Shown here in pieces: positions 1-64,000 of a stretch of 64,000 bases of DNA (position 1 is the stretch's first letter; each line of letters starts with the position of its first letter). The DNA lies in IMG/VR virus record IMGVR_UViG_3300009184_000029, positions 62,001 through 126,000 of that record; one strand, written 5' to 3'. This DNA is from a virus. The position numbers and the translations under genes are program-made. The notes under the pieces were generated by a model. It did not search any database and was not told the DNA's origin. It saw nothing but the letters and a program-made list of their open reading frames with translations.

Positions 1-1432
1 CATCGAATAATACAACTGAATATGGTTTTGTTTTAACTTGTTCAGTTAATTGACCACCTTCTTCATACCCAATATAACCAGGAGGTGAACCTATTAATCT
101 TGAAACACTGTGTTTTTCTTGGAATTCACTCATGTCAACCCTGATTAAATTATTATCACTTCCAAAAATTTGTTTTGCAAGTTCTTTGGCGAGTAATGTT
201 TTACCAACACCTGTCGAACCTAAAAATATGAATGAACCAATTGGTTTGTTAGGGTCTTTAATACCTAAACGATTTCTTCTTATCGATTTTGAAATTTTTT
301 GAATCGCTTCTTTTTGACCAATGACAGATTTATTTAATTCTTCTTCCAAATTAATTAAAGCATTTTTATCATCCAAAGTTAATTTTGTCAAAGGTATTTT
401 TGTCATCATTGATACTACCTCATAAACTAATTCATCTGAAATATCTTTTCTATTATTCAATAAATCCTGTTCAAATTTCTTTTTTTCAGTTTCTAATTGT
501 CCAATAATCTTTTTTTCTTTGTCCCTAAGACTTGCGGCCTCTTCATAATTTTGTTTCTTAACAACTGTTATTTTGAGTTGTCTAATTTCCTGAGCTTTCT
601 TTTTTAATTCCTCAATAATTTCAGGATTCTTAACATCAACCTGTGCTCTTGCTCCAACTTCGTCTAATATATCAAACGCTTTATCAGGAAATTCTCTATC
701 TGTAATATATCTTTCCGCTAAATCGACACAAATTTGTAAAATTTCATCAGAATATTTTACTTTATGGTAATTTTCATATTTGTCCCTAACATTTTTTAAT
801 ATTTGTAAAGTTTCATCTTTTGTGGATGAATTAACAATTACTTTTTGAAATCTTCTATCTAAAGCACCATCCTTTTCAATTTGTTTTTTGTATTCATCTA
901 AAGTTGTTGCACCAATACATTGAATTTCTCCTCTTGATAATGCAGGTTTTAAAATATTAGATGCGTCTAAGGTACCTGAAGCGTTACCCGCTCCAACTAT
1001 AGTATGAATCTCATCAATGAATAATATTACGTTTGGATTTGCTTGAATTTCCTCCAATATCACCTTCAATCTTTCTTCAAATTGTCCTCTATATTTAGTA
1101 CCGGCAACAACTGAATTTAATTCTAACGATAAAATTCTTTTATCTAATAGATTTCGTGGGCAATCTCCTTCAAATATTTTCATTGCCAATCCCTCAACAA
1201 TTGCGGTTTTACCACACCCTGGTTCTCCAATAATAATTGGGTTATTCTTTTTACGTCTAGATAAAATTTGCGCAATTCTAACTATTTCAGTCTCCCTACC
1301 AATTACAGGGTCCAATTTACCTTCTTCCGCAAGTTTGATTAAATCCTTACTGAAGTTATCTAAAACTGGTGTTTGTGAACCACTATCATTATTTTTTGAA
1401 GGTTTAGAACCTTCCCCGATTGAATCTGTCAT
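1..1432 (-). CDS. ClpC-type AAA+ unfoldase lacking the N-terminal domain (partial, C-terminus beyond window)
   Basis: The frame stays open from the ATG at 1432 to the window edge, giving about 477 residues. The first AAA+ module has Walker A GEPGCGKT near residue 70 and Walker [11 protein letters not shown] coiled middle segment follows with a UVR-like stretch ([12 protein letters not shown]), which is typical of ClpC rather than ClpA. The second AAA+ module begins with GSTGVGKT near residue 403. Family members usually have about 140 residues of Clp_N repeats before the first ATPase. Here only about 40 low-complexity residues precede it, so the adaptor-binding domain is missing. Clp proteins unfold substrates for a partner protease; no ClpP is visible here. 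The family call is firm. The role in the phage (protein turnover, virion assembly or hijacking host ClpP) is inference. Confidence 0.93.
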
Positions 1433-1521
1433 AAATATTTTTTTAAAATTTTAGTAATAAAATTCATAAAATTCAATGATTAACTTTCTTAAAAAAATTA
1501 TTATATTTAAAATAAAAAAGT

Positions 1522-1764
1522 ATGGCAATCAAAAGAGAAATAATCGAAGGGACAAAAATAATTTGTGAAATCGAATCATCGAACATTGAAAAGACTACCT
1601 ATGATACCCAATCTAAGAAATTAGTAGTCGAGTTTAAAAATAATGTTGAGTACGAATATGAGGACGTACCACATCAATTGTATACACAGTTTAGAATATC
1701 TGAATCTCAAGGGGCTTTTTTCAATAAAAACATTTCAAAAAATTTTAAATATAAAAGATTGTAA
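1522..1764 (+). CDS. KTSC-domain small protein
   Basis: This 80-residue protein matches the KTSC pattern in its second half. It has a YDxxxxxLVVEF strand, then VEYEYEDVP, then a helix with SESQGAFFNKNI. KTSC domains are small modules found alone in phages and bacteria or fused to lysyl-tRNA synthetase; their function is not established. The gene is divergent from the Clp ATPase. Its start is preceded by TATATTTAA and an A-rich leader with no Shine-Dalgarno sequence. The family call is fairly safe; no activity can be assigned. Confidence 0.8.
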   Translation: MAIKREIIEGTKIICEIESSNIEKTTYDTQSKKLVVEFKNNVEYEYEDVPHQLYTQFRISESQGAFFNKNISKNFKYKRL

Positions 1765-1773
1765 TAAATCGTA

Positions 1774-1781
1774 TATTTATA
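1774..1781 (+). promoter_or_regulatory. Candidate late promoter box TATTTATA
   Basis: TATTTATA ends 4 nt before the GTG of the nucleotidyltransferase-like gene. The same box recurs in front of many genes in this window. With so short a gap, a transcript started from it would be leaderless or nearly so. Confidence 0.45.
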
Positions 1782-1785
1782 ATTT

Positions 1786-2517
1786 GTGAGTGATAACATT
1801 TTAAAAAGCTTCGAAGTTAAAGAAACACTTAATCCCAAAGTTTGGGATGACTATAAATCTTTGGATAATGCCAAATTAAAATCTGACATTAGAAAAAGTC
1901 TTCTTCAGGTTGCTGAAGAATTTATTTATTTTGTAGATGTTGATTTGGAAATTAGTGATATCGTACTAATGGGTTCATTAGTTAACTTTAATTGGTCCAA
2001 TTTCTCAGATTTTGATTTACATGTTATTGCCGATTTTAATCAGTTTTCAAAAGAACAAAAAGATTTATATGAGCAGTTTTTTGATATGAAAAAGACACTG
2101 TTTAATATAAAACATAATATTAAAATTTTGGGATTTGAAGTTGAACTTTATTTACAGGATAAAAACTCAGCCCATTTTAGTGACGGTGTATATTCATTAA
2201 TTGATGATGAGTTTATTAGTAAACCAAAAAAAATCACAAATAAGATTAATACAAAATTATTACAGGATAAAGCAAAACAATGGATGAGTATTATTGATGG
2301 GGCGATTGATAACGCTAAAGATGAAGAATTACATACGTCAATTGAAATACTTAAAAAATATTATAAAAAACTAAAAAAATATAGACAGTGTGGTCTTGAA
2401 AAGGGTGGAGAGTTTTCTTTAGAAAATTTAGTTTTTAAATATTTGAGACGAAACGGATATGTTGGTAAATTGTTAGATTTTAGAAACGAAATATTTGATA
2501 AAAAAGTTTCAGCATAA
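1786..2517 (+). CDS. Nucleotidyltransferase-fold protein (Pol beta superfamily)
   Basis: The protein is 243 residues long and starts at GTG. Residues 63-77 contain the signature GS...SDFDLHV, with the paired aspartates at 75 and 77. A third acidic residue lies in FEVELYLQD near 120. This is the metal-binding pattern of minimal nucleotidyltransferases. The C-terminal half is helical and lysine-rich (KKYYKKLKKYR). Such enzymes transfer a nucleotide to RNA, protein or a small molecule; the substrate cannot be read from the sequence. Tyrosine, tRNA or antibiotic targets are all possible. It lies alone between two small genes, with a late-type box at its start. The fold call is good and the function is unknown. 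Confidence 0.75.
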   Translation: MSDNILKSFEVKETLNPKVWDDYKSLDNAKLKSDIRKSLLQVAEEFIYFVDVDLEISDIVLMGSLVNFNWSNFSDFDLHVIADFNQFSKEQKDLYEQFFDMKKTLFNIKHNIKILGFEVELYLQDKNSAHFSDGVYSLIDDEFISKPKKITNKINTKLLQDKAKQWMSIIDGAIDNAKDEELHTSIEILKKYYKKLKKYRQCGLEKGGEFSLENLVFKYLRRNGYVGKLLDFRNEIFDKKVSA

Positions 2518-2567
2518 TTACTTTATAAAACATTTAAATAATAAATTAAAAAAGTGATTTATTACTA

Positions 2568-2575
2568 TATTTATA
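2568..2575 (+). promoter_or_regulatory. Candidate late promoter box TATTTATA
   Basis: The box lies 13 nt before the ATG of the 56-residue gene at 2589 and is embedded in TATATTTATATATAA. Confidence 0.45.
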
Positions 2576-2588
2576 TATAAAAACTTTT

Positions 2589-2759
2589 ATGGCAAATACT
2601 AGTGCAGGAACTGCTTATAATATAATAAACGTATCAACGGGTGCTTGTGCTACTTGCACATCAACTATATCACCACATCCAGTTTGGTCAGATAATACAG
2701 GAGGAACAATTGTTCAAATGAGTATGATTACAATTGGAGGGTCAGGATTAAATAGCTAA
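2589..2759 (+). CDS. Small Cys/Ser/Thr-rich protein, 56 aa
   Basis: A short open frame runs from an ATG with a late-type box 13 nt upstream to TAA. The product is rich in Ser, Thr, Gly and Asn, with two close cysteines in GACATCTST and a tryptophan in SPHPVWSDN. It has no membrane segment. The composition resembles small virion or fibre-associated proteins more than enzymes. It sits 4 nt upstream of the large acidic protein at 2764, so the two are probably co-transcribed. I do not recognise the family. The box, leader and spacing support it as a real gene. Confidence 0.6.
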   Translation: MANTSAGTAYNIINVSTGACATCTSTISPHPVWSDNTGGTIVQMSMITIGGSGLNS

Positions 2760-2763
2760 AAAA

Positions 2764-4038
2764 ATGAGTAAATTAAAACCAATCGGAAGCGAAAAATTAG
2801 AGGGAAAGGCTAAATTGCAAAGAATGTTAGAAATTGCAAAATACAATGAAACCCCAAAAGAATCAATTAATGAAGTAACTTCAAAAGACTATTCTATTCA
2901 GTTATCTGATGGAAATGTTTATGAAATATATAAAGAAAAGAATGGTTATATTCTAAAGAAAAAAATCAATGAGTCTACTTCAGAATATTTGGAGCCAATG
3001 AAGAATAGAAAATACTATTCGTCTTATTCACAGGCTTTGAAAAGGTTAAATCTTTTAACTAAAGAGATTAACACTTTGACTGAACATTCTGAAAATATTT
3101 CATTGTTTGGAGAGTCTAAGCGTTTTTTTTTAAAGAGAGCTAAGGGTGGATACAACGATGAAACACCTGAAGGTGAATTAGAAGAGCAACCTACTCCTCC
3201 GGCAGCCCCTGTGGCACCAACACCTCCTCCACCACCTGTTGAAGATGAAATGGGTCCTGAGGAACCAATTGAACCTGTATCTGATGAAATGGGTCCTGAA
3301 GAACCAATTGAACCGGCATCTGATGAAATGGGAGGGGAAAAAAATGACCAATTTAAATTAATTCAAAAACTTGTGGGTAAATTAACTCAAAAGTTAAGGT
3401 CTAGAAGTGAAAATGATTTATTAACAAGTAAGGAAATTAAATATGTTTTAAACTCAGTAATTTCTTCTTTAGAATTAGATAATTTAGATGAGGAAGACAA
3501 AGAAGAGATTTTAGCGAGATTTGAACCTAATGAAGAAGGTGATGAAATGGGAATGGAAAGTGAAGAAGATTTTGGTGGAGAAGAACCTGTATCACCTGAA
3601 GAAACTCCAGTTCCTCCAGCGCCTGAAGGTGAAATGGAAGAAGGTATGTTCCATTCTGATAGATTTGAAAAAATCTCTAGCAAGTATCCTGATATGGATG
3701 ACACTGACAGACGTTTTAGAAGTAAAATAATGGATTCAGTTTTTGCTGAGTCTAAAGTTGATAAAGTATTATCAAAATACTTTGTAGTTAGTGAACTTGA
3801 AGAGAACATTCAAAAAAACAAGAAGAGAATAAAAGAAGAATATTACAACCAAAGAAAAAAAGAGATTGTTAGTGAGATTAGAAAATATTCTTTAACTAAT
3901 AAGCAACGTAGATTATCTGAAGAATTTATTGACACATTACCAATGATTAATTTTGTAGGTAGAACAAACAAAGGAAACTTAGTTTTTGAACACAAAAATA
4001 ATCAAGTTAAAATAAGTCCTGAAGGTAGAATTTTATGA
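2764..4038 (+). CDS. Acidic, proline-rich probable virion or prohead protein
   Basis: This 424-residue protein is not recognised by family. The N-terminal ~130 residues form a Lys/Glu-rich mixed region (SIQLSDGNVYEIYKEKNGY). A disordered Pro/Glu segment follows, with three 13-residue units beginning DEMG at about residues 161-190. The middle is helical (NDQFKLIQKLVGKLTQ), a second acidic segment follows, and the tail is basic and coiled-coil-like. The layout of helical blocks joined by acidic linkers is common in scaffold-like or internal head proteins. It heads the run of genes leading to the terminase, and its stop overlaps the next start (ATGA). A head role is inferred from position only. 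Confidence 0.7.
   Translation: MSKLKPIGSEKLEGKAKLQRMLEIAKYNETPKESINEVTSKDYSIQLSDGNVYEIYKEKNGYILKKKINESTSEYLEPMKNRKYYSSYSQALKRLNLLTKEINTLTEHSENISLFGESKRFFLKRAKGGYNDETPEGELEEQPTPPAAPVAPTPPPPPVEDEMGPEEPIEPVSDEMGPEEPIEPASDEMGGEKNDQFKLIQKLVGKLTQKLRSRSENDLLTSKEIKYVLNSVISSLELDNLDEEDKEEILARFEPNEEGDEMGMESEEDFGGEEPVSPEETPVPPAPEGEMEEGMFHSDRFEKISSKYPDMDDTDRRFRSKIMDSVFAESKVDKVLSKYFVVSELEENIQKNKKRIKEEYYNQRKKEIVSEIRKYSLTNKQRRLSEEFIDTLPMINFVGRTNKGNLVFEHKNNQVKISPEGRIL
3244..3330 (+). repeat. 39-bp tandem repeat coding DEMGPEEPIEPxS
   Basis: Two full units start at 3244 and 3283, and a partial third starts at 3322. They keep the frame and encode a Pro/Glu linker. The units are nearly identical at DNA level, which points to recent duplication. 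Confidence 0.85.
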
Positions 4039-4430
4039 GTCACCTAATTTATGTCAATGGATTAGGTCCAAACTATAAAGGTAATAGAATATATGAATTT
4101 ATATTTTCAAAAACTGATGAGTATTGGCAAGATGATTGGGATGGGGATATTGCAAATGGAAATCCTACACCTCCTGAGATTGAATCCATTGAGTTTATTG
4201 GTACTTTAAATAAAGAAGATATAGAGTTGGAATTAATACAAAATTCCGACTTTTTTAGTATGAAAGACGGGGTTGATAATGTGGTAGCTTTGGCTTGGGA
4301 AAAGGATAAAGATATTGAGAAACGTTTGGTTTTTCACTTCGGAGATTCTTTAGAAAAAGTGAAAGATAAATTGTATGAGAAAGATTTAATTTTAGATATT
4401 AAAAAAAATGAATACCAACTTGAAAAATAA
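4035..4430 (+). CDS. Conserved-looking hypothetical protein, 131 aa
   Basis: The start overlaps the previous stop by 4 nt (ATGA), and the end overlaps the next gene by 23 nt, so it is translationally coupled on both sides. The protein is acidic and rich in aromatic residues (TDEYWQDDWDGDIANGNPTPPEIE). The C-terminal half is predicted alpha/beta, with LVFHFGDSLEKVKDKLYE. There is no signal peptide or membrane segment. The aspartate-rich early part could bind metal, but no known motif is complete. I do not recognise the family. The gene is certain from the coupling. Confidence 0.75.
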   Translation: MSHLIYVNGLGPNYKGNRIYEFIFSKTDEYWQDDWDGDIANGNPTPPEIESIEFIGTLNKEDIELELIQNSDFFSMKDGVDNVVALAWEKDKDIEKRLVFHFGDSLEKVKDKLYEKDLILDIKKNEYQLEK

Positions 4431-5229
4431 AATTAGAAACTTGCAAATTGCGGGTTTCAGTAATAAGACATTATCTTTGATGTCTGAGAATGATATTAAA
4501 AATCTTCATGGTTTAGTTTGTGAAGCTACAATGACTTACGATATTAAAAACAATCCAAAAGACAGTGAAAGTTATAACGCTTTACCACCTGATGTTAAAT
4601 CAAAAGGTTCAGTTGGTTCAGATGGGAAAATTGTGGTTCAGACAGAGTCTGAATTACAAGAAAAAGAAGAGGATAACGCTTGGGGTATTTGTACAAAATC
4701 AATAGGTGATAAAGTAGGTACTACAAAACGTTCAAAGTGGGGTAAGAAAATATTAGACAAGTACGAAAGATGTGTTAAACAAGTTAAAAAAGATATTAAA
4801 GAGGGTAGAGACCCATATAGAACTATCTTTGAAGAAAGAATGGAATCAATAATTGAAAACAAACTTTCCGCCCAAATTTCAAAAAAAGAATTGGTTGATT
4901 TGGTTAAAAATTACACTAAGAAAATTACAAATGAGGCGGAAATGGCTGACCCAATCACAAAACCTAAACCTGGTGTTAAACCTGGTACTGATACTGATTT
5001 TGACCCATTCATTAACCCTGACCCAAATGACCAACCTGAAGCTAAAAGAAGAAATATTAAATTTGGGGGACCTGCAGTAAAACCTAAACCCGGTGTTAAA
5101 CCTGGTACTGACACTGATTTTGACCCATTCATTAATCCGGACCCAAATGACCAACCTGAAGCTCGTTCATTTAACGTTAATAAATTTATGTCATTAGTTA
5201 AAAAGGCAGGATTATTAAAAAAGAAGTAA
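4408..5229 (+). CDS. Protein with CxxxxG/ERC motif and tandem Pro-Asp repeats
   Basis: This 273-residue protein has three parts. The N-terminus is helical. Residues ~88-150 hold NAWGICTKSIGDK and, further on, KYERCVKQVKK, a paired-cysteine pattern seen in small proteins of large myoviruses. Two repeats of about 28 residues follow (KPGVKPGTDTDFDPFINPDP) 40 residues apart, then a basic tail. The repeats are extended and Asp/Pro-rich, possibly a calcium-binding linker or a flexible spacer. It overlaps the preceding gene and lies 1 nt before the next. Its position near the head genes suggests a virion protein. Function is unknown. Confidence 0.75.
   Translation: MNTNLKNKIRNLQIAGFSNKTLSLMSENDIKNLHGLVCEATMTYDIKNNPKDSESYNALPPDVKSKGSVGSDGKIVVQTESELQEKEEDNAWGICTKSIGDKVGTTKRSKWGKKILDKYERCVKQVKKDIKEGRDPYRTIFEERMESIIENKLSAQISKKELVDLVKNYTKKITNEAEMADPITKPKPGVKPGTDTDFDPFINPDPNDQPEAKRRNIKFGGPAVKPKPGVKPGTDTDFDPFINPDPNDQPEARSFNVNKFMSLVKKAGLLKKK
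4961..5163 (+). repeat. Two 83-nt direct repeats, 120-nt period
   Basis: The copies at 4961-5043 and 5081-5163 differ at only about four positions. They encode the two Pro/Asp repeats of the protein above. The 37-nt spacer codes for a different basic segment. Confidence 0.85.
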
Positions 5230-5230
5230 T

Positions 5231-6793
5231 ATGAAATTAAATAGAAGACAATTACAAGAGGTACAAAGTCAAAAAAAATTAATTAATAAACTTAAAGGTT
5301 TACTTAATGAAGCTCCTCCGATGAGTTTTGGACCTGAAGTTGGTGGAGGTAGACCCGCAGCAAAATTACAAGGTAAAATAGAAAAAGGTGAACTACCTTT
5401 AAGTAAATTTGGATTAACTCAACCACAAGTTGACTTTTTCACTTCTCAAGCATTTAAAGATTCAATAGTTAATTTAGAAAGATTATTTAACAGATATTCA
5501 GGAATTGATAGAAGATTAGTTGCGGGAAATCAATCATTAAAGAGAGATGCCGAAACTGCATTTAGAGGACTTTATGATTTAGTTGGTCAACTATTACAAG
5601 AATTAATCCAATTACAAAGTAGAAATAAAGTTGCGTTAGAGGAAATCGCAGCTGAATCTGTTGAAAGGGCTATGGGGATTGATAGAGAATTTTTTAGTAA
5701 TAAATTAAAACTTGATGGAGAATTCACTACAGGATTTTTGAATAAGTTGAAAGGTATGAAAGAAAGAGTTCAAAATATCTCTGATGAAGAAATAATGGAA
5801 AAATTTGCAGATGTTGATGAGGAAAAGAAAGAGAAGTTGGAACAAATGAGAGATGAATTTGAAAGTGAGGGGATTGAATTTGATGAAGAAAAGGCAAAGG
5901 AGGCAATTGAGTCTACCTTTAAAATATCTCCTGATACTGCGGAAAGGGCGAAGAAGGAATTTTCAGATGAAGTTTCAAGAAGAATGATTATTAATTTATT
6001 CAGAAGAGGAATGGCTTTAAACTACGCCAACGCTTATGACATATGTAGTGAAAAGATTGAGGAATTACCTAACGGAGCTAGAATTATACAGTTATCTAAT
6101 ATATTACAACCAATCATGTTACACATGTATTGGTTATTCCCTGACATTGGTTCAGTAGGAAATTCAGGTGGAGGACAAATTGGACAAATTGAAGTACAAC
6201 CACCGAGTAACCAACAATCTGGTGGAGGTAATGATGAAGATGGGGAAGAAGAAGATGAAGAAGAAGATTCTTCTGAAAATCAACCACAAACTCCACAACA
6301 ACAATCAGGACCATTTATCATTAAAGCAAGAGCAATGACTTTACCTTTATTGGTCCATGAATTGGTTAAAGGTGTTATAATGTTCTTCACATCTGCAGGT
6401 GGTGAAAAATCTGAAAAGGGTGTATTAGCAAAAAAACAAGCCAGTTCATTAGAAATTGAAGCGTATGATTTAGTTTATGGAGAAAAATTCTTTTTAGAAT
6501 TTTACAAAGAGTTTAATAAAATTGTTCCTGACAAACAAGAACAAAGAGATTTAACTCCATTTGTTTTAAAATATTTATCTGAAGAAAAATATGAAACTTT
6601 AGTTGAGTTAGCAAAATCATTGTTTACATTAGGTTTATCTGATGCGGATTATGCGAACAATTATATAACTAATTTAGTTGAGAAATCTAAAAAATTACAA
6701 AAACAAATGGAAAAAAATCCTTCATATATGAAGAAAAAATATAAGGATGATTTTGAAGGTGATGATGACTATTTGTCGAGTTTAGGACTATAA
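5231..6793 (+). CDS. Large helical protein upstream of terminase, possible head protein with processing site
   Basis: The 520-residue protein is of unrecognised family. The first 27 residues are a basic amphipathic segment ending GLLNE, followed by APPMSFGPEVGGG. That fits the (I/L)xE cleavage rule of T4-type prohead proteases. Residues ~60-300 are strongly helical. About residues 310-355 form a Gly/Gln/Asp/Glu-rich linker, and the rest is helical again. There is no catalytic motif. Position before the terminase and the possible propeptide suggest an internal capsid or prohead protein. A strong terminator follows the gene directly. The processing is inference. Confidence 0.7.
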   Translation: MKLNRRQLQEVQSQKKLINKLKGLLNEAPPMSFGPEVGGGRPAAKLQGKIEKGELPLSKFGLTQPQVDFFTSQAFKDSIVNLERLFNRYSGIDRRLVAGNQSLKRDAETAFRGLYDLVGQLLQELIQLQSRNKVALEEIAAESVERAMGIDREFFSNKLKLDGEFTTGFLNKLKGMKERVQNISDEEIMEKFADVDEEKKEKLEQMRDEFESEGIEFDEEKAKEAIESTFKISPDTAERAKKEFSDEVSRRMIINLFRRGMALNYANAYDICSEKIEELPNGARIIQLSNILQPIMLHMYWLFPDIGSVGNSGGGQIGQIEVQPPSNQQSGGGNDEDGEEEDEEEDSSENQPQTPQQQSGPFIIKARAMTLPLLVHELVKGVIMFFTSAGGEKSEKGVLAKKQASSLEIEAYDLVYGEKFFLEFYKEFNKIVPDKQEQRDLTPFVLKYLSEEKYETLVELAKSLFTLGLSDADYANNYITNLVEKSKKLQKQMEKNPSYMKKKYKDDFEGDDDYLSSLGL

Positions 6794-6801
6794 AAAATTC
6801 A

Positions 6802-6835
6802 AATAAACCCCTCAGAAGAGGGGTTTATTATTTTA
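6802..6835 (+). terminator. Rho-independent terminator
   Basis: A perfect 12-bp stem (AATAAACCCCTC / GAGGGGTTTATT) encloses an AGAA loop and is followed by ATTTTA. It separates the upstream gene run from the terminase gene. Confidence 0.85.
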
Positions 6836-6838
6836 AAG

Positions 6839-6846
6839 TATTTATA
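6839..6846 (+). promoter_or_regulatory. Candidate late promoter box TATTTATA
   Basis: The box lies directly after the terminator and 6 nt before the terminase ATG. There is no room for a Shine-Dalgarno leader. Confidence 0.5.
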
Positions 6847-6852
6847 CAATAT

Positions 6853-8601
6853 ATGAGTTTAACAAAAGAACAAGTTTTATTAGAGTATAGTAAATGTATG
6901 AAATCAACACCATACGCTCTGAAAACGTATTTACAAACGTATGATAATACGGTATCTAAATACGTTCCTTTGGAGTTATTTCCTGACCAACATACATTGA
7001 TTGATGATTATGAAAATTTTAATGAAAATATTGCATTAAAATATAGACAGGCTGGGGTTTCTACAGTAACTGCCGCATGGGCATCCAAAAGATTAGTATT
7101 TGCTTCAAAAAGTAAACCTGAAAAAATATTGATAATTGCTAATAAATTGGACACTGCGGTTGAAATGGCAAATAAAGTAAGGGGATTTACTGAACAATGG
7201 CCAAAATGGGTTGGTGTTACATTCTCCGCAGAAAAAAACTCACAAAGACATTTTAAACTTTCAAATGGATGTGAAGTTAAAGCAGTTGCAACATCTAAAG
7301 ATGCACTGAGAGGATATACTCCAACAATATTAGTTTTTGATGAAGCTGCGTATATTGAAGCAGATGGGGATTTTTGGGCGGCTTGTATGGCGTCTTTATC
7401 TACAGGTGGTAAAGTAATCGTAATATCAACACCAAATGGTTACGACGCAATTTACTATGAAATTTATGACCAAGCAATCAGAGGTATGAATGAATTTAAA
7501 ATTTCTGAAATGGCTTGGTTTAAAGACCCAAGATATGCTAAGGACTTACATTTGGTCAAAGTAAAAGATATTATTCATTATTTTTTAAATCGAGATGAAT
7601 ATAAAGAAGTTGAAATTATTGAATATAAAGATAAGGAGAAAAATTTTGATGAAATAAAAAATTTAATCTCTGAAGGATACAAACCATGTTCTAGTTGGTA
7701 TGAGAAAATGGTTAAAAAACTTAAATACGATAAACGAAAAGTTAACCAAGAACTTGAGTGTCAATTTTTAGGTTCAGGGGATAACGTATTTGATTCCAAT
7801 GTACTTGACTCAATAAGGACAGATATGGTCAAAGACCCTTCATCTAAATTTATGGGGGGGAGTGTGTGGATTTGGAAAGAACCTGTTATGGGTAAAAAAT
7901 ATATAATGGGTGTTGACGTTTCAAGAGGAGACAGTGAAGATTATTCAACTTTTGAAATATTAGATTTTGAATCACGAGAACAAGTTGCAGAATACATAGG
8001 AAAAGTCCCTCCCGATATTTTAGCGGAAATTTGTTATAAATGGGGACAAATGTATAGTGCGTTTATTGTTGTCGATATAACCGGTGGAATGGGTGTCACT
8101 ACCTCAAGAAAATTACAAGAATTAGGTTATCGAGATTTATATGTTGATGGTATAGACGCCACCAACAGATGGAAGTATGACCCAAAAACACAAGATAAAA
8201 TTCCTGGAATTAATTTCAACTCAAAAAGAGTTCAAATAGTTGCATCGTTTGAAGAGTACATTAGACATGGATTGAAAATCTATTCATCAAGACTATTGAA
8301 TGAAATGAACACATTTGTTTATATAAATGGAAGACCTGACCATCAGAGAGGTCAACACGACGATTTAATCATGTCAATTGCAATGTGTTGTTATGTTGGT
8401 GAATCTTCTTTCACTCAATTAACAAAGGTTACCGAACAAGCAAAAGTTATGATAGATTCTTGGCAAGTTAATTCATCAGTACCTGAATCAAGAAGTAGAT
8501 TTTTTGACCCAGTATTTGAACAATACGGACAAGCAAAGAAAAATGAAGCAACAAAAAATGATTATGAAAACTATTTATGGTTATTCGGAGGACGTAGATA
8601 A
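6853..8601 (+). CDS. gp17: Terminase large subunit (gp17-like)
   Basis: The protein is the ATP-driven DNA packaging motor and headful nuclease. The ATPase half has a Walker-A-type YRQAGVST at residues 64-71, Walker B ILVFDEAAYIE with Asp163/Glu164, and the coupling motif STPNG near 192. The nuclease half is RNase-H-like: GVDVSRGD with Asp355, VVDITGG with Asp408, and QHDDLIMS with Asp503/504. The length of 582 residues is close to T4 gp17 (610). The start is fixed by the box and leader. Its stop overlaps the ATG of a 42-residue gene by one base. No small terminase subunit was identified nearby. Confidence 0.97.
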   Translation: MSLTKEQVLLEYSKCMKSTPYALKTYLQTYDNTVSKYVPLELFPDQHTLIDDYENFNENIALKYRQAGVSTVTAAWASKRLVFASKSKPEKILIIANKLDTAVEMANKVRGFTEQWPKWVGVTFSAEKNSQRHFKLSNGCEVKAVATSKDALRGYTPTILVFDEAAYIEADGDFWAACMASLSTGGKVIVISTPNGYDAIYYEIYDQAIRGMNEFKISEMAWFKDPRYAKDLHLVKVKDIIHYFLNRDEYKEVEIIEYKDKEKNFDEIKNLISEGYKPCSSWYEKMVKKLKYDKRKVNQELECQFLGSGDNVFDSNVLDSIRTDMVKDPSSKFMGGSVWIWKEPVMGKKYIMGVDVSRGDSEDYSTFEILDFESREQVAEYIGKVPPDILAEICYKWGQMYSAFIVVDITGGMGVTTSRKLQELGYRDLYVDGIDATNRWKYDPKTQDKIPGINFNSKRVQIVASFEEYIRHGLKIYSSRLLNEMNTFVYINGRPDHQRGQHDDLIMSIAMCCYVGESSFTQLTKVTEQAKVMIDSWQVNSSVPESRSRFFDPVFEQYGQAKKNEATKNDYENYLWLFGGRR

Positions 8602-8729
8602 TGGGATACATTGCAAGAAAAACATCAGGTAAATCAGTCGGAGGGTCAAAATTAAATGTCCCAGGACAAGGTATTTTAGCGGTTAAAAATAGTGATAGTA
8701 ATAAAAATATTACAAAACCTAAAAATTAA
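8601..8729 (+). CDS. Small basic protein, 42 aa, coupled to terminase
   Basis: The ATG shares its first base with the terminase stop (TAATG), a typical coupling arrangement. The product is basic and Gly/Ser/Lys-rich, beginning MGYIARKTSGKS, with no hydrophobic segment. It could be a DNA-binding or virion peptide. I do not recognise the family. The coupling and its fit between the terminase and portal genes support it as real. Confidence 0.6.
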   Translation: MGYIARKTSGKSVGGSKLNVPGQGILAVKNSDSNKNITKPKN

Positions 8730-8775
8730 TAAATTATATTCACAAATCTGCTAAAATAAATTATTTTTAAAATAT

Positions 8776-10605
8776 ATGCAAGACCAACAAAATAATAATT
8801 TGACAGTATGGCAGAAATTATCTTCGGTTTTTGGGCCAAATTCCCTAATGAACCAAGATTTTCCTACTTTTAAGTTCGATAAAAAAGAACTTTTAAAGAC
8901 TACGTCAAAACAGGAATATGAAAAAGAGAAATTACAAGCTCAACAAACATTTTATTTAGCCAACCAATGGCAAAAAATTGAGAGTAATTTATACACTCAG
9001 GCCACTTATTACGAACCAACTAGATTATCGGCATTTTATGATTATGAATCTATGGAGTTCACACCTGAAATTTCGGCAGCTTTGGATATATATGCCGAAG
9101 AGTCAACTACTCTAAATCAAGATGGATACATGATGCAGATTTATTCAGAGTCAAAAAGAATAAAATCTATACTTGTTGATTTATTTGAGAATGTTTTAGA
9201 TATAAACACTAACTTACCGATGTGGACAAGAAATACTTGTAAATACGGTGATAACTTTGTTTATTTAAAATTAGACCCTGAGAAAGGAATCATTGGAGTC
9301 AACCAATTACCAATCATTGAAATTGAGAGATTGGAAAGAGGAATGATGGCCAAAACCACAGAAGCGTCTCAAGATGTTGAAAAGAAACATATGAAGTTTA
9401 CATGGAAGCACAAAAGTATGGAATTTAATACTTGGGAAGTGGCGCATTTTAGATTACTTGGGGACGATAGAAGATTACCGTATGGAACATCTATGCTTGA
9501 GAAGGCAAGACGTATTTGGAAACAATTATTATTGTCAGAAGACGCGATGTTAATTTATAGAACATCAAGAGCTCCTGAAAGAAGGGTATTTAAGATATTT
9601 GTTGGAAATATGGATGACAAAGACGTTGAACCATATGTACAAAGGGTTGCCAACAAATTTAAAAGGTCTCAAGTTGTTGATGAAAAGACAGGTAATGTTG
9701 ATATGAGATTTAATCAAATGGCGGTAGACCAAGATTATTTTGTACCTGTTAGAGACCCGGCACAAACAATGCCGATTGATACTTTACCTGGTGCAACTAA
9801 CTTATCTGAAATTGCGGATATTGAATATATTCAGAAAAAATTAGTTACCGCTTTAAGAGTACCTAAAACATTTTTGGGATTTGAAGAAGCAATTGCTGAG
9901 GGAAAAGGATTGGCTTTACAAGATATAAGATTTGCAAGAACAATTAATAGGATACAAAAAAGTATGTTGCAAGAATTAAATAAAATTGCAATTGTACATT
10001 TATTCTTATTAGGATTTGAAGATGAATTAACCAACTTCAAACTATCACTAACAAATCCATCTACACAAGCTGATTTATTAAAAATTGATGTTTGGAAAGA
10101 GAAAGTTCTTTTATATAAAGATTTAACTGCTGACCCTGGAAGTGGTATTGCACCTGTTTCAGTTTCGTGGGCGAAGAAACATATTTTAGGATTTTCTGAT
10201 GATGAAATTAAGTTGGATTTACAACAACAAAGAATTGAACGAGCTGTCGGTGAGGAGTTAAAGAAAACTCAGGAAGTTATTAAGAGTACTGGATTATTTG
10301 ATAATATTGATAAACTTTATTCTGATAAAAAAGAAAAAGGTGACGATGGAGGTGAAGGTTCAGGAGGTTCTGAAACATCAGAACCACCAATGGGAGGAGG
10401 AGAAAGTACACCACCACCGGCTGAAGGAGGAGGGGGAGAACCTGAAGGTACACCACCACCAATTACAAGTTCAATAGATGATAGAAAAAGTAAATTAGTC
10501 ATCGAGAATCACATAAATAGAGAAGATGAAATTTACTTATCTGAACAAGCAAATAATCTATTTGCTCAAATGGATGAAAAAATAGAAAACTTACTTAAAC
10601 TATAA
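8776..10605 (+). CDS. gp20: Portal vertex protein (gp20-like)
   Basis: The portal is the dodecameric ring at the head vertex through which DNA is packaged and to which the neck binds. The 609-residue sequence shows the gp20 pattern: ATYYEPTRLSAFYDYESM, then TPEISAALDIYAEEST in the N-terminal wing. The later segment FARTINRIQKSMLQELNKI matches the stem helices. The last ~100 residues include a Gly/Pro/Glu-rich stretch (about 517-565) that makes it longer than T4 gp20 (524). It lies between terminase and protease as in T4-like genomes. Its start follows an A/T leader (TTTTTAAAATAT) without a perfect late box. Confidence 0.95.
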   Translation: MQDQQNNNLTVWQKLSSVFGPNSLMNQDFPTFKFDKKELLKTTSKQEYEKEKLQAQQTFYLANQWQKIESNLYTQATYYEPTRLSAFYDYESMEFTPEISAALDIYAEESTTLNQDGYMMQIYSESKRIKSILVDLFENVLDINTNLPMWTRNTCKYGDNFVYLKLDPEKGIIGVNQLPIIEIERLERGMMAKTTEASQDVEKKHMKFTWKHKSMEFNTWEVAHFRLLGDDRRLPYGTSMLEKARRIWKQLLLSEDAMLIYRTSRAPERRVFKIFVGNMDDKDVEPYVQRVANKFKRSQVVDEKTGNVDMRFNQMAVDQDYFVPVRDPAQTMPIDTLPGATNLSEIADIEYIQKKLVTALRVPKTFLGFEEAIAEGKGLALQDIRFARTINRIQKSMLQELNKIAIVHLFLLGFEDELTNFKLSLTNPSTQADLLKIDVWKEKVLLYKDLTADPGSGIAPVSVSWAKKHILGFSDDEIKLDLQQQRIERAVGEELKKTQEVIKSTGLFDNIDKLYSDKKEKGDDGGEGSGGSETSEPPMGGGESTPPPAEGGGGEPEGTPPPITSSIDDRKSKLVIENHINREDEIYLSEQANNLFAQMDEKIENLLKL

Positions 10606-10613
10606 TATTTATT
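10606..10613 (+). promoter_or_regulatory. Late-box variant TATTTATT
   Basis: The variant begins just after the portal stop, 15 nt before the ATG at 10629. It differs from TATTTATA at the last base. Confidence 0.35.
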
Positions 10614-10628
10614 AATAAAATAATAATT

Positions 10629-11342
10629 ATGAAATTTGGAATTTTAAAAACCGCTATTGAGAATAAAATGGTAAATTCATTTGCAAAAAATGAACTTACT
10701 GAAAATTTCAAAACGTTTAGGAAAACAATATTAGGTAATAGTAAATTAAAAAAACTATATTTTATATACGATAAACTTAACGAAAATTTAGGTGTTGACC
10801 AAACAACTGCAAGTATAATTTTAGAAGAGTTATCAAATGAGATTAAATCAATTAAATTGACTGAATCTGAAATTACTAAAATAAAGAAATGGGTTGGTAA
10901 CAGTTTAAATGAGAATAATTACTCAGATATTGATAACTATTTACACACAACATTAAGTGAGATTGAAAAAAAATCAGAATCTAAAATTAAAATTTTAGAA
11001 AACTTACAAAAAACTAAAAAAGTAATCTCTGAATCTAAATTACCTATCTCTTCTTTATTGAAAATTGCTAATAATAATGCTAATGAATTTTTGAAAAATT
11101 TAAGTGAAGGTGATAAAAAAGAAGTAATGTCACTTTTAAAAGAATCTGATACTGATATTAAAGAAAAATTTGAATCCTTAAAAACCGAGGCGACTGAAAA
11201 ATTAAATTCAATAATGAATGAATCTACTGACGAAAATTTAAAACAAACTATTAATGAAACTATAAAGAGTATCCAAAACAAAAAACCATCTACTGTTGAA
11301 CTTATTAAACTAAAAGAACTTTATAATAATATTTTACTTTAA
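10629..11342 (+). CDS. Helical prohead-core candidate between portal and protease
   Basis: The 237-residue protein is almost entirely helical and very rich in Lys, Glu, Asn and Ser (TESEITKIKKWVGNSLNENN). It has no cysteine and no catalytic motif. T4 places the small prohead core genes 67 and 68 between portal and protease. Position and composition therefore suggest a core or scaffold protein, but I see no sequence link to those proteins. A late-box variant precedes it and a terminator follows it. Confidence 0.7.
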   Translation: MKFGILKTAIENKMVNSFAKNELTENFKTFRKTILGNSKLKKLYFIYDKLNENLGVDQTTASIILEELSNEIKSIKLTESEITKIKKWVGNSLNENNYSDIDNYLHTTLSEIEKKSESKIKILENLQKTKKVISESKLPISSLLKIANNNANEFLKNLSEGDKKEVMSLLKESDTDIKEKFESLKTEATEKLNSIMNESTDENLKQTINETIKSIQNKKPSTVELIKLKELYNNILL

Positions 11343-11367
11343 TTTTACATTTTATTTTTAAACAATT

Positions 11368-11394
11368 AAATCCCTGAATAAGGGATTTTTTTTT
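11368..11394 (+). terminator. Rho-independent terminator
   Basis: The stem AAATCCCT / AGGGATTT with a GAATA loop is followed by a run of T. It ends the portal/core transcription unit. Confidence 0.8.
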
Positions 11395-11453
11395 GACTTA
11401 AACATTATTTTTTCATAGATTTTATAAAAATAAACATGTTATGAAAATGTATA

Positions 11454-11903
11454 ATGAAAAAAGGGAAGTCGTGTGTTGTTAAGGGATATAAAAATTTTAA
11501 AGTTAATTACGGAACAGTAGATTCAAAAAGTTTTAAGTCAATTTATATAAACGTTCAGTCTTGGGTTTCACCCAAAAACTATGATGAGAGATGGGAAAGA
11601 GTTGTCTCAAATTTTAATAGAGAAATAAAACAAACAATTTCAGGTACATTAAATAATGATTTGTTTTCAAACAAATTCATGACTGATTTAGATTTAAGAT
11701 ACAGTGGTATTGAGTATGGTAAAAAATCATTTATGAATTTTGAGGTCACTTTATTTATTAATACGAATATAGATTTTAAATCTGAAGTTATAAAAACGGA
11801 GGTTAAAAAAATTGTAAACTCTGTAAATAAAGAAAATTTCTTACCTAATAAGAATTTTAGTTTTAGTCTTAAAAAAACAGTTTTAGAAAAGGTTTTAAAT
11901 TAA
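11454..11903 (+). CDS. Hypothetical protein, 149 aa, in the head module
   Basis: This small alpha/beta protein has the central segments IYINVQSWVSPKNYDERWE and SFMNFEVTLFIN. It has one cysteine, no membrane segment and no catalytic motif. It lies between the core-like gene and the prohead protease, in a region normally devoted to head assembly, so a head-assembly role is plausible. The family is not recognised. The upstream region holds TTTTATAAAAATAAAC rather than a clean late box. Confidence 0.7.
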   Translation: MKKGKSCVVKGYKNFKVNYGTVDSKSFKSIYINVQSWVSPKNYDERWERVVSNFNREIKQTISGTLNNDLFSNKFMTDLDLRYSGIEYGKKSFMNFEVTLFINTNIDFKSEVIKTEVKKIVNSVNKENFLPNKNFSFSLKKTVLEKVLN

Positions 11904-11917
11904 TCTGATTTGCATAA

Positions 11918-11925
11918 TATTTATA
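11918..11925 (+). promoter_or_regulatory. Candidate late promoter box TATTTATA (decides the protease start)
   Basis: The box lies 14 nt before the ATG at 11940. The in-frame TTG at 11910 is upstream of the box and would place the promoter inside the gene, so 11940 is preferred. Confidence 0.5.
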
Positions 11926-11939
11926 AAATAAAAAATACT

Positions 11940-12659
11940 ATGCAAAATTATAAAATATTAGGACCCAAAGATACAGGTAAAGGGATTCTGATTGAGTGGG
12001 ATGCGGGTTATATATCACCTAGAGACGTTAACAATTCAAAATTTTTAAATGAAAATATAAATCCAGCAGATTATTCTAAACCATATGAATTTTATGCGGT
12101 TTTACAAAAATATAATGTACCAAATAGAAATGGTAGAATATATCCTGAAAGAGTATTAAAGAGAGAATCTGAAAATTATAAAAAGAATTACATCAATAAA
12201 GGTGTTGCTCTATCTGAGTTAAATCACCCTGAGTCATCTTTAATTGACTTAGATAGGGTCTCACATATCATTACAGACGTTTGGTGGGACACTAATGTAT
12301 TACTTGGTAAGATTAAATTATTAACTTCACCAGGGTATCATGAAAGAGGAATAGTATCAACCAAGGGTGACCAAGCGGCTAATTTGTTAAGACAAGGGGT
12401 AACATTAGGAATATCTTCAAGAGGAGTTGGGTCATTAAAAAAAGTGGGAGACCAAAACGAAGTTCAGGACGATTTTGAATTAATTTGTTTTGACTTGGTA
12501 TCCTCACCATCAACACCCGGAGCGTATCTGTTTAAAGAACCTGAAGAAAGATTTAATTTTGAAGAGAATATTAAAGAAGAGGAAGATACTCGTATAAAAA
12601 GAATGGGAAGTAAATCTTTATCTATGATGGATAAATTAACTTCATATTTAAATAAATAA
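11940..12659 (+). CDS. gp21: Prohead maturation protease (gp21-like)
   Basis: T4-type prohead proteases are herpesvirus-assemblin-like serine proteases that cut scaffold and capsid proteins after (I/L)xE. This 239-residue protein shows the catalytic His in SELNHPE (His96) and the Ser in LGISSRGVG (Ser159/160). It also has the family segment NRNGRIYPERVL. Length is close to T4 gp21 (212). The start is the ATG after the late box, not the upstream TTG at 11910. It lies between portal and scaffold/capsid, as expected. Substrate cleavage here is known from the family, not shown. Confidence 0.95.
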   Translation: MQNYKILGPKDTGKGILIEWDAGYISPRDVNNSKFLNENINPADYSKPYEFYAVLQKYNVPNRNGRIYPERVLKRESENYKKNYINKGVALSELNHPESSLIDLDRVSHIITDVWWDTNVLLGKIKLLTSPGYHERGIVSTKGDQAANLLRQGVTLGISSRGVGSLKKVGDQNEVQDDFELICFDLVSSPSTPGAYLFKEPEERFNFEENIKEEEDTRIKRMGSKSLSMMDKLTSYLNK

Positions 12660-12707
12660 TTTTCTTTACATTAACGTTTTTTTTTATCATATTTAGAAAA
12701 AAAAACT

Positions 12708-12923
12708 ATGGAAATGGACGAAAAATATTTTGTGGCTAAAATCCAATACGATTTGCCAGATGAGAACTCAGGAAAAATTAAAAAAGTAAGAGAAGAAAAA
12801 CTTGTTAAGGGTTATAATGTTACTGATGTTGAAGCTAAGGTAACTAAAGCCTATGAATCATTTAGTTATGATTGGAGAATCACTTCAGTTGCTGAAAGTA
12901 AAATTGACGAAGTATTTGACTGA
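12708..12923 (+). CDS. DUF4494-like small protein
   Basis: The 71-residue protein begins with YFVAKIQYDLPDENSGKIKK and then a conserved Glu/Lys segment and an alpha helix with DVEAKVTKAYESF. This matches my recollection of DUF4494, a family mostly found in Bacteroidota and their phages, of unknown function. Two in-frame ATGs (12708 and 12714) are possible starts. The upstream CATATTTAGAAA is only a poor late-box match. It sits between protease and scaffold. The family link is from memory and moderate in strength. Confidence 0.7.
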   Translation: MEMDEKYFVAKIQYDLPDENSGKIKKVREEKLVKGYNVTDVEAKVTKAYESFSYDWRITSVAESKIDEVFD

Positions 12924-12945
12924 GATTATTTTAAATAAATAAAAT

Positions 12946-12975
12946 AAAAAGGGGGGGGGGTTACCCCCTTTTTTT
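12946..12975 (+). terminator. Terminator with a G10 homopolymer
   Basis: AAAAA plus ten G pairs with CCCCCTTTTT across a short loop. The uninterrupted G10 is striking in AT-rich DNA and may vary in length or be a sequencing weak point. Confidence 0.75.
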
Positions 12976-13016
12976 ATTATGGGAATAAAAAAAATAGTTT
13001 TTTTTATTAATCTACA

Positions 13017-13024
13017 TATTTATT
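13017..13024 (+). promoter_or_regulatory. Late-box variant TATTTATT
   Basis: The variant lies 16 nt before the scaffold ATG at 13041, after the G-rich terminator. Confidence 0.4.
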
Positions 13025-13040
13025 TAGAAACAAACAATTA

Positions 13041-14546
13041 ATGGCAACAAAAAATTTAGTTGAAGATGCTTTAATCCAAATCAAGAATTTGGAAGAAGTA
13101 ATTAATGAAAACGCAAAAGAAATACTTCAATCTACCATGAAAGAAGAAATTAGCGAATTAGTAAAAGAGTCTATTAAAGAGGCTGATGAAGACGAGAAGG
13201 ACGAAGCTCCGGATGATGATGAATTAGAAATCGAAGACGAAGTCGAGGTTGATGATTTAGATTCTGACGAGAATGACGACCAAGATGGTATGGAATTCGG
13301 TGGAGGTATGGATTTCTCAAACGAGACACCTACAATCGATTTGACAAAAGGAGCAACAAATCAAGAAGTTGCCAATGTATTCAAAAGACTCAAGGACACA
13401 GATGAGGTTATTGTCGTTAGAGATGGTGACAATATTGACCTTACAGTTGGTGGTGAAGAGTATATCATTAAGTTAAATGAAGGTATGTACATGGATGAAG
13501 ACGAGGATGTAAATCCTGCGGATGACGCTATTCCTATGGAAGAAGAAGACGAATTCGACATGGAACTTACAGGTGACGAAGAATTAGAAGAAGATTTTGA
13601 TGATGAAGACATGGACCGAGAGGAAATGTATAGAAGAATCTTTGCCGAAATGGACGAAACCGAAGAAGATGATACTGAAACCGTTTATGAATTAGAAATG
13701 GACGGAGAAGAGTTACCATCAGGTGATGAATCACTTGAGGAAGATTTTGAAGACATGAATCTTGATAACATGAATTATGATGATGTTGCATCTGATGTTG
13801 CATCTTATGAAGATGAAGAATCTGATGAAGAATTCGAAGAAGGTTGGATGAATGAGGCTCGTAAAACAAACAAGAAAACTATGAAACCTGTAGGAAGAGG
13901 AACGGGTAAACCCAAATTCGAATACAAGAAGACAACTGGCGGATTTAAAGAAAAAATGAAGCAAGGAACTAAAGGTGTTGGAATGGGTAAAGCCAAATTT
14001 GAATACAAGGAATCAGATAACAAAATGAAAAAAGTTGAGACAAAAGAAGCGGCTCGTACTTATGGTTATGGTTCAAAAGATAAAAGTCGTGGATTGAGAA
14101 AAGGTATTACACCAAACAGAAATCTAACATTTGAATCTTATGAAAAATTGGTTGAAGAAATTTCTTCACTTAGACAAAAGAACGAAGAGTACAGAAAAGC
14201 TTTGAACTTGTTTAGAGAAAAATTAAATGAAGTGGCAATCTTTAATTCAAATTTAGCTTACGCTACAAGATTGTTTACTGAACATTCAACTTCAAAACAA
14301 GAAAAGATTAACATTTTGAGAAGATTCGACAGCGTTGATACAATCAAAGAATCTAAAAAATTGTACAAATTTATCAAAGAAGAACTTGATTCAAACAATG
14401 ATAAAGGAACAATTAACGAAGCATTCGATAGAGTTGTAAACGTTGAACCTCAAACTGGCTCAGCTGTGAATTTAATTGAATCAAAAACGTATGAGAATCC
14501 ACAATTCTTGAGAATGAAGGATTTGATGACAAAAATAATAAAATAA
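13041..14546 (+). CDS. gp22: Prohead core scaffolding protein (gp22-like)
   Basis: The 501-residue protein has an extremely acidic first half (many Asp/Glu runs to about residue 275). A Lys/Gly-rich segment then carries two similar units (KPKFEYKKT and KAKFEYKES). A coiled C-terminal region includes FREKLNEVAIFNSNLAYATR and a sequel around INILRRFD. That last block is the part I associate with T4-like prohead core proteins. Scaffolds direct head assembly and are later degraded by the prohead protease. It lies directly upstream of the major capsid gene, as gp22 does in T4. It is longer than T4 gp22 (269), mainly through the acidic region. Confidence 0.88.
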   Translation: MATKNLVEDALIQIKNLEEVINENAKEILQSTMKEEISELVKESIKEADEDEKDEAPDDDELEIEDEVEVDDLDSDENDDQDGMEFGGGMDFSNETPTIDLTKGATNQEVANVFKRLKDTDEVIVVRDGDNIDLTVGGEEYIIKLNEGMYMDEDEDVNPADDAIPMEEEDEFDMELTGDEELEEDFDDEDMDREEMYRRIFAEMDETEEDDTETVYELEMDGEELPSGDESLEEDFEDMNLDNMNYDDVASDVASYEDEESDEEFEEGWMNEARKTNKKTMKPVGRGTGKPKFEYKKTTGGFKEKMKQGTKGVGMGKAKFEYKESDNKMKKVETKEAARTYGYGSKDKSRGLRKGITPNRNLTFESYEKLVEEISSLRQKNEEYRKALNLFREKLNEVAIFNSNLAYATRLFTEHSTSKQEKINILRRFDSVDTIKESKKLYKFIKEELDSNNDKGTINEAFDRVVNVEPQTGSAVNLIESKTYENPQFLRMKDLMTKIIK

Positions 14547-14575
14547 ACTAAAAAATAATAAAAACCAAAAATAAA

Positions 14576-16378
14576 ATGGGAGCATTATTAGAAAGTGGAT
14601 TAGTTGGTAATATCGGTCTTAAGCACCTTAAAGTTATCAAGGAAGACACTATAAACAAATGGGACAAATTAGGGTTCCTAGAAGGTCTTAGAGGCCACCT
14701 AAAAGAAAATGTCGCTCAGTTGTATGAAAACCAAGCGTCACATTTGATTAACGAAGCTGCAACTACTGCTGACTCAGGTTCATTCGAAACTGTGGTATTC
14801 CCTATCATCAGACGTGTGTTCTCTAAATTGTTATCAAATGAAATCGTATCTGTACAAGCTATGAACTTACCAATCGGTAAATTGTTCTACTTCGTACCTC
14901 AAATCCAAGCGTATGATACTGCAAGTGGTGGAGCAAACCCTCACTACAAACCATATGGTGCACCAAGTGGTCCATCAACTCCTGGAGCTGGATATGATAA
15001 CAATTCAAAAAACCTTTATGACAGATTCTACGAAGGTGGTGAACCAGCGTTAGACCCACCTGGATTGTTTGACTATTCTAAAGGAGCTTATACTGCAACA
15101 ACTGCAAGTATTGTAACTGCAGTATGGTCTGGTGGAGATTTAGTACAAAATAACGTTACAGCGTCAACAGAATATAGAAAAGTATTATTAATTATGTCAG
15201 GTTTCAGTCAAGACGGACCTGGTAAATTAATTGGTCCTGATGGTAATACTTTGGATAGTGAAACTTTCTTATCTGATTTACAAGTTAGAGCGGCTTCTAC
15301 AGGGGTATTTAGTGGACTTACTAATAGCGGACCATTATTGTTTAGAGTTGTTACTCAAAGATATGGTTATGGTATTGTTCAAGGTTTAAATACTGAAACA
15401 TTTACTACATGGCCAGCGGGTAATGGTGGAGCTTATGATAACATTTGTAACACTGCAGGAAAAATCTATTTGGAAGTTGACTTACAAATACCAGCATGTA
15501 TTTCATGTGGAGCATCAACTCCTGATGGTTACTCAGGTTTAACAACTTCCGTTGGTGCAGGTTCTGTGTTATCAGCAGGAAATCAATTCACAGCTACTTA
15601 TAGACTTTATAAGAACTTAGAATTTGAAGATGCTATCGGTGAAGTTTCTTTTGACCTTCAATCTGTAACAGTTTCTGTAACTGAAAGAAAGTTAAGAGCA
15701 CAATGGTCACCTGAATTAGCTCAAGACGTTGCGGCTTTCCACAACATTGATGCTGAAGCTGAATTAACAGCATTATTGTCTGAACAAGTTGCAGCTGAAA
15801 TTGACCGTGAAATCTTACGTGACTTACGTAAAGGTGCAGCTTGGACATTACGTTGGGATTACAACGGATGGAAGAGACTGAACAACCAAGCTACTCCATA
15901 CACTCAAAAAGACTGGAACCAAACTTTGATTACTGCGATTAACCAAATCTCAGCTCAAATTCACAAGTCTACTTTAAGAGGTGGAGCTAACTGGATTGTT
16001 GTATCTTCTGAAATCAGTGCGATTTTTGATGATTTGGAATACTTCCACGTATCAAATGCGGCTCCTGAGCAAGACCAATTTAACATGGGTATTGAAAGAG
16101 TTGGTACTTTGAGTGGTCGTTACCAAGTATACCGTGACCCATACTTCCCACCAAACACTGTGTTGATTGGTCACAAAGGTACATCTTTATTGGATACTGG
16201 TTACATCTACGCTCCATACGTACCTCTACAATTAACTCCAACTATGTATAACCCATTCAACTTCACACCTATCAAAGGTATCATGACACGTTACGCTAAG
16301 AAGATGGTTAACAACCGTTTCTATGGTCGTATCATAGTTGATGGAGTACGTACATTTGACTTAAATGAATTAAGATAA
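14576..16378 (+). CDS. gp23: Major capsid protein (gp23-like)
   Basis: The 600-residue protein carries the gp23 landmarks: VAQLYENQASHLINE near residues 46-60, IVSVQAMNLPIGKLF near 91-105, and a C-terminal block with YAPYVPLQLTP and RYAKKMVNN. T4 gp23 is cut after Glu65. Here Ile-Asn-Glu60 followed by Ala-Ala is at the same depth and fits the (I/L)xE rule, so residues 1-60 are probably removed. A Gly/Ser-rich insertion of about 200 residues in the middle may be a surface domain. No late box lies directly upstream, so it is probably read through from the scaffold gene. A strong terminator follows. Confidence 0.97.
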   Translation: MGALLESGLVGNIGLKHLKVIKEDTINKWDKLGFLEGLRGHLKENVAQLYENQASHLINEAATTADSGSFETVVFPIIRRVFSKLLSNEIVSVQAMNLPIGKLFYFVPQIQAYDTASGGANPHYKPYGAPSGPSTPGAGYDNNSKNLYDRFYEGGEPALDPPGLFDYSKGAYTATTASIVTAVWSGGDLVQNNVTASTEYRKVLLIMSGFSQDGPGKLIGPDGNTLDSETFLSDLQVRAASTGVFSGLTNSGPLLFRVVTQRYGYGIVQGLNTETFTTWPAGNGGAYDNICNTAGKIYLEVDLQIPACISCGASTPDGYSGLTTSVGAGSVLSAGNQFTATYRLYKNLEFEDAIGEVSFDLQSVTVSVTERKLRAQWSPELAQDVAAFHNIDAEAELTALLSEQVAAEIDREILRDLRKGAAWTLRWDYNGWKRLNNQATPYTQKDWNQTLITAINQISAQIHKSTLRGGANWIVVSSEISAIFDDLEYFHVSNAAPEQDQFNMGIERVGTLSGRYQVYRDPYFPPNTVLIGHKGTSLLDTGYIYAPYVPLQLTPTMYNPFNFTPIKGIMTRYAKKMVNNRFYGRIIVDGVRTFDLNELR

Positions 16379-16396
16379 TATTTCTTAATGTGTATA

Positions 16397-16426
16397 AAAA
16401 AAGGTCAGAGAAATCTGACCTTTTTT
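16397..16426. terminator. Bidirectional terminator with GAAA loop
   Basis: The stem AAAAAAGGTCAGA / TCTGACCTTTTTT closes on a GAAA tetraloop. T-runs on both strands suit the capsid gene (+) and the convergent small gene ending at 16435 (-). Confidence 0.9.
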
Positions 16427-16434
16427 ATTTTTAA

Positions 16435-16689
16435 TTAATCCATTGTTATTTTCCGTAAACACTTGGATAACAATTCTGACTCAACTATGGTAAACACTCC
16501 TTTAGAGTAAGCGTGTTTTATACCTTCCATAATTAATACAAATGATTGTTCTTTATTTACATTCTGAATAAATAAATCTAAATCTTTATCAGATGCGTAA
16601 CTTAAATAATTTAATAATGTTCCTTTTGGTTCAATACTTTTTAAGTCGTTTTGTAATTCTTCTATTTTACTTTTGTCTTGTTCTGTCAT
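16435..16689 (-). CDS. Small helical protein, 84 aa
   Basis: This lone - strand gene is placed between two + strand genes. The product is helical and charged at the N-terminus (KIEELQNDLKSIEPKG), with a hydrophobic centre (SFVLIMEGIKHAYSKG) too short and charged to be a membrane span. The end is basic. The start is preceded, reading its own strand, by TATAAATATAAATATC, which contains the classical T4 late sequence TATAAATA. The family is not recognised. It shares a divergent intergenic region with the gene at 16727. Confidence 0.7.
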   Translation of the reverse strand: MTEQDKSKIEELQNDLKSIEPKGTLLNYLSYASDKDLDLFIQNVNKEQSFVLIMEGIKHAYSKGVFTIVESELLSKCLRKITMD

Positions 16690-16695
16690 ATCAGA

Positions 16696-16709
16696 TATTT
16701 ATATTTATA
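16696..16709. promoter_or_regulatory. Divergent, overlapping double late box
   Basis: On the + strand two TATTTATA boxes (16696-16703 and 16702-16709) overlap, 17 nt before the ATG at 16727. On the - strand the same bases read TATAAATATAAATA, 6 nt before the ATG of the 84-residue gene. One short element may serve both directions. Confidence 0.5.
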
Positions 16710-16726
16710 AAATGTATTAATTATTA

Positions 16727-17389
16727 ATGAAAAAGTCAAATTTAAATGAAACAACAGGTACTAGTGGTTCAGGAACTTACAGAGCACCTGTAAGACCTGG
16801 TTTTAGACTTTGGGATGGAGATACTTTAAAACCATTTACTGAAAAACTTAACGGGTATATGAACGCCGAAGTTTATGTTGATTCATTAGATGGTAATATT
16901 AATACTAAGGATGTTGAGGAAAAAGAAAGAAAGGCTAAAAAACTTTCAAAATTTGATAAAAAACATCCGGTTCAAAATGATGATGACGGAGACAATTTAA
17001 ATAATGATAATACTAAACCTGAGTTAATTAAAAGACTTTTTAAATCCAATGTAAACGAAGATTTAGCCGTTTGGTTCGGCACAAAGAAAAAACCGAAGGG
17101 TAGTAAACAACCTAAAGGACCATGGGTTAATATTTGTAAAAAAGATAAGAACGGTAAACATCCTCCATGTGGTAGACCCGAAGCGTCGGATAAAGCGTAT
17201 CCAAAATGTAGAGCTGCGGGTGTTGCTGGAAAAATGACTGATTCCGAAAAAAAATCAGCGTGTCAACAAAAAAGAAGGGCTGAAAAGAAAGACACCCAAG
17301 TAGGTAAAGGTCAAAAACCTGTAATGACATCATATAAACCTAAGAATGAATCATTTATTATTGAATTGATTAGAAAAAGTTTATTATGA
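16727..17389 (+). CDS. Small virion-type protein with a Cys-Gly-Arg motif domain
   Basis: The 220-residue protein has an extended Gly/Ser/Thr N-terminus and an acidic middle (QNDDDGDNLNNDN). Residues ~130-200 form a domain with GPWVNICKKDKNG, HPPCGRP, YPKCRAAGVAGKM and a basic helix. I know this arrangement (WVxxC...PCGR...YPKC...M) from uncharacterised proteins of myoviruses and giant viruses; my recollection of the name, DUF6321, is uncertain. Four nearby cysteines could bind zinc. The C-terminus ends in an amphipathic helix (ESFIIELIRKSLL). The stop overlaps the next start by 4 nt. Confidence 0.72.
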   Translation: MKKSNLNETTGTSGSGTYRAPVRPGFRLWDGDTLKPFTEKLNGYMNAEVYVDSLDGNINTKDVEEKERKAKKLSKFDKKHPVQNDDDGDNLNNDNTKPELIKRLFKSNVNEDLAVWFGTKKKPKGSKQPKGPWVNICKKDKNGKHPPCGRPEASDKAYPKCRAAGVAGKMTDSEKKSACQQKRRAEKKDTQVGKGQKPVMTSYKPKNESFIIELIRKSLL

Positions 17390-17772
17390 AAGTATCTGTA
17401 GTTTTTAAGAAAAAAGTAAATGAAAAAAAACAAAAAATAACAAATGACTTTATTAAGTTGTTACAAGAAATTATGCCATTAAAAAATGACATAACAATTC
17501 ATTTTTTGGATAAGAGAAAAGGAAACATGACAACAGGGTTAGAAGTTAACCGAGAAATATATACATTATATGGAAATCGTGTTTTAGTTGACGTATTAAG
17601 AACTTTGTGTCATGAGTGGACACATTGTTACCAAGAAGAGAATATAGATGAAAAAAAGGACGTTAACATCCCTGGTAAACCTCTTGAGAATATGTCAAAT
17701 GTAATTGCCGGAGCTATCATTAGATACTTTACAAAAAGTAACCCCGAAATCGGGGATTACTTATTCGAATGA
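17386..17772 (+). CDS. Zinc-metallopeptidase-like protein (HEWTH)
   Basis: The 128-residue protein contains LCHEWTHCYQ, with the HExxH zinc and catalytic residues at His76, Glu77 and His80. A downstream Glu in PLENMSNVIAGA (about residue 101) could be the third ligand, as in gluzincin-type enzymes. It is much shorter than most secreted metallopeptidases and has no signal peptide, so it would act in the cytoplasm or in the virion. It is coupled (ATGA) to the upstream Cys-motif protein, which might be a partner or substrate. The 3' end overlaps the convergent gene by 12 nt. Confidence 0.75.
   Translation: MKVSVVFKKKVNEKKQKITNDFIKLLQEIMPLKNDITIHFLDKRKGNMTTGLEVNREIYTLYGNRVLVDVLRTLCHEWTHCYQEENIDEKKDVNIPGKPLENMSNVIAGAIIRYFTKSNPEIGDYLFE
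17742..17755. terminator. Possible terminator hairpin inside the end of the metallopeptidase gene
   Basis: CCCCGAAATCGGGG forms a GC-rich hairpin in otherwise AT-rich DNA. On the - strand it is followed by TTACTTTTTG. It lies where the two convergent genes end. Confidence 0.45.
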
Positions 17773-18177
17773 TTTAGTCTGAACAATATTATTATATATT
17801 GTTGATAAAGAATCTTTAATTTGAATATCCAAGTCTTTTTCCATTTTTAAAGCCCTTTCTTCCATTTCTTTCTTAAAGAAATCTTTTAATTTTACCCAAT
17901 CAATATCTGGAAGTTTAATAAAATAACTGTAAGTATGATTTGTTATAGTTACCTCACCCTCTTCCATTGTTATGAAAATTCCACAATTTTCATTTTTAAT
18001 ATATTTTTTACGAGAAATTGGAGCAATTAACAATTCCGAATTTGGGTCGTGAATTAATTGTCTACAAATAGCACTACATTGGTTAAATCGAGTTCTTTGG
18101 ATTTTTCTCAATTCATTGTTGTGTAGATTTCTAAGAAATATTTTGTATTTCGCAATTAGTTTTTTGAATGGTGACAT
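17761..18177 (-). CDS. Hypothetical protein, about 138 aa
   Basis: I chose the ATG at 18177 (MSPFKKLIAKYK) over a GTG at 18204. The GTG lies inside the upstream gene's stop region, while a box-like TATTTGTA (18190-18197) sits 12 nt before the ATG. The product is basic at the N-terminus (ELRKIQRTRFNQCSAICRQL), with beta strands in the middle (GIFITMEEGEVTITNHTY) and an acidic helix at the C-terminus. It has three cysteines and no recognised motif. The 3' end overlaps the convergent metallopeptidase gene. Function is unknown. Confidence 0.65.
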   Translation of the reverse strand: MSPFKKLIAKYKIFLRNLHNNELRKIQRTRFNQCSAICRQLIHDPNSELLIAPISRKKYIKNENCGIFITMEEGEVTITNHTYSYFIKLPDIDWVKLKDFFKKEMEERALKMEKDLDIQIKDSLSTIYNNIVQTKSFE

Positions 18178-18203
18178 ATTTGTTTTTTTTACAAATATAT
18201 ACA

Positions 18204-18671
18204 CTATTTCTTAGAACCACAATAGGGAGGGGAACATTTTTTATTTCCATCTAAACCTTTTATTTTCCCTTTACAAACTTGGACTGCGTATCCATTAGCA
18301 TATGCACTTGGGTAGACTTTAAATTTTGATTTTGCCGCTGATTTACCACGAGAACATAGTTTAGTACCAGTTTTTTTACCTTCCATCATCATATCTTTAT
18401 CATCAATATTCATAGATAATTCCATACCATCTTTTTTAGTTTCATTCATTAGAAAATCAAACACTTGGTCTAAATTATTTTTAGATTCTGCGATATGGTC
18501 CTGAGCCCAATCATGACCGTTAGATAGAATATTTTCAATCATATCTCTGTCCATATCTAATAGAATATCACATTGCCTCCTCATTTGTTCTAAATTACTA
18601 AAAAACATATATCTTTCTTCTGTTTCTTTTAGAACCTTTTTTAATAAAAATTTTAAATTATTTGTATCCAT
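18204..18671 (-). CDS. Small protein with a LCSRGKSAAKSKFKVYPSAY-type C-terminal motif
   Basis: The 155-residue protein has a helical N-terminal half with a possible prohead protease site (VLKE followed by T, residues 13-17). The C-terminal half reads KLCSRGKSAAKSKF, VYPSAYANGYAVQVCKGK and then two more cysteines (CSPPYC). That RGKxAAKxKFxVYPSAYAN pattern is widespread in uncharacterised phage proteins, often near head genes. Four cysteines could bind a metal. It belongs to a - strand run with the genes at 18676 and 19182. The stop is TAG. Function is unknown; packaging inside the head is inference. Confidence 0.72.
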   Translation of the reverse strand: MDTNNLKFLLKKVLKETEERYMFFSNLEQMRRQCDILLDMDRDMIENILSNGHDWAQDHIAESKNNLDQVFDFLMNETKKDGMELSMNIDDKDMMMEGKKTGTKLCSRGKSAAKSKFKVYPSAYANGYAVQVCKGKIKGLDGNKKCSPPYCGSKK

Positions 18672-18675
18672 ATTA

Positions 18676-19185
18676 TTAATTTTTTAAATCACCTTTTAAG
18701 TCATCACAAACTATTGATAAAAACGTTTCTATTTCTCTTTCAAGACCTTCAAAATCTTCAAATAGATTTACTCCGTCTTGAGATTCAAAATTACATAAAG
18801 AGTAATTACCGTCATTATCACAGTAAATTTCTCCATAATATAATTTGTCATTAACATTTAAATATCCTGTGTGTATTATTTCATCGATAGTTTCTTCAGT
18901 TGTTTCGTATTTAAATCTCATATCCGGAATTCCATGAGTTGAGTCAAATTTCCAAATTTCACCTGAAGGAACTTTATCTGACATCTTAATTACATCATCT
19001 TCATCATCTAAAAATTTATCAGTTTTAGAATAATGGTCAAGATATCGTCTTTCTTTATCTGATAATGAATCTAAACCTGATGAAGATATCTTTTCTAAAA
19101 TCTTATTAAGTTTGTCCCAGTCTTCATTAATTATATTTTTAATTAATTTAACTAATTGATTTTCTGTAAGTCTTATTTTTTTCAT
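18676..19185 (-). CDS. Hypothetical acidic protein with capsid-targeting-like N-terminus
   Basis: The 169-residue protein opens with a basic amphipathic helix (KKIRLTENQLVKLIKNIINE) and then Asp-Trp. Ile-Asn-Glu21 fits the (I/L)xE cleavage rule of the prohead protease. A short cleavable leader of this type is how T4 internal proteins are taken into the prohead. The rest is acidic alpha/beta (YGEIYCDNDGNYSLCNFES) without a catalytic motif. It overlaps the upstream gene by 4 nt. A role as internal head protein is inference. Confidence 0.68.
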   Translation of the reverse strand: MKKIRLTENQLVKLIKNIINEDWDKLNKILEKISSSGLDSLSDKERRYLDHYSKTDKFLDDEDDVIKMSDKVPSGEIWKFDSTHGIPDMRFKYETTEETIDEIIHTGYLNVNDKLYYGEIYCDNDGNYSLCNFESQDGVNLFEDFEGLEREIETFLSIVCDDLKGDLKN

Positions 19186-20678
19186 TTTTTATTAACTATT
19201 TGAAATGTTAGAGTTCTTTTATAAGTATTAATTTCACCAGAAGTTAATACCTTCATATCAACGTAGTATTCATTTGGTATTTTGTCTCTAGTGTCGAATA
19301 CAAAATAATATTGGTTTGAACTCCTGTTTACTTCAGTCCAATCTTGTACTTGAACCTCTGTTTGACCTTCTCTAACATATATTCTGTAATATGCTTTAAT
19401 GTTGTTTAATAACTCAGATGTAGAATATGCTTTTTTAATTATCACTCCAACCCTTCTAACATCCGTGTTTAATACTTTCTCATCTTGTTTAATACCATAA
19501 AAATCAAATCCGTATAAATCAGGGTCTTTACTTTCAGGTGAAATATTAAAACCATATTTAAATGGTAAAATAGTAAACATGTTTTCTATGTTAGGTAATG
19601 AATTACCATTGTAAGTTAACCCTACCCATACGTCAGAATATGTACAAGGTATTGTAGATGTAATTCCTGTAATTGTTACTTCATATACTCCTGTACTTAT
19701 TCTACAAGTTTGTAAATTACTTTTAATTAAACTATTGGAATTATTATATATGTTCACTAAAGGATTTGAATCTAAATTAGTTAAAGTACCGTCAATATAT
19801 GAATATAAATATAATTTATTAGTCGCATTGGAATAGAATGAATTTCTATTATCTTGTACTAAATCATCAAAAGATGTTTCTAAAAATGGTTGATAAAAAG
19901 TTTGAGTATACTTTGTAAAAAATCCAACGGAATACGTCTCAGTTAAACCTGTTAAATTTTCTATTTCAGGAACATACGCAACTCCCCATCCTGTGACACC
20001 TGTAGTACCTCCGGTCAATATTGAATTAATTTCATTTGTCATGTTAAATTCAATATCTTCATTACCTAATTCAAAATGTTGAGTATCAACTATAGTTAAT
20101 GCTGAATATTTAATTGATGTACTTGGACCACTATTTGTATTTAAATAAATTCCATTTGTACTCCACCCTGATACCGTAGTTTTTTGAAACCAATTTGATG
20201 GTCTACTTGAAAACGACTTATCCAATGGTGAAAATAGTGAAGTTAAACTTCCCTGAGAACTGTTCTGAGTACTTTGAAAATCAAAATAATCGTACCCTAC
20301 TCCTTCATCCCATGATTGAGGATTACCGGTTGAACCTGATGTTTTTGGTATTCTAAATAAAATTAAATCAAAAGAAGTTGCTCTTCTTCTACCTTCAGAA
20401 GTTGTTGAGTTAATTAATTCAGTATCAAATGAAGATGTGTTAGTCATCCTCAATGAGTGAGACATTGATGTACATGCGGTTGATATTATACCTGAAGATA
20501 TTTTTGTTTGTAAATCAGTTAAGTCCAAATCAAAAATAAATCTTGTGAATCCTTGTTGTGATATTTGATTTTCGGTTGCCCCAAAATTTAACTGCATTAC
20601 AGGATTTCTCGCAGTATTAACATATGATGAATATATTAAAGTATTGTTTTTGGAAAAATATGACCTGTGAATTGACAT
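19182..20678 (-). CDS. Probable tail or baseplate structural protein, 498 aa
   Basis: The protein is rich in Ser, Thr, Asn and Tyr and almost wholly beta-strand in pattern. The N-terminus reads SIHRSYFSKNNTLIYSSYVN and NPVMQLNFG. Later parts look like two immunoglobulin-like strands (TCRISTGVYEVTITGITS, and a C-terminal block with YYVDMKVLTSGEINTYKRTL). There are no transmembrane helices and no enzymatic motif. It is directly next to the baseplate spike gene and read in the same direction, so it is probably a baseplate, spike-associated or fibre-attachment protein. The family is not recognised. A late box precedes it. Confidence 0.72.
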   Translation of the reverse strand: MSIHRSYFSKNNTLIYSSYVNTARNPVMQLNFGATENQISQQGFTRFIFDLDLTDLQTKISSGIISTACTSMSHSLRMTNTSSFDTELINSTTSEGRRRATSFDLILFRIPKTSGSTGNPQSWDEGVGYDYFDFQSTQNSSQGSLTSLFSPLDKSFSSRPSNWFQKTTVSGWSTNGIYLNTNSGPSTSIKYSALTIVDTQHFELGNEDIEFNMTNEINSILTGGTTGVTGWGVAYVPEIENLTGLTETYSVGFFTKYTQTFYQPFLETSFDDLVQDNRNSFYSNATNKLYLYSYIDGTLTNLDSNPLVNIYNNSNSLIKSNLQTCRISTGVYEVTITGITSTIPCTYSDVWVGLTYNGNSLPNIENMFTILPFKYGFNISPESKDPDLYGFDFYGIKQDEKVLNTDVRRVGVIIKKAYSTSELLNNIKAYYRIYVREGQTEVQVQDWTEVNRSSNQYYFVFDTRDKIPNEYYVDMKVLTSGEINTYKRTLTFQIVNKK

Positions 20679-20695
20679 TTATAAAGTTGTTTCTT

Positions 20696-20703
20696 TATAA
20701 ATA
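20696..20703 (-). promoter_or_regulatory. Candidate late promoter box TATTTATA
   Basis: The box lies 17 nt before the ATG at 20678, within GATATTTATAAAG on the - strand. Confidence 0.5.
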
Positions 20704-22284
20704 TCAATTTATTCGAATATTCTTATTCAAAATAGTTTGATTCGCCTGAGCAAGTTGTTGAGTGATGTCAGTAATTGATGTACCATCTAAAGATGTCGGT
20801 GTAGGAGGAGCTGGAACAACACAAGGATGTACGTGAGTCGCCATGAATCCAATTATTTTACTGAGTAACGCAATTAATTTTTCACCTCTAACCATTGAAT
20901 TTGTTTTATTTTCTAACGGAATACCATCATTTGATAAAAAGAATTTTGATTCTAATCCGTAAGATGTGTCAGAATATGAAATTTCACCTAAAGTATTTTC
21001 ATTATAAGATAGGAAATAAATCTTATCTGAACCCATAGATATATTTGTGTTATTTACAGGTAAATGTTTGTAGTCGTTAGATTTTATAATATTTGTTTTA
21101 AAACTATTTGGATTTCCGTTAGTCTTTACAACTCCATATCCCACTTGATTTGTAATATTATCATAGTTAGATATTGCCATTATTAAATTTATATTGTTAA
21201 CCTTAATAGCGTCATTAATGTCTCCAGTGTAATTTTTAATTATTTTATATAAATCAGGAGTAGGTCTATAATAGAATGGTAAAATATTTAAGTTACCATC
21301 ACCACTTTTTAAAGATAATGTACTATCGTCATTTATTTTAACAACACCATCATATACTTGTTTAATAAAATCACTAATAATTTTTCCTGTTTCATCTAAA
21401 GTTTTACCTTGGAAGTTTAGATTTGCCATGAAAATTTTATCAGTTTCGTCAATAACACTATCAACAACTAAAGTATCAGAATCATATTTTAATGTTTCAG
21501 ACGGTAATCTGTATAAAAATACTTGGCCTGTAAAAATTTTTGCAGGATTTTCTGGGTTCTGAATATTATACTCGACCAAATACTTTGTTGCTTGTGGAGT
21601 GTAAGAAACCTCAACTATTGGTTCTGCGGGTAAAGTAACAATTGTTGTGTCAAATTCTGTAATTTGTATAAATGATTTTTTATCATTTGCCGGGGTTTCA
21701 TTGTATTGGTTTAAATTATTTTTATCACATTTACCAACCCTTAATAAGATTTCACTTTCTTTTACTATAATATCTGAAGTACCTCTACCCTGAATTGCAA
21801 TATCATTATAATTTGGGAATAGACCTTTTTCTGATGGTTTTTGATAATCATTAGTATTTGGTACCAATATAAACTCATTTGCCCCTAATAATCTATCTCC
21901 TTCACCACTACTTAATTTTGATGAACGGTGGTCATCTTTATATATATTCTTAGCATTACTTAATGGATGTATAAAATAAAATTGGTTATTATAACCATCT
22001 CCATCTTCAGGTGCCGCATATATTAAACATACTCTTTCACCTGTTTTAGGTATAATGTTTAAAAAATTACCAAATAAAGGAGTGAACATTAAAGGGTCTT
22101 CATCCAACCATTTAAATTCAGGATATAAATCTTTAGTATTTGGGTCATAAGCGTCTTTATTACGTATTTTTATACTTTCAAGTTGCTCCTCAATTGCGTC
22201 CATTTCGGCAAAAACACGGATTCTACCTAATTTAGCCGGGTCATTATCACCTTTTACAATTCCGTAATAAATTACTCTTTTCAT
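20704..22284 (-). CDS. Baseplate central spike protein with OB domain (gp5/VgrG-like)
   Basis: The N-terminus reads VIYYGIVKGDNDPAKLGRIR, the signature of the OB domain in gp5 and VgrG spike proteins. The sequence continues with a loop of acidic residues and FLNIIPKTGERVCLIYAAPE, the next strands of that barrel. The 526 residues include a long beta-rich middle and near the end GFMATHVHPCVVPAPP, a His/Pro motif common after spike domains. No lysozyme domain is visible, so this is not a direct copy of T4 gp5. The spike forms the tip that pierces the host envelope. It overlaps the next upstream gene by 4 nt. Confidence 0.82.
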   Translation of the reverse strand: MKRVIYYGIVKGDNDPAKLGRIRVFAEMDAIEEQLESIKIRNKDAYDPNTKDLYPEFKWLDEDPLMFTPLFGNFLNIIPKTGERVCLIYAAPEDGDGYNNQFYFIHPLSNAKNIYKDDHRSSKLSSGEGDRLLGANEFILVPNTNDYQKPSEKGLFPNYNDIAIQGRGTSDIIVKESEILLRVGKCDKNNLNQYNETPANDKKSFIQITEFDTTIVTLPAEPIVEVSYTPQATKYLVEYNIQNPENPAKIFTGQVFLYRLPSETLKYDSDTLVVDSVIDETDKIFMANLNFQGKTLDETGKIISDFIKQVYDGVVKINDDSTLSLKSGDGNLNILPFYYRPTPDLYKIIKNYTGDINDAIKVNNINLIMAISNYDNITNQVGYGVVKTNGNPNSFKTNIIKSNDYKHLPVNNTNISMGSDKIYFLSYNENTLGEISYSDTSYGLESKFFLSNDGIPLENKTNSMVRGEKLIALLSKIIGFMATHVHPCVVPAPPTPTSLDGTSITDITQQLAQANQTILNKNIRIN

Positions 22285-22475
22285 TTTCTTTCGTTATATT
22301 CTTTAAGTAATAAATTATAGGTATTTTCCAATTTATCTAAATGCTCACTGAATTTTAAAATTGAATTTTTAGTAAATTCAAAGTCTTTAGAGATATGTTC
22401 CATCGCGATAACTAAATCCTTGTTACTTTTATTTTTATAATTTTTTATTATTTCTAAAATTTTATCAGATTCCAT
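22281..22475 (-). CDS. Small coiled-coil protein, 64 aa
   Basis: The protein is entirely helical, with heptad-like hydrophobic spacing (NSILKFSEHLDKLENTYNLL). It overlaps the spike gene by 4 nt and abuts the 652-residue gene upstream. That tight coupling suggests a baseplate subunit or a chaperone for one. There is no cysteine and no recognised family. Confidence 0.65.
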   Translation of the reverse strand: MESDKILEIIKNYKNKSNKDLVIAMEHISKDFEFTKNSILKFSEHLDKLENTYNLLLKEYNERK

Positions 22476-24433
22476 TACATTGATTTTCCAAATAATTTTA
22501 TCGATGGTGTAATACCTGGTATTTCAGGAAGTGCAATTTGAGCTTTTGAATTTTCAGCAGATTCTTTTTGTTGAGCGTTTAGCACTCCTTGTAAAGCTTG
22601 TAATCCCATATTAGGTGACCCATCAGGCATAGGACCTGTAGGAATACCTATTGCTTGCATCTCCTCAATTGTATTAGAAAACGCTCTTGTTGAATTGTAT
22701 CCCTCTAATAACGCACATGCGTTTAATAAAGGTAAAGGTATGTTTAATGGAACCCCAAATATACTTAAAAATTTAAGAATTTCATCAATAACACTTTTAC
22801 ATTGCCTATAATCTTGAACAAAAGTAACCCCAACAATTAGTACTTGTATAAGTTTTAAAATCATTATAGTTTGAATATCCTGTGATTTACTTTGAACATC
22901 TTTTGTAATTCTTTGTACTAAGAAAAATATATTTTTTTTAAGTTCCTCAACTAATTGTTTTACAAAATATGCAGCGATTCTACTAATAACATTGTAGATA
23001 AATTTTGACAATTTTTTAAAGAATTCTTGTACATCAGATATTGTATTTGTAATAGATTGACCAACTAATTGTAATGAAATTAAAACTCCTAAGATTACTT
23101 TAGGTGATAGAATTGCTCCCGCAATTGCGATTGGTATTTTTTTAAAAATATCATCATCAAACGATACTTTTATTTGTGGATATGGAAACAACAAACTCCA
23201 TTTTTTATTTTTAACAATATCGTCTAATGCCGAAATCAATGCATTTTCATTTTCTAAATCGACTTCAGTGATTCTAACTAATTCATTAATAATTGAATTT
23301 GAATCAACAGGTAACTCTACGTTATCACAATCTTTAAAAGTAATTACCTTATTAAAAATATTTTGTGACCTTTCTTGTAAAGCCCTTAAATCTAAATCAT
23401 CAATCTCAAAAAAGTCACTATTTATTTCACCTAATTCAGATACTTTGGCAGTACCCTGTACGTCAATTTCAGAAGGAGCTTGACAAAAACCAAGTATTCT
23501 TTGTATAAATCTACCAAATTTAGTTGTATCATCAATTTGGGCAGTACCTGAATTTATTTCCATTGAAACCGCTCCCGTTAAAGCGTCAATAAGTCTACCA
23601 ATCATGTTATTAGTGTCGATTGGGGACATTGAACCGTAATAATCAAATAAAAAATCTTGAATACCATTATTAATAATTGTAGGTGTTATACCCCCAACCC
23701 TTGCTTTCATGGTAATTTTTAAAAAATCACCTGCGACATTATTATTTGTTGTTATAGTTCCATCAGGCCCAATTGTTGTTACAGTACCAACCGCACTGTA
23801 TTGTATATCAAATAAATTTTGACCTGATTTACCCACAAGTAAAGTAGATGTTGAGTTATCTATTTTATCTTTAATTAAACGATTTATACTTGACGGAAAA
23901 ACTGAAGGTTGAAATGTATTTATTTCATAAAAAAGTTTTCCGGCGTTTTCAGTTGGTTTTAATTTTAAAGATTTAAATAAATCTATATCAGGTATTGAAA
24001 CATAAATTACTTGTCCGTCAGTATACTGTTGTTGTTGATTACACCCAACCAAATTTACAATTTCCTCAACTAATATTTCTTTAAATATTGGTTTTGCTTT
24101 ATATGCAATTTTAATAAATTTGTCTTTTAATAAAGTTACAGTTTCAGTTGGAACATTACTTTTATCTAAAGCCGAACTTTTGGCCTTTAATATTAGTTGT
24201 TTTATAAGTTCCATTTGATTATCAACCTCACTTTGAACTTTCTTTTTAAAATTCTCAGCCTTTTGCTTTGCAGCTATTATTTGGTCAACTATCTTTTCTT
24301 TTGAATTTTCAGCTTTATTACCTAAAGTTTTAAGTAAATTATCTTTATCAGACGCGACTTGATTATAGGTTGATACAGCATCAATTTTAGACGATGCCTG
24401 ATTGTAACTATCTTTTAAATCTGGAGATGCCAT
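22475..24433 (-). CDS. Large baseplate-region protein with hydrophobic helices
   Basis: The 652-residue protein starts with about 110 residues of charged coiled coil. A mixed alpha/beta middle follows, with a cysteine and a Gln run (GCNQQQQYTDG). Two hydrophobic stretches lie near residues 430-460 (PIAIAGAILSPKVILGVLIS) and 520-545 (IMILKLIQVLIVGVTFVQ). They are long enough to cross a membrane, which is unusual for a virion protein. They could be released for envelope insertion during infection, like tape-measure proteins, or be buried helices. The gene lies next to the spike gene and the two may be co-assembled. The family is not recognised; a baseplate or tape role is inference. Confidence 0.7.
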   Translation of the reverse strand: MASPDLKDSYNQASSKIDAVSTYNQVASDKDNLLKTLGNKAENSKEKIVDQIIAAKQKAENFKKKVQSEVDNQMELIKQLILKAKSSALDKSNVPTETVTLLKDKFIKIAYKAKPIFKEILVEEIVNLVGCNQQQQYTDGQVIYVSIPDIDLFKSLKLKPTENAGKLFYEINTFQPSVFPSSINRLIKDKIDNSTSTLLVGKSGQNLFDIQYSAVGTVTTIGPDGTITTNNNVAGDFLKITMKARVGGITPTIINNGIQDFLFDYYGSMSPIDTNNMIGRLIDALTGAVSMEINSGTAQIDDTTKFGRFIQRILGFCQAPSEIDVQGTAKVSELGEINSDFFEIDDLDLRALQERSQNIFNKVITFKDCDNVELPVDSNSIINELVRITEVDLENENALISALDDIVKNKKWSLLFPYPQIKVSFDDDIFKKIPIAIAGAILSPKVILGVLISLQLVGQSITNTISDVQEFFKKLSKFIYNVISRIAAYFVKQLVEELKKNIFFLVQRITKDVQSKSQDIQTIMILKLIQVLIVGVTFVQDYRQCKSVIDEILKFLSIFGVPLNIPLPLLNACALLEGYNSTRAFSNTIEEMQAIGIPTGPMPDGSPNMGLQALQGVLNAQQKESAENSKAQIALPEIPGITPSIKLFGKSM

Positions 24434-24795
24434 TAAATCTCAAACCTTTTTTCTTCGTTATTTATGTCTTTCTCAATTAAACTTTGAAGAACATTCTCAT
24501 CCATTGAAGTTATGTCAAAATCATCTTCTTTTGAATTTTGTTTTTCCCAAATTGAAGACTGTAATTTAGATAACTGTAATTTTTTTTCAACACAATCATT
24601 TATTATTTTTTGTTGTTTTTCAATTACAGGACCTATAAGAGTCATGTCCTCAGGTTCTTTCATCATTGCAACCATCTTATTTTGAATTCTTATAGCAGTT
24701 GACCTTTGTTCAACCAGTTCATTATAGATTTCTTGCATCAATGTGATTATAGAATCTTTAGTAAAATTAATTTCTTTTTTCTTTGGTTTACTCAT
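24433..24795 (-). CDS. Small helical protein downstream of the late sigma gene
   Basis: The 120-residue protein is helical and charged (KDSIITLMQEIYNELVEQRS, then KQQKIINDCVEKKLQLSK), with an acidic C-terminus. It has its own late box 4 nt before the ATG and lies 27 nt after the sigma-like gene, with its end sharing a base with the large baseplate-region gene. It could be a baseplate assembly factor. A small co-activator partner of the sigma factor is a weaker option, by position and size only. Confidence 0.65.
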   Translation of the reverse strand: MSKPKKKEINFTKDSIITLMQEIYNELVEQRSTAIRIQNKMVAMMKEPEDMTLIGPVIEKQQKIINDCVEKKLQLSKLQSSIWEKQNSKEDDFDITSMDENVLQSLIEKDINNEEKRFEI

Positions 24796-24799
24796 ATTC

Positions 24800-24807
24800 T
24801 ATAAATA
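24800..24807 (-). promoter_or_regulatory. Candidate late promoter box TATTTATA
   Basis: The box, within TCTATTTATAGAAT on the - strand, ends 4 nt before the ATG at 24795. Confidence 0.5.
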
Positions 24808-24822
24808 GAAAATATTAGATTT

Positions 24823-25554
24823 TTATTCATCAACTACATTTGACAAACCAATATATAATTTTTTATATTTTTTAATTGATTGTCTAATTTCCTTAGTTGA
24901 AAGGTTAGTCATTTCCCTCAGAGATAAAAGAATAAGATTTTTATTAAACTTATTGTTTGATGACGATAAAAATATTGATTCATAATTTGAAAATATTTCA
25001 TGTAATGCCAATCCTAGTTTATATTCATTATCTGAAAGAGACGGTTCATCTAACACTATTCTAATCTCAACAATTAAATCATTTATTACTGATTTTTCAC
25101 CCCCTTCTTCAAATTGCATGTCGTATGACATTTTTGGATTGTTTTCCAAGTCTGAAGAAATATCTTCGTATGAAATTTTTCTGTTTGTTTCTTTTTGGTC
25201 TTTTAGTATTTGACCCATTAAATAATTTTTACAAATTGTCCCAAAATAGGAATAAGCCTTTTTTTCTTTTGACGGACTAAACTTGTCAATTTTTGTCATT
25301 AAAAAGGAATGGGTATCGGTATGTAAATCCAAAAAGTCCATGTCTTTTCTGTACAATTTATATCTCCTTATGATAGATGAAATCATCTTGTCTAAAGGAC
25401 TTCTGAGAAATTGATTGTATATTTTATTTTTCTCATTGAAAGTATCAGCGGTGAGAAACATCCTCACCGCTAACTCTTCTCGTTCCGCAAAATAATTTTC
25501 ATTCTTTTTTGGACGTTTTGTATCATCGAGAACAATTATTGTATCCCCAGTCAT
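24823..25554 (-). CDS. gp55: Late-transcription sigma factor (gp55-like)
   Basis: The 243-residue protein contains a sigma-70 region-2-like core. It has MISSIIRRYKLYRKDMDFLD followed by a segment with DKFSPSKEKKAYSYFGTI and CKNYLMGQ, which matches the promoter-melting helices of gp55-type factors. The C-terminal part is helical and basic and ends with REMTNLSTKEIRQSIKKYKK, which looks like a helix-turn-helix. T4 gp55 is shorter (185). The factor redirects host RNA polymerase to late promoters. The repeated TATTTATA boxes of this window are the obvious candidate targets. It overlaps the first glycosyltransferase gene by one base. Confidence 0.85.
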   Translation of the reverse strand: MTGDTIIVLDDTKRPKKNENYFAEREELAVRMFLTADTFNEKNKIYNQFLRSPLDKMISSIIRRYKLYRKDMDFLDLHTDTHSFLMTKIDKFSPSKEKKAYSYFGTICKNYLMGQILKDQKETNRKISYEDISSDLENNPKMSYDMQFEEGGEKSVINDLIVEIRIVLDEPSLSDNEYKLGLALHEIFSNYESIFLSSSNNKFNKNLILLSLREMTNLSTKEIRQSIKKYKKLYIGLSNVVDE

Positions 25555-26354
25555 TAAACACTTGGTTCATAATTTATTTCTCTATCTGATGTGAAAAAAT
25601 ATTCTTTTTTCGCAGATTCAACCCAAAATTTAACTTCTTTTTCATCTAATTTAGACTCACTATTTTTGTAATCCCAAAATAAAGATTGTTCTCTTAAATT
25701 AGTATGTTTATAACCAATCTTAGGAATTGTCATAATTTTAACTGAATTATAAGTCATTCTTAAAAGAAACTCATAAACAAATGTCAATTTTAAATTACTT
25801 TTAAATCCTCCAAATTCCTTAACAGTACTTTTTTTGATTACCATTCCTGAAGTTTGAAAATTTTGATACCCGTGTAATGTTTCATTAGTTAAGATACCAA
25901 CTTCTTGACTAAAATTAGCAGCAAATGTTGCTTCATTTGTGAATCCCGCAAAAACTGATTTATTATCCACATCAATTACTACTGGTAAAAACGCATCTAC
26001 ATCGGGATGATGTGTGGTATATTTTTGAACATTATTAAACCAAATTGATGAATACTCATCATCAAATTCAAAGAAACTTAACCATTCAGATGATGAATTT
26101 TCAATACCCATATTGATTTGAGATGAATAATTTGGTTCATCTTTAAATTCAACCATTTTAACATTTAAATCACCAAAATCAAAATTATTTAAATATTCTG
26201 TTAATTTTTCTTCATTTGATTTTACAATTACTAACTCATTGAATGGAGTTTTTTGAGTTTTTAAACTCTCAATACATTTTTTAAAATATTCATCAAAATC
26301 TCTAACTAGTGCCGATTTGATTGGTAATATTACTGATAAATTTAATTTTTCCAT
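25554..26354 (-). CDS. Glycosyltransferase family 2-type protein
   Basis: The N-terminus NLSVILPIKSALVRDFDEYF is the GT-A opening strand. The nucleotide-sugar and metal region follows with SSEWLSFFEFDDEYSSIW, where FDDE stands in for the usual DxD. The 266-residue length suits a single soluble GT-A domain. It has no membrane helix. As the gene nearest the sigma factor, it begins a tight run of sugar genes with gaps of only a few bases or short overlaps. Donor and acceptor cannot be read from the sequence. Confidence 0.85.
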   Translation of the reverse strand: MEKLNLSVILPIKSALVRDFDEYFKKCIESLKTQKTPFNELVIVKSNEEKLTEYLNNFDFGDLNVKMVEFKDEPNYSSQINMGIENSSSEWLSFFEFDDEYSSIWFNNVQKYTTHHPDVDAFLPVVIDVDNKSVFAGFTNEATFAANFSQEVGILTNETLHGYQNFQTSGMVIKKSTVKEFGGFKSNLKLTFVYEFLLRMTYNSVKIMTIPKIGYKHTNLREQSLFWDYKNSESKLDEKEVKFWVESAKKEYFFTSDREINYEPSV

Positions 26355-26358
26355 TTTC

Positions 26359-27414
26359 TTATACTGTTTGAAGTTTATTTAGTTGTGACTCAATCATTTC
26401 AATTCTAATGTCGAAATAATTTTGGAAATTTTCAATTACTGAATTTTCAAATTTTTCTTTACTTGAGAATAACGATGATGTTTCTTCCATTGATTCATAG
26501 AGTTTTTCAGAAATATTATCTTCCAACCAATTTTGAATGAAGTCAGCAATAAAATCAACAATTTTATTTTGTTCTTGAATCCAAATACCATTATGTTCAT
26601 TCATCCAAGACGGAGCCATGTTTGGAATTTTACCAATAACTGGTACACCACACTTCATTGATTCCAATGGGAATGTTCCAAATGAACTAATTGGGTCAAT
26701 CCACACACTCAAAAAACATTCTTGGAATGTTTCAGCAAATTGTTCTTCAGTCAAACCTCTCATATCTCTAAATGCGAACCATCTAAACTGAGGGTATTTT
26801 AAGTAAAAAGACTTAATTACATTCATTGAATCTCTTTGTTCTCTTGAATGAATTGCGATAATTGGTTTTGGTGGAATTGATTGTTTAACAAATCTTTCTG
26901 AGATGTAAGGTTCAATTACATCAGTCGGGGTATTTTTCATCATCCCTGAAACATAATTTTTTAATGATTCTGAGGTTGTAATACATTTATTAACATTCAA
27001 CTGAGACCAATTTGTACCAGGTTGTAATGTATCTAAAATGTAATCATAACATTGTGCCAATGAAATCTTGATACAAGGTAGATTAGAAATTTGTTGCATT
27101 ACGTACCCAAATAGTTCAGGAACAACAATCATATCTTCAGGTGACACCATCAATTGATTACCCTCAACAGATGAATGAGATAGTTCGTCCATATATTCGG
27201 AACCTAAACATTCTTTGACTCCAACATAGTCTGATTTTTCATGTAAAATCATTGAGTTAAATCCTGCTCTTTTTAAAGTTAGAGCCATTTGATAAATGAA
27301 TCTAACACTACCTGTTAAATTACCTTTTGTATCTTGTACAAAAAAATAAATTTTGGCAGATTTGTTTTTTAGATTTTCGATGGATACTTCTAATTTTTTA
27401 ATATTCTCGTCCAT
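26359..27414 (-). CDS. GT-B glycosyltransferase
   Basis: The 351-residue protein opens with KIYFFVQDTKGNLTGSVRFI, a GT-B N-terminal loop. The C-terminal donor domain has FLSVWIDPISSFGTFPLESM followed by KCGVPVIG. This is the Glu-containing nucleotide-binding motif (E...G.PVI) of GT4-type enzymes. The fold is a clear retaining GT-B type. It has no membrane segment, so it is cytoplasmic. The substrate is unknown. It is separated by 4 nt from the next sugar gene. Confidence 0.85.
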   Translation of the reverse strand: MDENIKKLEVSIENLKNKSAKIYFFVQDTKGNLTGSVRFIYQMALTLKRAGFNSMILHEKSDYVGVKECLGSEYMDELSHSSVEGNQLMVSPEDMIVVPELFGYVMQQISNLPCIKISLAQCYDYILDTLQPGTNWSQLNVNKCITTSESLKNYVSGMMKNTPTDVIEPYISERFVKQSIPPKPIIAIHSREQRDSMNVIKSFYLKYPQFRWFAFRDMRGLTEEQFAETFQECFLSVWIDPISSFGTFPLESMKCGVPVIGKIPNMAPSWMNEHNGIWIQEQNKIVDFIADFIQNWLEDNISEKLYESMEETSSLFSSKEKFENSVIENFQNYFDIRIEMIESQLNKLQTV

Positions 27415-27415
27415 T

Positions 27416-27679
27416 TTAAATTTGTTTAATTATTTTATTATAAAGTAATGTATTAAATGCAATCTTAAAGGGAATACTAACATCACTTTTATCCCCTAAA
27501 GTTTCGTCAACTTCATCCTTTTCGGTTAAAATTGTCTCAATCATAATTTTTATTAACTCATAAGTGACCACACTTATTTGTTGCTCAGTTACACCAGATA
27601 CCGACTCAATCAAAACACTTTTACTGTTTATTTCTTCTAAGTCAATATAGTATAAATTATTGAATACTTTTAACATCAT
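27416..27679 (-). CDS. Small hypothetical protein, 87 aa
   Basis: The protein starts with a beta strand (MMLKVFNNLYYIDLEEINSK). Helices follow with VVTYELIKIMIETILTE and a short acidic loop. It overlaps the HAD-like gene upstream by 23 nt and lies 1 nt from the GT-B gene, so it belongs to the same run. It could be a small accessory subunit. I do not recognise the family. Confidence 0.6.
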   Translation of the reverse strand: MMLKVFNNLYYIDLEEINSKSVLIESVSGVTEQQISVVTYELIKIMIETILTEKDEVDETLGDKSDVSIPFKIAFNTLLYNKIIKQI

Positions 27680-28319
27680 CCTTTTTAATTTTATCTATTA
27701 TACTTTGCAGTTCTTTTAATTTTGTAATGGAATACTTTGACTCAGAATCTTCATTATATTGAGTGTTATATTTTATACAAGGTTTTTTACTTTTTTTAAT
27801 TAGTTCAGGATTTGAAGTCACTAATACATCAAAATTCCCCCAAATACTATCTTCTGTAATCTTACTATAAAAAATATATTTCTCAACTAAACATCCAAAC
27901 TTTGATAAGAAAAAAAGAGTTGCGGGTTTAGATTTACCGATTTCATCTGAAATTATTACTATTTCGTTATCGTCTCGGTTATTTAAATAAAATTCGTTTA
28001 AATCGTTAAACGTTGACATTTCAGTTGATGAGGCATGTCCAAATATCCCCATAGCAAAATCCTCATACATAAATGAGTACAATTCTTCTTCATTTCTAAA
28101 TTTAAAGTGATTTAATAAATTTAAACTTGTAACAGGTGATAAAACCTCATAATTAAATTTATCCTCAACAACTGATTCCAAATTGTTTTCATCGGTAATG
28201 TCAATTTTAACCAAAGTTTCTTCAGTTTCATTTTCATCAATCATATGTTTCTCATATAATTGAGTGAATTTTGCAATAGTATCCCTTAAAACTCCGTTAA
28301 CCTCAATCCCTATCTTCAT
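27657..28319 (-). CDS. HAD-like protein with a degenerate catalytic motif
   Basis: The protein opens with MKIGIEVNGVLRDT, which lines up with HAD motif I (DxDGVLxDT). Here the nucleophile Asp is Glu6 and the second Asp is Asn8. A later segment has IVIISDEIGKSKPATLFFL, resembling motif II/III with a conserved Lys. The 220-residue size fits a nucleotidase-like HAD enzyme. With both acidic residues altered, phosphatase activity is doubtful. It overlaps PhoH upstream and the 87-residue gene downstream. A sugar-phosphate phosphatase ancestor is possible but inference. Confidence 0.7.
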   Translation of the reverse strand: MKIGIEVNGVLRDTIAKFTQLYEKHMIDENETEETLVKIDITDENNLESVVEDKFNYEVLSPVTSLNLLNHFKFRNEEELYSFMYEDFAMGIFGHASSTEMSTFNDLNEFYLNNRDDNEIVIISDEIGKSKPATLFFLSKFGCLVEKYIFYSKITEDSIWGNFDVLVTSNPELIKKSKKPCIKYNTQYNEDSESKYSITKLKELQSIIDKIKKDDVKSIQ

Positions 28320-29034
28320 ATCTTTTTAATAATTCAGTAATAATCGGATTTCTAACAACATCTCCATCTCCAAATTCATGGACACCAACTTCAGACATGT
28401 TTCTTAATCTTTCTAAAACGTCCCATAATCCTGAGTGTTTTTTATCTTTATATCTGTCAGTTTGTTCTAAGTCACCGGAAATAAAGAATTTACTATCAGT
28501 CCCAATACGAGTTAAAAGAAGTTTCATTTGTTTTGGTGTGGCATTTTGTGCTTCTTCAAAAATTAATATTGAGTTGTCAATATTCATACCTCTCATATAT
28601 GCCAAGGCAAAAACCTCAATAACCTCTAACTGTTTTAATTTTTCTCTAGCCTCCTTACCTATAATTTTGTTTAATAAATAATAAGATGGAAAAATATAAG
28701 GGTCCAATTTCTCTTCCACATTACCTGGTAATGAACCTAATTTCTCTTCAGCCTCGACCGCAGGTCGAACAATAATTATTTTCTCATATGGGGAATCATG
28801 TTCGGCCAATAAGTCAACTGCTGCCTTCATTGCAATAAAACTTTTACCAACACCCGCAGGTCCTGAACAAACAGTAATTTGGTTTCGTCTAAGTTTATCG
28901 TAATACTCCCTTTGACTTTGGGTTAAGAATTTATCCTTACCCTTTTTTATAATTCTACAAATTTGGTCTTTTTTTGAGACCTTAGTTTCTGACCCAAAAT
29001 CAATTGGGTCTTTAGTTGTTTTCTTTCTTGTCAT
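28303..29034 (-). CDS. phoH: PhoH-like ATPase
   Basis: The 243-residue P-loop ATPase has Walker A GPAGVGKS at residues 58-65 and Walker B SILIFEEAQN at 155-164. It also has the family stretch IIIVRPAVEAEEKLGSLPGN and the sensor segment FFISGDLEQTDR. PhoH-like proteins are common in large marine and gut phages and are linked to RNA metabolism or phosphate stress; their exact role in phages is unsettled. It is soluble and lacks the KH or PIN domain seen in cellular PhoH2. It sits inside the glycan block between Gmd and the HAD-like gene, with overlaps on both sides. Confidence 0.93.
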   Translation of the reverse strand: MTRKKTTKDPIDFGSETKVSKKDQICRIIKKGKDKFLTQSQREYYDKLRRNQITVCSGPAGVGKSFIAMKAAVDLLAEHDSPYEKIIIVRPAVEAEEKLGSLPGNVEEKLDPYIFPSYYLLNKIIGKEAREKLKQLEVIEVFALAYMRGMNIDNSILIFEEAQNATPKQMKLLLTRIGTDSKFFISGDLEQTDRYKDKKHSGLWDVLERLRNMSEVGVHEFGDGDVVRNPIITELLKRYEDRD

Positions 29035-30008
29035 TATTTAATTGTATAATAATCCATCCAGTAGTCAATCATTTCATCTAACATTGACTCAAATGTATAG
29101 TCATGTAACCAACCTGTTTTAATTTTTAATTTTGAACAGTCTCCTTTTAAATCGTGTAATTCTTCAGGTCTTAAAAATTTTTCATCTTGTTTAACATATT
29201 CAGACCAATTTAGACTTAATCTTGTAAAAACATAATTGACAAGTTCTTTCACTGAATGAGATATTCCTGTTGAACAAACAAAATCATCGGGTTCATCTAA
29301 TTGTAATATTTCCCACATTGCCTTAACATAATCTTTAGCGTGTCCCCAGTCACGAGTAGCGTCAAGATTACCCAATTTAAGTTCATTGGATAGTCCTAAT
29401 TTAATCTTAACCGCTTCTTTACATACTTTATTAGTTACAAAGTTTGTTCCCCTTCTTGGGGATTCATGATTAAATAAAATCCCATTTGAAATAAACATTC
29501 CGTAAGAATTTCTATAATTACGACAAATGTTATAACTGAATACCTTAGCACACCCGTATGGGGACACAGGATTCATTGGAGTAGTTTCTCTTTGATATCC
29601 ATCTGAGTCAATTGAATTACCAAACATTTCTGAAGAAGATGCTTGATATATTTTTGTGTCAGGCTTAATTAATTTAACCGCCTCTAAAAGATTTAAAGTT
29701 CCTAATCCTGTTACATTTGTTGTGTAAATTGGTTGGTCAAATGAAATTCTAACATGTGATTGAGCAGCTAAATTATATATCTCATCTGGCATTATTTTCT
29801 GAACTACTGATATTAGTGAAGACATGTCAGTTAAGTCCGCATAGTGAAGTTTTATCTTAGTATAAACATTATCCAATCTTGATGTTTGGTTTTCGGCAAC
29901 TGAATTTCTTTTTAAAGTTCCGTGAACTTCATACCCTTTTTCTAATAAAAATTCACTCAAATATGACCCATCTTGGCCATTTATTCCTGTTATTAATGCT
30001 TTTTTCAT
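29034..30008 (-). CDS. gmd: GDP-mannose 4,6-dehydratase
   Basis: Gmd converts GDP-mannose to GDP-4-keto-6-deoxymannose, the precursor of GDP-fucose, GDP-rhamnose, GDP-perosamine and GDP-colitose. The 324-residue extended SDR has the NADP loop TGINGQDGSYLSEFLLEKGY, the catalytic stretch SSSEMFG, and Tyr/Lys in SPYGCAKVFSYN. It also has the GDP-binding segment SPRRGTNFVTNK. It is slightly shorter than cellular Gmd (about 345-370). No adjacent gene is a clear GDP-fucose synthase. The GT10 and GT11-type genes in this window suggest that fucose may still be the end product. Function is firm; the product used is inference. Confidence 0.94.
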   Translation of the reverse strand: MKKALITGINGQDGSYLSEFLLEKGYEVHGTLKRNSVAENQTSRLDNVYTKIKLHYADLTDMSSLISVVQKIMPDEIYNLAAQSHVRISFDQPIYTTNVTGLGTLNLLEAVKLIKPDTKIYQASSSEMFGNSIDSDGYQRETTPMNPVSPYGCAKVFSYNICRNYRNSYGMFISNGILFNHESPRRGTNFVTNKVCKEAVKIKLGLSNELKLGNLDATRDWGHAKDYVKAMWEILQLDEPDDFVCSTGISHSVKELVNYVFTRLSLNWSEYVKQDEKFLRPEELHDLKGDCSKLKIKTGWLHDYTFESMLDEMIDYWMDYYTIK

Positions 30009-30874
30009 TGTTTAATATAATCTCTATAGTTTTCAATATTATTTAAAAGATACGATGGGTAAGTGTCGTCAATTGACACCTTTAAAAGTTTACCTCGAAA
30101 AAACGGGTCATTTTCCTCAACAATATTATTTTCAACACTTGATAATATATAAGGATTATTAAATTCTTGATGGGAATATGCATCAATTTTTGTTTTAACT
30201 CTTTCAGGACCTCCCATAAAACTAAAATGCCAACCACCACTCTCAACAATATTAGTCGTGTGTTTATTTTGTCTAATTAGATTAATCGATTTATTTTTTA
30301 AATTGCCGTAAGACAAACATTTAGTACCACTCCAATTATATTCTTTTAATAAATTAAAGTAATAATAATATGTGGTTTGTTTAAAATCGAAAATTGAATT
30401 TAAAATTGAATTTTTTAGTTTTAAAATTTCGTCAGGATTTGGTATTTCATCTAAATCTGATATTAATACTATATCGTCATCAGAACATCCAATCATACCA
30501 TAAAACATGGATTCTCTTTGGTAAGTTTCTCTACCCCATTGTTTTTCATGCCTTCCCCATCCTTCAGATGATTCTACATATTTTAAAATTCTGTTTTTAA
30601 CATTATCCACATCACTTAATGGATTTGATACATATGGTAAATTAATAAAATCATCAGGAGTGTCATTAACAATCACATGAATTATTTTATCTTCAAATTT
30701 TTTAAATTTGTCTTTATTTTCATTAAAAAATAATGGTTTTTCCTTACCTGAAAAAGTTACCGTAGATTCAACTATTACAAATTTATCAACAATATCATTA
30801 AGTATTTCTAATCTTAATTCCAATATATCTAATTCGTTAAAAAATAAAAAACAGTCGTATATTTTATTCATCAT
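30005..30874 (-). CDS. Glycosyltransferase family 17-like protein
   Basis: The protein opens with KIYDCFLFFNELDILELRLE, then VDKFVIVESTVTFSGKEKPL. It contains QRESMFYGMIGCSDDDIVLI followed by SDLDEIP. This series is the GT17 pattern (beta-1,4-N-acetylglucosaminyltransferase type). SDLDE supplies the metal-binding acidic residues. The length of 289 fits a soluble enzyme without the membrane anchor of eukaryotic members. It overlaps Gmd and the GT11-like gene by 4 nt each. Donor and acceptor are unknown. Confidence 0.85.
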   Translation of the reverse strand: MMNKIYDCFLFFNELDILELRLEILNDIVDKFVIVESTVTFSGKEKPLFFNENKDKFKKFEDKIIHVIVNDTPDDFINLPYVSNPLSDVDNVKNRILKYVESSEGWGRHEKQWGRETYQRESMFYGMIGCSDDDIVLISDLDEIPNPDEILKLKNSILNSIFDFKQTTYYYYFNLLKEYNWSGTKCLSYGNLKNKSINLIRQNKHTTNIVESGGWHFSFMGGPERVKTKIDAYSHQEFNNPYILSSVENNIVEENDPFFRGKLLKVSIDDTYPSYLLNNIENYRDYIKQ

Positions 30875-31782
30875 ATTAAATTTTTAGATTTATAATATTC
30901 TAATGCTTGGTTTTTACAGGTTTGATAATCAAACAATTGACCATCCCTATCCATATATGTAAATCCTCGAGTATACACATCACCAGTTGCCCAATAACCA
31001 TCACTAACATTATGTCTTGACCAATATTTTGGAGCAATCACTTTGTTTACATTTTGATTTAACCAAGCCGGCCACCAACCAAATGTTGAGTTAGAAATTA
31101 TTAACCATTTTGCTTTATAGATTAAATAAAAATCAAATCCTATTTCATCATGTATTGTAGGAATATCAAATGGCATATACATTCTTGCACAATTTGGGTC
31201 ATCAGTTACCACTAAAAATTTCATATTGGGGTTAATTGAGACCATATGGTTTATTGAGTCCCTCCAATATTCTCTTCTTAATATAACATTTGGTATATTT
31301 TGATATTCACCACCTCTAAAATTTAAAATACATAAATTATCATCAAGAACAATTGATAAATCATTTAATTTTTTTTCGTATTTATTTATATATTCTCGTT
31401 TAATTTTAAACCAATTCAGTATATCAGGTTTTTTTTCAATTAAGTAATCTTCACATTGATAAATTCCGCCTAATGCCCCATTATCTCCAATTAATTTAGT
31501 ATTATCACTAATCCCATAAACTCTTGGGTCAAACATTGTTATGTTTACATTATCATAGTGATGATATGTAATCCATCTTTCATGAAATTCGGTAAAGTCT
31601 CCAGTGACTTCTTTACCGAAATCAACATCCATAAAATACATTTGATTCATCCCGCCATAATAATCGTGACTTGGGGTTGGATTAATTCCCCACTCAAATC
31701 CTAATTTTTCGGCAACCGCTCTACAAACAGAATATTGCCACATATGGTTTCCAAAATTACCAGTTAAATTTGTAGTTATCAT
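30871..31782 (-). CDS. GT11-like alpha-1,2-fucosyltransferase
   Basis: The protein begins TTNLTGNFGNHMWQYSVCRA, the GT11 opening motif (GxxGNxxxQ). It ends with ISNSTFGWWPAWLN, the other GT11 hallmark. The usual HxRRGDY motif is altered to NFRGGEYQ, so donor binding may differ. The length of 303 is normal. GT11 enzymes use GDP-fucose, which fits the Gmd gene close by. It is coupled to the GT17-like gene by a 4-nt overlap. Confidence 0.85.
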   Translation of the reverse strand: MITTNLTGNFGNHMWQYSVCRAVAEKLGFEWGINPTPSHDYYGGMNQMYFMDVDFGKEVTGDFTEFHERWITYHHYDNVNITMFDPRVYGISDNTKLIGDNGALGGIYQCEDYLIEKKPDILNWFKIKREYINKYEKKLNDLSIVLDDNLCILNFRGGEYQNIPNVILRREYWRDSINHMVSINPNMKFLVVTDDPNCARMYMPFDIPTIHDEIGFDFYLIYKAKWLIISNSTFGWWPAWLNQNVNKVIAPKYWSRHNVSDGYWATGDVYTRGFTYMDRDGQLFDYQTCKNQALEYYKSKNLI

Positions 31783-31783
31783 T

Positions 31784-32491
31784 CTAAATATTTCTATATT
31801 GTTCCTTAATTGTAAAATTATTACTGAACAAAGTAAACATTGCTCTCTCTAAAAGATATGCTTCTCCTGGTTGAACATGCCAAGACACATAATGTCTCAT
31901 AGTCTCATAAAAATGTTTATTATATTTTAGAATGTCTTTTTTTGGTATGATGTGGTTTCCACCAGGGGCGAACCTAATATATTCTCCAAATACAGGATTT
32001 TCAAATATACTGAGTAACATTTCTCGATAATTAAAAATATATTTACATTTATGAATTCTTGCAACAGTCGCATCAACCTCAATAGGTTTTTCATGATATG
32101 CGTCAGTCTCATCTACAAATGAATATATATTAGGACTGTGTCTCGGGTGGTCCCTTATATAGTTTTCAATTGTTGTAAATTCAGTGTTATTTATAATATT
32201 TTTAAATTTTTCAAATCCACAATGTCTGGGGATGACATTTCCTTTACAAAAAATAATTACTTCAGGTAAATTTTCATAATTTGTTACAATGAAATCAAAT
32301 ATGTCATAAATGTTTGCCCCGACATTAATTTGGTGTTTTATTTTTTCTGACGGTGTAAATCGGTGAGCTCTATCGTAAATTAAATAATTGTCAGTGTACT
32401 CCTCCACCCAAGATTGACTTAAATCTTCAGGTAAAAAATTAAAATCTGTAACTACTAAAAACGCTCCTGATGTTATAATTTTATTAGACAT
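31784..32491 (-). CDS. DUF3431-like protein in the glycan block
   Basis: I chose the ATG at 32491 (MSNKIITSGAFLVV), one base after the upstream gene ends; the longer frame from 32542 would overlap that gene by 50 nt. It contains INVGANIYDIFDFIVTNYEN followed by LPEVIIFCKGN, and near the end FAPGGNHIIPKKDILKYNKH. This is the layout of the DUF3431 family, which looks like a glycosyltransferase relative. About 235 residues, no membrane segment. Activity is unproven for the family. Confidence 0.75.
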   Translation of the reverse strand: MSNKIITSGAFLVVTDFNFLPEDLSQSWVEEYTDNYLIYDRAHRFTPSEKIKHQINVGANIYDIFDFIVTNYENLPEVIIFCKGNVIPRHCGFEKFKNIINNTEFTTIENYIRDHPRHSPNIYSFVDETDAYHEKPIEVDATVARIHKCKYIFNYREMLLSIFENPVFGEYIRFAPGGNHIIPKKDILKYNKHFYETMRHYVSWHVQPGEAYLLERAMFTLFSNNFTIKEQYRNI

Positions 32492-32492
32492 G

Positions 32493-33380
32493 TTATGAAA
32501 AATATTTAAAATTTGTTTTATCAAATTTTGTATATAGACCAAAACAGGTCATTTGTCCCCACAATGGAAGATGTACATCATCTGCAATACCGAAAAATAA
32601 TGAACTCAATGCAAAATTACTTCTTGATAATATTACAGTTTCTGAATTACATAAAAGAAATAAATCATAACATGGGTCATCATTTGAAATATATCGATAT
32701 GGTAATTCAGGAATATATTCACCTGGATTAGTTACAATAATGACTTCGTGATTTGGTTTATTTATTAATACCTCTTCAATAACTTTTTTTATTTTAATTG
32801 GGGGCAAAGGGGATTGATTATTAAATTCAGGATGAGTTTGTCTAAATTTAACATCGAATTCAACATCTGGGATTAAACCACTTTCAATATGATTTTTAAA
32901 ATGATTTGCACATACTGAACCATCGTAATCAGGTCGACCTTTAACATCCTCAAGTCTAAGATGAATTAAAATTGTTTTTTTTGGGTCAAATGGAATTTCA
33001 TAATTCATTGATTTCCCATACTCCATAAATTTTTGTTTAAACTCTTCCGAGTAAACATTGTTTTTAAAATATGTAAAAAAATCTGTTTCTAAATTTAATA
33101 ATGTCTTTGACCATACAGTATAATGTGTTGGGGCTGCCAAATCAATCTCTTGAGTAAAATCCTCTGAAGTAAGTTTACTATTATGTAAATCAATAATGTC
33201 AAATAATATTTGTAAAAAAATAGTAGTATTGTATGATTGATTATATGAGTTATATATTCTTAAATGTGTCCTATGATATTTTACATATATGTCATTATTT
33301 ATTGAGTATAAAATTTGAGAAATAATGTCCCCAATATTTCCACCTAACCTATCGCTAGACCCAAATAAATCTGTAAACAT
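32493..33380 (-). CDS. Putative fucosyltransferase-like protein
   Basis: The 295-residue protein has an N-terminal SSDRLGGNIGDIISQILYSI, reminiscent of the glycine-rich start of GT11/GT23-type enzymes. The middle has TILIHLRLEDVKGRPDY, comparable to their His-x-Arg motif. Near the end is ETVILSRSNFALSSLFFG, comparable to the SxSSFS motif. Taken together, a GDP-fucose-type GT-B fold is likely, but the match is remote. It lies next to DUF3431-like and methyltransferase genes in the sugar run. Confidence 0.65.
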   Translation of the reverse strand: MFTDLFGSSDRLGGNIGDIISQILYSINNDIYVKYHRTHLRIYNSYNQSYNTTIFLQILFDIIDLHNSKLTSEDFTQEIDLAAPTHYTVWSKTLLNLETDFFTYFKNNVYSEEFKQKFMEYGKSMNYEIPFDPKKTILIHLRLEDVKGRPDYDGSVCANHFKNHIESGLIPDVEFDVKFRQTHPEFNNQSPLPPIKIKKVIEEVLINKPNHEVIIVTNPGEYIPELPYRYISNDDPCYDLFLLCNSETVILSRSNFALSSLFFGIADDVHLPLWGQMTCFGLYTKFDKTNFKYFS

Positions 33381-33382
33381 AG

Positions 33383-34006
33383 TTATATCTTTTTAAAAAT
33401 TGCGGTTAAAATGTTAGGAGTTAAATTTTTATCAACTCTAATATTATCTTCTAAATTACAATAATTTAACATACTATATCCTTGTCGATTCATAAACTTT
33501 TCAAGAGATTTTTCATTAAAATGAAAAATATGTTCATTAGGTTTTCGATGTTTCCAATTAGTAAACCATTCATCGTCCAATCCATTATGACACCATGGTA
33601 AACTAATAACAACATATGTGCATTTTAAATTTTTAACAAATTCAATATCGTGAAAATGTTCTAAACAATCAAAAAATGTGATAACCTCTACTTCTTTATC
33701 TAATATATTTTTAACAAATTCAATTCCGTCAGGTAATGGATATGCGGGTTCAATATCATTACCGTATAAATTGTTTATTAAATTTTTACAAGAGTCTAAA
33801 AAATACCCGTTACCATATCCAACATCCATTAATGAATTTGGTACTTTACCAATTGAACCAATTATATATCCTAGTCTAAGATTTTCTATATTTCTAGTCT
33901 GATTAAACATACCATATCTATCACCATATGATTTGTCATAAATAAATTGTTCTTTTATTATTTGTTCAATAACACCATCTTGTGTTAGTCTGTAATTTTC
34001 AATCAT
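33383..34006 (-). CDS. SAM-dependent methyltransferase
   Basis: This class I methyltransferase is 207 residues long. Motif I is LMDVGYGNGYFLDSCKN, followed by an acidic-loop strand (LYGNDIEP) and ITFFDCLEHFHDIEFVKNL, the post-motif helix of Methyltransf_23-type enzymes. It ends with a helix and HIFHFNEKSLEKFMNRQGYS. Such enzymes often methylate sugars in O-antigen clusters or rhamnose-rich glycans. It sits among glycosyltransferases, so glycan methylation is the likely but unproven role. Confidence 0.85.
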   Translation of the reverse strand: MIENYRLTQDGVIEQIIKEQFIYDKSYGDRYGMFNQTRNIENLRLGYIIGSIGKVPNSLMDVGYGNGYFLDSCKNLINNLYGNDIEPAYPLPDGIEFVKNILDKEVEVITFFDCLEHFHDIEFVKNLKCTYVVISLPWCHNGLDDEWFTNWKHRKPNEHIFHFNEKSLEKFMNRQGYSMLNYCNLEDNIRVDKNLTPNILTAIFKKI

Positions 34007-34007
34007 T

Positions 34008-34763
34008 TTAAATCATTATATATTTTATGTTATCATACCAATAGTATGATTTATTTGTTATTCCCCATCCTTCAGGACATTTGTCATCAATTATTTTTTT
34101 AAAACACTCAATATCCAAGTCATTTTTGTAGTAATTTTTTATTGATGACGATAAAATTGAACTTCCAGACCAAACACACATGAATTTTTTACATGAAAAA
34201 ATTAAATCAACATAATGAAAAATATTTTTAGTGGTAATAAATTCAACAACTAAATCAGAAAAAAAATCATCAGGGACTACTAAATTAGGGTAGTCATTTG
34301 TTAAAATAACTAAAAATTTTTCATTTTTATATGTTAATAAATGAGATTTTATTTTTTCATTATCATACTCTTTAACTGATACACTGTTTAAATCTAAAAC
34401 TATATAATCATTAAATTCATTTATATTATTTGGTTGGTAATATATTTTAGCGTATTTACTTTCATTATTTACCCCATAAATTAATTCGATATTTTTATGT
34501 GTTGTAAATTCTTTATTAAAATCGACCGTGTCAGAAACCCCCCAGTTATCTAAATGTCCACAGTTTGCGTTTTCAGAGGTAATACCAATAACATGTGGAT
34601 TGGTGCCCCATACTAAATCATAAATTTCCTGACTTCTAAATAATGATTTATCACTTATGTAAAATTCATACCCTAAATTTGTAAATATTTCGGGTAATGT
34701 TGAGAAAGATAAATGGTCCCCAAGTCCTCCCCAATTAACATATAATATTTTTTTTTCCATCAC
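34008..34763 (-). CDS. GT9/heptosyltransferase-like protein
   Basis: The N-terminus YVNWGGLGDHLSFSTLPEIF is the glycine loop of GT9-like GT-B proteins. The C-terminal half has SCKKFMCVWSGSSILSSSIK, comparable to the donor-site loop (xxGPSSG). The protein is 251 residues, shorter than bacterial heptosyltransferases (about 320-350). It has a long Asp/Asn-rich middle. It overlaps the next gene by 4 nt. The fold is likely; the sugar is unknown. Confidence 0.65.
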   Translation of the reverse strand: MMEKKILYVNWGGLGDHLSFSTLPEIFTNLGYEFYISDKSLFRSQEIYDLVWGTNPHVIGITSENANCGHLDNWGVSDTVDFNKEFTTHKNIELIYGVNNESKYAKIYYQPNNINEFNDYIVLDLNSVSVKEYDNEKIKSHLLTYKNEKFLVILTNDYPNLVVPDDFFSDLVVEFITTKNIFHYVDLIFSCKKFMCVWSGSSILSSSIKNYYKNDLDIECFKKIIDDKCPEGWGITNKSYYWYDNIKYIMI

Positions 34764-35527
34764 TCTTTTGGATATAAAAAATCTTTAGCAAATGTATCTT
34801 CAATTTCATTATAATTGTTTTCGTTAAAAGTTTCAATTGGTTTTTTTATATTTATATTATCAACACCTCCTCTTTCTCTTTTAATTAAAAATTCAGGATA
34901 AGTTCTTATATAATAATGGTTTAGTTGGGCGATTTCATCGTTTGCAAAATAATTAAATGGCCCCGACCCTTGATTAAAATGAGTATCCATCCATAAATTA
35001 CCGCACCAATGAATGTGATGTTCAGTATGTGGGACTAATTTACAAATACTTTTAAACTGAGAATGTAATGTTTTTTTTCTTTTGGTAAATCGTTTAAGTT
35101 GACTTGTATAAGTTTCATCAAATGTATTTAATCCATTATCCCCAAACATTGCCCAATTTATTACTAAACAATTACAATTATCATAATTATTTATAAAATC
35201 TTGAACATTTTTATGTTTTTTTAATACTAAAAATTCGTCAATATCGAAAAACGCAGCCCATTCATATTCTTCGTAGTAATTTTCAGCAAATTCAGCAAAA
35301 CATTTAGATTGTATATTTCTTACCCATAACGGTTCATCACTCATGTAAGAAAAACCATCATATTCATGTAAATGAACATTTTTGTGTGAAGTATTATTTT
35401 CCCATCTCCAATTATTTTGAAATATGTGTATATCGTCAAATCCTAATTTAACATTATAATCAATCCATTCTTGAATATATAGTTCATCTTTATGTGCTAA
35501 AGTAACTAACGCAATTTTTTTTTTCAT
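34760..35527 (-). CDS. Glyco_tranf_2_4/GT92-type glycosyltransferase
   Basis: The protein opens with KKKIALVTLAHKDELYIQEW, then DYNVKLGFDDIHIFQNN, the family pattern for this GT-A group. The donor motif is WAAFFDIDEFLVLKKHKN, with the metal-binding DIDE. A later His-rich segment PHTEHHIHWCGNLW may bind the acceptor. The 255-residue length matches prokaryotic members that act in the cytoplasm. It shares 4 nt with the GT9-like gene. Confidence 0.88.
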   Translation of the reverse strand: MKKKIALVTLAHKDELYIQEWIDYNVKLGFDDIHIFQNNWRWENNTSHKNVHLHEYDGFSYMSDEPLWVRNIQSKCFAEFAENYYEEYEWAAFFDIDEFLVLKKHKNVQDFINNYDNCNCLVINWAMFGDNGLNTFDETYTSQLKRFTKRKKTLHSQFKSICKLVPHTEHHIHWCGNLWMDTHFNQGSGPFNYFANDEIAQLNHYYIRTYPEFLIKRERGGVDNINIKKPIETFNENNYNEIEDTFAKDFLYPKE

Positions 35528-35530
35528 TTT

Positions 35531-36190
35531 TTAAAATTTTGGATAACTTGAATTTGTCCCCATGTAGTTATGAAACGCGAATGGTTTAATTCCTTGTATT
35601 TCAGGTATCATACTTTCGTGTGAAAAATATTTTGCAATGTCTATGTCTGCAAACTTACATCCCTGTTCGATATATTTATGTCTGTAATGAGCACAAATAA
35701 AACCATCCTCATTTGTGTATCCATAAAATGATTTCCATTCTAAGTTAATATTGTTTGCAACATCAAGTAATTTTTTACTTCTTAATGAAACACTATTACC
35801 TTGTCTAATAATGTTCCCATGAATATCTCGATATGATATATCGTCAGTAGGTAGTGGAAATGGGGCACCAATATAATCGTAGTCTAAAAAATCATCTCTC
35901 CATGATTGGGGATTAACTATAAAACCATTATCATGAATTAAAATCGCATAATCAGTATCAACATGTTTCGGTAAATTATAAATTATATTATAATTCCACT
36001 CATCAATATTTGAACTTTTTTCTGTAAATTCATGTTTGATATATGTTGGTAAATTTTCAGGTTTAATATCTGAAGCAATTTTAACATCTCCAAATTTAAT
36101 ATTTCTACAACTATACTCTAAAGCTTGAATTGTTTGAGGTATTCTTACACTTGTTAGCGCAATTAAAGTTATATTACTTAGATTAATCAT
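35531..36190 (-). CDS. DUF5672-type putative glycosyltransferase
   Basis: The 219-residue protein contains NITLIALTSVRIPQTIQALE, then DTDYAILIHDNGFIVNPQSW, then DYDYIGAPFPLP, then GNSVSLRSKKLLDVANN and, near the end, IKPFAFHNYMG. These are the successive blocks of the DUF5672 family. Its members look like GT-A enzymes, and the H-D-N/G strand takes the DxD place. Biochemistry is largely untested. It is a member of the sugar run. Confidence 0.82.
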   Translation of the reverse strand: MINLSNITLIALTSVRIPQTIQALEYSCRNIKFGDVKIASDIKPENLPTYIKHEFTEKSSNIDEWNYNIIYNLPKHVDTDYAILIHDNGFIVNPQSWRDDFLDYDYIGAPFPLPTDDISYRDIHGNIIRQGNSVSLRSKKLLDVANNINLEWKSFYGYTNEDGFICAHYRHKYIEQGCKFADIDIAKYFSHESMIPEIQGIKPFAFHNYMGTNSSYPKF

Positions 36191-36197
36191 AATTTTA

Positions 36198-36830
36198 TTA
36201 TATTTGATTTACTCTTTCTAAAACAGTTAATCCATTATTATTTGTATAATGTTCTTTGATTACCCAATTTTTATTTCTATCTAAAAAATCCATCATTGCG
36301 GTATACAAACCTCTTTTAATAACTTTTTCGTTTGAAATTTTAGGAGAAATTTGACCGTTTTGATAAAAATCTTCATCAGTATAACCAAAAGTTACGGTAT
36401 CATGTAAAATTATCCATTTTTTAACTTTTATTTCATGCTTATCCAACTCTTTGCTTAATTGGTTATATGTGTGTAAAGTATCAATAAATAATAAATCAGT
36501 TTCATCTATCTCAATAGAAAGTACATCTCCTAAAATAAATTCAAAATCACAATTACAATTTTTTGCAAATTCATTTGTCTCATTTTCATATGGTTTGAAA
36601 AAATGATAATTTAAATCTATTGATTTAACTTTTTTTGGTTTTCCAAGTATTAAGGCTAAAGTTGAAATTGCAAATCTAGTGCCCATTTCTGTAACTACTT
36701 CACATTTTGAGGAATACTCTTTTAATGTTGGTAGATGTTCATTAATATCAACCATACCTCTACCGTATAATATATGGTTAGGAAATTGTAACTTACAAAT
36801 TTTGTCAAAATGAATTTCTGGTGTCTCCAT
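36198..36830 (-). CDS. CmcI/Methyltransf_24-like methyltransferase
   Basis: The 210-residue protein has motif I-like CEVVTEMGTRFAISTLALIL, SAM-binding SIDLNYHFFKPYENE, and the family marker DLLFIDTLHTYNQLSKELDK then KVKKWIILHDTVTFGY. The Asp-Thr-Leu-His segment and HDT are the metal or hydroxyl-binding features of CmcI-like enzymes. It could methylate a sugar, or be a relative with other chemistry. It is the second methyltransferase in the block and differs in fold type from the one at 33383. Confidence 0.85.
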   Translation of the reverse strand: METPEIHFDKICKLQFPNHILYGRGMVDINEHLPTLKEYSSKCEVVTEMGTRFAISTLALILGKPKKVKSIDLNYHFFKPYENETNEFAKNCNCDFEFILGDVLSIEIDETDLLFIDTLHTYNQLSKELDKHEIKVKKWIILHDTVTFGYTDEDFYQNGQISPKISNEKVIKRGLYTAMMDFLDRNKNWVIKEHYTNNNGLTVLERVNQI

Positions 36831-36835
36831 TGTTT

Positions 36836-37540
36836 TTATGAATTATATTTTTTATTTACTATATTTAAATCTTTTATTTTTCTGTCTTCTTTAATTGTTG
36901 TGGTTAATTGGTCAGAACTTGTTCTATTTACGACTGTAATTGATTCAGAAATCAACGGCTCACCGTAAAGTAAATAAAGTTTCTGATAAAAATCACAATC
37001 CATTAACCAAATTAAATTTTCATCAAATAATGGAATATTTTTATTTTTCACAGTAAGTCCGCTGGGACCACCTAAAGAGTTATTACCTGACCAAACTGAT
37101 TCATTCCATCTTGGGGTATATAAATTATATAAATTTACCCCATCTTTTGTATGATAAAATTTTGTAAAAAACCAAAATATATTTTTATTTTGCATTATAA
37201 AATTATATTGATTTTCTAATGAAGAATAGTCATACAAAAAATCATCCTGAAACAAAATTTTAATCCATTCACCTGAACAATTTGCAATTGCGTTATTAAT
37301 ATTTGGAGAATGTGAATTAAAACTATGTTCGTTATTTTTTACATATTTAATATGTAATTTTTTTGACCACAATTCACAAAATTTTTGAATTTCATTATTT
37401 TTGCTATCATCAGATATCACCACTTCAAAGTTTTTAAAAGTTTGCTCATTAAGTAATTCAAAATTTTTATTTAAATACTCAATTCCTTTATCATTAAACT
37501 CATATGTTGGTATTGCAATTGAAAAGAAAAAAACACTCAT
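36836..37540 (-). CDS. Glycosyltransferase family 2 protein
   Basis: The protein starts FFFSIAIPTYEFNDKGIEYL and continues FKNFEVVISDDSKNNEIQKF, then NNAIANCSGEWIKILFQDDF, giving the full GT2 set with QDD as the metal motif. After it comes a Trp/Asn-rich segment (PRWNESVWSGNNSLGGPSGL) likely to touch the acceptor. The protein is 234 residues and soluble. Sugar and acceptor are unknown. Confidence 0.9.
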   Translation of the reverse strand: MSVFFFSIAIPTYEFNDKGIEYLNKNFELLNEQTFKNFEVVISDDSKNNEIQKFCELWSKKLHIKYVKNNEHSFNSHSPNINNAIANCSGEWIKILFQDDFLYDYSSLENQYNFIMQNKNIFWFFTKFYHTKDGVNLYNLYTPRWNESVWSGNNSLGGPSGLTVKNKNIPLFDENLIWLMDCDFYQKLYLLYGEPLISESITVVNRTSSDQLTTTIKEDRKIKDLNIVNKKYNS

Positions 37541-37546
37541 ATTAAA

Positions 37547-38233
37547 TTATAATATTTTTTTTAATTTTTGTAAACCCATTGTAGTATCTGAGGGTACATT
37601 TAATGGTTTAAGAATTGGTACAACAATTGAAGTTTTTATTGCCAAATCGTAAATTGATTTTGATTCCGTACCCACATTATAAACTCCATTTTCATTTTTT
37701 AAAATTAATCTAATGACAAGTGATGAAATAATGTCAACATAATCACAATTTGTTTTAATGTCTGTCCAAGCTTTATCGTATGGGAATGGATTTGGTTTAT
37801 GTGATAATCTACAAATTAAATAATTATTACATTTTAATTGGACATGCCCGTCAGATAAAAGTTTTGTATAACCATACCATGTATTTAAATGTGATGGTAC
37901 ATCTTCTTCTGACGCATTCGGCACTGAATTAGCGTAAATATAATCAGTAGATATTTGAATTAATTTTTTATTAGTCTTATTACAATATTCGACTAACTCA
38001 TCAACAAATTTATAATTTATTAACCAATTAGAATTTTTATCATCGGAATAAGTTTTAGTAAATGCAATACAATTTAAAATTACACTATAATTTTCCATAT
38101 ATGGAATTAATGTTTCAAAATTTAAAACATCAATATTATTTTTTTTCCTTGAAATAAAATCCCAATTAGTTTGTCTGTAAATTTCAGACCCAAGTAACCC
38201 GTCTCCTAAAATTAATACTTTTAATTTATCCAT
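37547..38233 (-). CDS. RmlD-like SDR nucleotide-sugar reductase
   Basis: The 228-residue protein is an extended SDR of the dTDP-4-dehydrorhamnose reductase type. It has the NAD(P) loop KVLILGDGLLGSEIYRQT and the catalytic region LIQISTDYIYANS with Tyr/Lys in TWYGYTKLLSDG. It is shorter than RmlD (about 290). It overlaps the RfbH-like gene by 13 nt, so the pair may act in sequence on one nucleotide sugar, for example as a final reduction step. Substrate specificity is inference. Confidence 0.85.
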   Translation of the reverse strand: MDKLKVLILGDGLLGSEIYRQTNWDFISRKKNNIDVLNFETLIPYMENYSVILNCIAFTKTYSDDKNSNWLINYKFVDELVEYCNKTNKKLIQISTDYIYANSVPNASEEDVPSHLNTWYGYTKLLSDGHVQLKCNNYLICRLSHKPNPFPYDKAWTDIKTNCDYVDIISSLVIRLILKNENGVYNVGTESKSIYDLAIKTSIVVPILKPLNVPSDTTMGLQKLKKIL

Positions 38234-39525
38234 TTTTGTTTAAATATATTTTCTACATATTCAAAAATATCTTCGTCATAATGAGGTGCAGCCCCTAAGA
38301 AAAAAACTCTATCCAAGACCATATTTGAATTTGGGTATTTATTAAAATCATCTAAATGAAAGTATCCCGGATGATATAAAATGTTGCCTGCAAAATAATT
38401 TCTAGTTTGTATTTTATTATCCTCAAGAAATTTAACTAAGGTGTCTTTTAATTCTTTATTTTCACAAATAAAAGGTGTTCCAAACCAGCATGTTTCAGAT
38501 TTAGTTAAAGAATTAACTCCTTTTACTCCTGTAACATATTTTACAATAATGTCCTGAATTCTTCTTTTACTATTTTTTCTTTTTGAATCTATTTCCTCAA
38601 ATTTTGATAACTGTACTAATCCAATTGACCCTTGTAAATCCATTGGCTTTAAATTATAACCCATGTTAGTAAAGACATATTTATGGTCAATAATTCCATT
38701 ATATGACTCTAACCAATTATCGAATCTATTTTTACAAGTACCACAAGACAACAAATTTGCAGAACCAACACAATAACAATCTCTTCCCCACCATGAGATA
38801 CTAACAAATAGTTTTTTTAAATCTTCAATATTAGTACAAATCATCCCACCTTCCCCTGTTGAAATGTGGTGAGCGGGATAAAAAGAACATGACCATGCAA
38901 TATAATAATCTGATATTGGTTTATTATCCCATTTTGTGCCTAATGTATCACAACTATCCCCTACTAATTTTAAATTATATTTTTCACATAATTCTTTTAA
39001 AAAATCCATATCAGGAGGATTCCCTAATACAGGAGAAACAAATATTGCTTTAGTTTTATCCGTAATCTTCTCTTCAATCTTTGTTACATCAAAATTTAAA
39101 GTTTCCCACTCAATATCAATAAAAACAGGTTTTAATCCATTTTGGACTATAGGAGCAATTGTTGTTGGAAATCCTACAGGAGAAACAATAATTTCATCCC
39201 CATCTTCCCATTTAAAAAACTTTTTAAGTGCGGTGATTAATACCAAATTTGCGGAACTACCTGAGTTCACCATATGAGAATACTTTACTCCAAATATTTT
39301 TGAAAACATATTTTCAAACTTGTGAACATTTTCACCTGCAACAATCCATTTTCCTGAAATTAAAGTGTTAATCGCTGAAAGTATTTCTTCATGGTCCCAA
39401 TAAGGTCCTGAATATAAAACTTGGCTTTTTCCTGGCACAAATTTTTGATTGTATAGATACTTAGGATTATTTAATATGATGTAATCCTTAATATCGTTTA
39501 ATAAATCTTCTATTTTTTTTGACAT
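38221..39525 (-). CDS. rfbH: RfbH-like nucleotide-sugar 3-dehydrase (PLP, 2Fe-2S type)
   Basis: The 434-residue protein is a PLP fold-type I enzyme of the DegT family. The Schiff-base lysine position reads SFYPAHHISTGEGG, with His219/His220 in its place. That substitution marks 3-dehydrases of the E1/RfbH and ColD type. Four cysteines at residues 250, 252, 261 and 264 (GRDCYC, SCGTC) match the 2Fe-2S site of the CDP-4-keto-6-deoxyglucose-3-dehydrase E1. ColD lacks such a cluster. The reaction removes the C3 hydroxyl on the way to 3,6-dideoxyhexoses. It lies beside the RmlD-like gene. No matching E3 reductase is in the window, so a host partner may be needed. Confidence 0.9.
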   Translation of the reverse strand: MSKKIEDLLNDIKDYIILNNPKYLYNQKFVPGKSQVLYSGPYWDHEEILSAINTLISGKWIVAGENVHKFENMFSKIFGVKYSHMVNSGSSANLVLITALKKFFKWEDGDEIIVSPVGFPTTIAPIVQNGLKPVFIDIEWETLNFDVTKIEEKITDKTKAIFVSPVLGNPPDMDFLKELCEKYNLKLVGDSCDTLGTKWDNKPISDYYIAWSCSFYPAHHISTGEGGMICTNIEDLKKLFVSISWWGRDCYCVGSANLLSCGTCKNRFDNWLESYNGIIDHKYVFTNMGYNLKPMDLQGSIGLVQLSKFEEIDSKRKNSKRRIQDIIVKYVTGVKGVNSLTKSETCWFGTPFICENKELKDTLVKFLEDNKIQTRNYFAGNILYHPGYFHLDDFNKYPNSNMVLDRVFFLGAAPHYDEDIFEYVENIFKQKWIN

Positions 39526-39548
39526 ATTAAAATATATGTAATTCGTAG

Positions 39549-40313
39549 TTAATTATCAATAGAGACCCATTCATTTGGAATTATGTCTTGAGTATCTTTT
39601 GGTCCGGTTGGTCCAAACCATTTTTTTGGTGTAATTATTTTACCATTATTATCATTAAGATATGACCCCCACCAACTGAATGAACTATTAGATATTATAA
39701 CATTTTTACACATAGTAATTAATGTAAAATCTAAAATTTCATCATCAAAATCTGAGTATAAAAAATTATCAGATTTAAAGTTTAATTTAACCCAATCCAT
39801 ATCATCTGACACAAATATAAATTTTGTGTCATTGATTAACTCAATTGCCTTTTGGTAATAATTTAAATCACAGGTAAAATGAAAATCTTTAAATTTTAAA
39901 TAATCACCTCTTCTTATATGAACACAAGTTAAATTTTTAATATCATATTTACTTGATATTACTTTAATATTTTTATCACTAATAAAAAATAATTTTTTAA
40001 TATCATTTATATTATTTTTAAAATATTTTTCACTTTGGAAATACCCATTTAACAATAAATTTTTTTCATAAGGTATATTAGAAAACGAAAACTTTGGTTC
40101 ATTATATTTTTTTTCAAATTCATAGTTATTGTGATTTGGAATATTTTTAAAAATATTATCTATATATTTGATAGATTGATTACCTTGATTTGGTGTGTAA
40201 CATTGATGAAAATTAAATGAATAGGTATCATCATTAGACAATGCTAATGACACTGTTGCTGCAATTTGGAACATTTGATTACCAAGACCTCCCTGTAAAT
40301 TACAACTTATCAT
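39549..40313 (-). CDS. GT11 alpha-1,2-fucosyltransferase
   Basis: The protein has all GT11 landmarks in order: SCNLQGGLGNQMFQIAATVS, TCVHIRRGDYLKFKD (HxRRGDY), and ISNSSFSWWGSYLN. At 254 residues it is a compact member. It would use GDP-fucose, and Gmd in the same block can make the precursor. It is a more typical GT11 than the one at 30871. It overlaps the GT2 gene by 14 nt. Confidence 0.93.
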   Translation of the reverse strand: MISCNLQGGLGNQMFQIAATVSLALSNDDTYSFNFHQCYTPNQGNQSIKYIDNIFKNIPNHNNYEFEKKYNEPKFSFSNIPYEKNLLLNGYFQSEKYFKNNINDIKKLFFISDKNIKVISSKYDIKNLTCVHIRRGDYLKFKDFHFTCDLNYYQKAIELINDTKFIFVSDDMDWVKLNFKSDNFLYSDFDDEILDFTLITMCKNVIISNSSFSWWGSYLNDNNGKIITPKKWFGPTGPKDTQDIIPNEWVSIDN

Positions 40314-41016
40314 ATGGTTTTTTATTTCTTATTTTGGTGGCGTGGTCATTGACCATATCCATATTTACTTTATGCTCGTTGATAGGATTATTTTCGTTAT
40401 ATATATAATTTATTTCACTCATAAAACGATAATGTTCCTCACCTGACATTTCTAACATCGGAAACATAAAACACAGGTCCCCACTCCATTGCCAGTAATT
40501 ACCATTTTCATCTCTTAAATCTTCTTCTTTGATTTTTCTCCACAAAAAGGTTCTCCAAGTTCGAATATGAGATGCGGTAAATCTACTTTTTCGTAAATTT
40601 GAAAAATTTGTTTGAGGTTGTGAAAATCCTGGTGTTCCATTTGAGTATTTAAAACTTCCATTTGCAATCCAAATGTTTTCATCTTCATATAATTTATTAA
40701 TTCTTGTTAACACATTTGAGTCGGATAACCAATCATCCCCATCAACTTCAACAATTACTTCATTGTCTGATATATTTTCATTATATCTAATTATTTTATC
40801 AAAATTACCCGCTTGATATAATTTTTTATCATTATCGTCGACTAAAATAAATCTATTATCATCTTTAATTAAATCTTTAACTATCGATACTGATTTATCA
40901 GTTGATAAATCATGAGTAATGTAACATTTAAAATCTTTAAACCTTTGTCCCATAATAGACAATATTGATTTTTCAATGTAATTTTCCGCATTATAAAAAC
41001 CTGTTAAAACTACCAT
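40300..41016 (-). CDS. Glycosyltransferase family 2 protein
   Basis: The 238-residue GT2 protein starts MVVLTGFYNAENYIEKSILS and has the helix QRFKDFKCYITHDLSTDKS. The metal motif is VIVEVDGDDWLSDSNVL. It is a soluble GT-A protein. The C-terminal half has several aromatic residues (YWQWSGDLCFMFPMLEMSGE) likely to form the acceptor site. It is coupled to the GT11 gene. Substrate is unknown. Confidence 0.9.
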   Translation of the reverse strand: MVVLTGFYNAENYIEKSILSIMGQRFKDFKCYITHDLSTDKSVSIVKDLIKDDNRFILVDDNDKKLYQAGNFDKIIRYNENISDNEVIVEVDGDDWLSDSNVLTRINKLYEDENIWIANGSFKYSNGTPGFSQPQTNFSNLRKSRFTASHIRTWRTFLWRKIKEEDLRDENGNYWQWSGDLCFMFPMLEMSGEEHYRFMSEINYIYNENNPINEHKVNMDMVNDHATKIRNKKPYDKL

Positions 41017-41017
41017 A

Positions 41018-41698
41018 TTATTTAATATATTTTTTTAAAATTTTATCATTATACCCCTCTCTGTTGATTTGTAAAAAATCTATACTTTGATTAATTAAAA
41101 TATCATTTTCTGTATCCCAATTTAAATTTAATAAATGTGTTTCTTCTTTTATTTTCGGATTTTTATGTAGTAAACCATATATTTTATTTGATAACTCCAT
41201 GACACTTATTTTCTCAACTCCTGATAAAAATAATAAACTATTATTTGTTTTATCAATACAATATAGAACAATATTTACCAAATCTTCAATATCAATCAGA
41301 GAACGATAAACATTTTTATAAATTAATATTTCATTTTCATTTTTAACAGATTCTTTTAAAAAATTAACAATATTATTTTTATTTCCGTTAAATCCAACTA
41401 TTTGAGGAATTCTAAATATTATATAATTTTTACAATTGTTTTTGATAATTTCCTCGACTTGTAATTTATGTCTATAGTAATCATTATCAATTATTCCTGT
41501 TAATACGCTGCTAAAATAAATTAATTTTAAATTTTGATTGTTATTAATTAAATTAATTAATAATTTTTTTTCTCGTTCAAAATTATTGATGTTTGTTTCT
41601 TTAGAGTTAGATACACCTGAAGCAAAAATTAAAAAATTCTCTAATGACTCGGAAAATTTTTTAAACTCTGAGGATAATAAACCTGAGCCAACAATCAT
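41018..41698 (-). CDS. Epimerase-like SDR protein
   Basis: The 226-residue protein begins MIVGSGLLSSEFKKFSESL, a short SDR nucleotide loop. It contains LKLIYFSSVLTGIIDNDYYR with the following His-Lys, where Tyr-x-x-x-Lys of the SDR active site is expected (DYYRHK). Later it has FRIPQIVGFNG and YRSLIDIEDLVNIVL, both typical of NDP-sugar epimerases. It is compact and lacks part of the usual C-terminal domain. It might provide the epimerase/reductase step missing after Gmd, but that is inference. Confidence 0.75.
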   Translation of the reverse strand: MIVGSGLLSSEFKKFSESLENFLIFASGVSNSKETNINNFEREKKLLINLINNNQNLKLIYFSSVLTGIIDNDYYRHKLQVEEIIKNNCKNYIIFRIPQIVGFNGNKNNIVNFLKESVKNENEILIYKNVYRSLIDIEDLVNIVLYCIDKTNNSLLFLSGVEKISVMELSNKIYGLLHKNPKIKEETHLLNLNWDTENDILINQSIDFLQINREGYNDKILKKYIK

Positions 41699-43557
41699 AA
41701 TTCAAATAATTTAATCCATTTATCAATTACTTCTTGATTAGTTAGTATACTAACCTCAGTTTTTGTTGATTCGGTTCCTAAAAATTCTGTATTAGTTAAA
41801 TAACATTCATCTTTAACCAAACACGCCACTTCACTTATTGATGAGTGGTAAACTTTACCAATCATATTATACATTTCTTGTTTATTTGTATGTGTTCCAT
41901 AAAAAATTACACGAATACCGTCAATTAAAGGTTTTACGTAATTTTCATAATATATTTGGTCCGTAACATTACCAAATACATATATTTTTTCACAATTATC
42001 ATTTAATGCTCGTTTAATTGATACGTGAGTTTGTTTATTTTCATCAATACTGCCAATAATACCCACAGTATTTGAAAGATGAGATTTATTAATAGAAATT
42101 AAGTTTTCTTTTAAATTTGGAATTATGTTAAAGTCTCCATTGTATTGCTTATGATAATTTCTCTGTTCATCATTTATAAACACTACTGTGTCCCAAAATT
42201 GTTTTTTTTCTCCAACTTTATATAGATTTTTTTCATGACAAGATAATATTACTTTTTTTGCAGGAGGTCTTGATGGTAAATCTAAAAAATGACAAATTAA
42301 AATATCAGATTCGGTAACCGATAAATATTGAATTAATGATGATTTACATTTATCTAAATGCCAATTATGTGGTCCATAAAATGTACAATCAATACCATTT
42401 TTATTTAGAGTATTTGTTAAGTTAATAAATGCTGTTGTTGAGCCACCTTTTTCTGAAAAACCTGAAACAATTTTGACTTTAAGACCATCATAGGGTTTAA
42501 ATTCATTTAATAATGATATTAAATCTTCTTTTTGGATAGAATCATTAATTGTTATAATTTTTTTAACATTACGATAATCTGAAATTATATTAAGATTATT
42601 GTCTGTTGTATTATTATAAATTTGTAAAACATTTGGATATAATAATTCACACATCCTAACTTCATCTAAGTTAGATGGAATAATAACATCAATCTTATGT
42701 TCGGATGTTTTATAATACTGACCAATTTGTGATGTTTGAGGTCCATTTTGAGTGTTAATCATAAATGTACCGTCTCCTATTTTAAACCCAATAGGGTTAG
42801 TAATACTAAAATTAGTTAATTTCTCACTTTTAAATTTTGAAGACACATTTGACAAACTAGAAATTATAACATTTAATTCTTCATTTGGTAAGTACCCAAT
42901 TTTAGATGGTAAATTATTTGAGTATTTTTCACTAAAAAGTTTTCTGTTTTTTTCCCATTGCTCGTTTGTCATCCCGATAGATTTATGGGTGACTCTAATA
43001 TTTGTTATAACCCCAATTTTAACCCCATCTAAAAAATTTCTATAGCAAAAATTAACATCGTACATGTGAAACCCTGGAACTGAATCATCGTATCCTTTGC
43101 TTATTTTAGTTTTATTAATTGCGGTAAATAAACCGTCAACTAAAATTACTTCTTTTATGTTATTTTGTAATGAGTCAGAATATCTTGATTCCCATTTTTT
43201 ACCTTCATGTTCATGGTTTACAATACCCCACATTTTTGACCTATCTTCCCACCACATACCACTTTTTGGTAAAAGTGTAGAACCCGCAACTCCTAAAATT
43301 GCAAAATCAGAATTTCTATCAAATAACTTTTTCAATTTTTGGCCCCAATTATTGGTATCAAAATAGATGTCATCATGACATAAAACAACTATATCATATT
43401 CTGACTCTGATATAATTTCATTATAAACTTGAGATAAATTTTTTTCTCCGTTATTAATCTTTTCAATAATTTGAACTTTAGGATTACCTACTGACTTTTT
43501 AAGATATTCTTGAAAATTTTTATTACAACTTTTTGTACTATATCCTATCGTTATCAT
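41695..43557 (-). CDS. Two-domain glycosyltransferase (GT2/StrF-like plus GT-B)
   Basis: The 620-residue protein carries two enzymes. Residues ~1-220 are a GT-A domain of the StrF/Glyco_tranf_2_5 type, with EYDIVVLCHDDIYFD as the metal motif and VPGFHMYDVNFCYRNFLDG later. Residues ~360-600 look like a GT-B domain: LKVKIVSGFSEKGGSTTAFI, IGSIDENKQTHVSIKRAL and ISEVACLVKDECYLTNTEF. The two domains would add two sugars in succession or act as a bifunctional polymerase. The fusion is unusual. It overlaps the dUTPase and SDR genes by 4 nt. Confidence 0.82.
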   Translation of the reverse strand: MITIGYSTKSCNKNFQEYLKKSVGNPKVQIIEKINNGEKNLSQVYNEIISESEYDIVVLCHDDIYFDTNNWGQKLKKLFDRNSDFAILGVAGSTLLPKSGMWWEDRSKMWGIVNHEHEGKKWESRYSDSLQNNIKEVILVDGLFTAINKTKISKGYDDSVPGFHMYDVNFCYRNFLDGVKIGVITNIRVTHKSIGMTNEQWEKNRKLFSEKYSNNLPSKIGYLPNEELNVIISSLSNVSSKFKSEKLTNFSITNPIGFKIGDGTFMINTQNGPQTSQIGQYYKTSEHKIDVIIPSNLDEVRMCELLYPNVLQIYNNTTDNNLNIISDYRNVKKIITINDSIQKEDLISLLNEFKPYDGLKVKIVSGFSEKGGSTTAFINLTNTLNKNGIDCTFYGPHNWHLDKCKSSLIQYLSVTESDILICHFLDLPSRPPAKKVILSCHEKNLYKVGEKKQFWDTVVFINDEQRNYHKQYNGDFNIIPNLKENLISINKSHLSNTVGIIGSIDENKQTHVSIKRALNDNCEKIYVFGNVTDQIYYENYVKPLIDGIRVIFYGTHTNKQEMYNMIGKVYHSSISEVACLVKDECYLTNTEFLGTESTKTEVSILTNQEVIDKWIKLFEL

Positions 43558-44129
43558 ATTCCTGTACTCCCAAAACCATTTTCGTTTCTATCTTTATTAT
43601 TGATTTTATCTATTTTAACAAGATTCACCCATTTACCTCCAGTGCATCTTGATACAACCCCCTGAGCAATTTTCATTCCTTTAGTGATTGTAAATGGGGT
43701 TGAATTAACGTTAAAAATTATAACTTTAACTTCTCCTGTATATCCTTGGTCAACTGTTCCTGGACTATTTAAAACCATTAACCCTTGGTTAATTGCTAAA
43801 CCGCTTTTTGACCTTACTTGGATTTCAAAATCTTCAGGAATATCAAATTTAATCCCTGTTGGAATTAGGGCTCTACCTAAAGGTGGTAATGTAATTTCTT
43901 CAGATGAATATAAATCAAACCCACTATCACTTAGATAATTGTACTTTAATTCATAATCTTCATCTGAAGTATATTTTACTAAAACTTTACCTGAATTTTC
44001 ATCTATGTCATCCTCAAGTCCTTGGATGTCAATACCAAATGAATCTTTTAATTTATTAATCAATAAGTCATACTGATTATTTTCAATTAATGATTCTAAT
44101 TCGTTCATTTCATCACTAAAATCGTTCAT
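43554..44129 (-). CDS. dut: dUTPase
   Basis: The enzyme hydrolyses dUTP to dUMP and keeps uracil out of DNA. All five trimeric dUTPase motifs are in order: SGFDLYS, RSKSGLA, NSPGTVDQGYTGEV, IAQGVVS and NENGFGSTG. The protein is 191 residues, about 40-50 longer than usual. The extra part is an acidic N-terminal extension (MNDFSDEMNELESLIENN) of unknown role. It lies between the two-domain glycosyltransferase and the exonuclease, overlapping both by 4 nt. Confidence 0.95.
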   Translation of the reverse strand: MNDFSDEMNELESLIENNQYDLLINKLKDSFGIDIQGLEDDIDENSGKVLVKYTSDEDYELKYNYLSDSGFDLYSSEEITLPPLGRALIPTGIKFDIPEDFEIQVRSKSGLAINQGLMVLNSPGTVDQGYTGEVKVIIFNVNSTPFTITKGMKIAQGVVSRCTGGKWVNLVKIDKINNKDRNENGFGSTGI

Positions 44130-44824
44130 AAAGATGTTATTTTTTTGACTACATTTATTAATACTTCTACATCTTTCTCACAATATTCTTTAATCTCATC
44201 ATACTTATTTTCATTCCAAAACGAGTTATGAACTTTACTACCTGTGATTTCCATATTTTTAGAACTCTCAATACCTAAAGAAATACACATTAATTCTAAA
44301 GAACTGATTGCCCCAAATTGACCGTATTGCCATATTTCTTTTGTATCAATCGCCTTAATCTCCCAAGGTTTAGTATCATATGATGGTAAAATACCTGATG
44401 GTAAAACTCCATTAATCATCATTCGTTTCGCCAATACAGGTATGTCAAAATTCTTTAAATTATGACCACATAAAACAAAACCTAATTTATCGACTCTATT
44501 CAGTAATTGGTTAACTTCTGTTAATAGAACTTTTTCATCTGAATTAAAAAAAGTTTGTTTTTTAACTTCACCCTTAGGGTCTAAAAATCCAACAGATACA
44601 CAAATTATTTTACAAAATTCAGGTATTAAAGCGGCTCTTAATTCAAATATTTCTTCAATCGATTTTCCTGAATCTTCAGTAAATCTTTTTAAAAACCAAT
44701 CTTGATAATTAGTGAACTGAAATAACAACTCGGGATAGTCTTTTTTGAAGTTTTCAAAATTACTTGATACTCCTACTGTCTCAATGTCAATAAATAAAAT
44801 TTTGTTTATTGGATGTTTTATCAT
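44126..44824 (-). CDS. PolB-type predicted 3'-5' exonuclease
   Basis: The 232-residue protein has the DEDD exonuclease motifs: ILFIDIETVG (Exo I), VLCGHNLKNFDIPVLAKRM (Exo II) and IKEYCEKDVEVLINV (Exo III, with Tyr and Asp). It resembles the exonuclease domain of family B polymerases without the polymerase part. It probably acts in DNA repair or nucleotide salvage. Unlike its neighbours it is not a sugar gene, but it is coupled on both sides, so it is co-expressed with them. Confidence 0.92.
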   Translation of the reverse strand: MIKHPINKILFIDIETVGVSSNFENFKKDYPELLFQFTNYQDWFLKRFTEDSGKSIEEIFELRAALIPEFCKIICVSVGFLDPKGEVKKQTFFNSDEKVLLTEVNQLLNRVDKLGFVLCGHNLKNFDIPVLAKRMMINGVLPSGILPSYDTKPWEIKAIDTKEIWQYGQFGAISSLELMCISLGIESSKNMEITGSKVHNSFWNENKYDEIKEYCEKDVEVLINVVKKITSL

Positions 44825-46035
44825 ACTATGGATTTATAAAATTCTTGTCTTGCTTTTGTAACTATATTTAAATCATATTTTGCGGAAACTGTTTCATATA
44901 ATCTTTCACCCATATCCTTAACTAAATTAGGATTTTGTTGTAATTTCTTAATATGTTTCGCCCAATCACTGTGGTTTCTTGAGTCCCCAACAAGTAATGC
45001 GTTCCCGTCTACAAAGTTACCATTTTTTAAACAATGTTTCAAGTCTATTGTATAAGGACCAAAATCACTTGCGATTAATGCTTTTTTATAAAATCCTGAT
45101 TCTATCACCTTTAATTGTGATTTAACTTTGTTAAACATATGTTGTTTAACAGGTGCTAACGAAACATCAAATTTTGAATAATTTTTAGCATAGGATGTTA
45201 CAGGTTTTGTCCAAACTCTCAAATAAGGTTGCTCGGATTCGTTCTCATACATCGTATCTTTAAATCTTTCAAGATGTAATTTATATTCAGGTGTAACAAT
45301 AGAATAATTGTCAGTAAAAATCTTTTCATACAGGTACCAAACAGTTTCGTTAGGTTTGATTGGTCTTTGTTTTTTCTCACCTGTTTGTTGATTTATTTCA
45401 GTCATTACTCCTCTTGTGTCAAACCCACATAATACAAATTGTAAGTTGTCTTTAATATCTTTTAACTTACTAACCATACCATCTAACAACATTAAATCGT
45501 GTAAATGTGATGAACCACCTAACCACCCAACTCTTAATTTATCTGATTCGGGAGTTACTTCTTTAAATTGTGCCTCATTAGGGTCAATCGCATTAGGGAA
45601 TATAAAAACATTTGGATTGAATTTTTTAATCTCGTCCGCAAAAATAGTAGTTGTTGTAGTTACATATTTTGATAATTTTAAATTTGCTACAATCTTTTCA
45701 TGAATTTTGTCCTGTTTAATTAAATCATGAAGAGGATGTTCTTTAGTAGGTAACCAATAATCATCAATATCACATACAGTGATAATACCTAGTTTATTTA
45801 AAACAGGGATAAATTCTATTGACGCATCCAAATTAGGGGAAACTGAACGATGGTAATGTACAATATGGTATTGTTTCCAAAATGAAATGTCATTCAAATC
45901 GGGTTCAAATACAATATCTACGTGAAAATCTTCAGAATAATTATTTTGTAAGAATATGTGGGGGTCAATTGACCTGAATTTTCCAACACCTGTACGGTCT
46001 GATGGTACTACTAGTAATTTAATTTTTTCTTTCAT
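44821..46035 (-). CDS. GT-B glycosyltransferase
   Basis: The 404-residue protein opens KIKLLVVPSDRTGVGKFRSI, and has HIVHYHRSVSPNLDAS and DIDDYWLPTKEHPLHDLIK in the N-terminal domain. The donor domain has LRVGWLGGSSHLHDLML and FKVIESG-like KSQLKVIESGFYKKALIASD. This is the retaining GT-B fold. It is soluble. It is the first gene of the - strand sugar run in transcription order and lacks a perfect late box upstream. Confidence 0.88.
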   Translation of the reverse strand: MKEKIKLLVVPSDRTGVGKFRSIDPHIFLQNNYSEDFHVDIVFEPDLNDISFWKQYHIVHYHRSVSPNLDASIEFIPVLNKLGIITVCDIDDYWLPTKEHPLHDLIKQDKIHEKIVANLKLSKYVTTTTTIFADEIKKFNPNVFIFPNAIDPNEAQFKEVTPESDKLRVGWLGGSSHLHDLMLLDGMVSKLKDIKDNLQFVLCGFDTRGVMTEINQQTGEKKQRPIKPNETVWYLYEKIFTDNYSIVTPEYKLHLERFKDTMYENESEQPYLRVWTKPVTSYAKNYSKFDVSLAPVKQHMFNKVKSQLKVIESGFYKKALIASDFGPYTIDLKHCLKNGNFVDGNALLVGDSRNHSDWAKHIKKLQQNPNLVKDMGERLYETVSAKYDLNIVTKARQEFYKSIV

Positions 46036-46083
46036 TTAAGAATAATAGTAATATATTAACCATTATTCAATAAAGAATTTAAA

Positions 46084-46674
46084 TTATTGCTGTAATTTTT
46101 TAATTTTTGAAATCTTACCTACGAACAAATGTTGACCAACTTTAATTTGAATTGTGTCACTTGCTTTTGTTTCAGATTCAACCATTAATCCTTGTTCACT
46201 CAAAACTTCTTCCATAGTTTCTCTTACAATTTTTTTAATATCATTTGCGGATAATCCTCCTTGCGAATATGAAACTTGTTGATTTGGAACTCCTGACTTT
46301 TCTTTGTCTTTTTTCATTAATCTAGATGCTGCTTCAATTACATCATCTGAAATTGTTGGTTCCATTGGTTTAACTTGAGCAATGGGGTGTTCAATCATTA
46401 ATTTTTTGATTGCGTCAGGTAATTTTGAATTTTGAATTCTATCTAATGGGTTTCCCTGAGGTATTTTTTGAACTGGTTGTTGAGCCGGAGCGTATTCCTC
46501 GGGGATATTATATTTTGCGATTGGTGATGAAAATTCTTGTAATTGAACATTTTGTGAAAATCCACCTCCATTGTCATAATTAGAGCCTGAACTACCAACT
46601 GAACCTCTTGAGATTTGGTCACTTTTTTCCATGATTTTCTTAGAAATCATTAATTTTTCCATTAAACTATTCAT
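46084..46674 (-). CDS. Hypothetical virion-region protein, 196 aa
   Basis: The protein has a helical N-terminus, a disordered Gln/Pro/Gly/Ser middle (SSGSNYDNGGGFSQNVQLQE) and a compact C-terminal part. The latter reads SANDIKKIVRETMEEVLSEQ and then KVGQHLFVGKISKIKKLQQ. No catalytic motif is visible. It overlaps the WYL-like gene by 8 nt. I do not recognise the family; a structural or assembly role is likely from composition and neighbours, but this is inference. Confidence 0.65.
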   Translation of the reverse strand: MNSLMEKLMISKKIMEKSDQISRGSVGSSGSNYDNGGGFSQNVQLQEFSSPIAKYNIPEEYAPAQQPVQKIPQGNPLDRIQNSKLPDAIKKLMIEHPIAQVKPMEPTISDDVIEAASRLMKKDKEKSGVPNQQVSYSQGGLSANDIKKIVRETMEEVLSEQGLMVESETKASDTIQIKVGQHLFVGKISKIKKLQQ

Positions 46675-47059
46675 TTTCTCCTTGTTTGAAAATTTTAAGT
46701 ATCTTACTAAACTTTTTATGCCCGTTAGGGTTAAAACCTGGTTTTGGTTCTGAAAAACTATTTAGAGTTGGTTTATATGTTTGTATTCTATCAAGTCTAA
46801 AAGTTCTCCATCCTGGTAAAGGTTGTGTTCCATCGGAAGCTGTTTTAGAAGAGCCATCTAATTGATATGCACTAATAACTTTATTTCCCCTTGTTGAAAC
46901 CCCAAAAGTATAGATTTCAATGTCTCTATACCCTCTACCCTCATTCTCATCACCTAAATAATAAATTGTTACAATTTTTTTATTTCTTATTGCGTCGGTG
47001 ATGTTTTCGTCCGCCACCATTTCTAAAATAAGAGTTTTAAATGAATTGTAAAGTTTCAT
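46667..47059 (-). CDS. WYL-like small protein
   Basis: The 130-residue protein has a beta-barrel pattern. It includes IRNKKIVTIYYLGDENEGRG, then YTFGVSTRGNKVISAYQLDG and WRTFRLDRIQTYKP. That Tyr/Gln/Leu and FRLDRI arrangement is seen in WYL ligand-binding domains, but there is no DNA-binding part. WYL domains bind nucleotides or nucleic acid in phage-defence regulators, so a regulatory or RNA-binding role is possible. It is coupled to its neighbours by short overlaps. Confidence 0.7.
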   Translation of the reverse strand: MKLYNSFKTLILEMVADENITDAIRNKKIVTIYYLGDENEGRGYRDIEIYTFGVSTRGNKVISAYQLDGSSKTASDGTQPLPGWRTFRLDRIQTYKPTLNSFSEPKPGFNPNGHKKFSKILKIFKQGENE

Positions 47060-47349
47060 TACGCTGAAGGTGTTGTATAAGGTTTGTTTGGTTGATACTC
47101 ATTAATTTTAATCTCCGCCTTTCTCTCTATAATATCACTATTAGAACCTCCGTTCTGAGTATCTAAGAATGAACCGGTACCTTTACCCATATCATCACCA
47201 TCAGATAGTGCATCTTTATTAGTTTGAGAATATTTGTTTGCGGTTGAGAAAGTATTTTTAGAGAATAACTTTCTTCTTTCTGCTTCGGCAATTGCACTTA
47301 AATCATTTTTTGGTTGTGATAAGTCAATTGGTTCAATTTGTTCTGCCAT
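47059..47349 (-). CDS. Small disordered protein, 96 aa
   Basis: The protein is polar and unstructured, with AIAEAERRKLFSKNTFSTAN and later GDDMGKGTGSFLDTQNGGSN and ERKAEIKINEYQPNKPY. It shares one base with the WYL-like gene and overlaps the next gene by 17 nt. The last segment looks like a binding peptide. I do not recognise the family. Confidence 0.62.
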   Translation of the reverse strand: MAEQIEPIDLSQPKNDLSAIAEAERRKLFSKNTFSTANKYSQTNKDALSDGDDMGKGTGSFLDTQNGGSNSDIIERKAEIKINEYQPNKPYTTPSA

Positions 47350-47803
47350 AATTTATTTCATTTATAAGTTTATTAATTCTATCTATTTGTTCGCTTAATC
47401 TTGGGAAGTGTTTGTCAACACCCGTTCTATGACTTTTTGACGGTCTAAGGTCATTTGAAAAATTACTTCCTTTTATTAGATTAACTCCTGAGTCCTCACG
47501 TCTTTTGTTTTTAGATTTACTATAAACCCTTTGACTATTTAACGTGTATTCTACAAATTTTTTCATTTCATCCCCACCGTTTAATTCATACTCAACTTCA
47601 TTATCTTTTTTTTCAGTCTTATCAAAAAAATTTTTAATTCTTTTTAAAGATTGGTAAGTCGCCTTTTTTTCCTTTCTTAATTCCTTATTTCTTTTATACC
47701 CTTGTGAATCCTCATTGTCTTTATGAGCATTAAATTTTTCCTTTAGAGTATCTAATAGATGTTTTGGAATATCAAAAGTCTTATCGTATAAATTCTTATT
47801 CAT
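47333..47803 (-). CDS. Basic helical protein, 156 aa
   Basis: The protein is Lys/Arg/Glu-rich and helical (KRNKELRKEKKATYQSLKRI). The C-terminus reads RLSEQIDRINKLINE and then INYGRTN, so it holds an (I/L)xE site close to the end. The high charge suggests DNA or RNA binding, or packing inside the head. It overlaps both neighbours. The family is not recognised. Confidence 0.62.
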   Translation of the reverse strand: MNKNLYDKTFDIPKHLLDTLKEKFNAHKDNEDSQGYKRNKELRKEKKATYQSLKRIKNFFDKTEKKDNEVEYELNGGDEMKKFVEYTLNSQRVYSKSKNKRREDSGVNLIKGSNFSNDLRPSKSHRTGVDKHFPRLSEQIDRINKLINEINYGRTN

Positions 47804-48641
47804 ACTTTAATTTTTTTACAAGTTCTTTAAAAGAAATACCTTCTTTTTTTGCTTTTAACTTTAATTTCTCAATTATTTTTTCAATTTGGTTATCTGAATA
47901 TATTTCGTTATCGTTATTTTTATTATTCAACAAAATATCCTCAACCATTTTAATTGCTCTTTTTTTTCTTATCTCTTCTATTTTATCTTTTTCAAAAAGG
48001 TTCATTCTATCAATAAATCCTTTCATTTTTCTAATTTTTTTAGGAGCTCTTTTTGTTCTTTTACCTGTTGGGTCCTTACCAAAATCTACAGTTCTTTCAT
48101 ATGCGTCTTTGGGATTTAAATCCATTTTGTCTTTTAAAAACTTGTAGGTTTTTTTACCGTCCATATCCTTAGTTTCATCATAACCAAAGGCTGGGTCAAA
48201 ATTCACCTCAGAAACGACATCTTCTGATTTTTCTTCAGATTCTCCCCAATAAACTCGATACCCTCTTGTTAAAGGATTATTAGTCTGTCTACTCATCGTA
48301 ACATAAACGTCGGTTGTATATTTTGGTGATAATGATAAACCTAATGGAATTCTTGAAGATAAAAATGTACCATCAGAGTCAACTAACTCACCCAACTCTT
48401 CTTTCTTTGAATCAAATTTTTTCTTTAATTCTGACTGAGTTTTTGGTTTTTTATCTTTTATTAAATCTTTAATTAATTTTTCAAATTCTTTTTTATTTTC
48501 TTTTTTGAATTTGATTATCTCATCATTTTTTCTTGCCTCGGTCAATGTATTATTAATTGAATAATACAAGTCAATATGATTTTTTCTTTCCTTCATGAAA
48601 AAATAATAAGGATTTAAAAAATATTCTTTATCAAAATGCAT
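47796..48641 (-). CDS. Basic hypothetical protein, 281 aa
   Basis: The first gene of this - strand unit. The N-terminal part has NPYYFFMKERKNHIDLYYSI and helices; the middle has SSRIPLGLSLSPKYTTDVYV and TRGYRVYWGESEEKSEDVVS, which look like beta strands. The C-terminal half is basic and helical (KRTKRAPKKIRKMKGFIDRM). No enzymatic motif is seen. A clean late box precedes it. The function is unknown; RNA or DNA binding is possible from charge. Confidence 0.65.
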   Translation of the reverse strand: MHFDKEYFLNPYYFFMKERKNHIDLYYSINNTLTEARKNDEIIKFKKENKKEFEKLIKDLIKDKKPKTQSELKKKFDSKKEELGELVDSDGTFLSSRIPLGLSLSPKYTTDVYVTMSRQTNNPLTRGYRVYWGESEEKSEDVVSEVNFDPAFGYDETKDMDGKKTYKFLKDKMDLNPKDAYERTVDFGKDPTGKRTKRAPKKIRKMKGFIDRMNLFEKDKIEEIRKKRAIKMVEDILLNNKNNDNEIYSDNQIEKIIEKLKLKAKKEGISFKELVKKLKYE

Positions 48642-48657
48642 AATAGAGTTTTTTATA

Positions 48658-48665
48658 TATAAATA
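48658..48665 (-). promoter_or_regulatory. Candidate late promoter box TATTTATA
   Basis: The box lies 16 nt before the ATG at 48641, within GTATTTATATATAAA on the - strand. It is 12 nt from the + strand box, so the two units start back to back. Confidence 0.5.
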
Positions 48666-48677
48666 CTTTATAATAAC

Positions 48678-48685
48678 TATTTATT
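48678..48685 (+). promoter_or_regulatory. Late-box variant TATTTATT
   Basis: The variant ends 6 nt before the ATG at 48692 and opens the fibre region. Confidence 0.4.
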
Positions 48686-48691
48686 TGAAAA

Positions 48692-50899
48692 ATGGCTCAA
48701 CAGAATATAAACCAATATAATTTTAAAAAATGGTACATCAAACCTATACAAAATACGTTTGATATATCGTTAGCTTCAGATGAGATTGATTACCAAGAAG
48801 AGGTGTTATTTTCAAATAAAATAATATCAAGTTCTGACGGTAATAAATTACCAATTTATTTTGATTTAAACTCATATTACAGTAGTCAAAAACTACAATT
48901 AAATTACGGAGAGTTTAAGAGTGGTAACACCTTAATATCTATTAATTATTATAACCCAAATGGGGATAATTTAAATTGTTATTCCTCAACAACTTTATGT
49001 GATATTGGATTAACAGGTATTGATAACGGACTTGTAGATAGTATGTCTGGACAATCGATAAGTTATATGATGGGGTTGTTACCTTTAACTGAACAATTTA
49101 AAAGAGACAAATTCGATAGAAGATTAAAATTATCACAAATTACAGGATATACTTCTTTACCAAATATTAGATTTTCCGCAAATACTGCAACGACATTATA
49201 TGATGTTGTATCTAAATCATCAAGTAGTATTGGTTATTATAATCAATTATATGGTGGATTTTATCAGGGATTTTATAAATTATTTGGATATGATTATGAG
49301 GTTTTTCCTGAAAGAACAAATAAAGGATGGTCTGTTGAGATGTTACTTAGACCAAGACAAGAGTCTCAGTATTCTCCAAATGAGGACCAAACAACATTAA
49401 ATCAGGTTTATCCTTATAATAAAAATACTTTCTTTTATTTTGGGTCAAGAGCTGAAAATAAATTTTATCATTATGCATCAGGTTCACCATCTTCAGATAG
49501 TGGATATACAAGAGTTACTGAAAGTTTAGTTGATTTAAAAACTTGTGCTTGTTCAAACACAGGAGTTACAAATTCGAGATGTATTAATGTATACGAACCT
49601 GTAACTTATGAACCGCAATATAACACAAATTGTTCTTGTTGCGGAACCACAGAAGTTGCTCGTCCTGAAAAAGACCCATTATTTGACAGTATGTCAAATT
49701 CATTATCTTTTAGATTATCAGGAGACCCAGCAAATCCAAAAATATGTGTTAAAGTTTTAAAATTCACAGGTGATTGTTCAGTAACAGGTACTTGTCCAAA
49801 TACAGGAATAACATATACCACAGGATACACGATTACTGAATATTGTTCGACTAAAACAATATATGAATATTGTGAGGTTGAGAATCCTTTATATTTGAAT
49901 AAGGAACACTGGTTCCATTTAACTGCGGTTTGGAGTAGAAACGCTTATTTTGATAAGTGTGATTTAGTATATAAAGGAGGGTTAGGTACAATATCTAAAG
50001 AATATTTTGCGGATAGTTTATCTAATGATACGGTGTTATTAATTGAACCTCCAATAACCTCAGGTCAAAAAGTTGCAGAAAAAGTTGAGATAGTTAATTT
50101 AAATGAAGAATGGTTAATACAAAAAGATAGTAGATTAGGTGCATTAAAATTATATGTTAATGGTGAATTATTTTACGTTATAAATGGATTTGAGGAGGTA
50201 ATACCAAGAGGACTTAATACTGAAAAGGAAAAACAACTTGGAGTACCTTTTAACATATCTTGGGGAGGAGGGACTCAAGGACTTAGGGAGAACCTTACAT
50301 TTTCAGGTGTCAATTCTTCAATTTATATCCAAGACCCTGAATTATTTCCAAATAGTACTTTATCAGCGTCTACATTATCAGGGATAACAACTAATATATT
50401 AATCGAAGAAAATTTTGGTGGTAGTTTTGATGGAGCAATTTCACAATTTAGAATGTATAGTGAACCTCTTAACTATCCTGAAATTATTCACAATTTTGAG
50501 ATATTAAAAAATAAATTTAATCTTTTTGATTACAGATGTCCTGATTGTAATGATGACTTGGTTAATGATATTACAAGTTCAGTTAGTGACTTAGGATTTA
50601 TTTCATTCTCATCTAATACATTTTCAGCATTAACGTATACGTTGTATTTCATACCTGAAGATGAAGTAAATAGAATTACAATATCTGAAGAAACATCAAT
50701 ACCGACATTTCCATCATCTTACGATATAACACAACCACCAATATCCCCATTTTTAGGGGCTGGCGACTATTATTTTTATTTTGACTTAATAGACCAAACA
50801 CTAAAAGTTACAAATCCAACAAACTACTTTGGTGAAGCAATCTTAATCGGTGGTGATTTTTATTTAGTTGACGGAAATGGGGATTACATTATAATTTAA
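48692..50899 (+). CDS. LamG-like virion or fibre protein with cysteine patches
   Basis: The 735-residue protein is beta-rich. A LamG or concanavalin-like fold is suggested by GWSVEMLLRPRQESQYSP, HWFHLTAVWSRNAYFDKCD, LKLYVNGELFYVINGFEE and FDGAISQFRMYSEPLNYPEI. Cysteine-rich patches (TCACSNTG, NCSCCG, CPDCND) are dispersed among them; extracellular virion parts can keep disulphides. LamG folds bind sugars, so this may be a receptor- or glycan-binding virion protein. It leads directly into the large fibre gene. It is probably a tail-fibre, baseplate or capsid-decoration protein. Confidence 0.78.
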   Translation: MAQQNINQYNFKKWYIKPIQNTFDISLASDEIDYQEEVLFSNKIISSSDGNKLPIYFDLNSYYSSQKLQLNYGEFKSGNTLISINYYNPNGDNLNCYSSTTLCDIGLTGIDNGLVDSMSGQSISYMMGLLPLTEQFKRDKFDRRLKLSQITGYTSLPNIRFSANTATTLYDVVSKSSSSIGYYNQLYGGFYQGFYKLFGYDYEVFPERTNKGWSVEMLLRPRQESQYSPNEDQTTLNQVYPYNKNTFFYFGSRAENKFYHYASGSPSSDSGYTRVTESLVDLKTCACSNTGVTNSRCINVYEPVTYEPQYNTNCSCCGTTEVARPEKDPLFDSMSNSLSFRLSGDPANPKICVKVLKFTGDCSVTGTCPNTGITYTTGYTITEYCSTKTIYEYCEVENPLYLNKEHWFHLTAVWSRNAYFDKCDLVYKGGLGTISKEYFADSLSNDTVLLIEPPITSGQKVAEKVEIVNLNEEWLIQKDSRLGALKLYVNGELFYVINGFEEVIPRGLNTEKEKQLGVPFNISWGGGTQGLRENLTFSGVNSSIYIQDPELFPNSTLSASTLSGITTNILIEENFGGSFDGAISQFRMYSEPLNYPEIIHNFEILKNKFNLFDYRCPDCNDDLVNDITSSVSDLGFISFSSNTFSALTYTLYFIPEDEVNRITISEETSIPTFPSSYDITQPPISPFLGAGDYYFYFDLIDQTLKVTNPTNYFGEAILIGGDFYLVDGNGDYIII

Positions 50900-50902
50900 A
50901 AG

Positions 50903-50910
50903 TATTTATA
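50903..50910 (+). promoter_or_regulatory. Candidate late promoter box TATTTATA
   Basis: The box begins 4 nt after the previous stop and ends 4 nt before the fibre ATG at 50915. Confidence 0.5.
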
Positions 50911-50914
50911 AAAT

Positions 50915-53900
50915 ATGGCACAAGGAAAAACAATAACACAATTACCCTTAATATTAAGTGCGGATAGTTCGTCTAGCACAATTATCGTAAAAGATGGAGT
51001 TACAAGTCAAATACAGTACTCGGCTTTAACAGTTAGTCCTGAAGTATTTCAGACTACAGTTGATTCTAAACTTGGTTTAACAGGAGGTACAGTTGACGGA
51101 CAGGTACAAATAGTATCATCTTTAAGTTCTGAAGTACCGGGACAATCTTCACAATTACTACCAACAACAGGATGGACATCAAATGGATGGACTGGTAATT
51201 TTACAACAGGATTTACTCATACAACAGGTAATACTACAACATTAGTAAGTACATATTCAGCAAGTCCTGCTACAACATATGTACTTAAATACGATATAAT
51301 ACCCACAAACACAACATATGATATATATTTTGGACAAAATGGAGAGTATTTAAATACTAGTTTAAACGTTACAAATACAGTCGGATGCTCAAGTAATAAA
51401 GAAGTAAACGCTGGATTTATATGTTACGATGGTTTCCAAGTAAAATATTTTATTACTAATGATGCCAAATCAGGTACTCAATGTATTAATGGAAATTGTC
51501 CAAAAGGATTTAAATGTGAAGGTGGGGAATGTGTTGTTGATTTAGATTCGGGCGTGTGGTCTGAAAAATATGTTGGGTATGATTGTGCAAAAGTTGTTGC
51601 AAGTCCTTGTACATACGCAACTGCAGTTAATATAGGATGTCATACTTGTTGTAATGCGAGACCAATACCTGTAATATGTGACGGACAACAACAAATTATT
51701 GGATACGTTAATGAGTGTGCATTATACGGACCTTCTAAAAGTACAACATACTCAGGTCCAAATGGTATAATATATACCGAATTACTTGAGGAATTTATTG
51801 ATAATATAACTTTTAATGACACATTTAGAGGACGTATAAATTACGGTTCTTCTTGTGACGGTAACGCCGATTGCGGACCGGGTTATGTTTGTCTAAACGG
51901 ATATTGTGTTAGACAAATTATAACATCATCAATGATTTCAGGATTAGAATGTGCTTCAAGTACTTATTGTCCACAAGGATTTACATGTAATAATGGTAAT
52001 TGTGAACCTGATTTAGCATCAGGATTTTGGATTGAAATTGGAGAAAAACCGGGAGGATATCCAATATACCAAGGACCAGGTGGAGTTGAACTTCACACAG
52101 GATGGGATGAAGGGGAAGGATATGCATTATATGAAAATCCAAATAGTTATGTTGGAGAATATAGACAAACTTGTTCAATAAATAACGATTGTCCAAAAGG
52201 TTTTATATGTGTTGATGGATATTGTGTTAAATTAATACAAACATCAAACTTGTTCAATGGAATGAGTAACAAAGGGGTTTGTGGATGTCCAACAGGATAT
52301 AAAACCAATCCTGTTTATCCATATACAGCAACAACATCTTGTTTTGCGGATTTAGAAAGTGGTTATTGGACAAATGTTGGCACAAGTTCAAATAACGCAA
52401 ATGGAACAGTAACAATAAGTTTTGGTGGAATATCTGCAACAACAAATACTTCAGGAAGTATTGGAGTTTATGCTAAAGATTATTCACCATTAAGAGTCAC
52501 TCCGACCAGTAATTTTGACGGTTTATTATTGACGTACTTGAGAGAAGTTACGGGAACAACAACGTCAACATTTACATTGTCTGATGGAAACTCCGCAAAT
52601 GTTACACAACTTAGAGGTGGTACCGCAAATTTATATAATAATTTTATAGGTGTTGATTCAGGTAATCAAAATATAAGTGGACAAAGAAATTTATCTTTAG
52701 GACAAAACACATTAACAAGTAATGTTAGTGGAAGTAAAAACGTATCAATTGGAGTTGATAGTTTAAAATCAATAGTTGCGTCTGATTCTAATATTGCAAT
52801 CGGTGACTCGGCATTATTAAATAATGGATATGGTTCCAATAACGTCGCAATAGGTACAAATTCAATGTTGGTGGATAAAGACCCTAATTGTTCAGTGGCA
52901 ATAGGGGATAATTCATTAGCAAATAACTCAGAAATTGATGGTAATGTTGCAATAGGATGTTCTGCAGGTGAAAAAAGTAATGTACCAAACACTGTTTATA
53001 TTGGAGCAAGGTCAGGACTTATTGATTTGGGAGAAGGGTCAACATTTGTTGGTTATGAAAGTGGTTTAAATAACATAGGAAATTATAACACTTTTTTAGG
53101 TAATTTAGCCGGATATAGTAATACATCGGGAGACAATCTAACATTTATAGGATATAATTCGGGATTAAATAATACTTCGGGGTCTGAAAATACATTTATC
53201 GGTTCTGAATCAGGAGTTTATAATCAAGACGGAATTCGTAATGTTGCTATAGGTTCTTATGCCGGGGCATTTACATTGGATGGGGTTACTGAAAACACGT
53301 CACCAAACCGTTCGGTTTATATTGGTAGTAATACAAAATCATTTAATGTTAATGATACAAATTCAATAGTAATTGGTTTTGGAGCTGAAAGTCAGGGTGA
53401 TAATACTGTTGTTATTGGTAATGACAATACTGAAACAATATATTTAAATGGTGATTTAAATGTTACCGGAGCAGACTCAACATCATTTAATGTTAATGAC
53501 TTTGGAATAAATTCAACTGATGTAATAACATTAGTCACCGATTCTTTATCTATTCAAGATAGTCAGGGTGACGGTTATCATTTAACAACAAATAGTGGTC
53601 AAAATGGTCAAGTTTTAACATATACTAACGGAAATGCCATTTGGCAAAACACATCTGGAGATGGAAATGTTACAGGCTCAGGCACTTTAAATTATATACC
53701 AAAATGGTCAGGTTCAACTGGGTTACGTAATAGTGTAATTTTTGATAATGGTTCATTTGTCAGTGTCGGATATAACAATTTACTTACTTCATTTATAGTA
53801 TCCGCAAACACATTTAACATAGGAAAAGGTGGTAGCACTTCATCAAGAGCATTATTCATGGGAAAATCAATCCCATCAACATGGCTAGGTTCAGATAGTT

Positions 53901-55045
53901 GTGGTCAGTTTGATTTTAACAATCCTGGTGGTGACCAAGGAGTTGTTATTAGAACAAATGCGGGATATGTTGGCACCGGAGGAACACCTGTTGCAGGAGG
54001 AATTATTTCAGTTCAGGGTAATGCTAAAGGTTTAATATTTGCGGGTAATCCTATAGAGGAAAACCATTTAGTTATTGATAGTTTTGGTAAAGTTGGTATT
54101 GGTACAAATATACCAGTTTCTAAATTAGACGTTAGTGTTACGGCAAATACTATCGGTGTGAGAATATCAGGTAATAGTGACTCAGAGATGTTAAGAATTA
54201 CACAGACAGGTAATGGGAACGCATTTGTGGTCGAAGATTCCTCAAATCCTGACTCAACTCCATTTGTTATAACATCGGGAGGTACTGTGGGTATTGGTAT
54301 TGATTCACCATTACATGGATATAAATTACATGTCAGGGACGGAGCTGCAACAAATAGTATTGGAATTAGCGGTACAATGTCCGTATTTGAAAGTACTGGA
54401 AATACATATGTGAGTATTTTAAGTCCAAATGCAAATACCTCAGGTATTGCATTTGGTACTGATGAGTTACGTAGTGCGTCCTATCTTAGATGGAGTTACA
54501 CTAATAACCAAATGTCTTTATCTACTAATAGAACGGGGGCAACTTTATCTTTTTCTACCGATAACGAACAGCAGAGAATGTTAATAACATCAGGAGGAAG
54601 TGTGGGTATCGGAACTTCATCACCATCAACAACTTTACATGTTTCGGCAAGTACAAACCCTGTTAGATTTGAAGGTTTACAAACAAACACAGGAGCAACT
54701 AAAACAGTAATTGCAGATAATAACGGAGTTCTTTATACTGAAACCAAACCTAAAAAATATGTTGCGTTATTAACACAAACAGGTACAAGTGCTCCAACCG
54801 CGATTGTTTTAGAAAATACATTAGGTAATATCACATTTAGTTATTTTCAAACTGGCAAATATACAGTAACCGCAACTGGATTGTTAACATTAAATAAAAC
54901 AACAGTTATTACAGGAGGAGCGGTTTGTGCTATAGATACATTAACTGCGAATGGGTTTAATTTATCATCATACAGTATGCCACCAGTTGCTAACGCTAAT
55001 GGAATACTGAATAACTCAACTATTGAGATTAGCGTTTATCCGTAA
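50915..55045 (+). CDS. Giant tail fibre with cysteine-knot-like modules and YadA-like repeats
   Basis: The 1376-residue protein begins with a fibre-type N-terminus (GKTITQLPLILSADSSSSTI). Residues ~185-480 contain about four cysteine modules such as CINGNCPKGFKCEGGEC and CDGNADCGPGYVCLNGYC. Three of the cysteine segments run into a shared DLxSGxW strand (VDLDSGVW, PDLASGFW, ADLESGYW). Residues ~575-835 are YadA-head-like repeats (NVAIGTNSM, TVYIGARSG, NTFLGNLAG). Later repeats (KVGIGTNIPVSKLDV) match trimeric fibre shafts. The C-terminus ends in a compact beta domain. Trimeric fibres contact the host. Disulphide-rich modules are rare in phage fibres. Modules resemble EGF or Dickkopf-like ones in spacing only; homology is not shown. 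Confidence 0.85.
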   Translation: MAQGKTITQLPLILSADSSSSTIIVKDGVTSQIQYSALTVSPEVFQTTVDSKLGLTGGTVDGQVQIVSSLSSEVPGQSSQLLPTTGWTSNGWTGNFTTGFTHTTGNTTTLVSTYSASPATTYVLKYDIIPTNTTYDIYFGQNGEYLNTSLNVTNTVGCSSNKEVNAGFICYDGFQVKYFITNDAKSGTQCINGNCPKGFKCEGGECVVDLDSGVWSEKYVGYDCAKVVASPCTYATAVNIGCHTCCNARPIPVICDGQQQIIGYVNECALYGPSKSTTYSGPNGIIYTELLEEFIDNITFNDTFRGRINYGSSCDGNADCGPGYVCLNGYCVRQIITSSMISGLECASSTYCPQGFTCNNGNCEPDLASGFWIEIGEKPGGYPIYQGPGGVELHTGWDEGEGYALYENPNSYVGEYRQTCSINNDCPKGFICVDGYCVKLIQTSNLFNGMSNKGVCGCPTGYKTNPVYPYTATTSCFADLESGYWTNVGTSSNNANGTVTISFGGISATTNTSGSIGVYAKDYSPLRVTPTSNFDGLLLTYLREVTGTTTSTFTLSDGNSANVTQLRGGTANLYNNFIGVDSGNQNISGQRNLSLGQNTLTSNVSGSKNVSIGVDSLKSIVASDSNIAIGDSALLNNGYGSNNVAIGTNSMLVDKDPNCSVAIGDNSLANNSEIDGNVAIGCSAGEKSNVPNTVYIGARSGLIDLGEGSTFVGYESGLNNIGNYNTFLGNLAGYSNTSGDNLTFIGYNSGLNNTSGSENTFIGSESGVYNQDGIRNVAIGSYAGAFTLDGVTENTSPNRSVYIGSNTKSFNVNDTNSIVIGFGAESQGDNTVVIGNDNTETIYLNGDLNVTGADSTSFNVNDFGINSTDVITLVTDSLSIQDSQGDGYHLTTNSGQNGQVLTYTNGNAIWQNTSGDGNVTGSGTLNYIPKWSGSTGLRNSVIFDNGSFVSVGYNNLLTSFIVSANTFNIGKGGSTSSRALFMGKSIPSTWLGSDSCGQFDFNNPGGDQGVVIRTNAGYVGTGGTPVAGGIISVQGNAKGLIFAGNPIEENHLVIDSFGKVGIGTNIPVSKLDVSVTANTIGVRISGNSDSEMLRITQTGNGNAFVVEDSSNPDSTPFVITSGGTVGIGIDSPLHGYKLHVRDGAATNSIGISGTMSVFESTGNTYVSILSPNANTSGIAFGTDELRSASYLRWSYTNNQMSLSTNRTGATLSFSTDNEQQRMLITSGGSVGIGTSSPSTTLHVSASTNPVRFEGLQTNTGATKTVIADNNGVLYTETKPKKYVALLTQTGTSAPTAIVLENTLGNITFSYFQTGKYTVTATGLLTLNKTTVITGGAVCAIDTLTANGFNLSSYSMPPVANANGILNNSTIEISVYP

Positions 55046-55098
55046 AATCTATTTATTAGTTTTGTTGTAATTGTATATTATATTCATAATTTAAAATT

Positions 55099-56343
55099 AT
55101 GAAAATTTTTATACAAGTCGCGTCTTATCGTGACCCTCAGTTATTACCTACAATTAATTCTGCGATAGAAAATGCAAAAAAACCAAATAATTTGGTATTT
55201 GGAATCGCTAGACAATTTAAAGAAGACGATGGTTTTGATAACTTAGATGAGTATTCTAAAGATAAAAGATTTAGAATTTTAAACATACCATATAATGAAT
55301 CAAAGGGTGCGTGTTGGGCTAGAAATCAAATCCAACAATTACATAAGGGTGAAAAATATACATTACAGATTGATTCTCATATGAGATTCGCCCCTAATTG
55401 GGACGAAGAAATGATAAAAATGGTTAAATCTTTACAAAAAAAAGGTCACAAAAAACCATTATTAACGGGATATGTTTCATCATTTGACCCTGAAAATGAC
55501 CCTGAAAGTAGAGTTAAAGAACCATGGAGAATGGTTTTTGATAGGTTTATTCCTGAAGGGGCTGTATTCTTTTTACCCGAAACAATACCAAATTACCAAG
55601 ATTTAACTGAACCAATTCCCGCTAGATTTTATTCTGCACATTTTTGTTTTACATTAGGGGAGTTTGCAAAAGAGGTCCAACACGACCCTGAATTTTATTT
55701 TCATGGTGAAGAAATCTCAATATCTGCTAGAGCATATACCCATGGTTATGACTTATTTCACCCTCATAAAACATTAATTTGGCACGAATATACTAGAAAA
55801 GGTAGGACAAAACAGTGGGATGATGACGGTAAATGGGTTGAAAAAAATAACCATTGTCATAAAAAGAATAGGTCTTTATTTGGAATGGATGATGAAAATG
55901 AAATGGAACATGGGATTTATGGGTTTGGAAAAGATAGAAGTTTAAGGGATTATGAAAAATATTCAGGGTTACTTTTTTCAAAAAGAGCGGTACAACAATA
56001 TACATTAGATAAGAATTATCCTCCAAATCCTTATAATTTTGATAATGAAGACGATTGGTTAAATTCATTCTCATCAATATTCAAGCATTGTATAGACGTA
56101 CAATATTCAAGTGTACCTGAAAGAGATTATGATTTTTGGGCAGTTGCATTTCATGGTGATAATGATGATACAATATATCGTAAAGATTGTGATGAAAGAG
56201 AGATTCAATCTTTCTTTAGAGACCCTGATGGGTATTGTAAAATATGGAGAGAATTCCCAACTCTAACTAAACCAAAATATTGGGTAGTTTGGCCACATTC
56301 TAAATCAAAAGGATGGGGTGAAAGATTAACAGGTAATTTATAA
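55099..56343 (+). CDS. GT60-like (Skp1 GlcNAc-transferase type) glycosyltransferase
   Basis: The 414-residue protein has KIFIQVASYRDPQLLPTINS, then GACWARNQIQQLHKGEKYTL followed by QIDSHMRFAPNWDEEMIKMV. It also has FYFHGEEISISARAYTHGYD and LFHPHKTLIWHEY. This is the pattern of the GlcNAc-transferase family (PF11397) whose eukaryotic members modify hydroxyproline on Skp1. QIDSH is the metal site. Members exist in bacteria and viruses with unknown acceptors. It lies directly after the fibre gene, so a fibre or another surface glycan may be the target, by inference. Confidence 0.88.
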   Translation: MKIFIQVASYRDPQLLPTINSAIENAKKPNNLVFGIARQFKEDDGFDNLDEYSKDKRFRILNIPYNESKGACWARNQIQQLHKGEKYTLQIDSHMRFAPNWDEEMIKMVKSLQKKGHKKPLLTGYVSSFDPENDPESRVKEPWRMVFDRFIPEGAVFFLPETIPNYQDLTEPIPARFYSAHFCFTLGEFAKEVQHDPEFYFHGEEISISARAYTHGYDLFHPHKTLIWHEYTRKGRTKQWDDDGKWVEKNNHCHKKNRSLFGMDDENEMEHGIYGFGKDRSLRDYEKYSGLLFSKRAVQQYTLDKNYPPNPYNFDNEDDWLNSFSSIFKHCIDVQYSSVPERDYDFWAVAFHGDNDDTIYRKDCDEREIQSFFRDPDGYCKIWREFPTLTKPKYWVVWPHSKSKGWGERLTGNL

Positions 56344-56347
56344 TTTT

Positions 56348-57067
56348 ATGAAAAAAGTAATATGTTTTAGTTTATGGGGTAATGATTATAGGTATTTGGG
56401 GGGTGCGTTACAAAATGTGGAACTTGCCAAATATTATTATCCTGATTGGATTTGCAGATTTTATCTTGGTAAATCAACAAATGAAAAATTTAAAAATATT
56501 TTAAAAGGTTTTGATAATGTTGAAATAATTGAAATGGATGAGGATGGTGATTGGAGAGGAATGTTTTGGAGATTCTTTGCTGCTTCAGATGATTCAGTTG
56601 ATGTTATGATGTCAAGAGATGCTGATAGTAGAATACATAAAAGAGAAGTCGAAGCGGTTAAAGAATGGTTAAATTCGGATAAACAATTTCATATCATGAG
56701 AGACCACCAATATCATAGTGTACCATTACTTGGTGGAATGTGGGGAGTTAAGAAAGGAGTTTTAAATGGTATTGTCGATGAAATAAAAGAATACAATGGA
56801 GGTGACTTTTGGCAAGTTGACCAAAATTTCCTTAGAGAGAAAATTTTTGATAAAGTAGTTAATGATTCTTTTGTACACGATGAAATGCATAGATATGTTG
56901 TTGATTCAAATAGATATCCAAATACTACAAGAAATCCAAGTCATTTTGTGGGTCAAGCATATAATGGTGATGGGAAGATATTAGATGCTCCTGAACATTT
57001 TAATGATTTTCTTTTCGAATTAGAAAATTTTAAATTAAAAATTTATGAGGAGTCAGAATTAAAATGA
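56348..57067 (+). CDS. GT-A-type putative glycosyltransferase
   Basis: The 239-residue protein opens KKVICFSLWGNDYRYLGGAL and has a metal-site-like VDVMMSRDADSRIHKREVEA (RDADSR). It continues FHIMRDHQYHSVPLLGGMWG and GGDFWQVDQNFLREKIFDKV. This is a family of small phage and bacterial proteins that I recognise as glycosyltransferase-like but cannot name. It overlaps the next gene by 4 nt and lies 4 nt after the GT60-like gene. The donor is unknown. Confidence 0.78.
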   Translation: MKKVICFSLWGNDYRYLGGALQNVELAKYYYPDWICRFYLGKSTNEKFKNILKGFDNVEIIEMDEDGDWRGMFWRFFAASDDSVDVMMSRDADSRIHKREVEAVKEWLNSDKQFHIMRDHQYHSVPLLGGMWGVKKGVLNGIVDEIKEYNGGDFWQVDQNFLREKIFDKVVNDSFVHDEMHRYVVDSNRYPNTTRNPSHFVGQAYNGDGKILDAPEHFNDFLFELENFKLKIYEESELK

Positions 57068-58008
57068 TAAAAATTAAATTAGAGTGCTGGTGGACTAATT
57101 CTTCAACACTTAAAGATAGATTCATTAAACAGTTTGTCCCAAACTCAGACCTTTCATTATATGAGTTTGTTGATAACAATCCTGATTTTACAATAGTTTT
57201 TGGTAAAACTGAGTTTGATAAAATTGAGACTCCAAAAAGTAGAACTTTTTATATATCTCAAGAACCATTATGGTCACCAAATGAAAAAAGAGATGTTTGG
57301 GATTATTGTTCAAAAATATTAATATCTGACAAGTCAATATTTGAAAATAGAGAAGAATACATTGAAATTTTATTACCGATGTTTTATGCGGGTCATGGTG
57401 AATATCATGAAGATAAAAACTATGACTGGGGTATGTTTTTAAAGGATGAAAAATTTAATAAGACAAAATCAACATCAGTTATTGTTAGAAAAGACTATGC
57501 TAGTTATTGGGACCATTTAGAAATTAAAGACGTTTCAAAAATTATATATAAATTAAGAACTGATTTAGGTGTTAAATTATCTGAAAATAAAGAAATAGAT
57601 ATATTTGGAACTCATTGGGAAAACAATGGTGAAAATATATTTGGGGCGGCTTGGAACAAAAGAGTTGCTCTCAATGAATATAGATTTTCTTTCTGTTCTG
57701 AAAATTCAATACAAAAAAACTATATAAGTGAAAAATTTTGGGATTCGGTTCTTGTTAATACTGTACCAATTTATTTAGGGTGTTCAAATATTGATGAATA
57801 TATCCCTAACGATTATTATATTAATTTAAATCAATACGGGGATGATATTGATGTTATGTATGATTTAATATCAGATATTACAAAAAATTCAGATACTCTT
57901 TATAAGATATACGAACCAAAAATCAAAGAATTAAAAAATATGTTTTTCACTGACCAAAGGTTTAATTTATGGATAAAAATTAAAAATTTAATACATGGTA
58001 TCAATTAG
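57064..58008 (+). CDS. GT10 alpha-1,3-fucosyltransferase-like protein
   Basis: The C-terminal half has EYRFSFCSENSIQKNYISEK followed by FWDSVLVNTVPIYLGCSNI, the GT10 signature (FxFxxENS...YxTEKxxxA...P[IV]YxG). The N-terminal half holds RTFYISQEPLWSPNE. It is 314 residues and soluble. GT10 enzymes use GDP-fucose, matching Gmd at 29034. It overlaps neighbours on both sides. Acceptor is unknown. Confidence 0.9.
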   Translation: MIKIKLECWWTNSSTLKDRFIKQFVPNSDLSLYEFVDNNPDFTIVFGKTEFDKIETPKSRTFYISQEPLWSPNEKRDVWDYCSKILISDKSIFENREEYIEILLPMFYAGHGEYHEDKNYDWGMFLKDEKFNKTKSTSVIVRKDYASYWDHLEIKDVSKIIYKLRTDLGVKLSENKEIDIFGTHWENNGENIFGAAWNKRVALNEYRFSFCSENSIQKNYISEKFWDSVLVNTVPIYLGCSNIDEYIPNDYYINLNQYGDDIDVMYDLISDITKNSDTLYKIYEPKIKELKNMFFTDQRFNLWIKIKNLIHGIN

Positions 58009-58708
58009 TTTAAATATGAAGTTTTGGGATGACGGAAAGGAGGATTCAACAAGAGTTAGAAACGTCTTATTTTCGTGGGGGGAATTAAAAAAATTATCAT
58101 CATTTCTTTTTGAGAATGGTGTGTTACCTAAATCAACCCTTTATGATTTTTCAGAAAAAAGAATTATCCCTGACTCAACACACATACCATATCCTTTAGG
58201 CGTTTATAAAAAGGCAGAAAAAACAAACATAATTTTAAACCAACGAGTTGGGTATGATTTTTTTATGATGATTGATTGTGACGCTTTTTTTCACGAGGAT
58301 GATTATCCAAAATTATTAGATGTTATATTAAATTTAAAAAAAGGAGACGTGATTACTTTTGATTTGGCTAAATTACACAATAATGTTTCTGATTATTTAA
58401 TTGACAATAAATTTATTAAAGATAAATCAGATTGGGATTTTGCATATTCTGGTGATAAATCTAATGGTCCATTAAATGGAAGAATTGGTGGGTTAGGTGG
58501 TGTCTATATTTGTGATACTGATTTACTACGAAACTTAGGGGGATTTGACTCTAAATTTGAGACGTGGGGTGGTGAAGATGGAGAAATGATGGATAGAATT
58601 TTAACATCAGATATGGTAAAAAATGTAATTCCTATTAGAGATTTTTTCCCATTTCATTTACCACATTTTATCGATTGGGGTAATAAAAATTACAACAAAA
58701 ACGCATGA
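57995..58708 (+). CDS. GT7/GT27-like galactosyl-type glycosyltransferase
   Basis: The 237-residue protein has YDFFMMIDCDAFFHEDDYPK with the DCD metal motif. The C-terminal part reads GGLGGVYICDTDLLRNLGGF then DSKFETWGGEDGEMMDRIL, the GT7 C-terminal pattern. It adds a hexose or N-acetylhexosamine in known relatives. It overlaps the GT10 and YibB-like genes by 14 and 4 nt. Substrate is unknown. Confidence 0.87.
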   Translation: MVSISLNMKFWDDGKEDSTRVRNVLFSWGELKKLSSFLFENGVLPKSTLYDFSEKRIIPDSTHIPYPLGVYKKAEKTNIILNQRVGYDFFMMIDCDAFFHEDDYPKLLDVILNLKKGDVITFDLAKLHNNVSDYLIDNKFIKDKSDWDFAYSGDKSNGPLNGRIGGLGGVYICDTDLLRNLGGFDSKFETWGGEDGEMMDRILTSDMVKNVIPIRDFFPFHLPHFIDWGNKNYNKNA

Positions 58709-59580
58709 AAAAAATTAAGTTTATAACCGCAATATATAATGACCTTTTTGGTAGTGAATTTGGGGGTAGGATTAACCGACAACATCACTATAAATGGAGT
58801 TTGATTTCATTATTAAGAATGACAGACGCCGATTTTGTATGTTATACATCAAAAAGAGAACTTGATGATTTACGTAGTTTCTTCTATGAAAAGAATAACA
58901 TACCAGAAAGTCAACTTAAATTTATTGAGTTTGAATTATCAGATAAAAAAAATTTCAGTTTTATTGATGAATATAAAAATATTGAGGAAATTCGCAAATC
59001 AGACAGATGTTATGAAATACAATACAATAAGTTTTTTTGGTTCTTAAATGAGGATTTGTCTTATGAATATTATTATTGGTTAGATGCAGGATTGTCTCAT
59101 TGTGGGTTATTACCTGATAAGTACTTAACGTATTGTGATGAATATAGAGGATATTATGATTCTTATTTTTTTGATAATAATTTTTTAAATAATCTATTAG
59201 AAAAAACAAAAGAAAACATAGTTGTATTTTCAAAGGACAACCATAGAAATTTTTGGAGTGGAACAGTTCCACCTCAATATTATAATGAATACGATTCTTC
59301 AGTTCATATTATTGGTGGGTTATTTGGTGGTAAAAAAGAAAATATGAAGTGGTTTGTTGACGAATTTGATAAGATGTTAAATCTAATAACCAACGAACAA
59401 AAAAAGATATATAGTGAAGAACAAATAATGTCATTAATTTATCAAAACAATAAAAGTAAATTTAAAACATTTGATTTTGATGTATGGTGGCATGAGACAA
59501 ATGGCCCCAAAGGACTACCTGAAGATTTTTTTGTAGTTAATAAAAGTTTTTATAAATCATTAGAAGACGTTAATATATGA
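58705..59580 (+). CDS. HtrL/YibB-like protein
   Basis: The 291-residue protein begins KIKFITAIYNDLFGSEFGGR and carries SYEYYYWLDAGLSHCGLLPD, with the WLDAGL motif in the place of the WIDSG site of the YibB family. It continues HIIGGLFGGKKENMKWFVDE and ends with a His/Trp-rich segment. YibB-like proteins are found in LPS and capsule loci and look like glycosyltransferases, though their activity is not established. It overlaps its fused paralogue at 59577 by 4 nt. Confidence 0.78.
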   Translation: MKKIKFITAIYNDLFGSEFGGRINRQHHYKWSLISLLRMTDADFVCYTSKRELDDLRSFFYEKNNIPESQLKFIEFELSDKKNFSFIDEYKNIEEIRKSDRCYEIQYNKFFWFLNEDLSYEYYYWLDAGLSHCGLLPDKYLTYCDEYRGYYDSYFFDNNFLNNLLEKTKENIVVFSKDNHRNFWSGTVPPQYYNEYDSSVHIIGGLFGGKKENMKWFVDEFDKMLNLITNEQKKIYSEEQIMSLIYQNNKSKFKTFDFDVWWHETNGPKGLPEDFFVVNKSFYKSLEDVNI

Positions 59581-61256
59581 GTTTTACTTTAGTTACTGGT
59601 TTATGGGATATTGGAAGAGGAGAACTTAATGAAGGATGGTCAAGAAGTTTTAATCACTACTTAGATAAATTTGAGGAGTTATTAAAAATAGAAGAAAATT
59701 TAATAATTTTTGGAGATTCAGAGTTAGAAAAATTTGTAAGTGAAAGAAGAAATCCAAAAAATACTCAATTTATAATTAGAAATTTAGATTGGTTTAAAAA
59801 TAACGATTACTATGAAAAAATTCAAAATATAAGAAATAGTTCGGAGTGGAAACATCAATCAGGATGGTTAAAGGATTCCACTCAAAGTAGGTTAGAAATG
59901 TATAACCCTTTGGTTATGTCAAAAATGTTTTTATTAAATGACGCTAGAATTTTTGACAAGTTTAACTCTCAATTTTTATTTTGGATTGATGCAGGTATTA
60001 CCAACACAATCCATCCTGGATATTTTACTCACGATAAAGTATTTGATAAATTACCTAAAGAAATTAAAAAGTTTACATTTGTTTGTTTCCCATATAATGC
60101 GTCCAATGAAATTCACGGATTTGAATATCCTGAAATAAATAAATGGGCGGAAGGTAATGTTAAAAAAGTTGCCAGAGGAGGATTTTTTGGAGGTCCTAAA
60201 GAAACTATATCTGAAATAAACTCACAGTATTATAACTATTTAATTAACACATTAAGTGAGGGATTAATGGGAACTGAAGAGTCAATATTCTCAATAATGG
60301 TATATTCCAAATCAGAATTAATTGATTATTACGAAATCGAAGAGAATGGACTGATGGGTAAGTTTTTTGAGGACATTAAGGAAAATAGTTTGGATAAAAA
60401 AAGTGAATATAAACCAAAATCAACGTACCTTACAAAATACGATAAGAATAATGTCGGTTTATATGTAATAACTTTTAATAGTCCAAATCAATTTAAAACT
60501 TTAATTAATTCAATGTTAGAATATGATTCGGACTTTGTTAATTCCCCAAAAAGAAAAATATTATTAAATAACTCTACCGATTTATCGACCACGGATGAAT
60601 ATGTTAGATTGTGTGAAGAATTTGGATTTGAACACATAAAAAAAGATAACATAGGTATTACAGGTGGAAGACAATTCATTGCGGAACACTTCAATGAAAC
60701 TGAATTAGATTACATGTTCTTTTTTGAGGATGATATGTTTTTTTATAATAAAAAGGGGGAAGTTTGTAATAATGGATTTAACAGATATACCCCAAATTTA
60801 TATAAAAAATCTTTAAGTATTATTCATGAAGAAGATTTTGATTTTTTAAAATTAAATTTCACCGAATTTTATGGTGATAATTCAACACAGTGGAGTTGGT
60901 ATAATGTACCCCAAAATTTTAGAGAAACTCATTGGCCTAAAAACAAAAAATTACCTGTACAAGGATTAGACAAGAATGCTCCAAGAACAAAGTTTAATGA
61001 AATAAAATCATATAATGGATTACCATATGCTTCAGGGGAAGTATACATATGTAATTGGCCGATTCTCCTATCAAAAGAAGGTAGTTATAAATGTTATGTC
61101 GAAACAAAATATGCAAGTCCATTTGAACAAACAATAATGTCTCACAATTACCAAGAGATGGTTAAAGGTAATTTAAACCCAGGATTACTATTAATTACTC
61201 CTACTGAACATAATAGATTTGAACATTATGAATCAAGTTTAAGGAAAGAATGTTAA
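59577..61256 (+). CDS. YibB-like domain fused to a second glycosyltransferase-like domain
   Basis: The 559-residue protein has an N-terminal YibB-like half (FTLVTGLWDIGRGELNEGWS, FWIDAGITNTIHPGYFTHDK, KKVARGGFFGGPKETISEIN). The second half, from about residue 290, opens NNVGLYVITFNSPNQFKTLI and has GITGGRQFIAEHF and YMFFFEDDMFFYNKKGE. This looks like a GT2-type domain with EDD as the metal motif. Together they would make a bifunctional enzyme. The N-terminal half is a paralogue of the gene just upstream. It is the last of the six sugar genes between the fibres. Confidence 0.8.
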   Translation: MSFTLVTGLWDIGRGELNEGWSRSFNHYLDKFEELLKIEENLIIFGDSELEKFVSERRNPKNTQFIIRNLDWFKNNDYYEKIQNIRNSSEWKHQSGWLKDSTQSRLEMYNPLVMSKMFLLNDARIFDKFNSQFLFWIDAGITNTIHPGYFTHDKVFDKLPKEIKKFTFVCFPYNASNEIHGFEYPEINKWAEGNVKKVARGGFFGGPKETISEINSQYYNYLINTLSEGLMGTEESIFSIMVYSKSELIDYYEIEENGLMGKFFEDIKENSLDKKSEYKPKSTYLTKYDKNNVGLYVITFNSPNQFKTLINSMLEYDSDFVNSPKRKILLNNSTDLSTTDEYVRLCEEFGFEHIKKDNIGITGGRQFIAEHFNETELDYMFFFEDDMFFYNKKGEVCNNGFNRYTPNLYKKSLSIIHEEDFDFLKLNFTEFYGDNSTQWSWYNVPQNFRETHWPKNKKLPVQGLDKNAPRTKFNEIKSYNGLPYASGEVYICNWPILLSKEGSYKCYVETKYASPFEQTIMSHNYQEMVKGNLNPGLLLITPTEHNRFEHYESSLRKEC

Positions 61257-61262
61257 GGTTGA

Positions 61263-61270
61263 TATTTATT
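61263..61270 (+). promoter_or_regulatory. Late-box variant TATTTATT
   Basis: The variant lies 12 nt before the ATG at 61283 and starts the last fibre transcription unit. Confidence 0.4.
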
Positions 61271-61282
61271 TAAAAAATATCA

Positions 61283-61651
61283 ATGGAGTTTACTATTGCA
61301 AAAAATTCTAATTTACCTGTTTTAAAAATGCAACTTGTTAATGATGGTATAACTGACCCGTCAAAATTTAGTTCATTTATTGAAAATTCTTTGATTTATT
61401 TTTCTATGAAGGACTCTAGTAACGGGTCGTATAAGATTCAAAGTGCTCCTGCAGGATTTGTTAATAAAACATTTGTTAATCCTGATGCAACACCTGAATA
61501 TTATATTTTTTACAAATTTACAAAAACGAATACAAATAAATCGGGAATTTATGAAGGTGAGTTCAAATTTATAAATGATGAAGGTACCACAATTTTACCG
61601 ATAAGAGAAAAATTAATAATAAAAGTTATTGATAGTTATGTTTATTTTTAA
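61283..61651 (+). CDS. Fibre-associated beta-domain protein, 122 aa (paralogue of next gene)
   Basis: The protein is a single predicted beta domain. It begins MEFTIAKNSNLPVLKMQLVN and closes with EGTTILPIREKLIIKVIDSY. The next gene has the same opening (MEWFIKKNSTQPILQLEF) and the same closing strand (GTNILPISEKLYINVIDS). The two are tandem paralogues, 2 nt apart. Upper baseplate or fibre connector domains of this size are common. The role is inferred from position between fibre genes. Confidence 0.72.
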   Translation: MEFTIAKNSNLPVLKMQLVNDGITDPSKFSSFIENSLIYFSMKDSSNGSYKIQSAPAGFVNKTFVNPDATPEYYIFYKFTKTNTNKSGIYEGEFKFINDEGTTILPIREKLIIKVIDSYVYF

Positions 61652-61653
61652 TT

Positions 61654-62655
61654 ATGGAATGGTTTATTAAAAAAAATTCAACACAACCTATTTTACAACT
61701 TGAGTTTTCTCTCAATGGTAGGAGTGATTTTAATAAGAATGAAAATTTAACAAATTTCCCATCTGTTTATATATCTTTTTTAGATGTTAATAAGGGGAAA
61801 TATTTATCAACTTCAAAAACGTGTTACATAACAAAAAGTGGGTTAACCACAAATCCTACCGTTGAGAAGTATTATGTTAATTATCAATTTACGAATAAAG
61901 AAACTAAAAATATTGGTAGATATGAAGCTCAATTATCTATGATAGGTACTGACGGTACAAATATACTACCAATATCTGAAAAATTATATATTAATGTGAT
62001 TGATAGTTTTTCAGCTGATTATTATGGGTTTGATACAAATTATAAATTAGAAAGACCTTGTTGTAATGGTAAAGGAATTACTCCCGAACCTGAACCTGAA
62101 CCATTACCCGACGCTTTATTATTTATTGAGCCGGTTTCAAAATCTTCTTTTGTTTCAAATTATATGGTATCTCAGGGAGTGAATTTTTACGGTTTTAATT
62201 ATGGAATACCTCCAACATCTGATGATGATATTTTAAACTATATGGAAATGTATGCCAATTATGGTGACGATAATAATTTACCAATAGTTATACGACAAAC
62301 AATACCCCAAACTAATGGAGGTTATGATGATTTTAACAATCCTATAACAAAATATAATTTTTTAACAACCGAGATTGATTTAGGAACAATAAATGAAGAC
62401 GCTTGGTATACTTGGGTTATACCCATGGATTCTTTAGGAGGAGGTAAACAAACTAAAATATCTTATAGTACATCATCCCCAAATGACCTATTAACTGAAA
62501 ATATGAACAATCTAATATATCAATACGATGTTGTTTATAATGGTGTGAGCTTTAATTCGGGAAAATATTCAGTTTATACAACTTTTCAAAGTCATAATTT
62601 TAGGTTGAATAATAATAATAGATATATTTATTTTAAAGGTCATACTGTAGAATAA
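61654..62655 (+). CDS. Fibre-associated protein, 333 aa, with duplicated N-terminal domain
   Basis: Residues 1-~125 repeat the domain of the 122-residue gene upstream. A short Pro/Glu linker (ITPEPEPEPLPDALLF) follows, then a second beta-rich domain with many Asn, Tyr and Thr residues. The protein has two cysteines (PCCNGKG) at the end of the first domain. It looks like a baseplate or fibre adaptor with an added C-terminal domain. The next fibre gene starts 1 nt after its stop. Confidence 0.75.
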   Translation: MEWFIKKNSTQPILQLEFSLNGRSDFNKNENLTNFPSVYISFLDVNKGKYLSTSKTCYITKSGLTTNPTVEKYYVNYQFTNKETKNIGRYEAQLSMIGTDGTNILPISEKLYINVIDSFSADYYGFDTNYKLERPCCNGKGITPEPEPEPLPDALLFIEPVSKSSFVSNYMVSQGVNFYGFNYGIPPTSDDDILNYMEMYANYGDDNNLPIVIRQTIPQTNGGYDDFNNPITKYNFLTTEIDLGTINEDAWYTWVIPMDSLGGGKQTKISYSTSSPNDLLTENMNNLIYQYDVVYNGVSFNSGKYSVYTTFQSHNFRLNNNNRYIYFKGHTVE

Positions 62656-62656
62656 A

Positions 62657-64000
62657 ATGAGTTTCAATTATAAAAATCCATTATCATCAACACAATTAGA
62701 CGGTACTAATTCGGTATCAAGAACATCAGTTTTTGGTACAAATTTTTCGGTTTTACAGACTGGTGGTTATATGGAAATATACCATTTAAGTGGTCTAACA
62801 TTTACAATACCTAACGGAAGTACAGGTTTAACTGAATATAGTGGTAATACAATACCTATTCAGTTTACTGTTTCAAATAATGTTAATGTACCAAATGTAC
62901 TAACATTAAATTCTGATAATATATCTTCAGGGAGACAAAGGTTGGGAATGTTGGTTTATGTTTATGAAAACAATACAACCTATCAATTAAGAATTCCTAA
63001 TTATGATGAATTATTTACTAGTGCAGTTACTACCAATGACGTTACCCAAACACAATTTGGTACTGCTGTAACTTATTCAGGACAAGGTGGGGTATCATTA
63101 ATTAACGCTTGGACGGCGAACACTATTGATGGTGTTGGTGGATATACAAAGGATGATGCTAAATGGGTAGTATATGTTGGGGATGGTGGAGGCGCGTCTT
63201 TAGTGAGTGGAACCACATCAGCAGGTACGGGTTCAACAACCGCAATCACTTTAAATTTAGTTGAGAATAATGGCACGAGTGGAATTACTGTAGATTTATC
63301 TAATGCGTTAACCTACATAAATCCTGACCCTGTTAAAAAAACTGTTGGAGGTATAGAAATACCTAACGCACCATTTGTTAGTGGGATGACTTTTCAACAA
63401 ATAATTGATGAGATTTTTTATCCTAAATTACCTCCCACAATTTTATTTAATAGATTTAATAGTTTTTTAATTGGTGGGACCGGACTTTTTGATACAAACC
63501 AAGTTTATGAAGTGGGCACGATTGGTGGGGTACAAATGACCGCAGGAATTATTCAAGGACAATCAACGGCAACTGGACAACCAATAAAATATATGGGTTT
63601 ACCAAACACATATACATTTACAGGAAACGGATTTACAACACAAACATTTAGTACTGCCGATTTAAGTAGAGCAACAACAGAAGTAAGCTATACAGGTTCG
63701 GTAGGTACAAACACATTTTACGTTAAAGTTGATTATAATTCAGGTGACATTCCTGTTTATGATGATGGTAGTCCATATAATAATGCCACATTTATTAATG
63801 CTGGTAGCATTTCAACAACAACAAGTTTTAATTGTAACTATCCATTTTTTGCAAATACTTTAGATATAACAGACTCTGACGGAACAAAATTAACATTAGC
63901 GGCAAGCACTGTATCTGAATACGTTTTTGAATACTTTCAAACAGAAATTAACGACCCAACAGGATTTGGAGTTTTTAAAAATTATATTGATATTGCCCAA
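62657..64000 (+). CDS. Tail fibre protein (partial, C-terminus beyond window)
   Basis: The frame is open from the ATG at 62657 to the window end, giving 448 residues. The N-terminus reads NYKNPLSSTQLDGTNSVSRT, then many short beta strands rich in Gly, Thr, Asn and Ser. A segment with VGGIEIPNAPFVSGMTFQQI precedes FYPKLPPTILFN and then more strand repeats. That layout is usual for long tail-fibre proteins. No late box precedes it, so it is probably co-transcribed with the two paralogues upstream. Confidence 0.78.
   Translation, partial: MSFNYKNPLSSTQLDGTNSVSRTSVFGTNFSVLQTGGYMEIYHLSGLTFTIPNGSTGLTEYSGNTIPIQFTVSNNVNVPNVLTLNSDNISSGRQRLGMLVYVYENNTTYQLRIPNYDELFTSAVTTNDVTQTQFGTAVTYSGQGGVSLINAWTANTIDGVGGYTKDDAKWVVYVGDGGGASLVSGTTSAGTGSTTAITLNLVENNGTSGITVDLSNALTYINPDPVKKTVGGIEIPNAPFVSGMTFQQIIDEIFYPKLPPTILFNRFNSFLIGGTGLFDTNQVYEVGTIGGVQMTAGIIQGQSTATGQPIKYMGLPNTYTFTGNGFTTQTFSTADLSRATTEVSYTGSVGTNTFYVKVDYNSGDIPVYDDGSPYNNATFINAGSISTTTSFNCNYPFFANTLDITDSDGTKLTLAASTVSEYVFEYFQTEINDPTGFGVFKNYIDIAQ

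Follow-up and report, generated by a model that had tools for sequence, protein, structure and literature searches.

A phage-type branch of E1/RfbH-like 3-dehydrases with an interchangeable SDR partner

An open reading frame in a large phage genome apparently encodes an intact E1-type (PMP, [2Fe-2S]) nucleotide-sugar 3-dehydrase that falls in a branch made up mainly of phage proteins, and it is accompanied by an SDR ketoreductase candidate with which it would form a two-gene module. The gene lies in a window of 64,000 nucleotides, which is the whole stretch of DNA analyzed and spans positions 62001 to 126000 of a virus record that is 222,829 bases long. The family assignment, the residues, the pairing and the missing genes described below were computed. 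The presence of this dehydrase gene in phages is already known. What look new are the phage branch, the absence of the usual partner genes and the repeated swapping of the SDR, and it is this branch, with a swappable SDR partner and without CDP or E3 genes, that we consider worth following.

Our preferred model is that the E1-type dehydrase and the SDR make a 3,6-dideoxyhexose from a GDP- or dTDP-linked 4-keto-6-deoxyhexose by using host electrons, and that a phage glycosyltransferase attaches the sugar, most likely to virion proteins. We regard this model as probable but by no means secure. It combines what we infer about the reaction, the electron donor, the nucleotide, the order of the steps, the substrate, the product and the acceptor.

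Table 1. Features of the dehydrase locus, in window coordinates
Feature	Coordinates	Strand	Description
E1/RfbH-like 3-dehydrase, phage-type branch	38221..39525	-	434 aa; one complete uninterrupted ORF
His219 codon	38869..38871	-	Equivalent of E1 His220, in place of the PLP lysine; alignment with 3bcx/3bb8
Cys192 codon	38950..38952	-	Equivalent of E1 Cys193
Cys250 codon	38776..38778	-	Equivalent of E1 Cys251
Cys252 codon	38770..38772	-	Equivalent of E1 Cys253
Cys261 codon	38743..38745	-	Extra cysteine in a 4-residue insertion; no ligand equivalent
Cys264 codon	38734..38736	-	Equivalent of E1 Cys261, the fourth ligand equivalent
Short RmlD-like SDR (type A partner)	37547..38233	-	228 aa; GxxGxxG, STDY and YxxxK; proposed C4 ketoreductase
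GT11 (alpha-1,2-fucosyltransferase-like)	39549..40313	-	Candidate transferase; directly upstream of the dehydrase
Second, weaker RmlD-like SDR of the same cluster	41018..41698	-	Profile matches
GDP-mannose 4,6-dehydratase-like (Gmd)	29034..30008	-	324 aa; SSEMFG and YxxxK; 397.6 bits, cut-off 415

The dehydrase, its active site and its phage branch

The predicted protein matches the Pfam family DegT/DnrJ/EryC1 (236.6 bits). It scores 360.4 bits with the NCBIfam RfbH model NF011936, under the curated cut-off of 423, and it lies outside the canonical RfbH branch, so we do not claim the status of an RfbH equivalog. The best matches among solved structures are E1 of Yersinia pseudotuberculosis (3bcx, 270.9 bits) and the E1 H220K mutant (3bb8), followed by ColD (168 bits). 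Identity to the E1 fragment is 37% in a near full-length alignment. An AlphaFold model (pLDDT 80.2) also has 3bcx as its top structural match, with a TM of 0.80, whereas its pLDDT drops under 50 at residues 246-293, so that the model is weak in the cluster loop. The sequence-only reading, in which the protein was called an RfbH/E1-like 3-dehydrase, is therefore borne out by sequence, fold search and residue conservation. Values of dN/dS between relatives are approximately 0.04-0.09, indicating that the gene is under strong purifying selection.

The same reading proposed that a His219/His220 pair replaces the PLP lysine. The pair is real and aligns with E1, and we assign the role of catalytic base to His219, the first of the two, because the solved E1 mutant H220K (3bb8) alters that first histidine. 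His219 is invariant in 65 of 65 distinct phage relatives, and H220, C192, C250, C252, C261 and C264 are likewise invariant in the 65 distinct phage-derived rows.

Assignment of the putative cluster ligands required a correction. The protein carries cysteines at positions 180, 192, 213, 230, 250, 252, 261, 264, 346 and 354, and the ligand set originally suggested was 250, 252, 261 and 264. All four residues exist, and C250, C252 and C264 are indeed cluster equivalents, but alignment with E1 reveals that C192 had been overlooked and that C261 has no ligand equivalent. The spacing in the 3bcx sequence is C193-X57-C251-X-C253-X7-C261, and these four E1 residues are reportedly the [2Fe-2S] ligands (Agnihotri et al. 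2004). After this alignment the original set was replaced by C192, C250, C252 and C264, which align with the ligand positions. C261 resides in an insertion of four residues, and other residues take its place in the cyanophage proteins and the nearest bacterial proteins of this branch (CYCVGQQNLLSNGVCGRRF); the fourth ligand is therefore not C261. Canonical bacterial proteins, too, differ in how long a loop separates the CxC pair from the final cysteine.

The phage enzyme shares with E1/RfbH/AscC/DdhC (CDP-4-keto-6-deoxyglucose 3-dehydrase, 3bcx) the DegT/AAT-I fold, the histidine in place of the PLP lysine and four aligned cysteines, and differs from it by the insertion with its extra cysteine in the cluster loop and by its placement in a separate, supported branch. 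With ColD (GDP-4-keto-6-deoxymannose 3-dehydrase, 2gms, 3b8x) it shares the fold and the active-site histidine, whereas ColD lacks the cluster cysteines and is a match approximately 100 bits lower than E1. The alignment with E1 and ColD places no lysine at the PLP site and does not move the cysteines off the cluster. Membership in the ColD group was rejected on residues, given that the cluster cysteines are present, as was a sugar aminotransferase (DegT/DnrJ) function, given that His219 stands where a catalytic lysine is required. Published work describes a four-cysteine motif in E1 and SpnQ, the lack of a cluster in ColD, and the replacement of lysine by histidine (PMC8987622). In our preferred model, which draws on the chemistry of E1, ColD and SpnQ, the 3-OH of an NDP-4-keto-6-deoxyhexose would be lost via a PMP-hexoseen intermediate, with His219 acting as the acid/base, and a cluster at C192/C250/C252/C264 would deliver two electrons.

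Relatives of the dehydrase are encoded in 522 stretches of viral contigs. There are 81 matching phage records, most of them distant and seven at 50-80% identity. LR756502, a phage of 642 kb, has a relative at 77% identity, and the SDR is present there as well. Cyanophage S-H68 carries the GenBank annotation 'CDP-4-dehydro-6-deoxy-D-glucose 3-dehydratase', and rfbH is named among viral (auxiliary) genes in two publications (PMC10653327 and PMC11295528). These observations contradict the initial impression that such an enzyme is seldom met in phages. Contamination with host DNA was ruled out as the source of the gene, since the same 222.8-kb record, which is low in G+C, holds T4-like portal and major head (gp23-like) genes and since relatives occur in many phages. 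One match, OR851175 ('Salmonella phage'), was left out of account; it is a 2.6-kb fragment of unverified status. A second DegT-family match in LR756502 (437607-438713, near locus L099) is 31% identical, has one internal stop, and is located about 7 kb from the dehydrase of that phage.

One genome per species was searched for 84,980 species of bacteria and archaea; of the 80 top-scoring loci, only five come close (49-58%) and the others are at 33-41%. A tree unites the window protein and 22 other phage proteins in one group with a support of 99. The neighboring group contains a cyanophage, Prochlorococcus, Nitrosomonadaceae and Bacteriovoracaceae; both groups are separate from all canonical RfbH proteins, including Yersinia E1. 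The homologue in cyanophages S-H68, RN05-S and S-B05 belongs to the same branch and is 53% identical to the window protein, but it lacks Cys261, and its cluster carries a type B SDR (described below) together with RmlB and RmlC; in RN05-S these three genes are adjacent.

An SDR partner slot

The ORF for the RmlD-like SDR shares 13 bases with the dehydrase gene, which confirms the overlap noticed earlier. The gene downstream of the dehydrase codes for an SDR in 50 of the 55 proteins scanned from non-redundant phage loci, the window's own included. Two SDR types are involved, and 52 of 56 non-redundant phage loci have exactly one of them: type A, as in the window, is found at 37 loci and type B at 15, none has both, and four have neither (two of these end at a contig end). 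The type B protein is about 272 aa long and has the motifs SSWFVYG and YSITK. GxxGxxG and YxxxK are common to both types, and their mutual similarity is otherwise marginal. A role for type B as a 4,6-dehydratase was rejected, because SSWFVYG lacks the catalytic Glu of those enzymes, and this fits a reductase instead. The bacterial members of the branch carry type B, which is located upstream of the dehydrase in the three read in detail.

When the SDR label is mapped on the dehydrase tree, it changes 7 times (6-7 in bootstrap trees) compared with a mean of 16 after shuffling, and at least 4 of the changes are forced by supported branches. A chance figure of 2e-10 exaggerates the evidence, since related loci are not independent, and the repeated swaps carry more weight. 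These swaps indicate that the two SDRs occupy one functional slot, and two distinct SDRs in one slot suggest a single step. Reduction at C4 would be the chemically obvious step to follow 3-deoxygenation, judging from the motifs and the pathway order, and the overlapping RmlD-like SDR is accordingly predicted to yield an NDP-3,6-dideoxyhexose. SDRs of this kind can also epimerize.

A precedent exists in Salmonella, where rfbJ (abequose synthase) and rfbS (paratose synthase) are alternative C4 reductases that act after a shared 3-dehydrase and set which 3,6-dideoxyhexose results (PMC6989106). The phages resemble this system in having alternative SDRs beside one kind of 3-dehydrase, but they differ in that their two SDR types are distinct and that O-antigen export genes are lacking.

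Nucleotide, substrate and electrons

The Gmd-like protein is the only 4,6-dehydratase found across the 222.8-kb record, and no RmlB is present in that record. An RmlA (446.9 bits, over its cut-off; G000:C1:6434-7303, L082) and an RmlC-like protein (89.7 bits, under its cut-off; G000:C1:47101-47559, L084) are encoded far from the cluster. Among all carriers, RmlB above 290 bits is found in 6 of 19 records; three carriers have both Gmd and RmlB, and 10 of 19 have neither in clear form, so the substrate of these ten would have to be supplied by the host. In view of these ten carriers, fixing the nucleotide by Gmd alone was rejected. The RN05-S record was outside the Gmd search and has RmlB. The substrate is probably GDP-linked, by way of the phage Gmd, or dTDP-linked, by way of phage RmlA and the RmlC-like protein with host RmlB, rather than CDP-linked. 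A PhoH-like protein (28303-29034, minus strand, 145.8 bits) is encoded next to Gmd, where the sugar cluster ends.

One alternative is that GDP-4-keto-6-deoxymannose from the phage Gmd undergoes 3-deoxygenation as in the ColD pathway, and that the SDR then generates a GDP-colitose-like sugar for the GT11 enzyme. This would account for the Gmd in the window, a gene that exceeds 350 bits in 6 of 18 carrier records, and for the GT11 genes that lie within the fetched flanks at 29 of 56 phage loci; colitosyltransferases can belong to GT11. However, besides the residues and the score that separate the protein from ColD, a clear Gmd is missing from most carriers, the type A SDR resembles RmlD rather than Fcl/ColC, and GT11 genes are in any case frequent in clusters of this kind. 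We consider this alternative unlikely.

A second alternative, to which we assign a rather low probability, is that the protein works like any E1 on CDP-4-keto-6-deoxyglucose from host RfbF and RfbG with the help of host E3, whereupon the CDP-3,6-dideoxyhexose is added to the host O-antigen. E1 is the nearest characterized enzyme, and in a Bacteriovoracaceae genome RfbF-RfbG are located about 18 kb from the phage-type dehydrase on a contig that has no canonical RfbH, which makes a CDP substrate possible in that lineage. RmlA and RmlB are found beside the dehydrase-SDR pair in a Bacteriovoracaceae genome, too. Against this alternative, RfbF or RfbG is near the dehydrase at 0 of 56 phage loci, whereas RfbF is found at 42 and RfbG at 28 of 75 canonical RfbH loci. 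Neither a CDP-glucose 4,6-dehydratase nor a glucose-1-phosphate cytidylyltransferase was detected over the cut-off in 17 whole carrier records, although carrier records may be fragments and the absence of a gene is no proof. The separate branch and the lack of export genes described below weigh against it as well. In addition, one Nitrosomonadaceae genome combines a canonical RfbF-RfbG-RfbH cluster with a phage-type dehydrase that is encoded at another site and has an SDR of its own, and the two dehydrases probably do different jobs in that genome. Overall, the gene context favors dTDP or GDP over CDP, without deciding the matter.

The phage gene also differs from that of E1 in having no E3 alongside, as well as no RfbF or RfbG, and in its pairing with an interchangeable SDR. 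The search for an E3 gene elsewhere in the genome came back empty: neither PF00111 (Fer2) nor PF00175 (NAD_binding_1) is found in this record or in 16 other carriers, with controls positive in 12 of 14 and 10 of 14. Because the phage lacks E3, we propose that the host would supply the electrons through its ferredoxin or flavodoxin system, in the manner of SpnQ, a cluster enzyme that is active without a dedicated E3 (PMC8987622). SpnQ is likened to the phage enzyme by its described properties; it takes a 2,6-dideoxy substrate, a dTDP-sugar, for an antibiotic and uses ferredoxin/flavodoxin systems. It is highly improbable that the enzyme instead makes a 4-amino-4,6-dideoxysugar for want of a reductase: SpnQ shows such a side activity in the presence of PLP and glutamate (PMC8987622) and the phage has no E3-kind reductase gene, but the PLP site has His, not Lys, the cluster cysteines are invariant in 65 of 65 relatives, and a 4-amino product would leave the paired reductase no ketone.

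Destination of the sugar

The cluster codes for GT2, GT11, GT17-like and GT92-like glycosyltransferases, a methyltransferase and SDRs. 3,6-Dideoxyhexoses are immunodominant bacterial surface sugars, and it had been suggested that the phage might make one for the O-antigen. This idea is unsupported, since neither a Wzx-type flippase (PF01943) nor an initiating transferase (PF02397) is found in this record or in 18 other carriers, with controls positive in 13 of 14 and 9 of 14 genomes. Taken together with the glycosyltransferase context, the lack of these genes favors glycosylation of virion proteins over modification of the O-antigen, and the gene context makes virion proteins the likelier acceptor. 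In our preferred model, a phage glycosyltransferase of the cluster, such as the adjacent GT11 enzyme, would work in the cytoplasm and attach the sugar to its acceptors, most likely virion proteins.

Elsewhere in the window, a PF11397 GlcNAc-transferase (55099-56343, plus strand, 237 bits) is encoded directly after a gene for a 1,376-aa virion structural or tail-spike-like protein (50915-55045, plus strand), and GT10-like and GT7-like genes follow. PF11397 is the family of the Skp1 polypeptide GlcNAc-transferase, and these genes form a possible virion-protein glycosylation locus. An HtrL_YibB-family protein (59577-61256, plus strand) is encoded within a second series of genes for sugar transfer, which lies on that strand. 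Near the sugar cluster of cyanophage RN05-S (L097), 304-855 and 2923-3531 are annotated as 2OG-Fe(II) oxygenases, which together with GlcNAc- and fucosyltransferase-like genes recall hydroxyproline-linked glycosylation.

We know of no phage that has been shown to make a 3,6-dideoxyhexose. As a tentative extension of our preferred model, one that we hold to be possible rather than expected, large phages might combine the dehydrase with one of two interchangeable ketoreductases, draw on host electrons, and use any available GDP- or dTDP-4-keto-6-deoxyhexose. Swapping the reductase would then alter the 3,6-dideoxyhexose on the phage's own virion glycans, as a counterpart of Salmonella rfbJ/rfbS. 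The dehydrase-SDR pair recurs in aquatic phage contigs that number in the hundreds, and the classical CDP and E3 genes do not accompany it. It offers a compact system for probing both the sugars that phages place on virions or hosts and the nucleotide and electron donor that can serve a free-standing E1.
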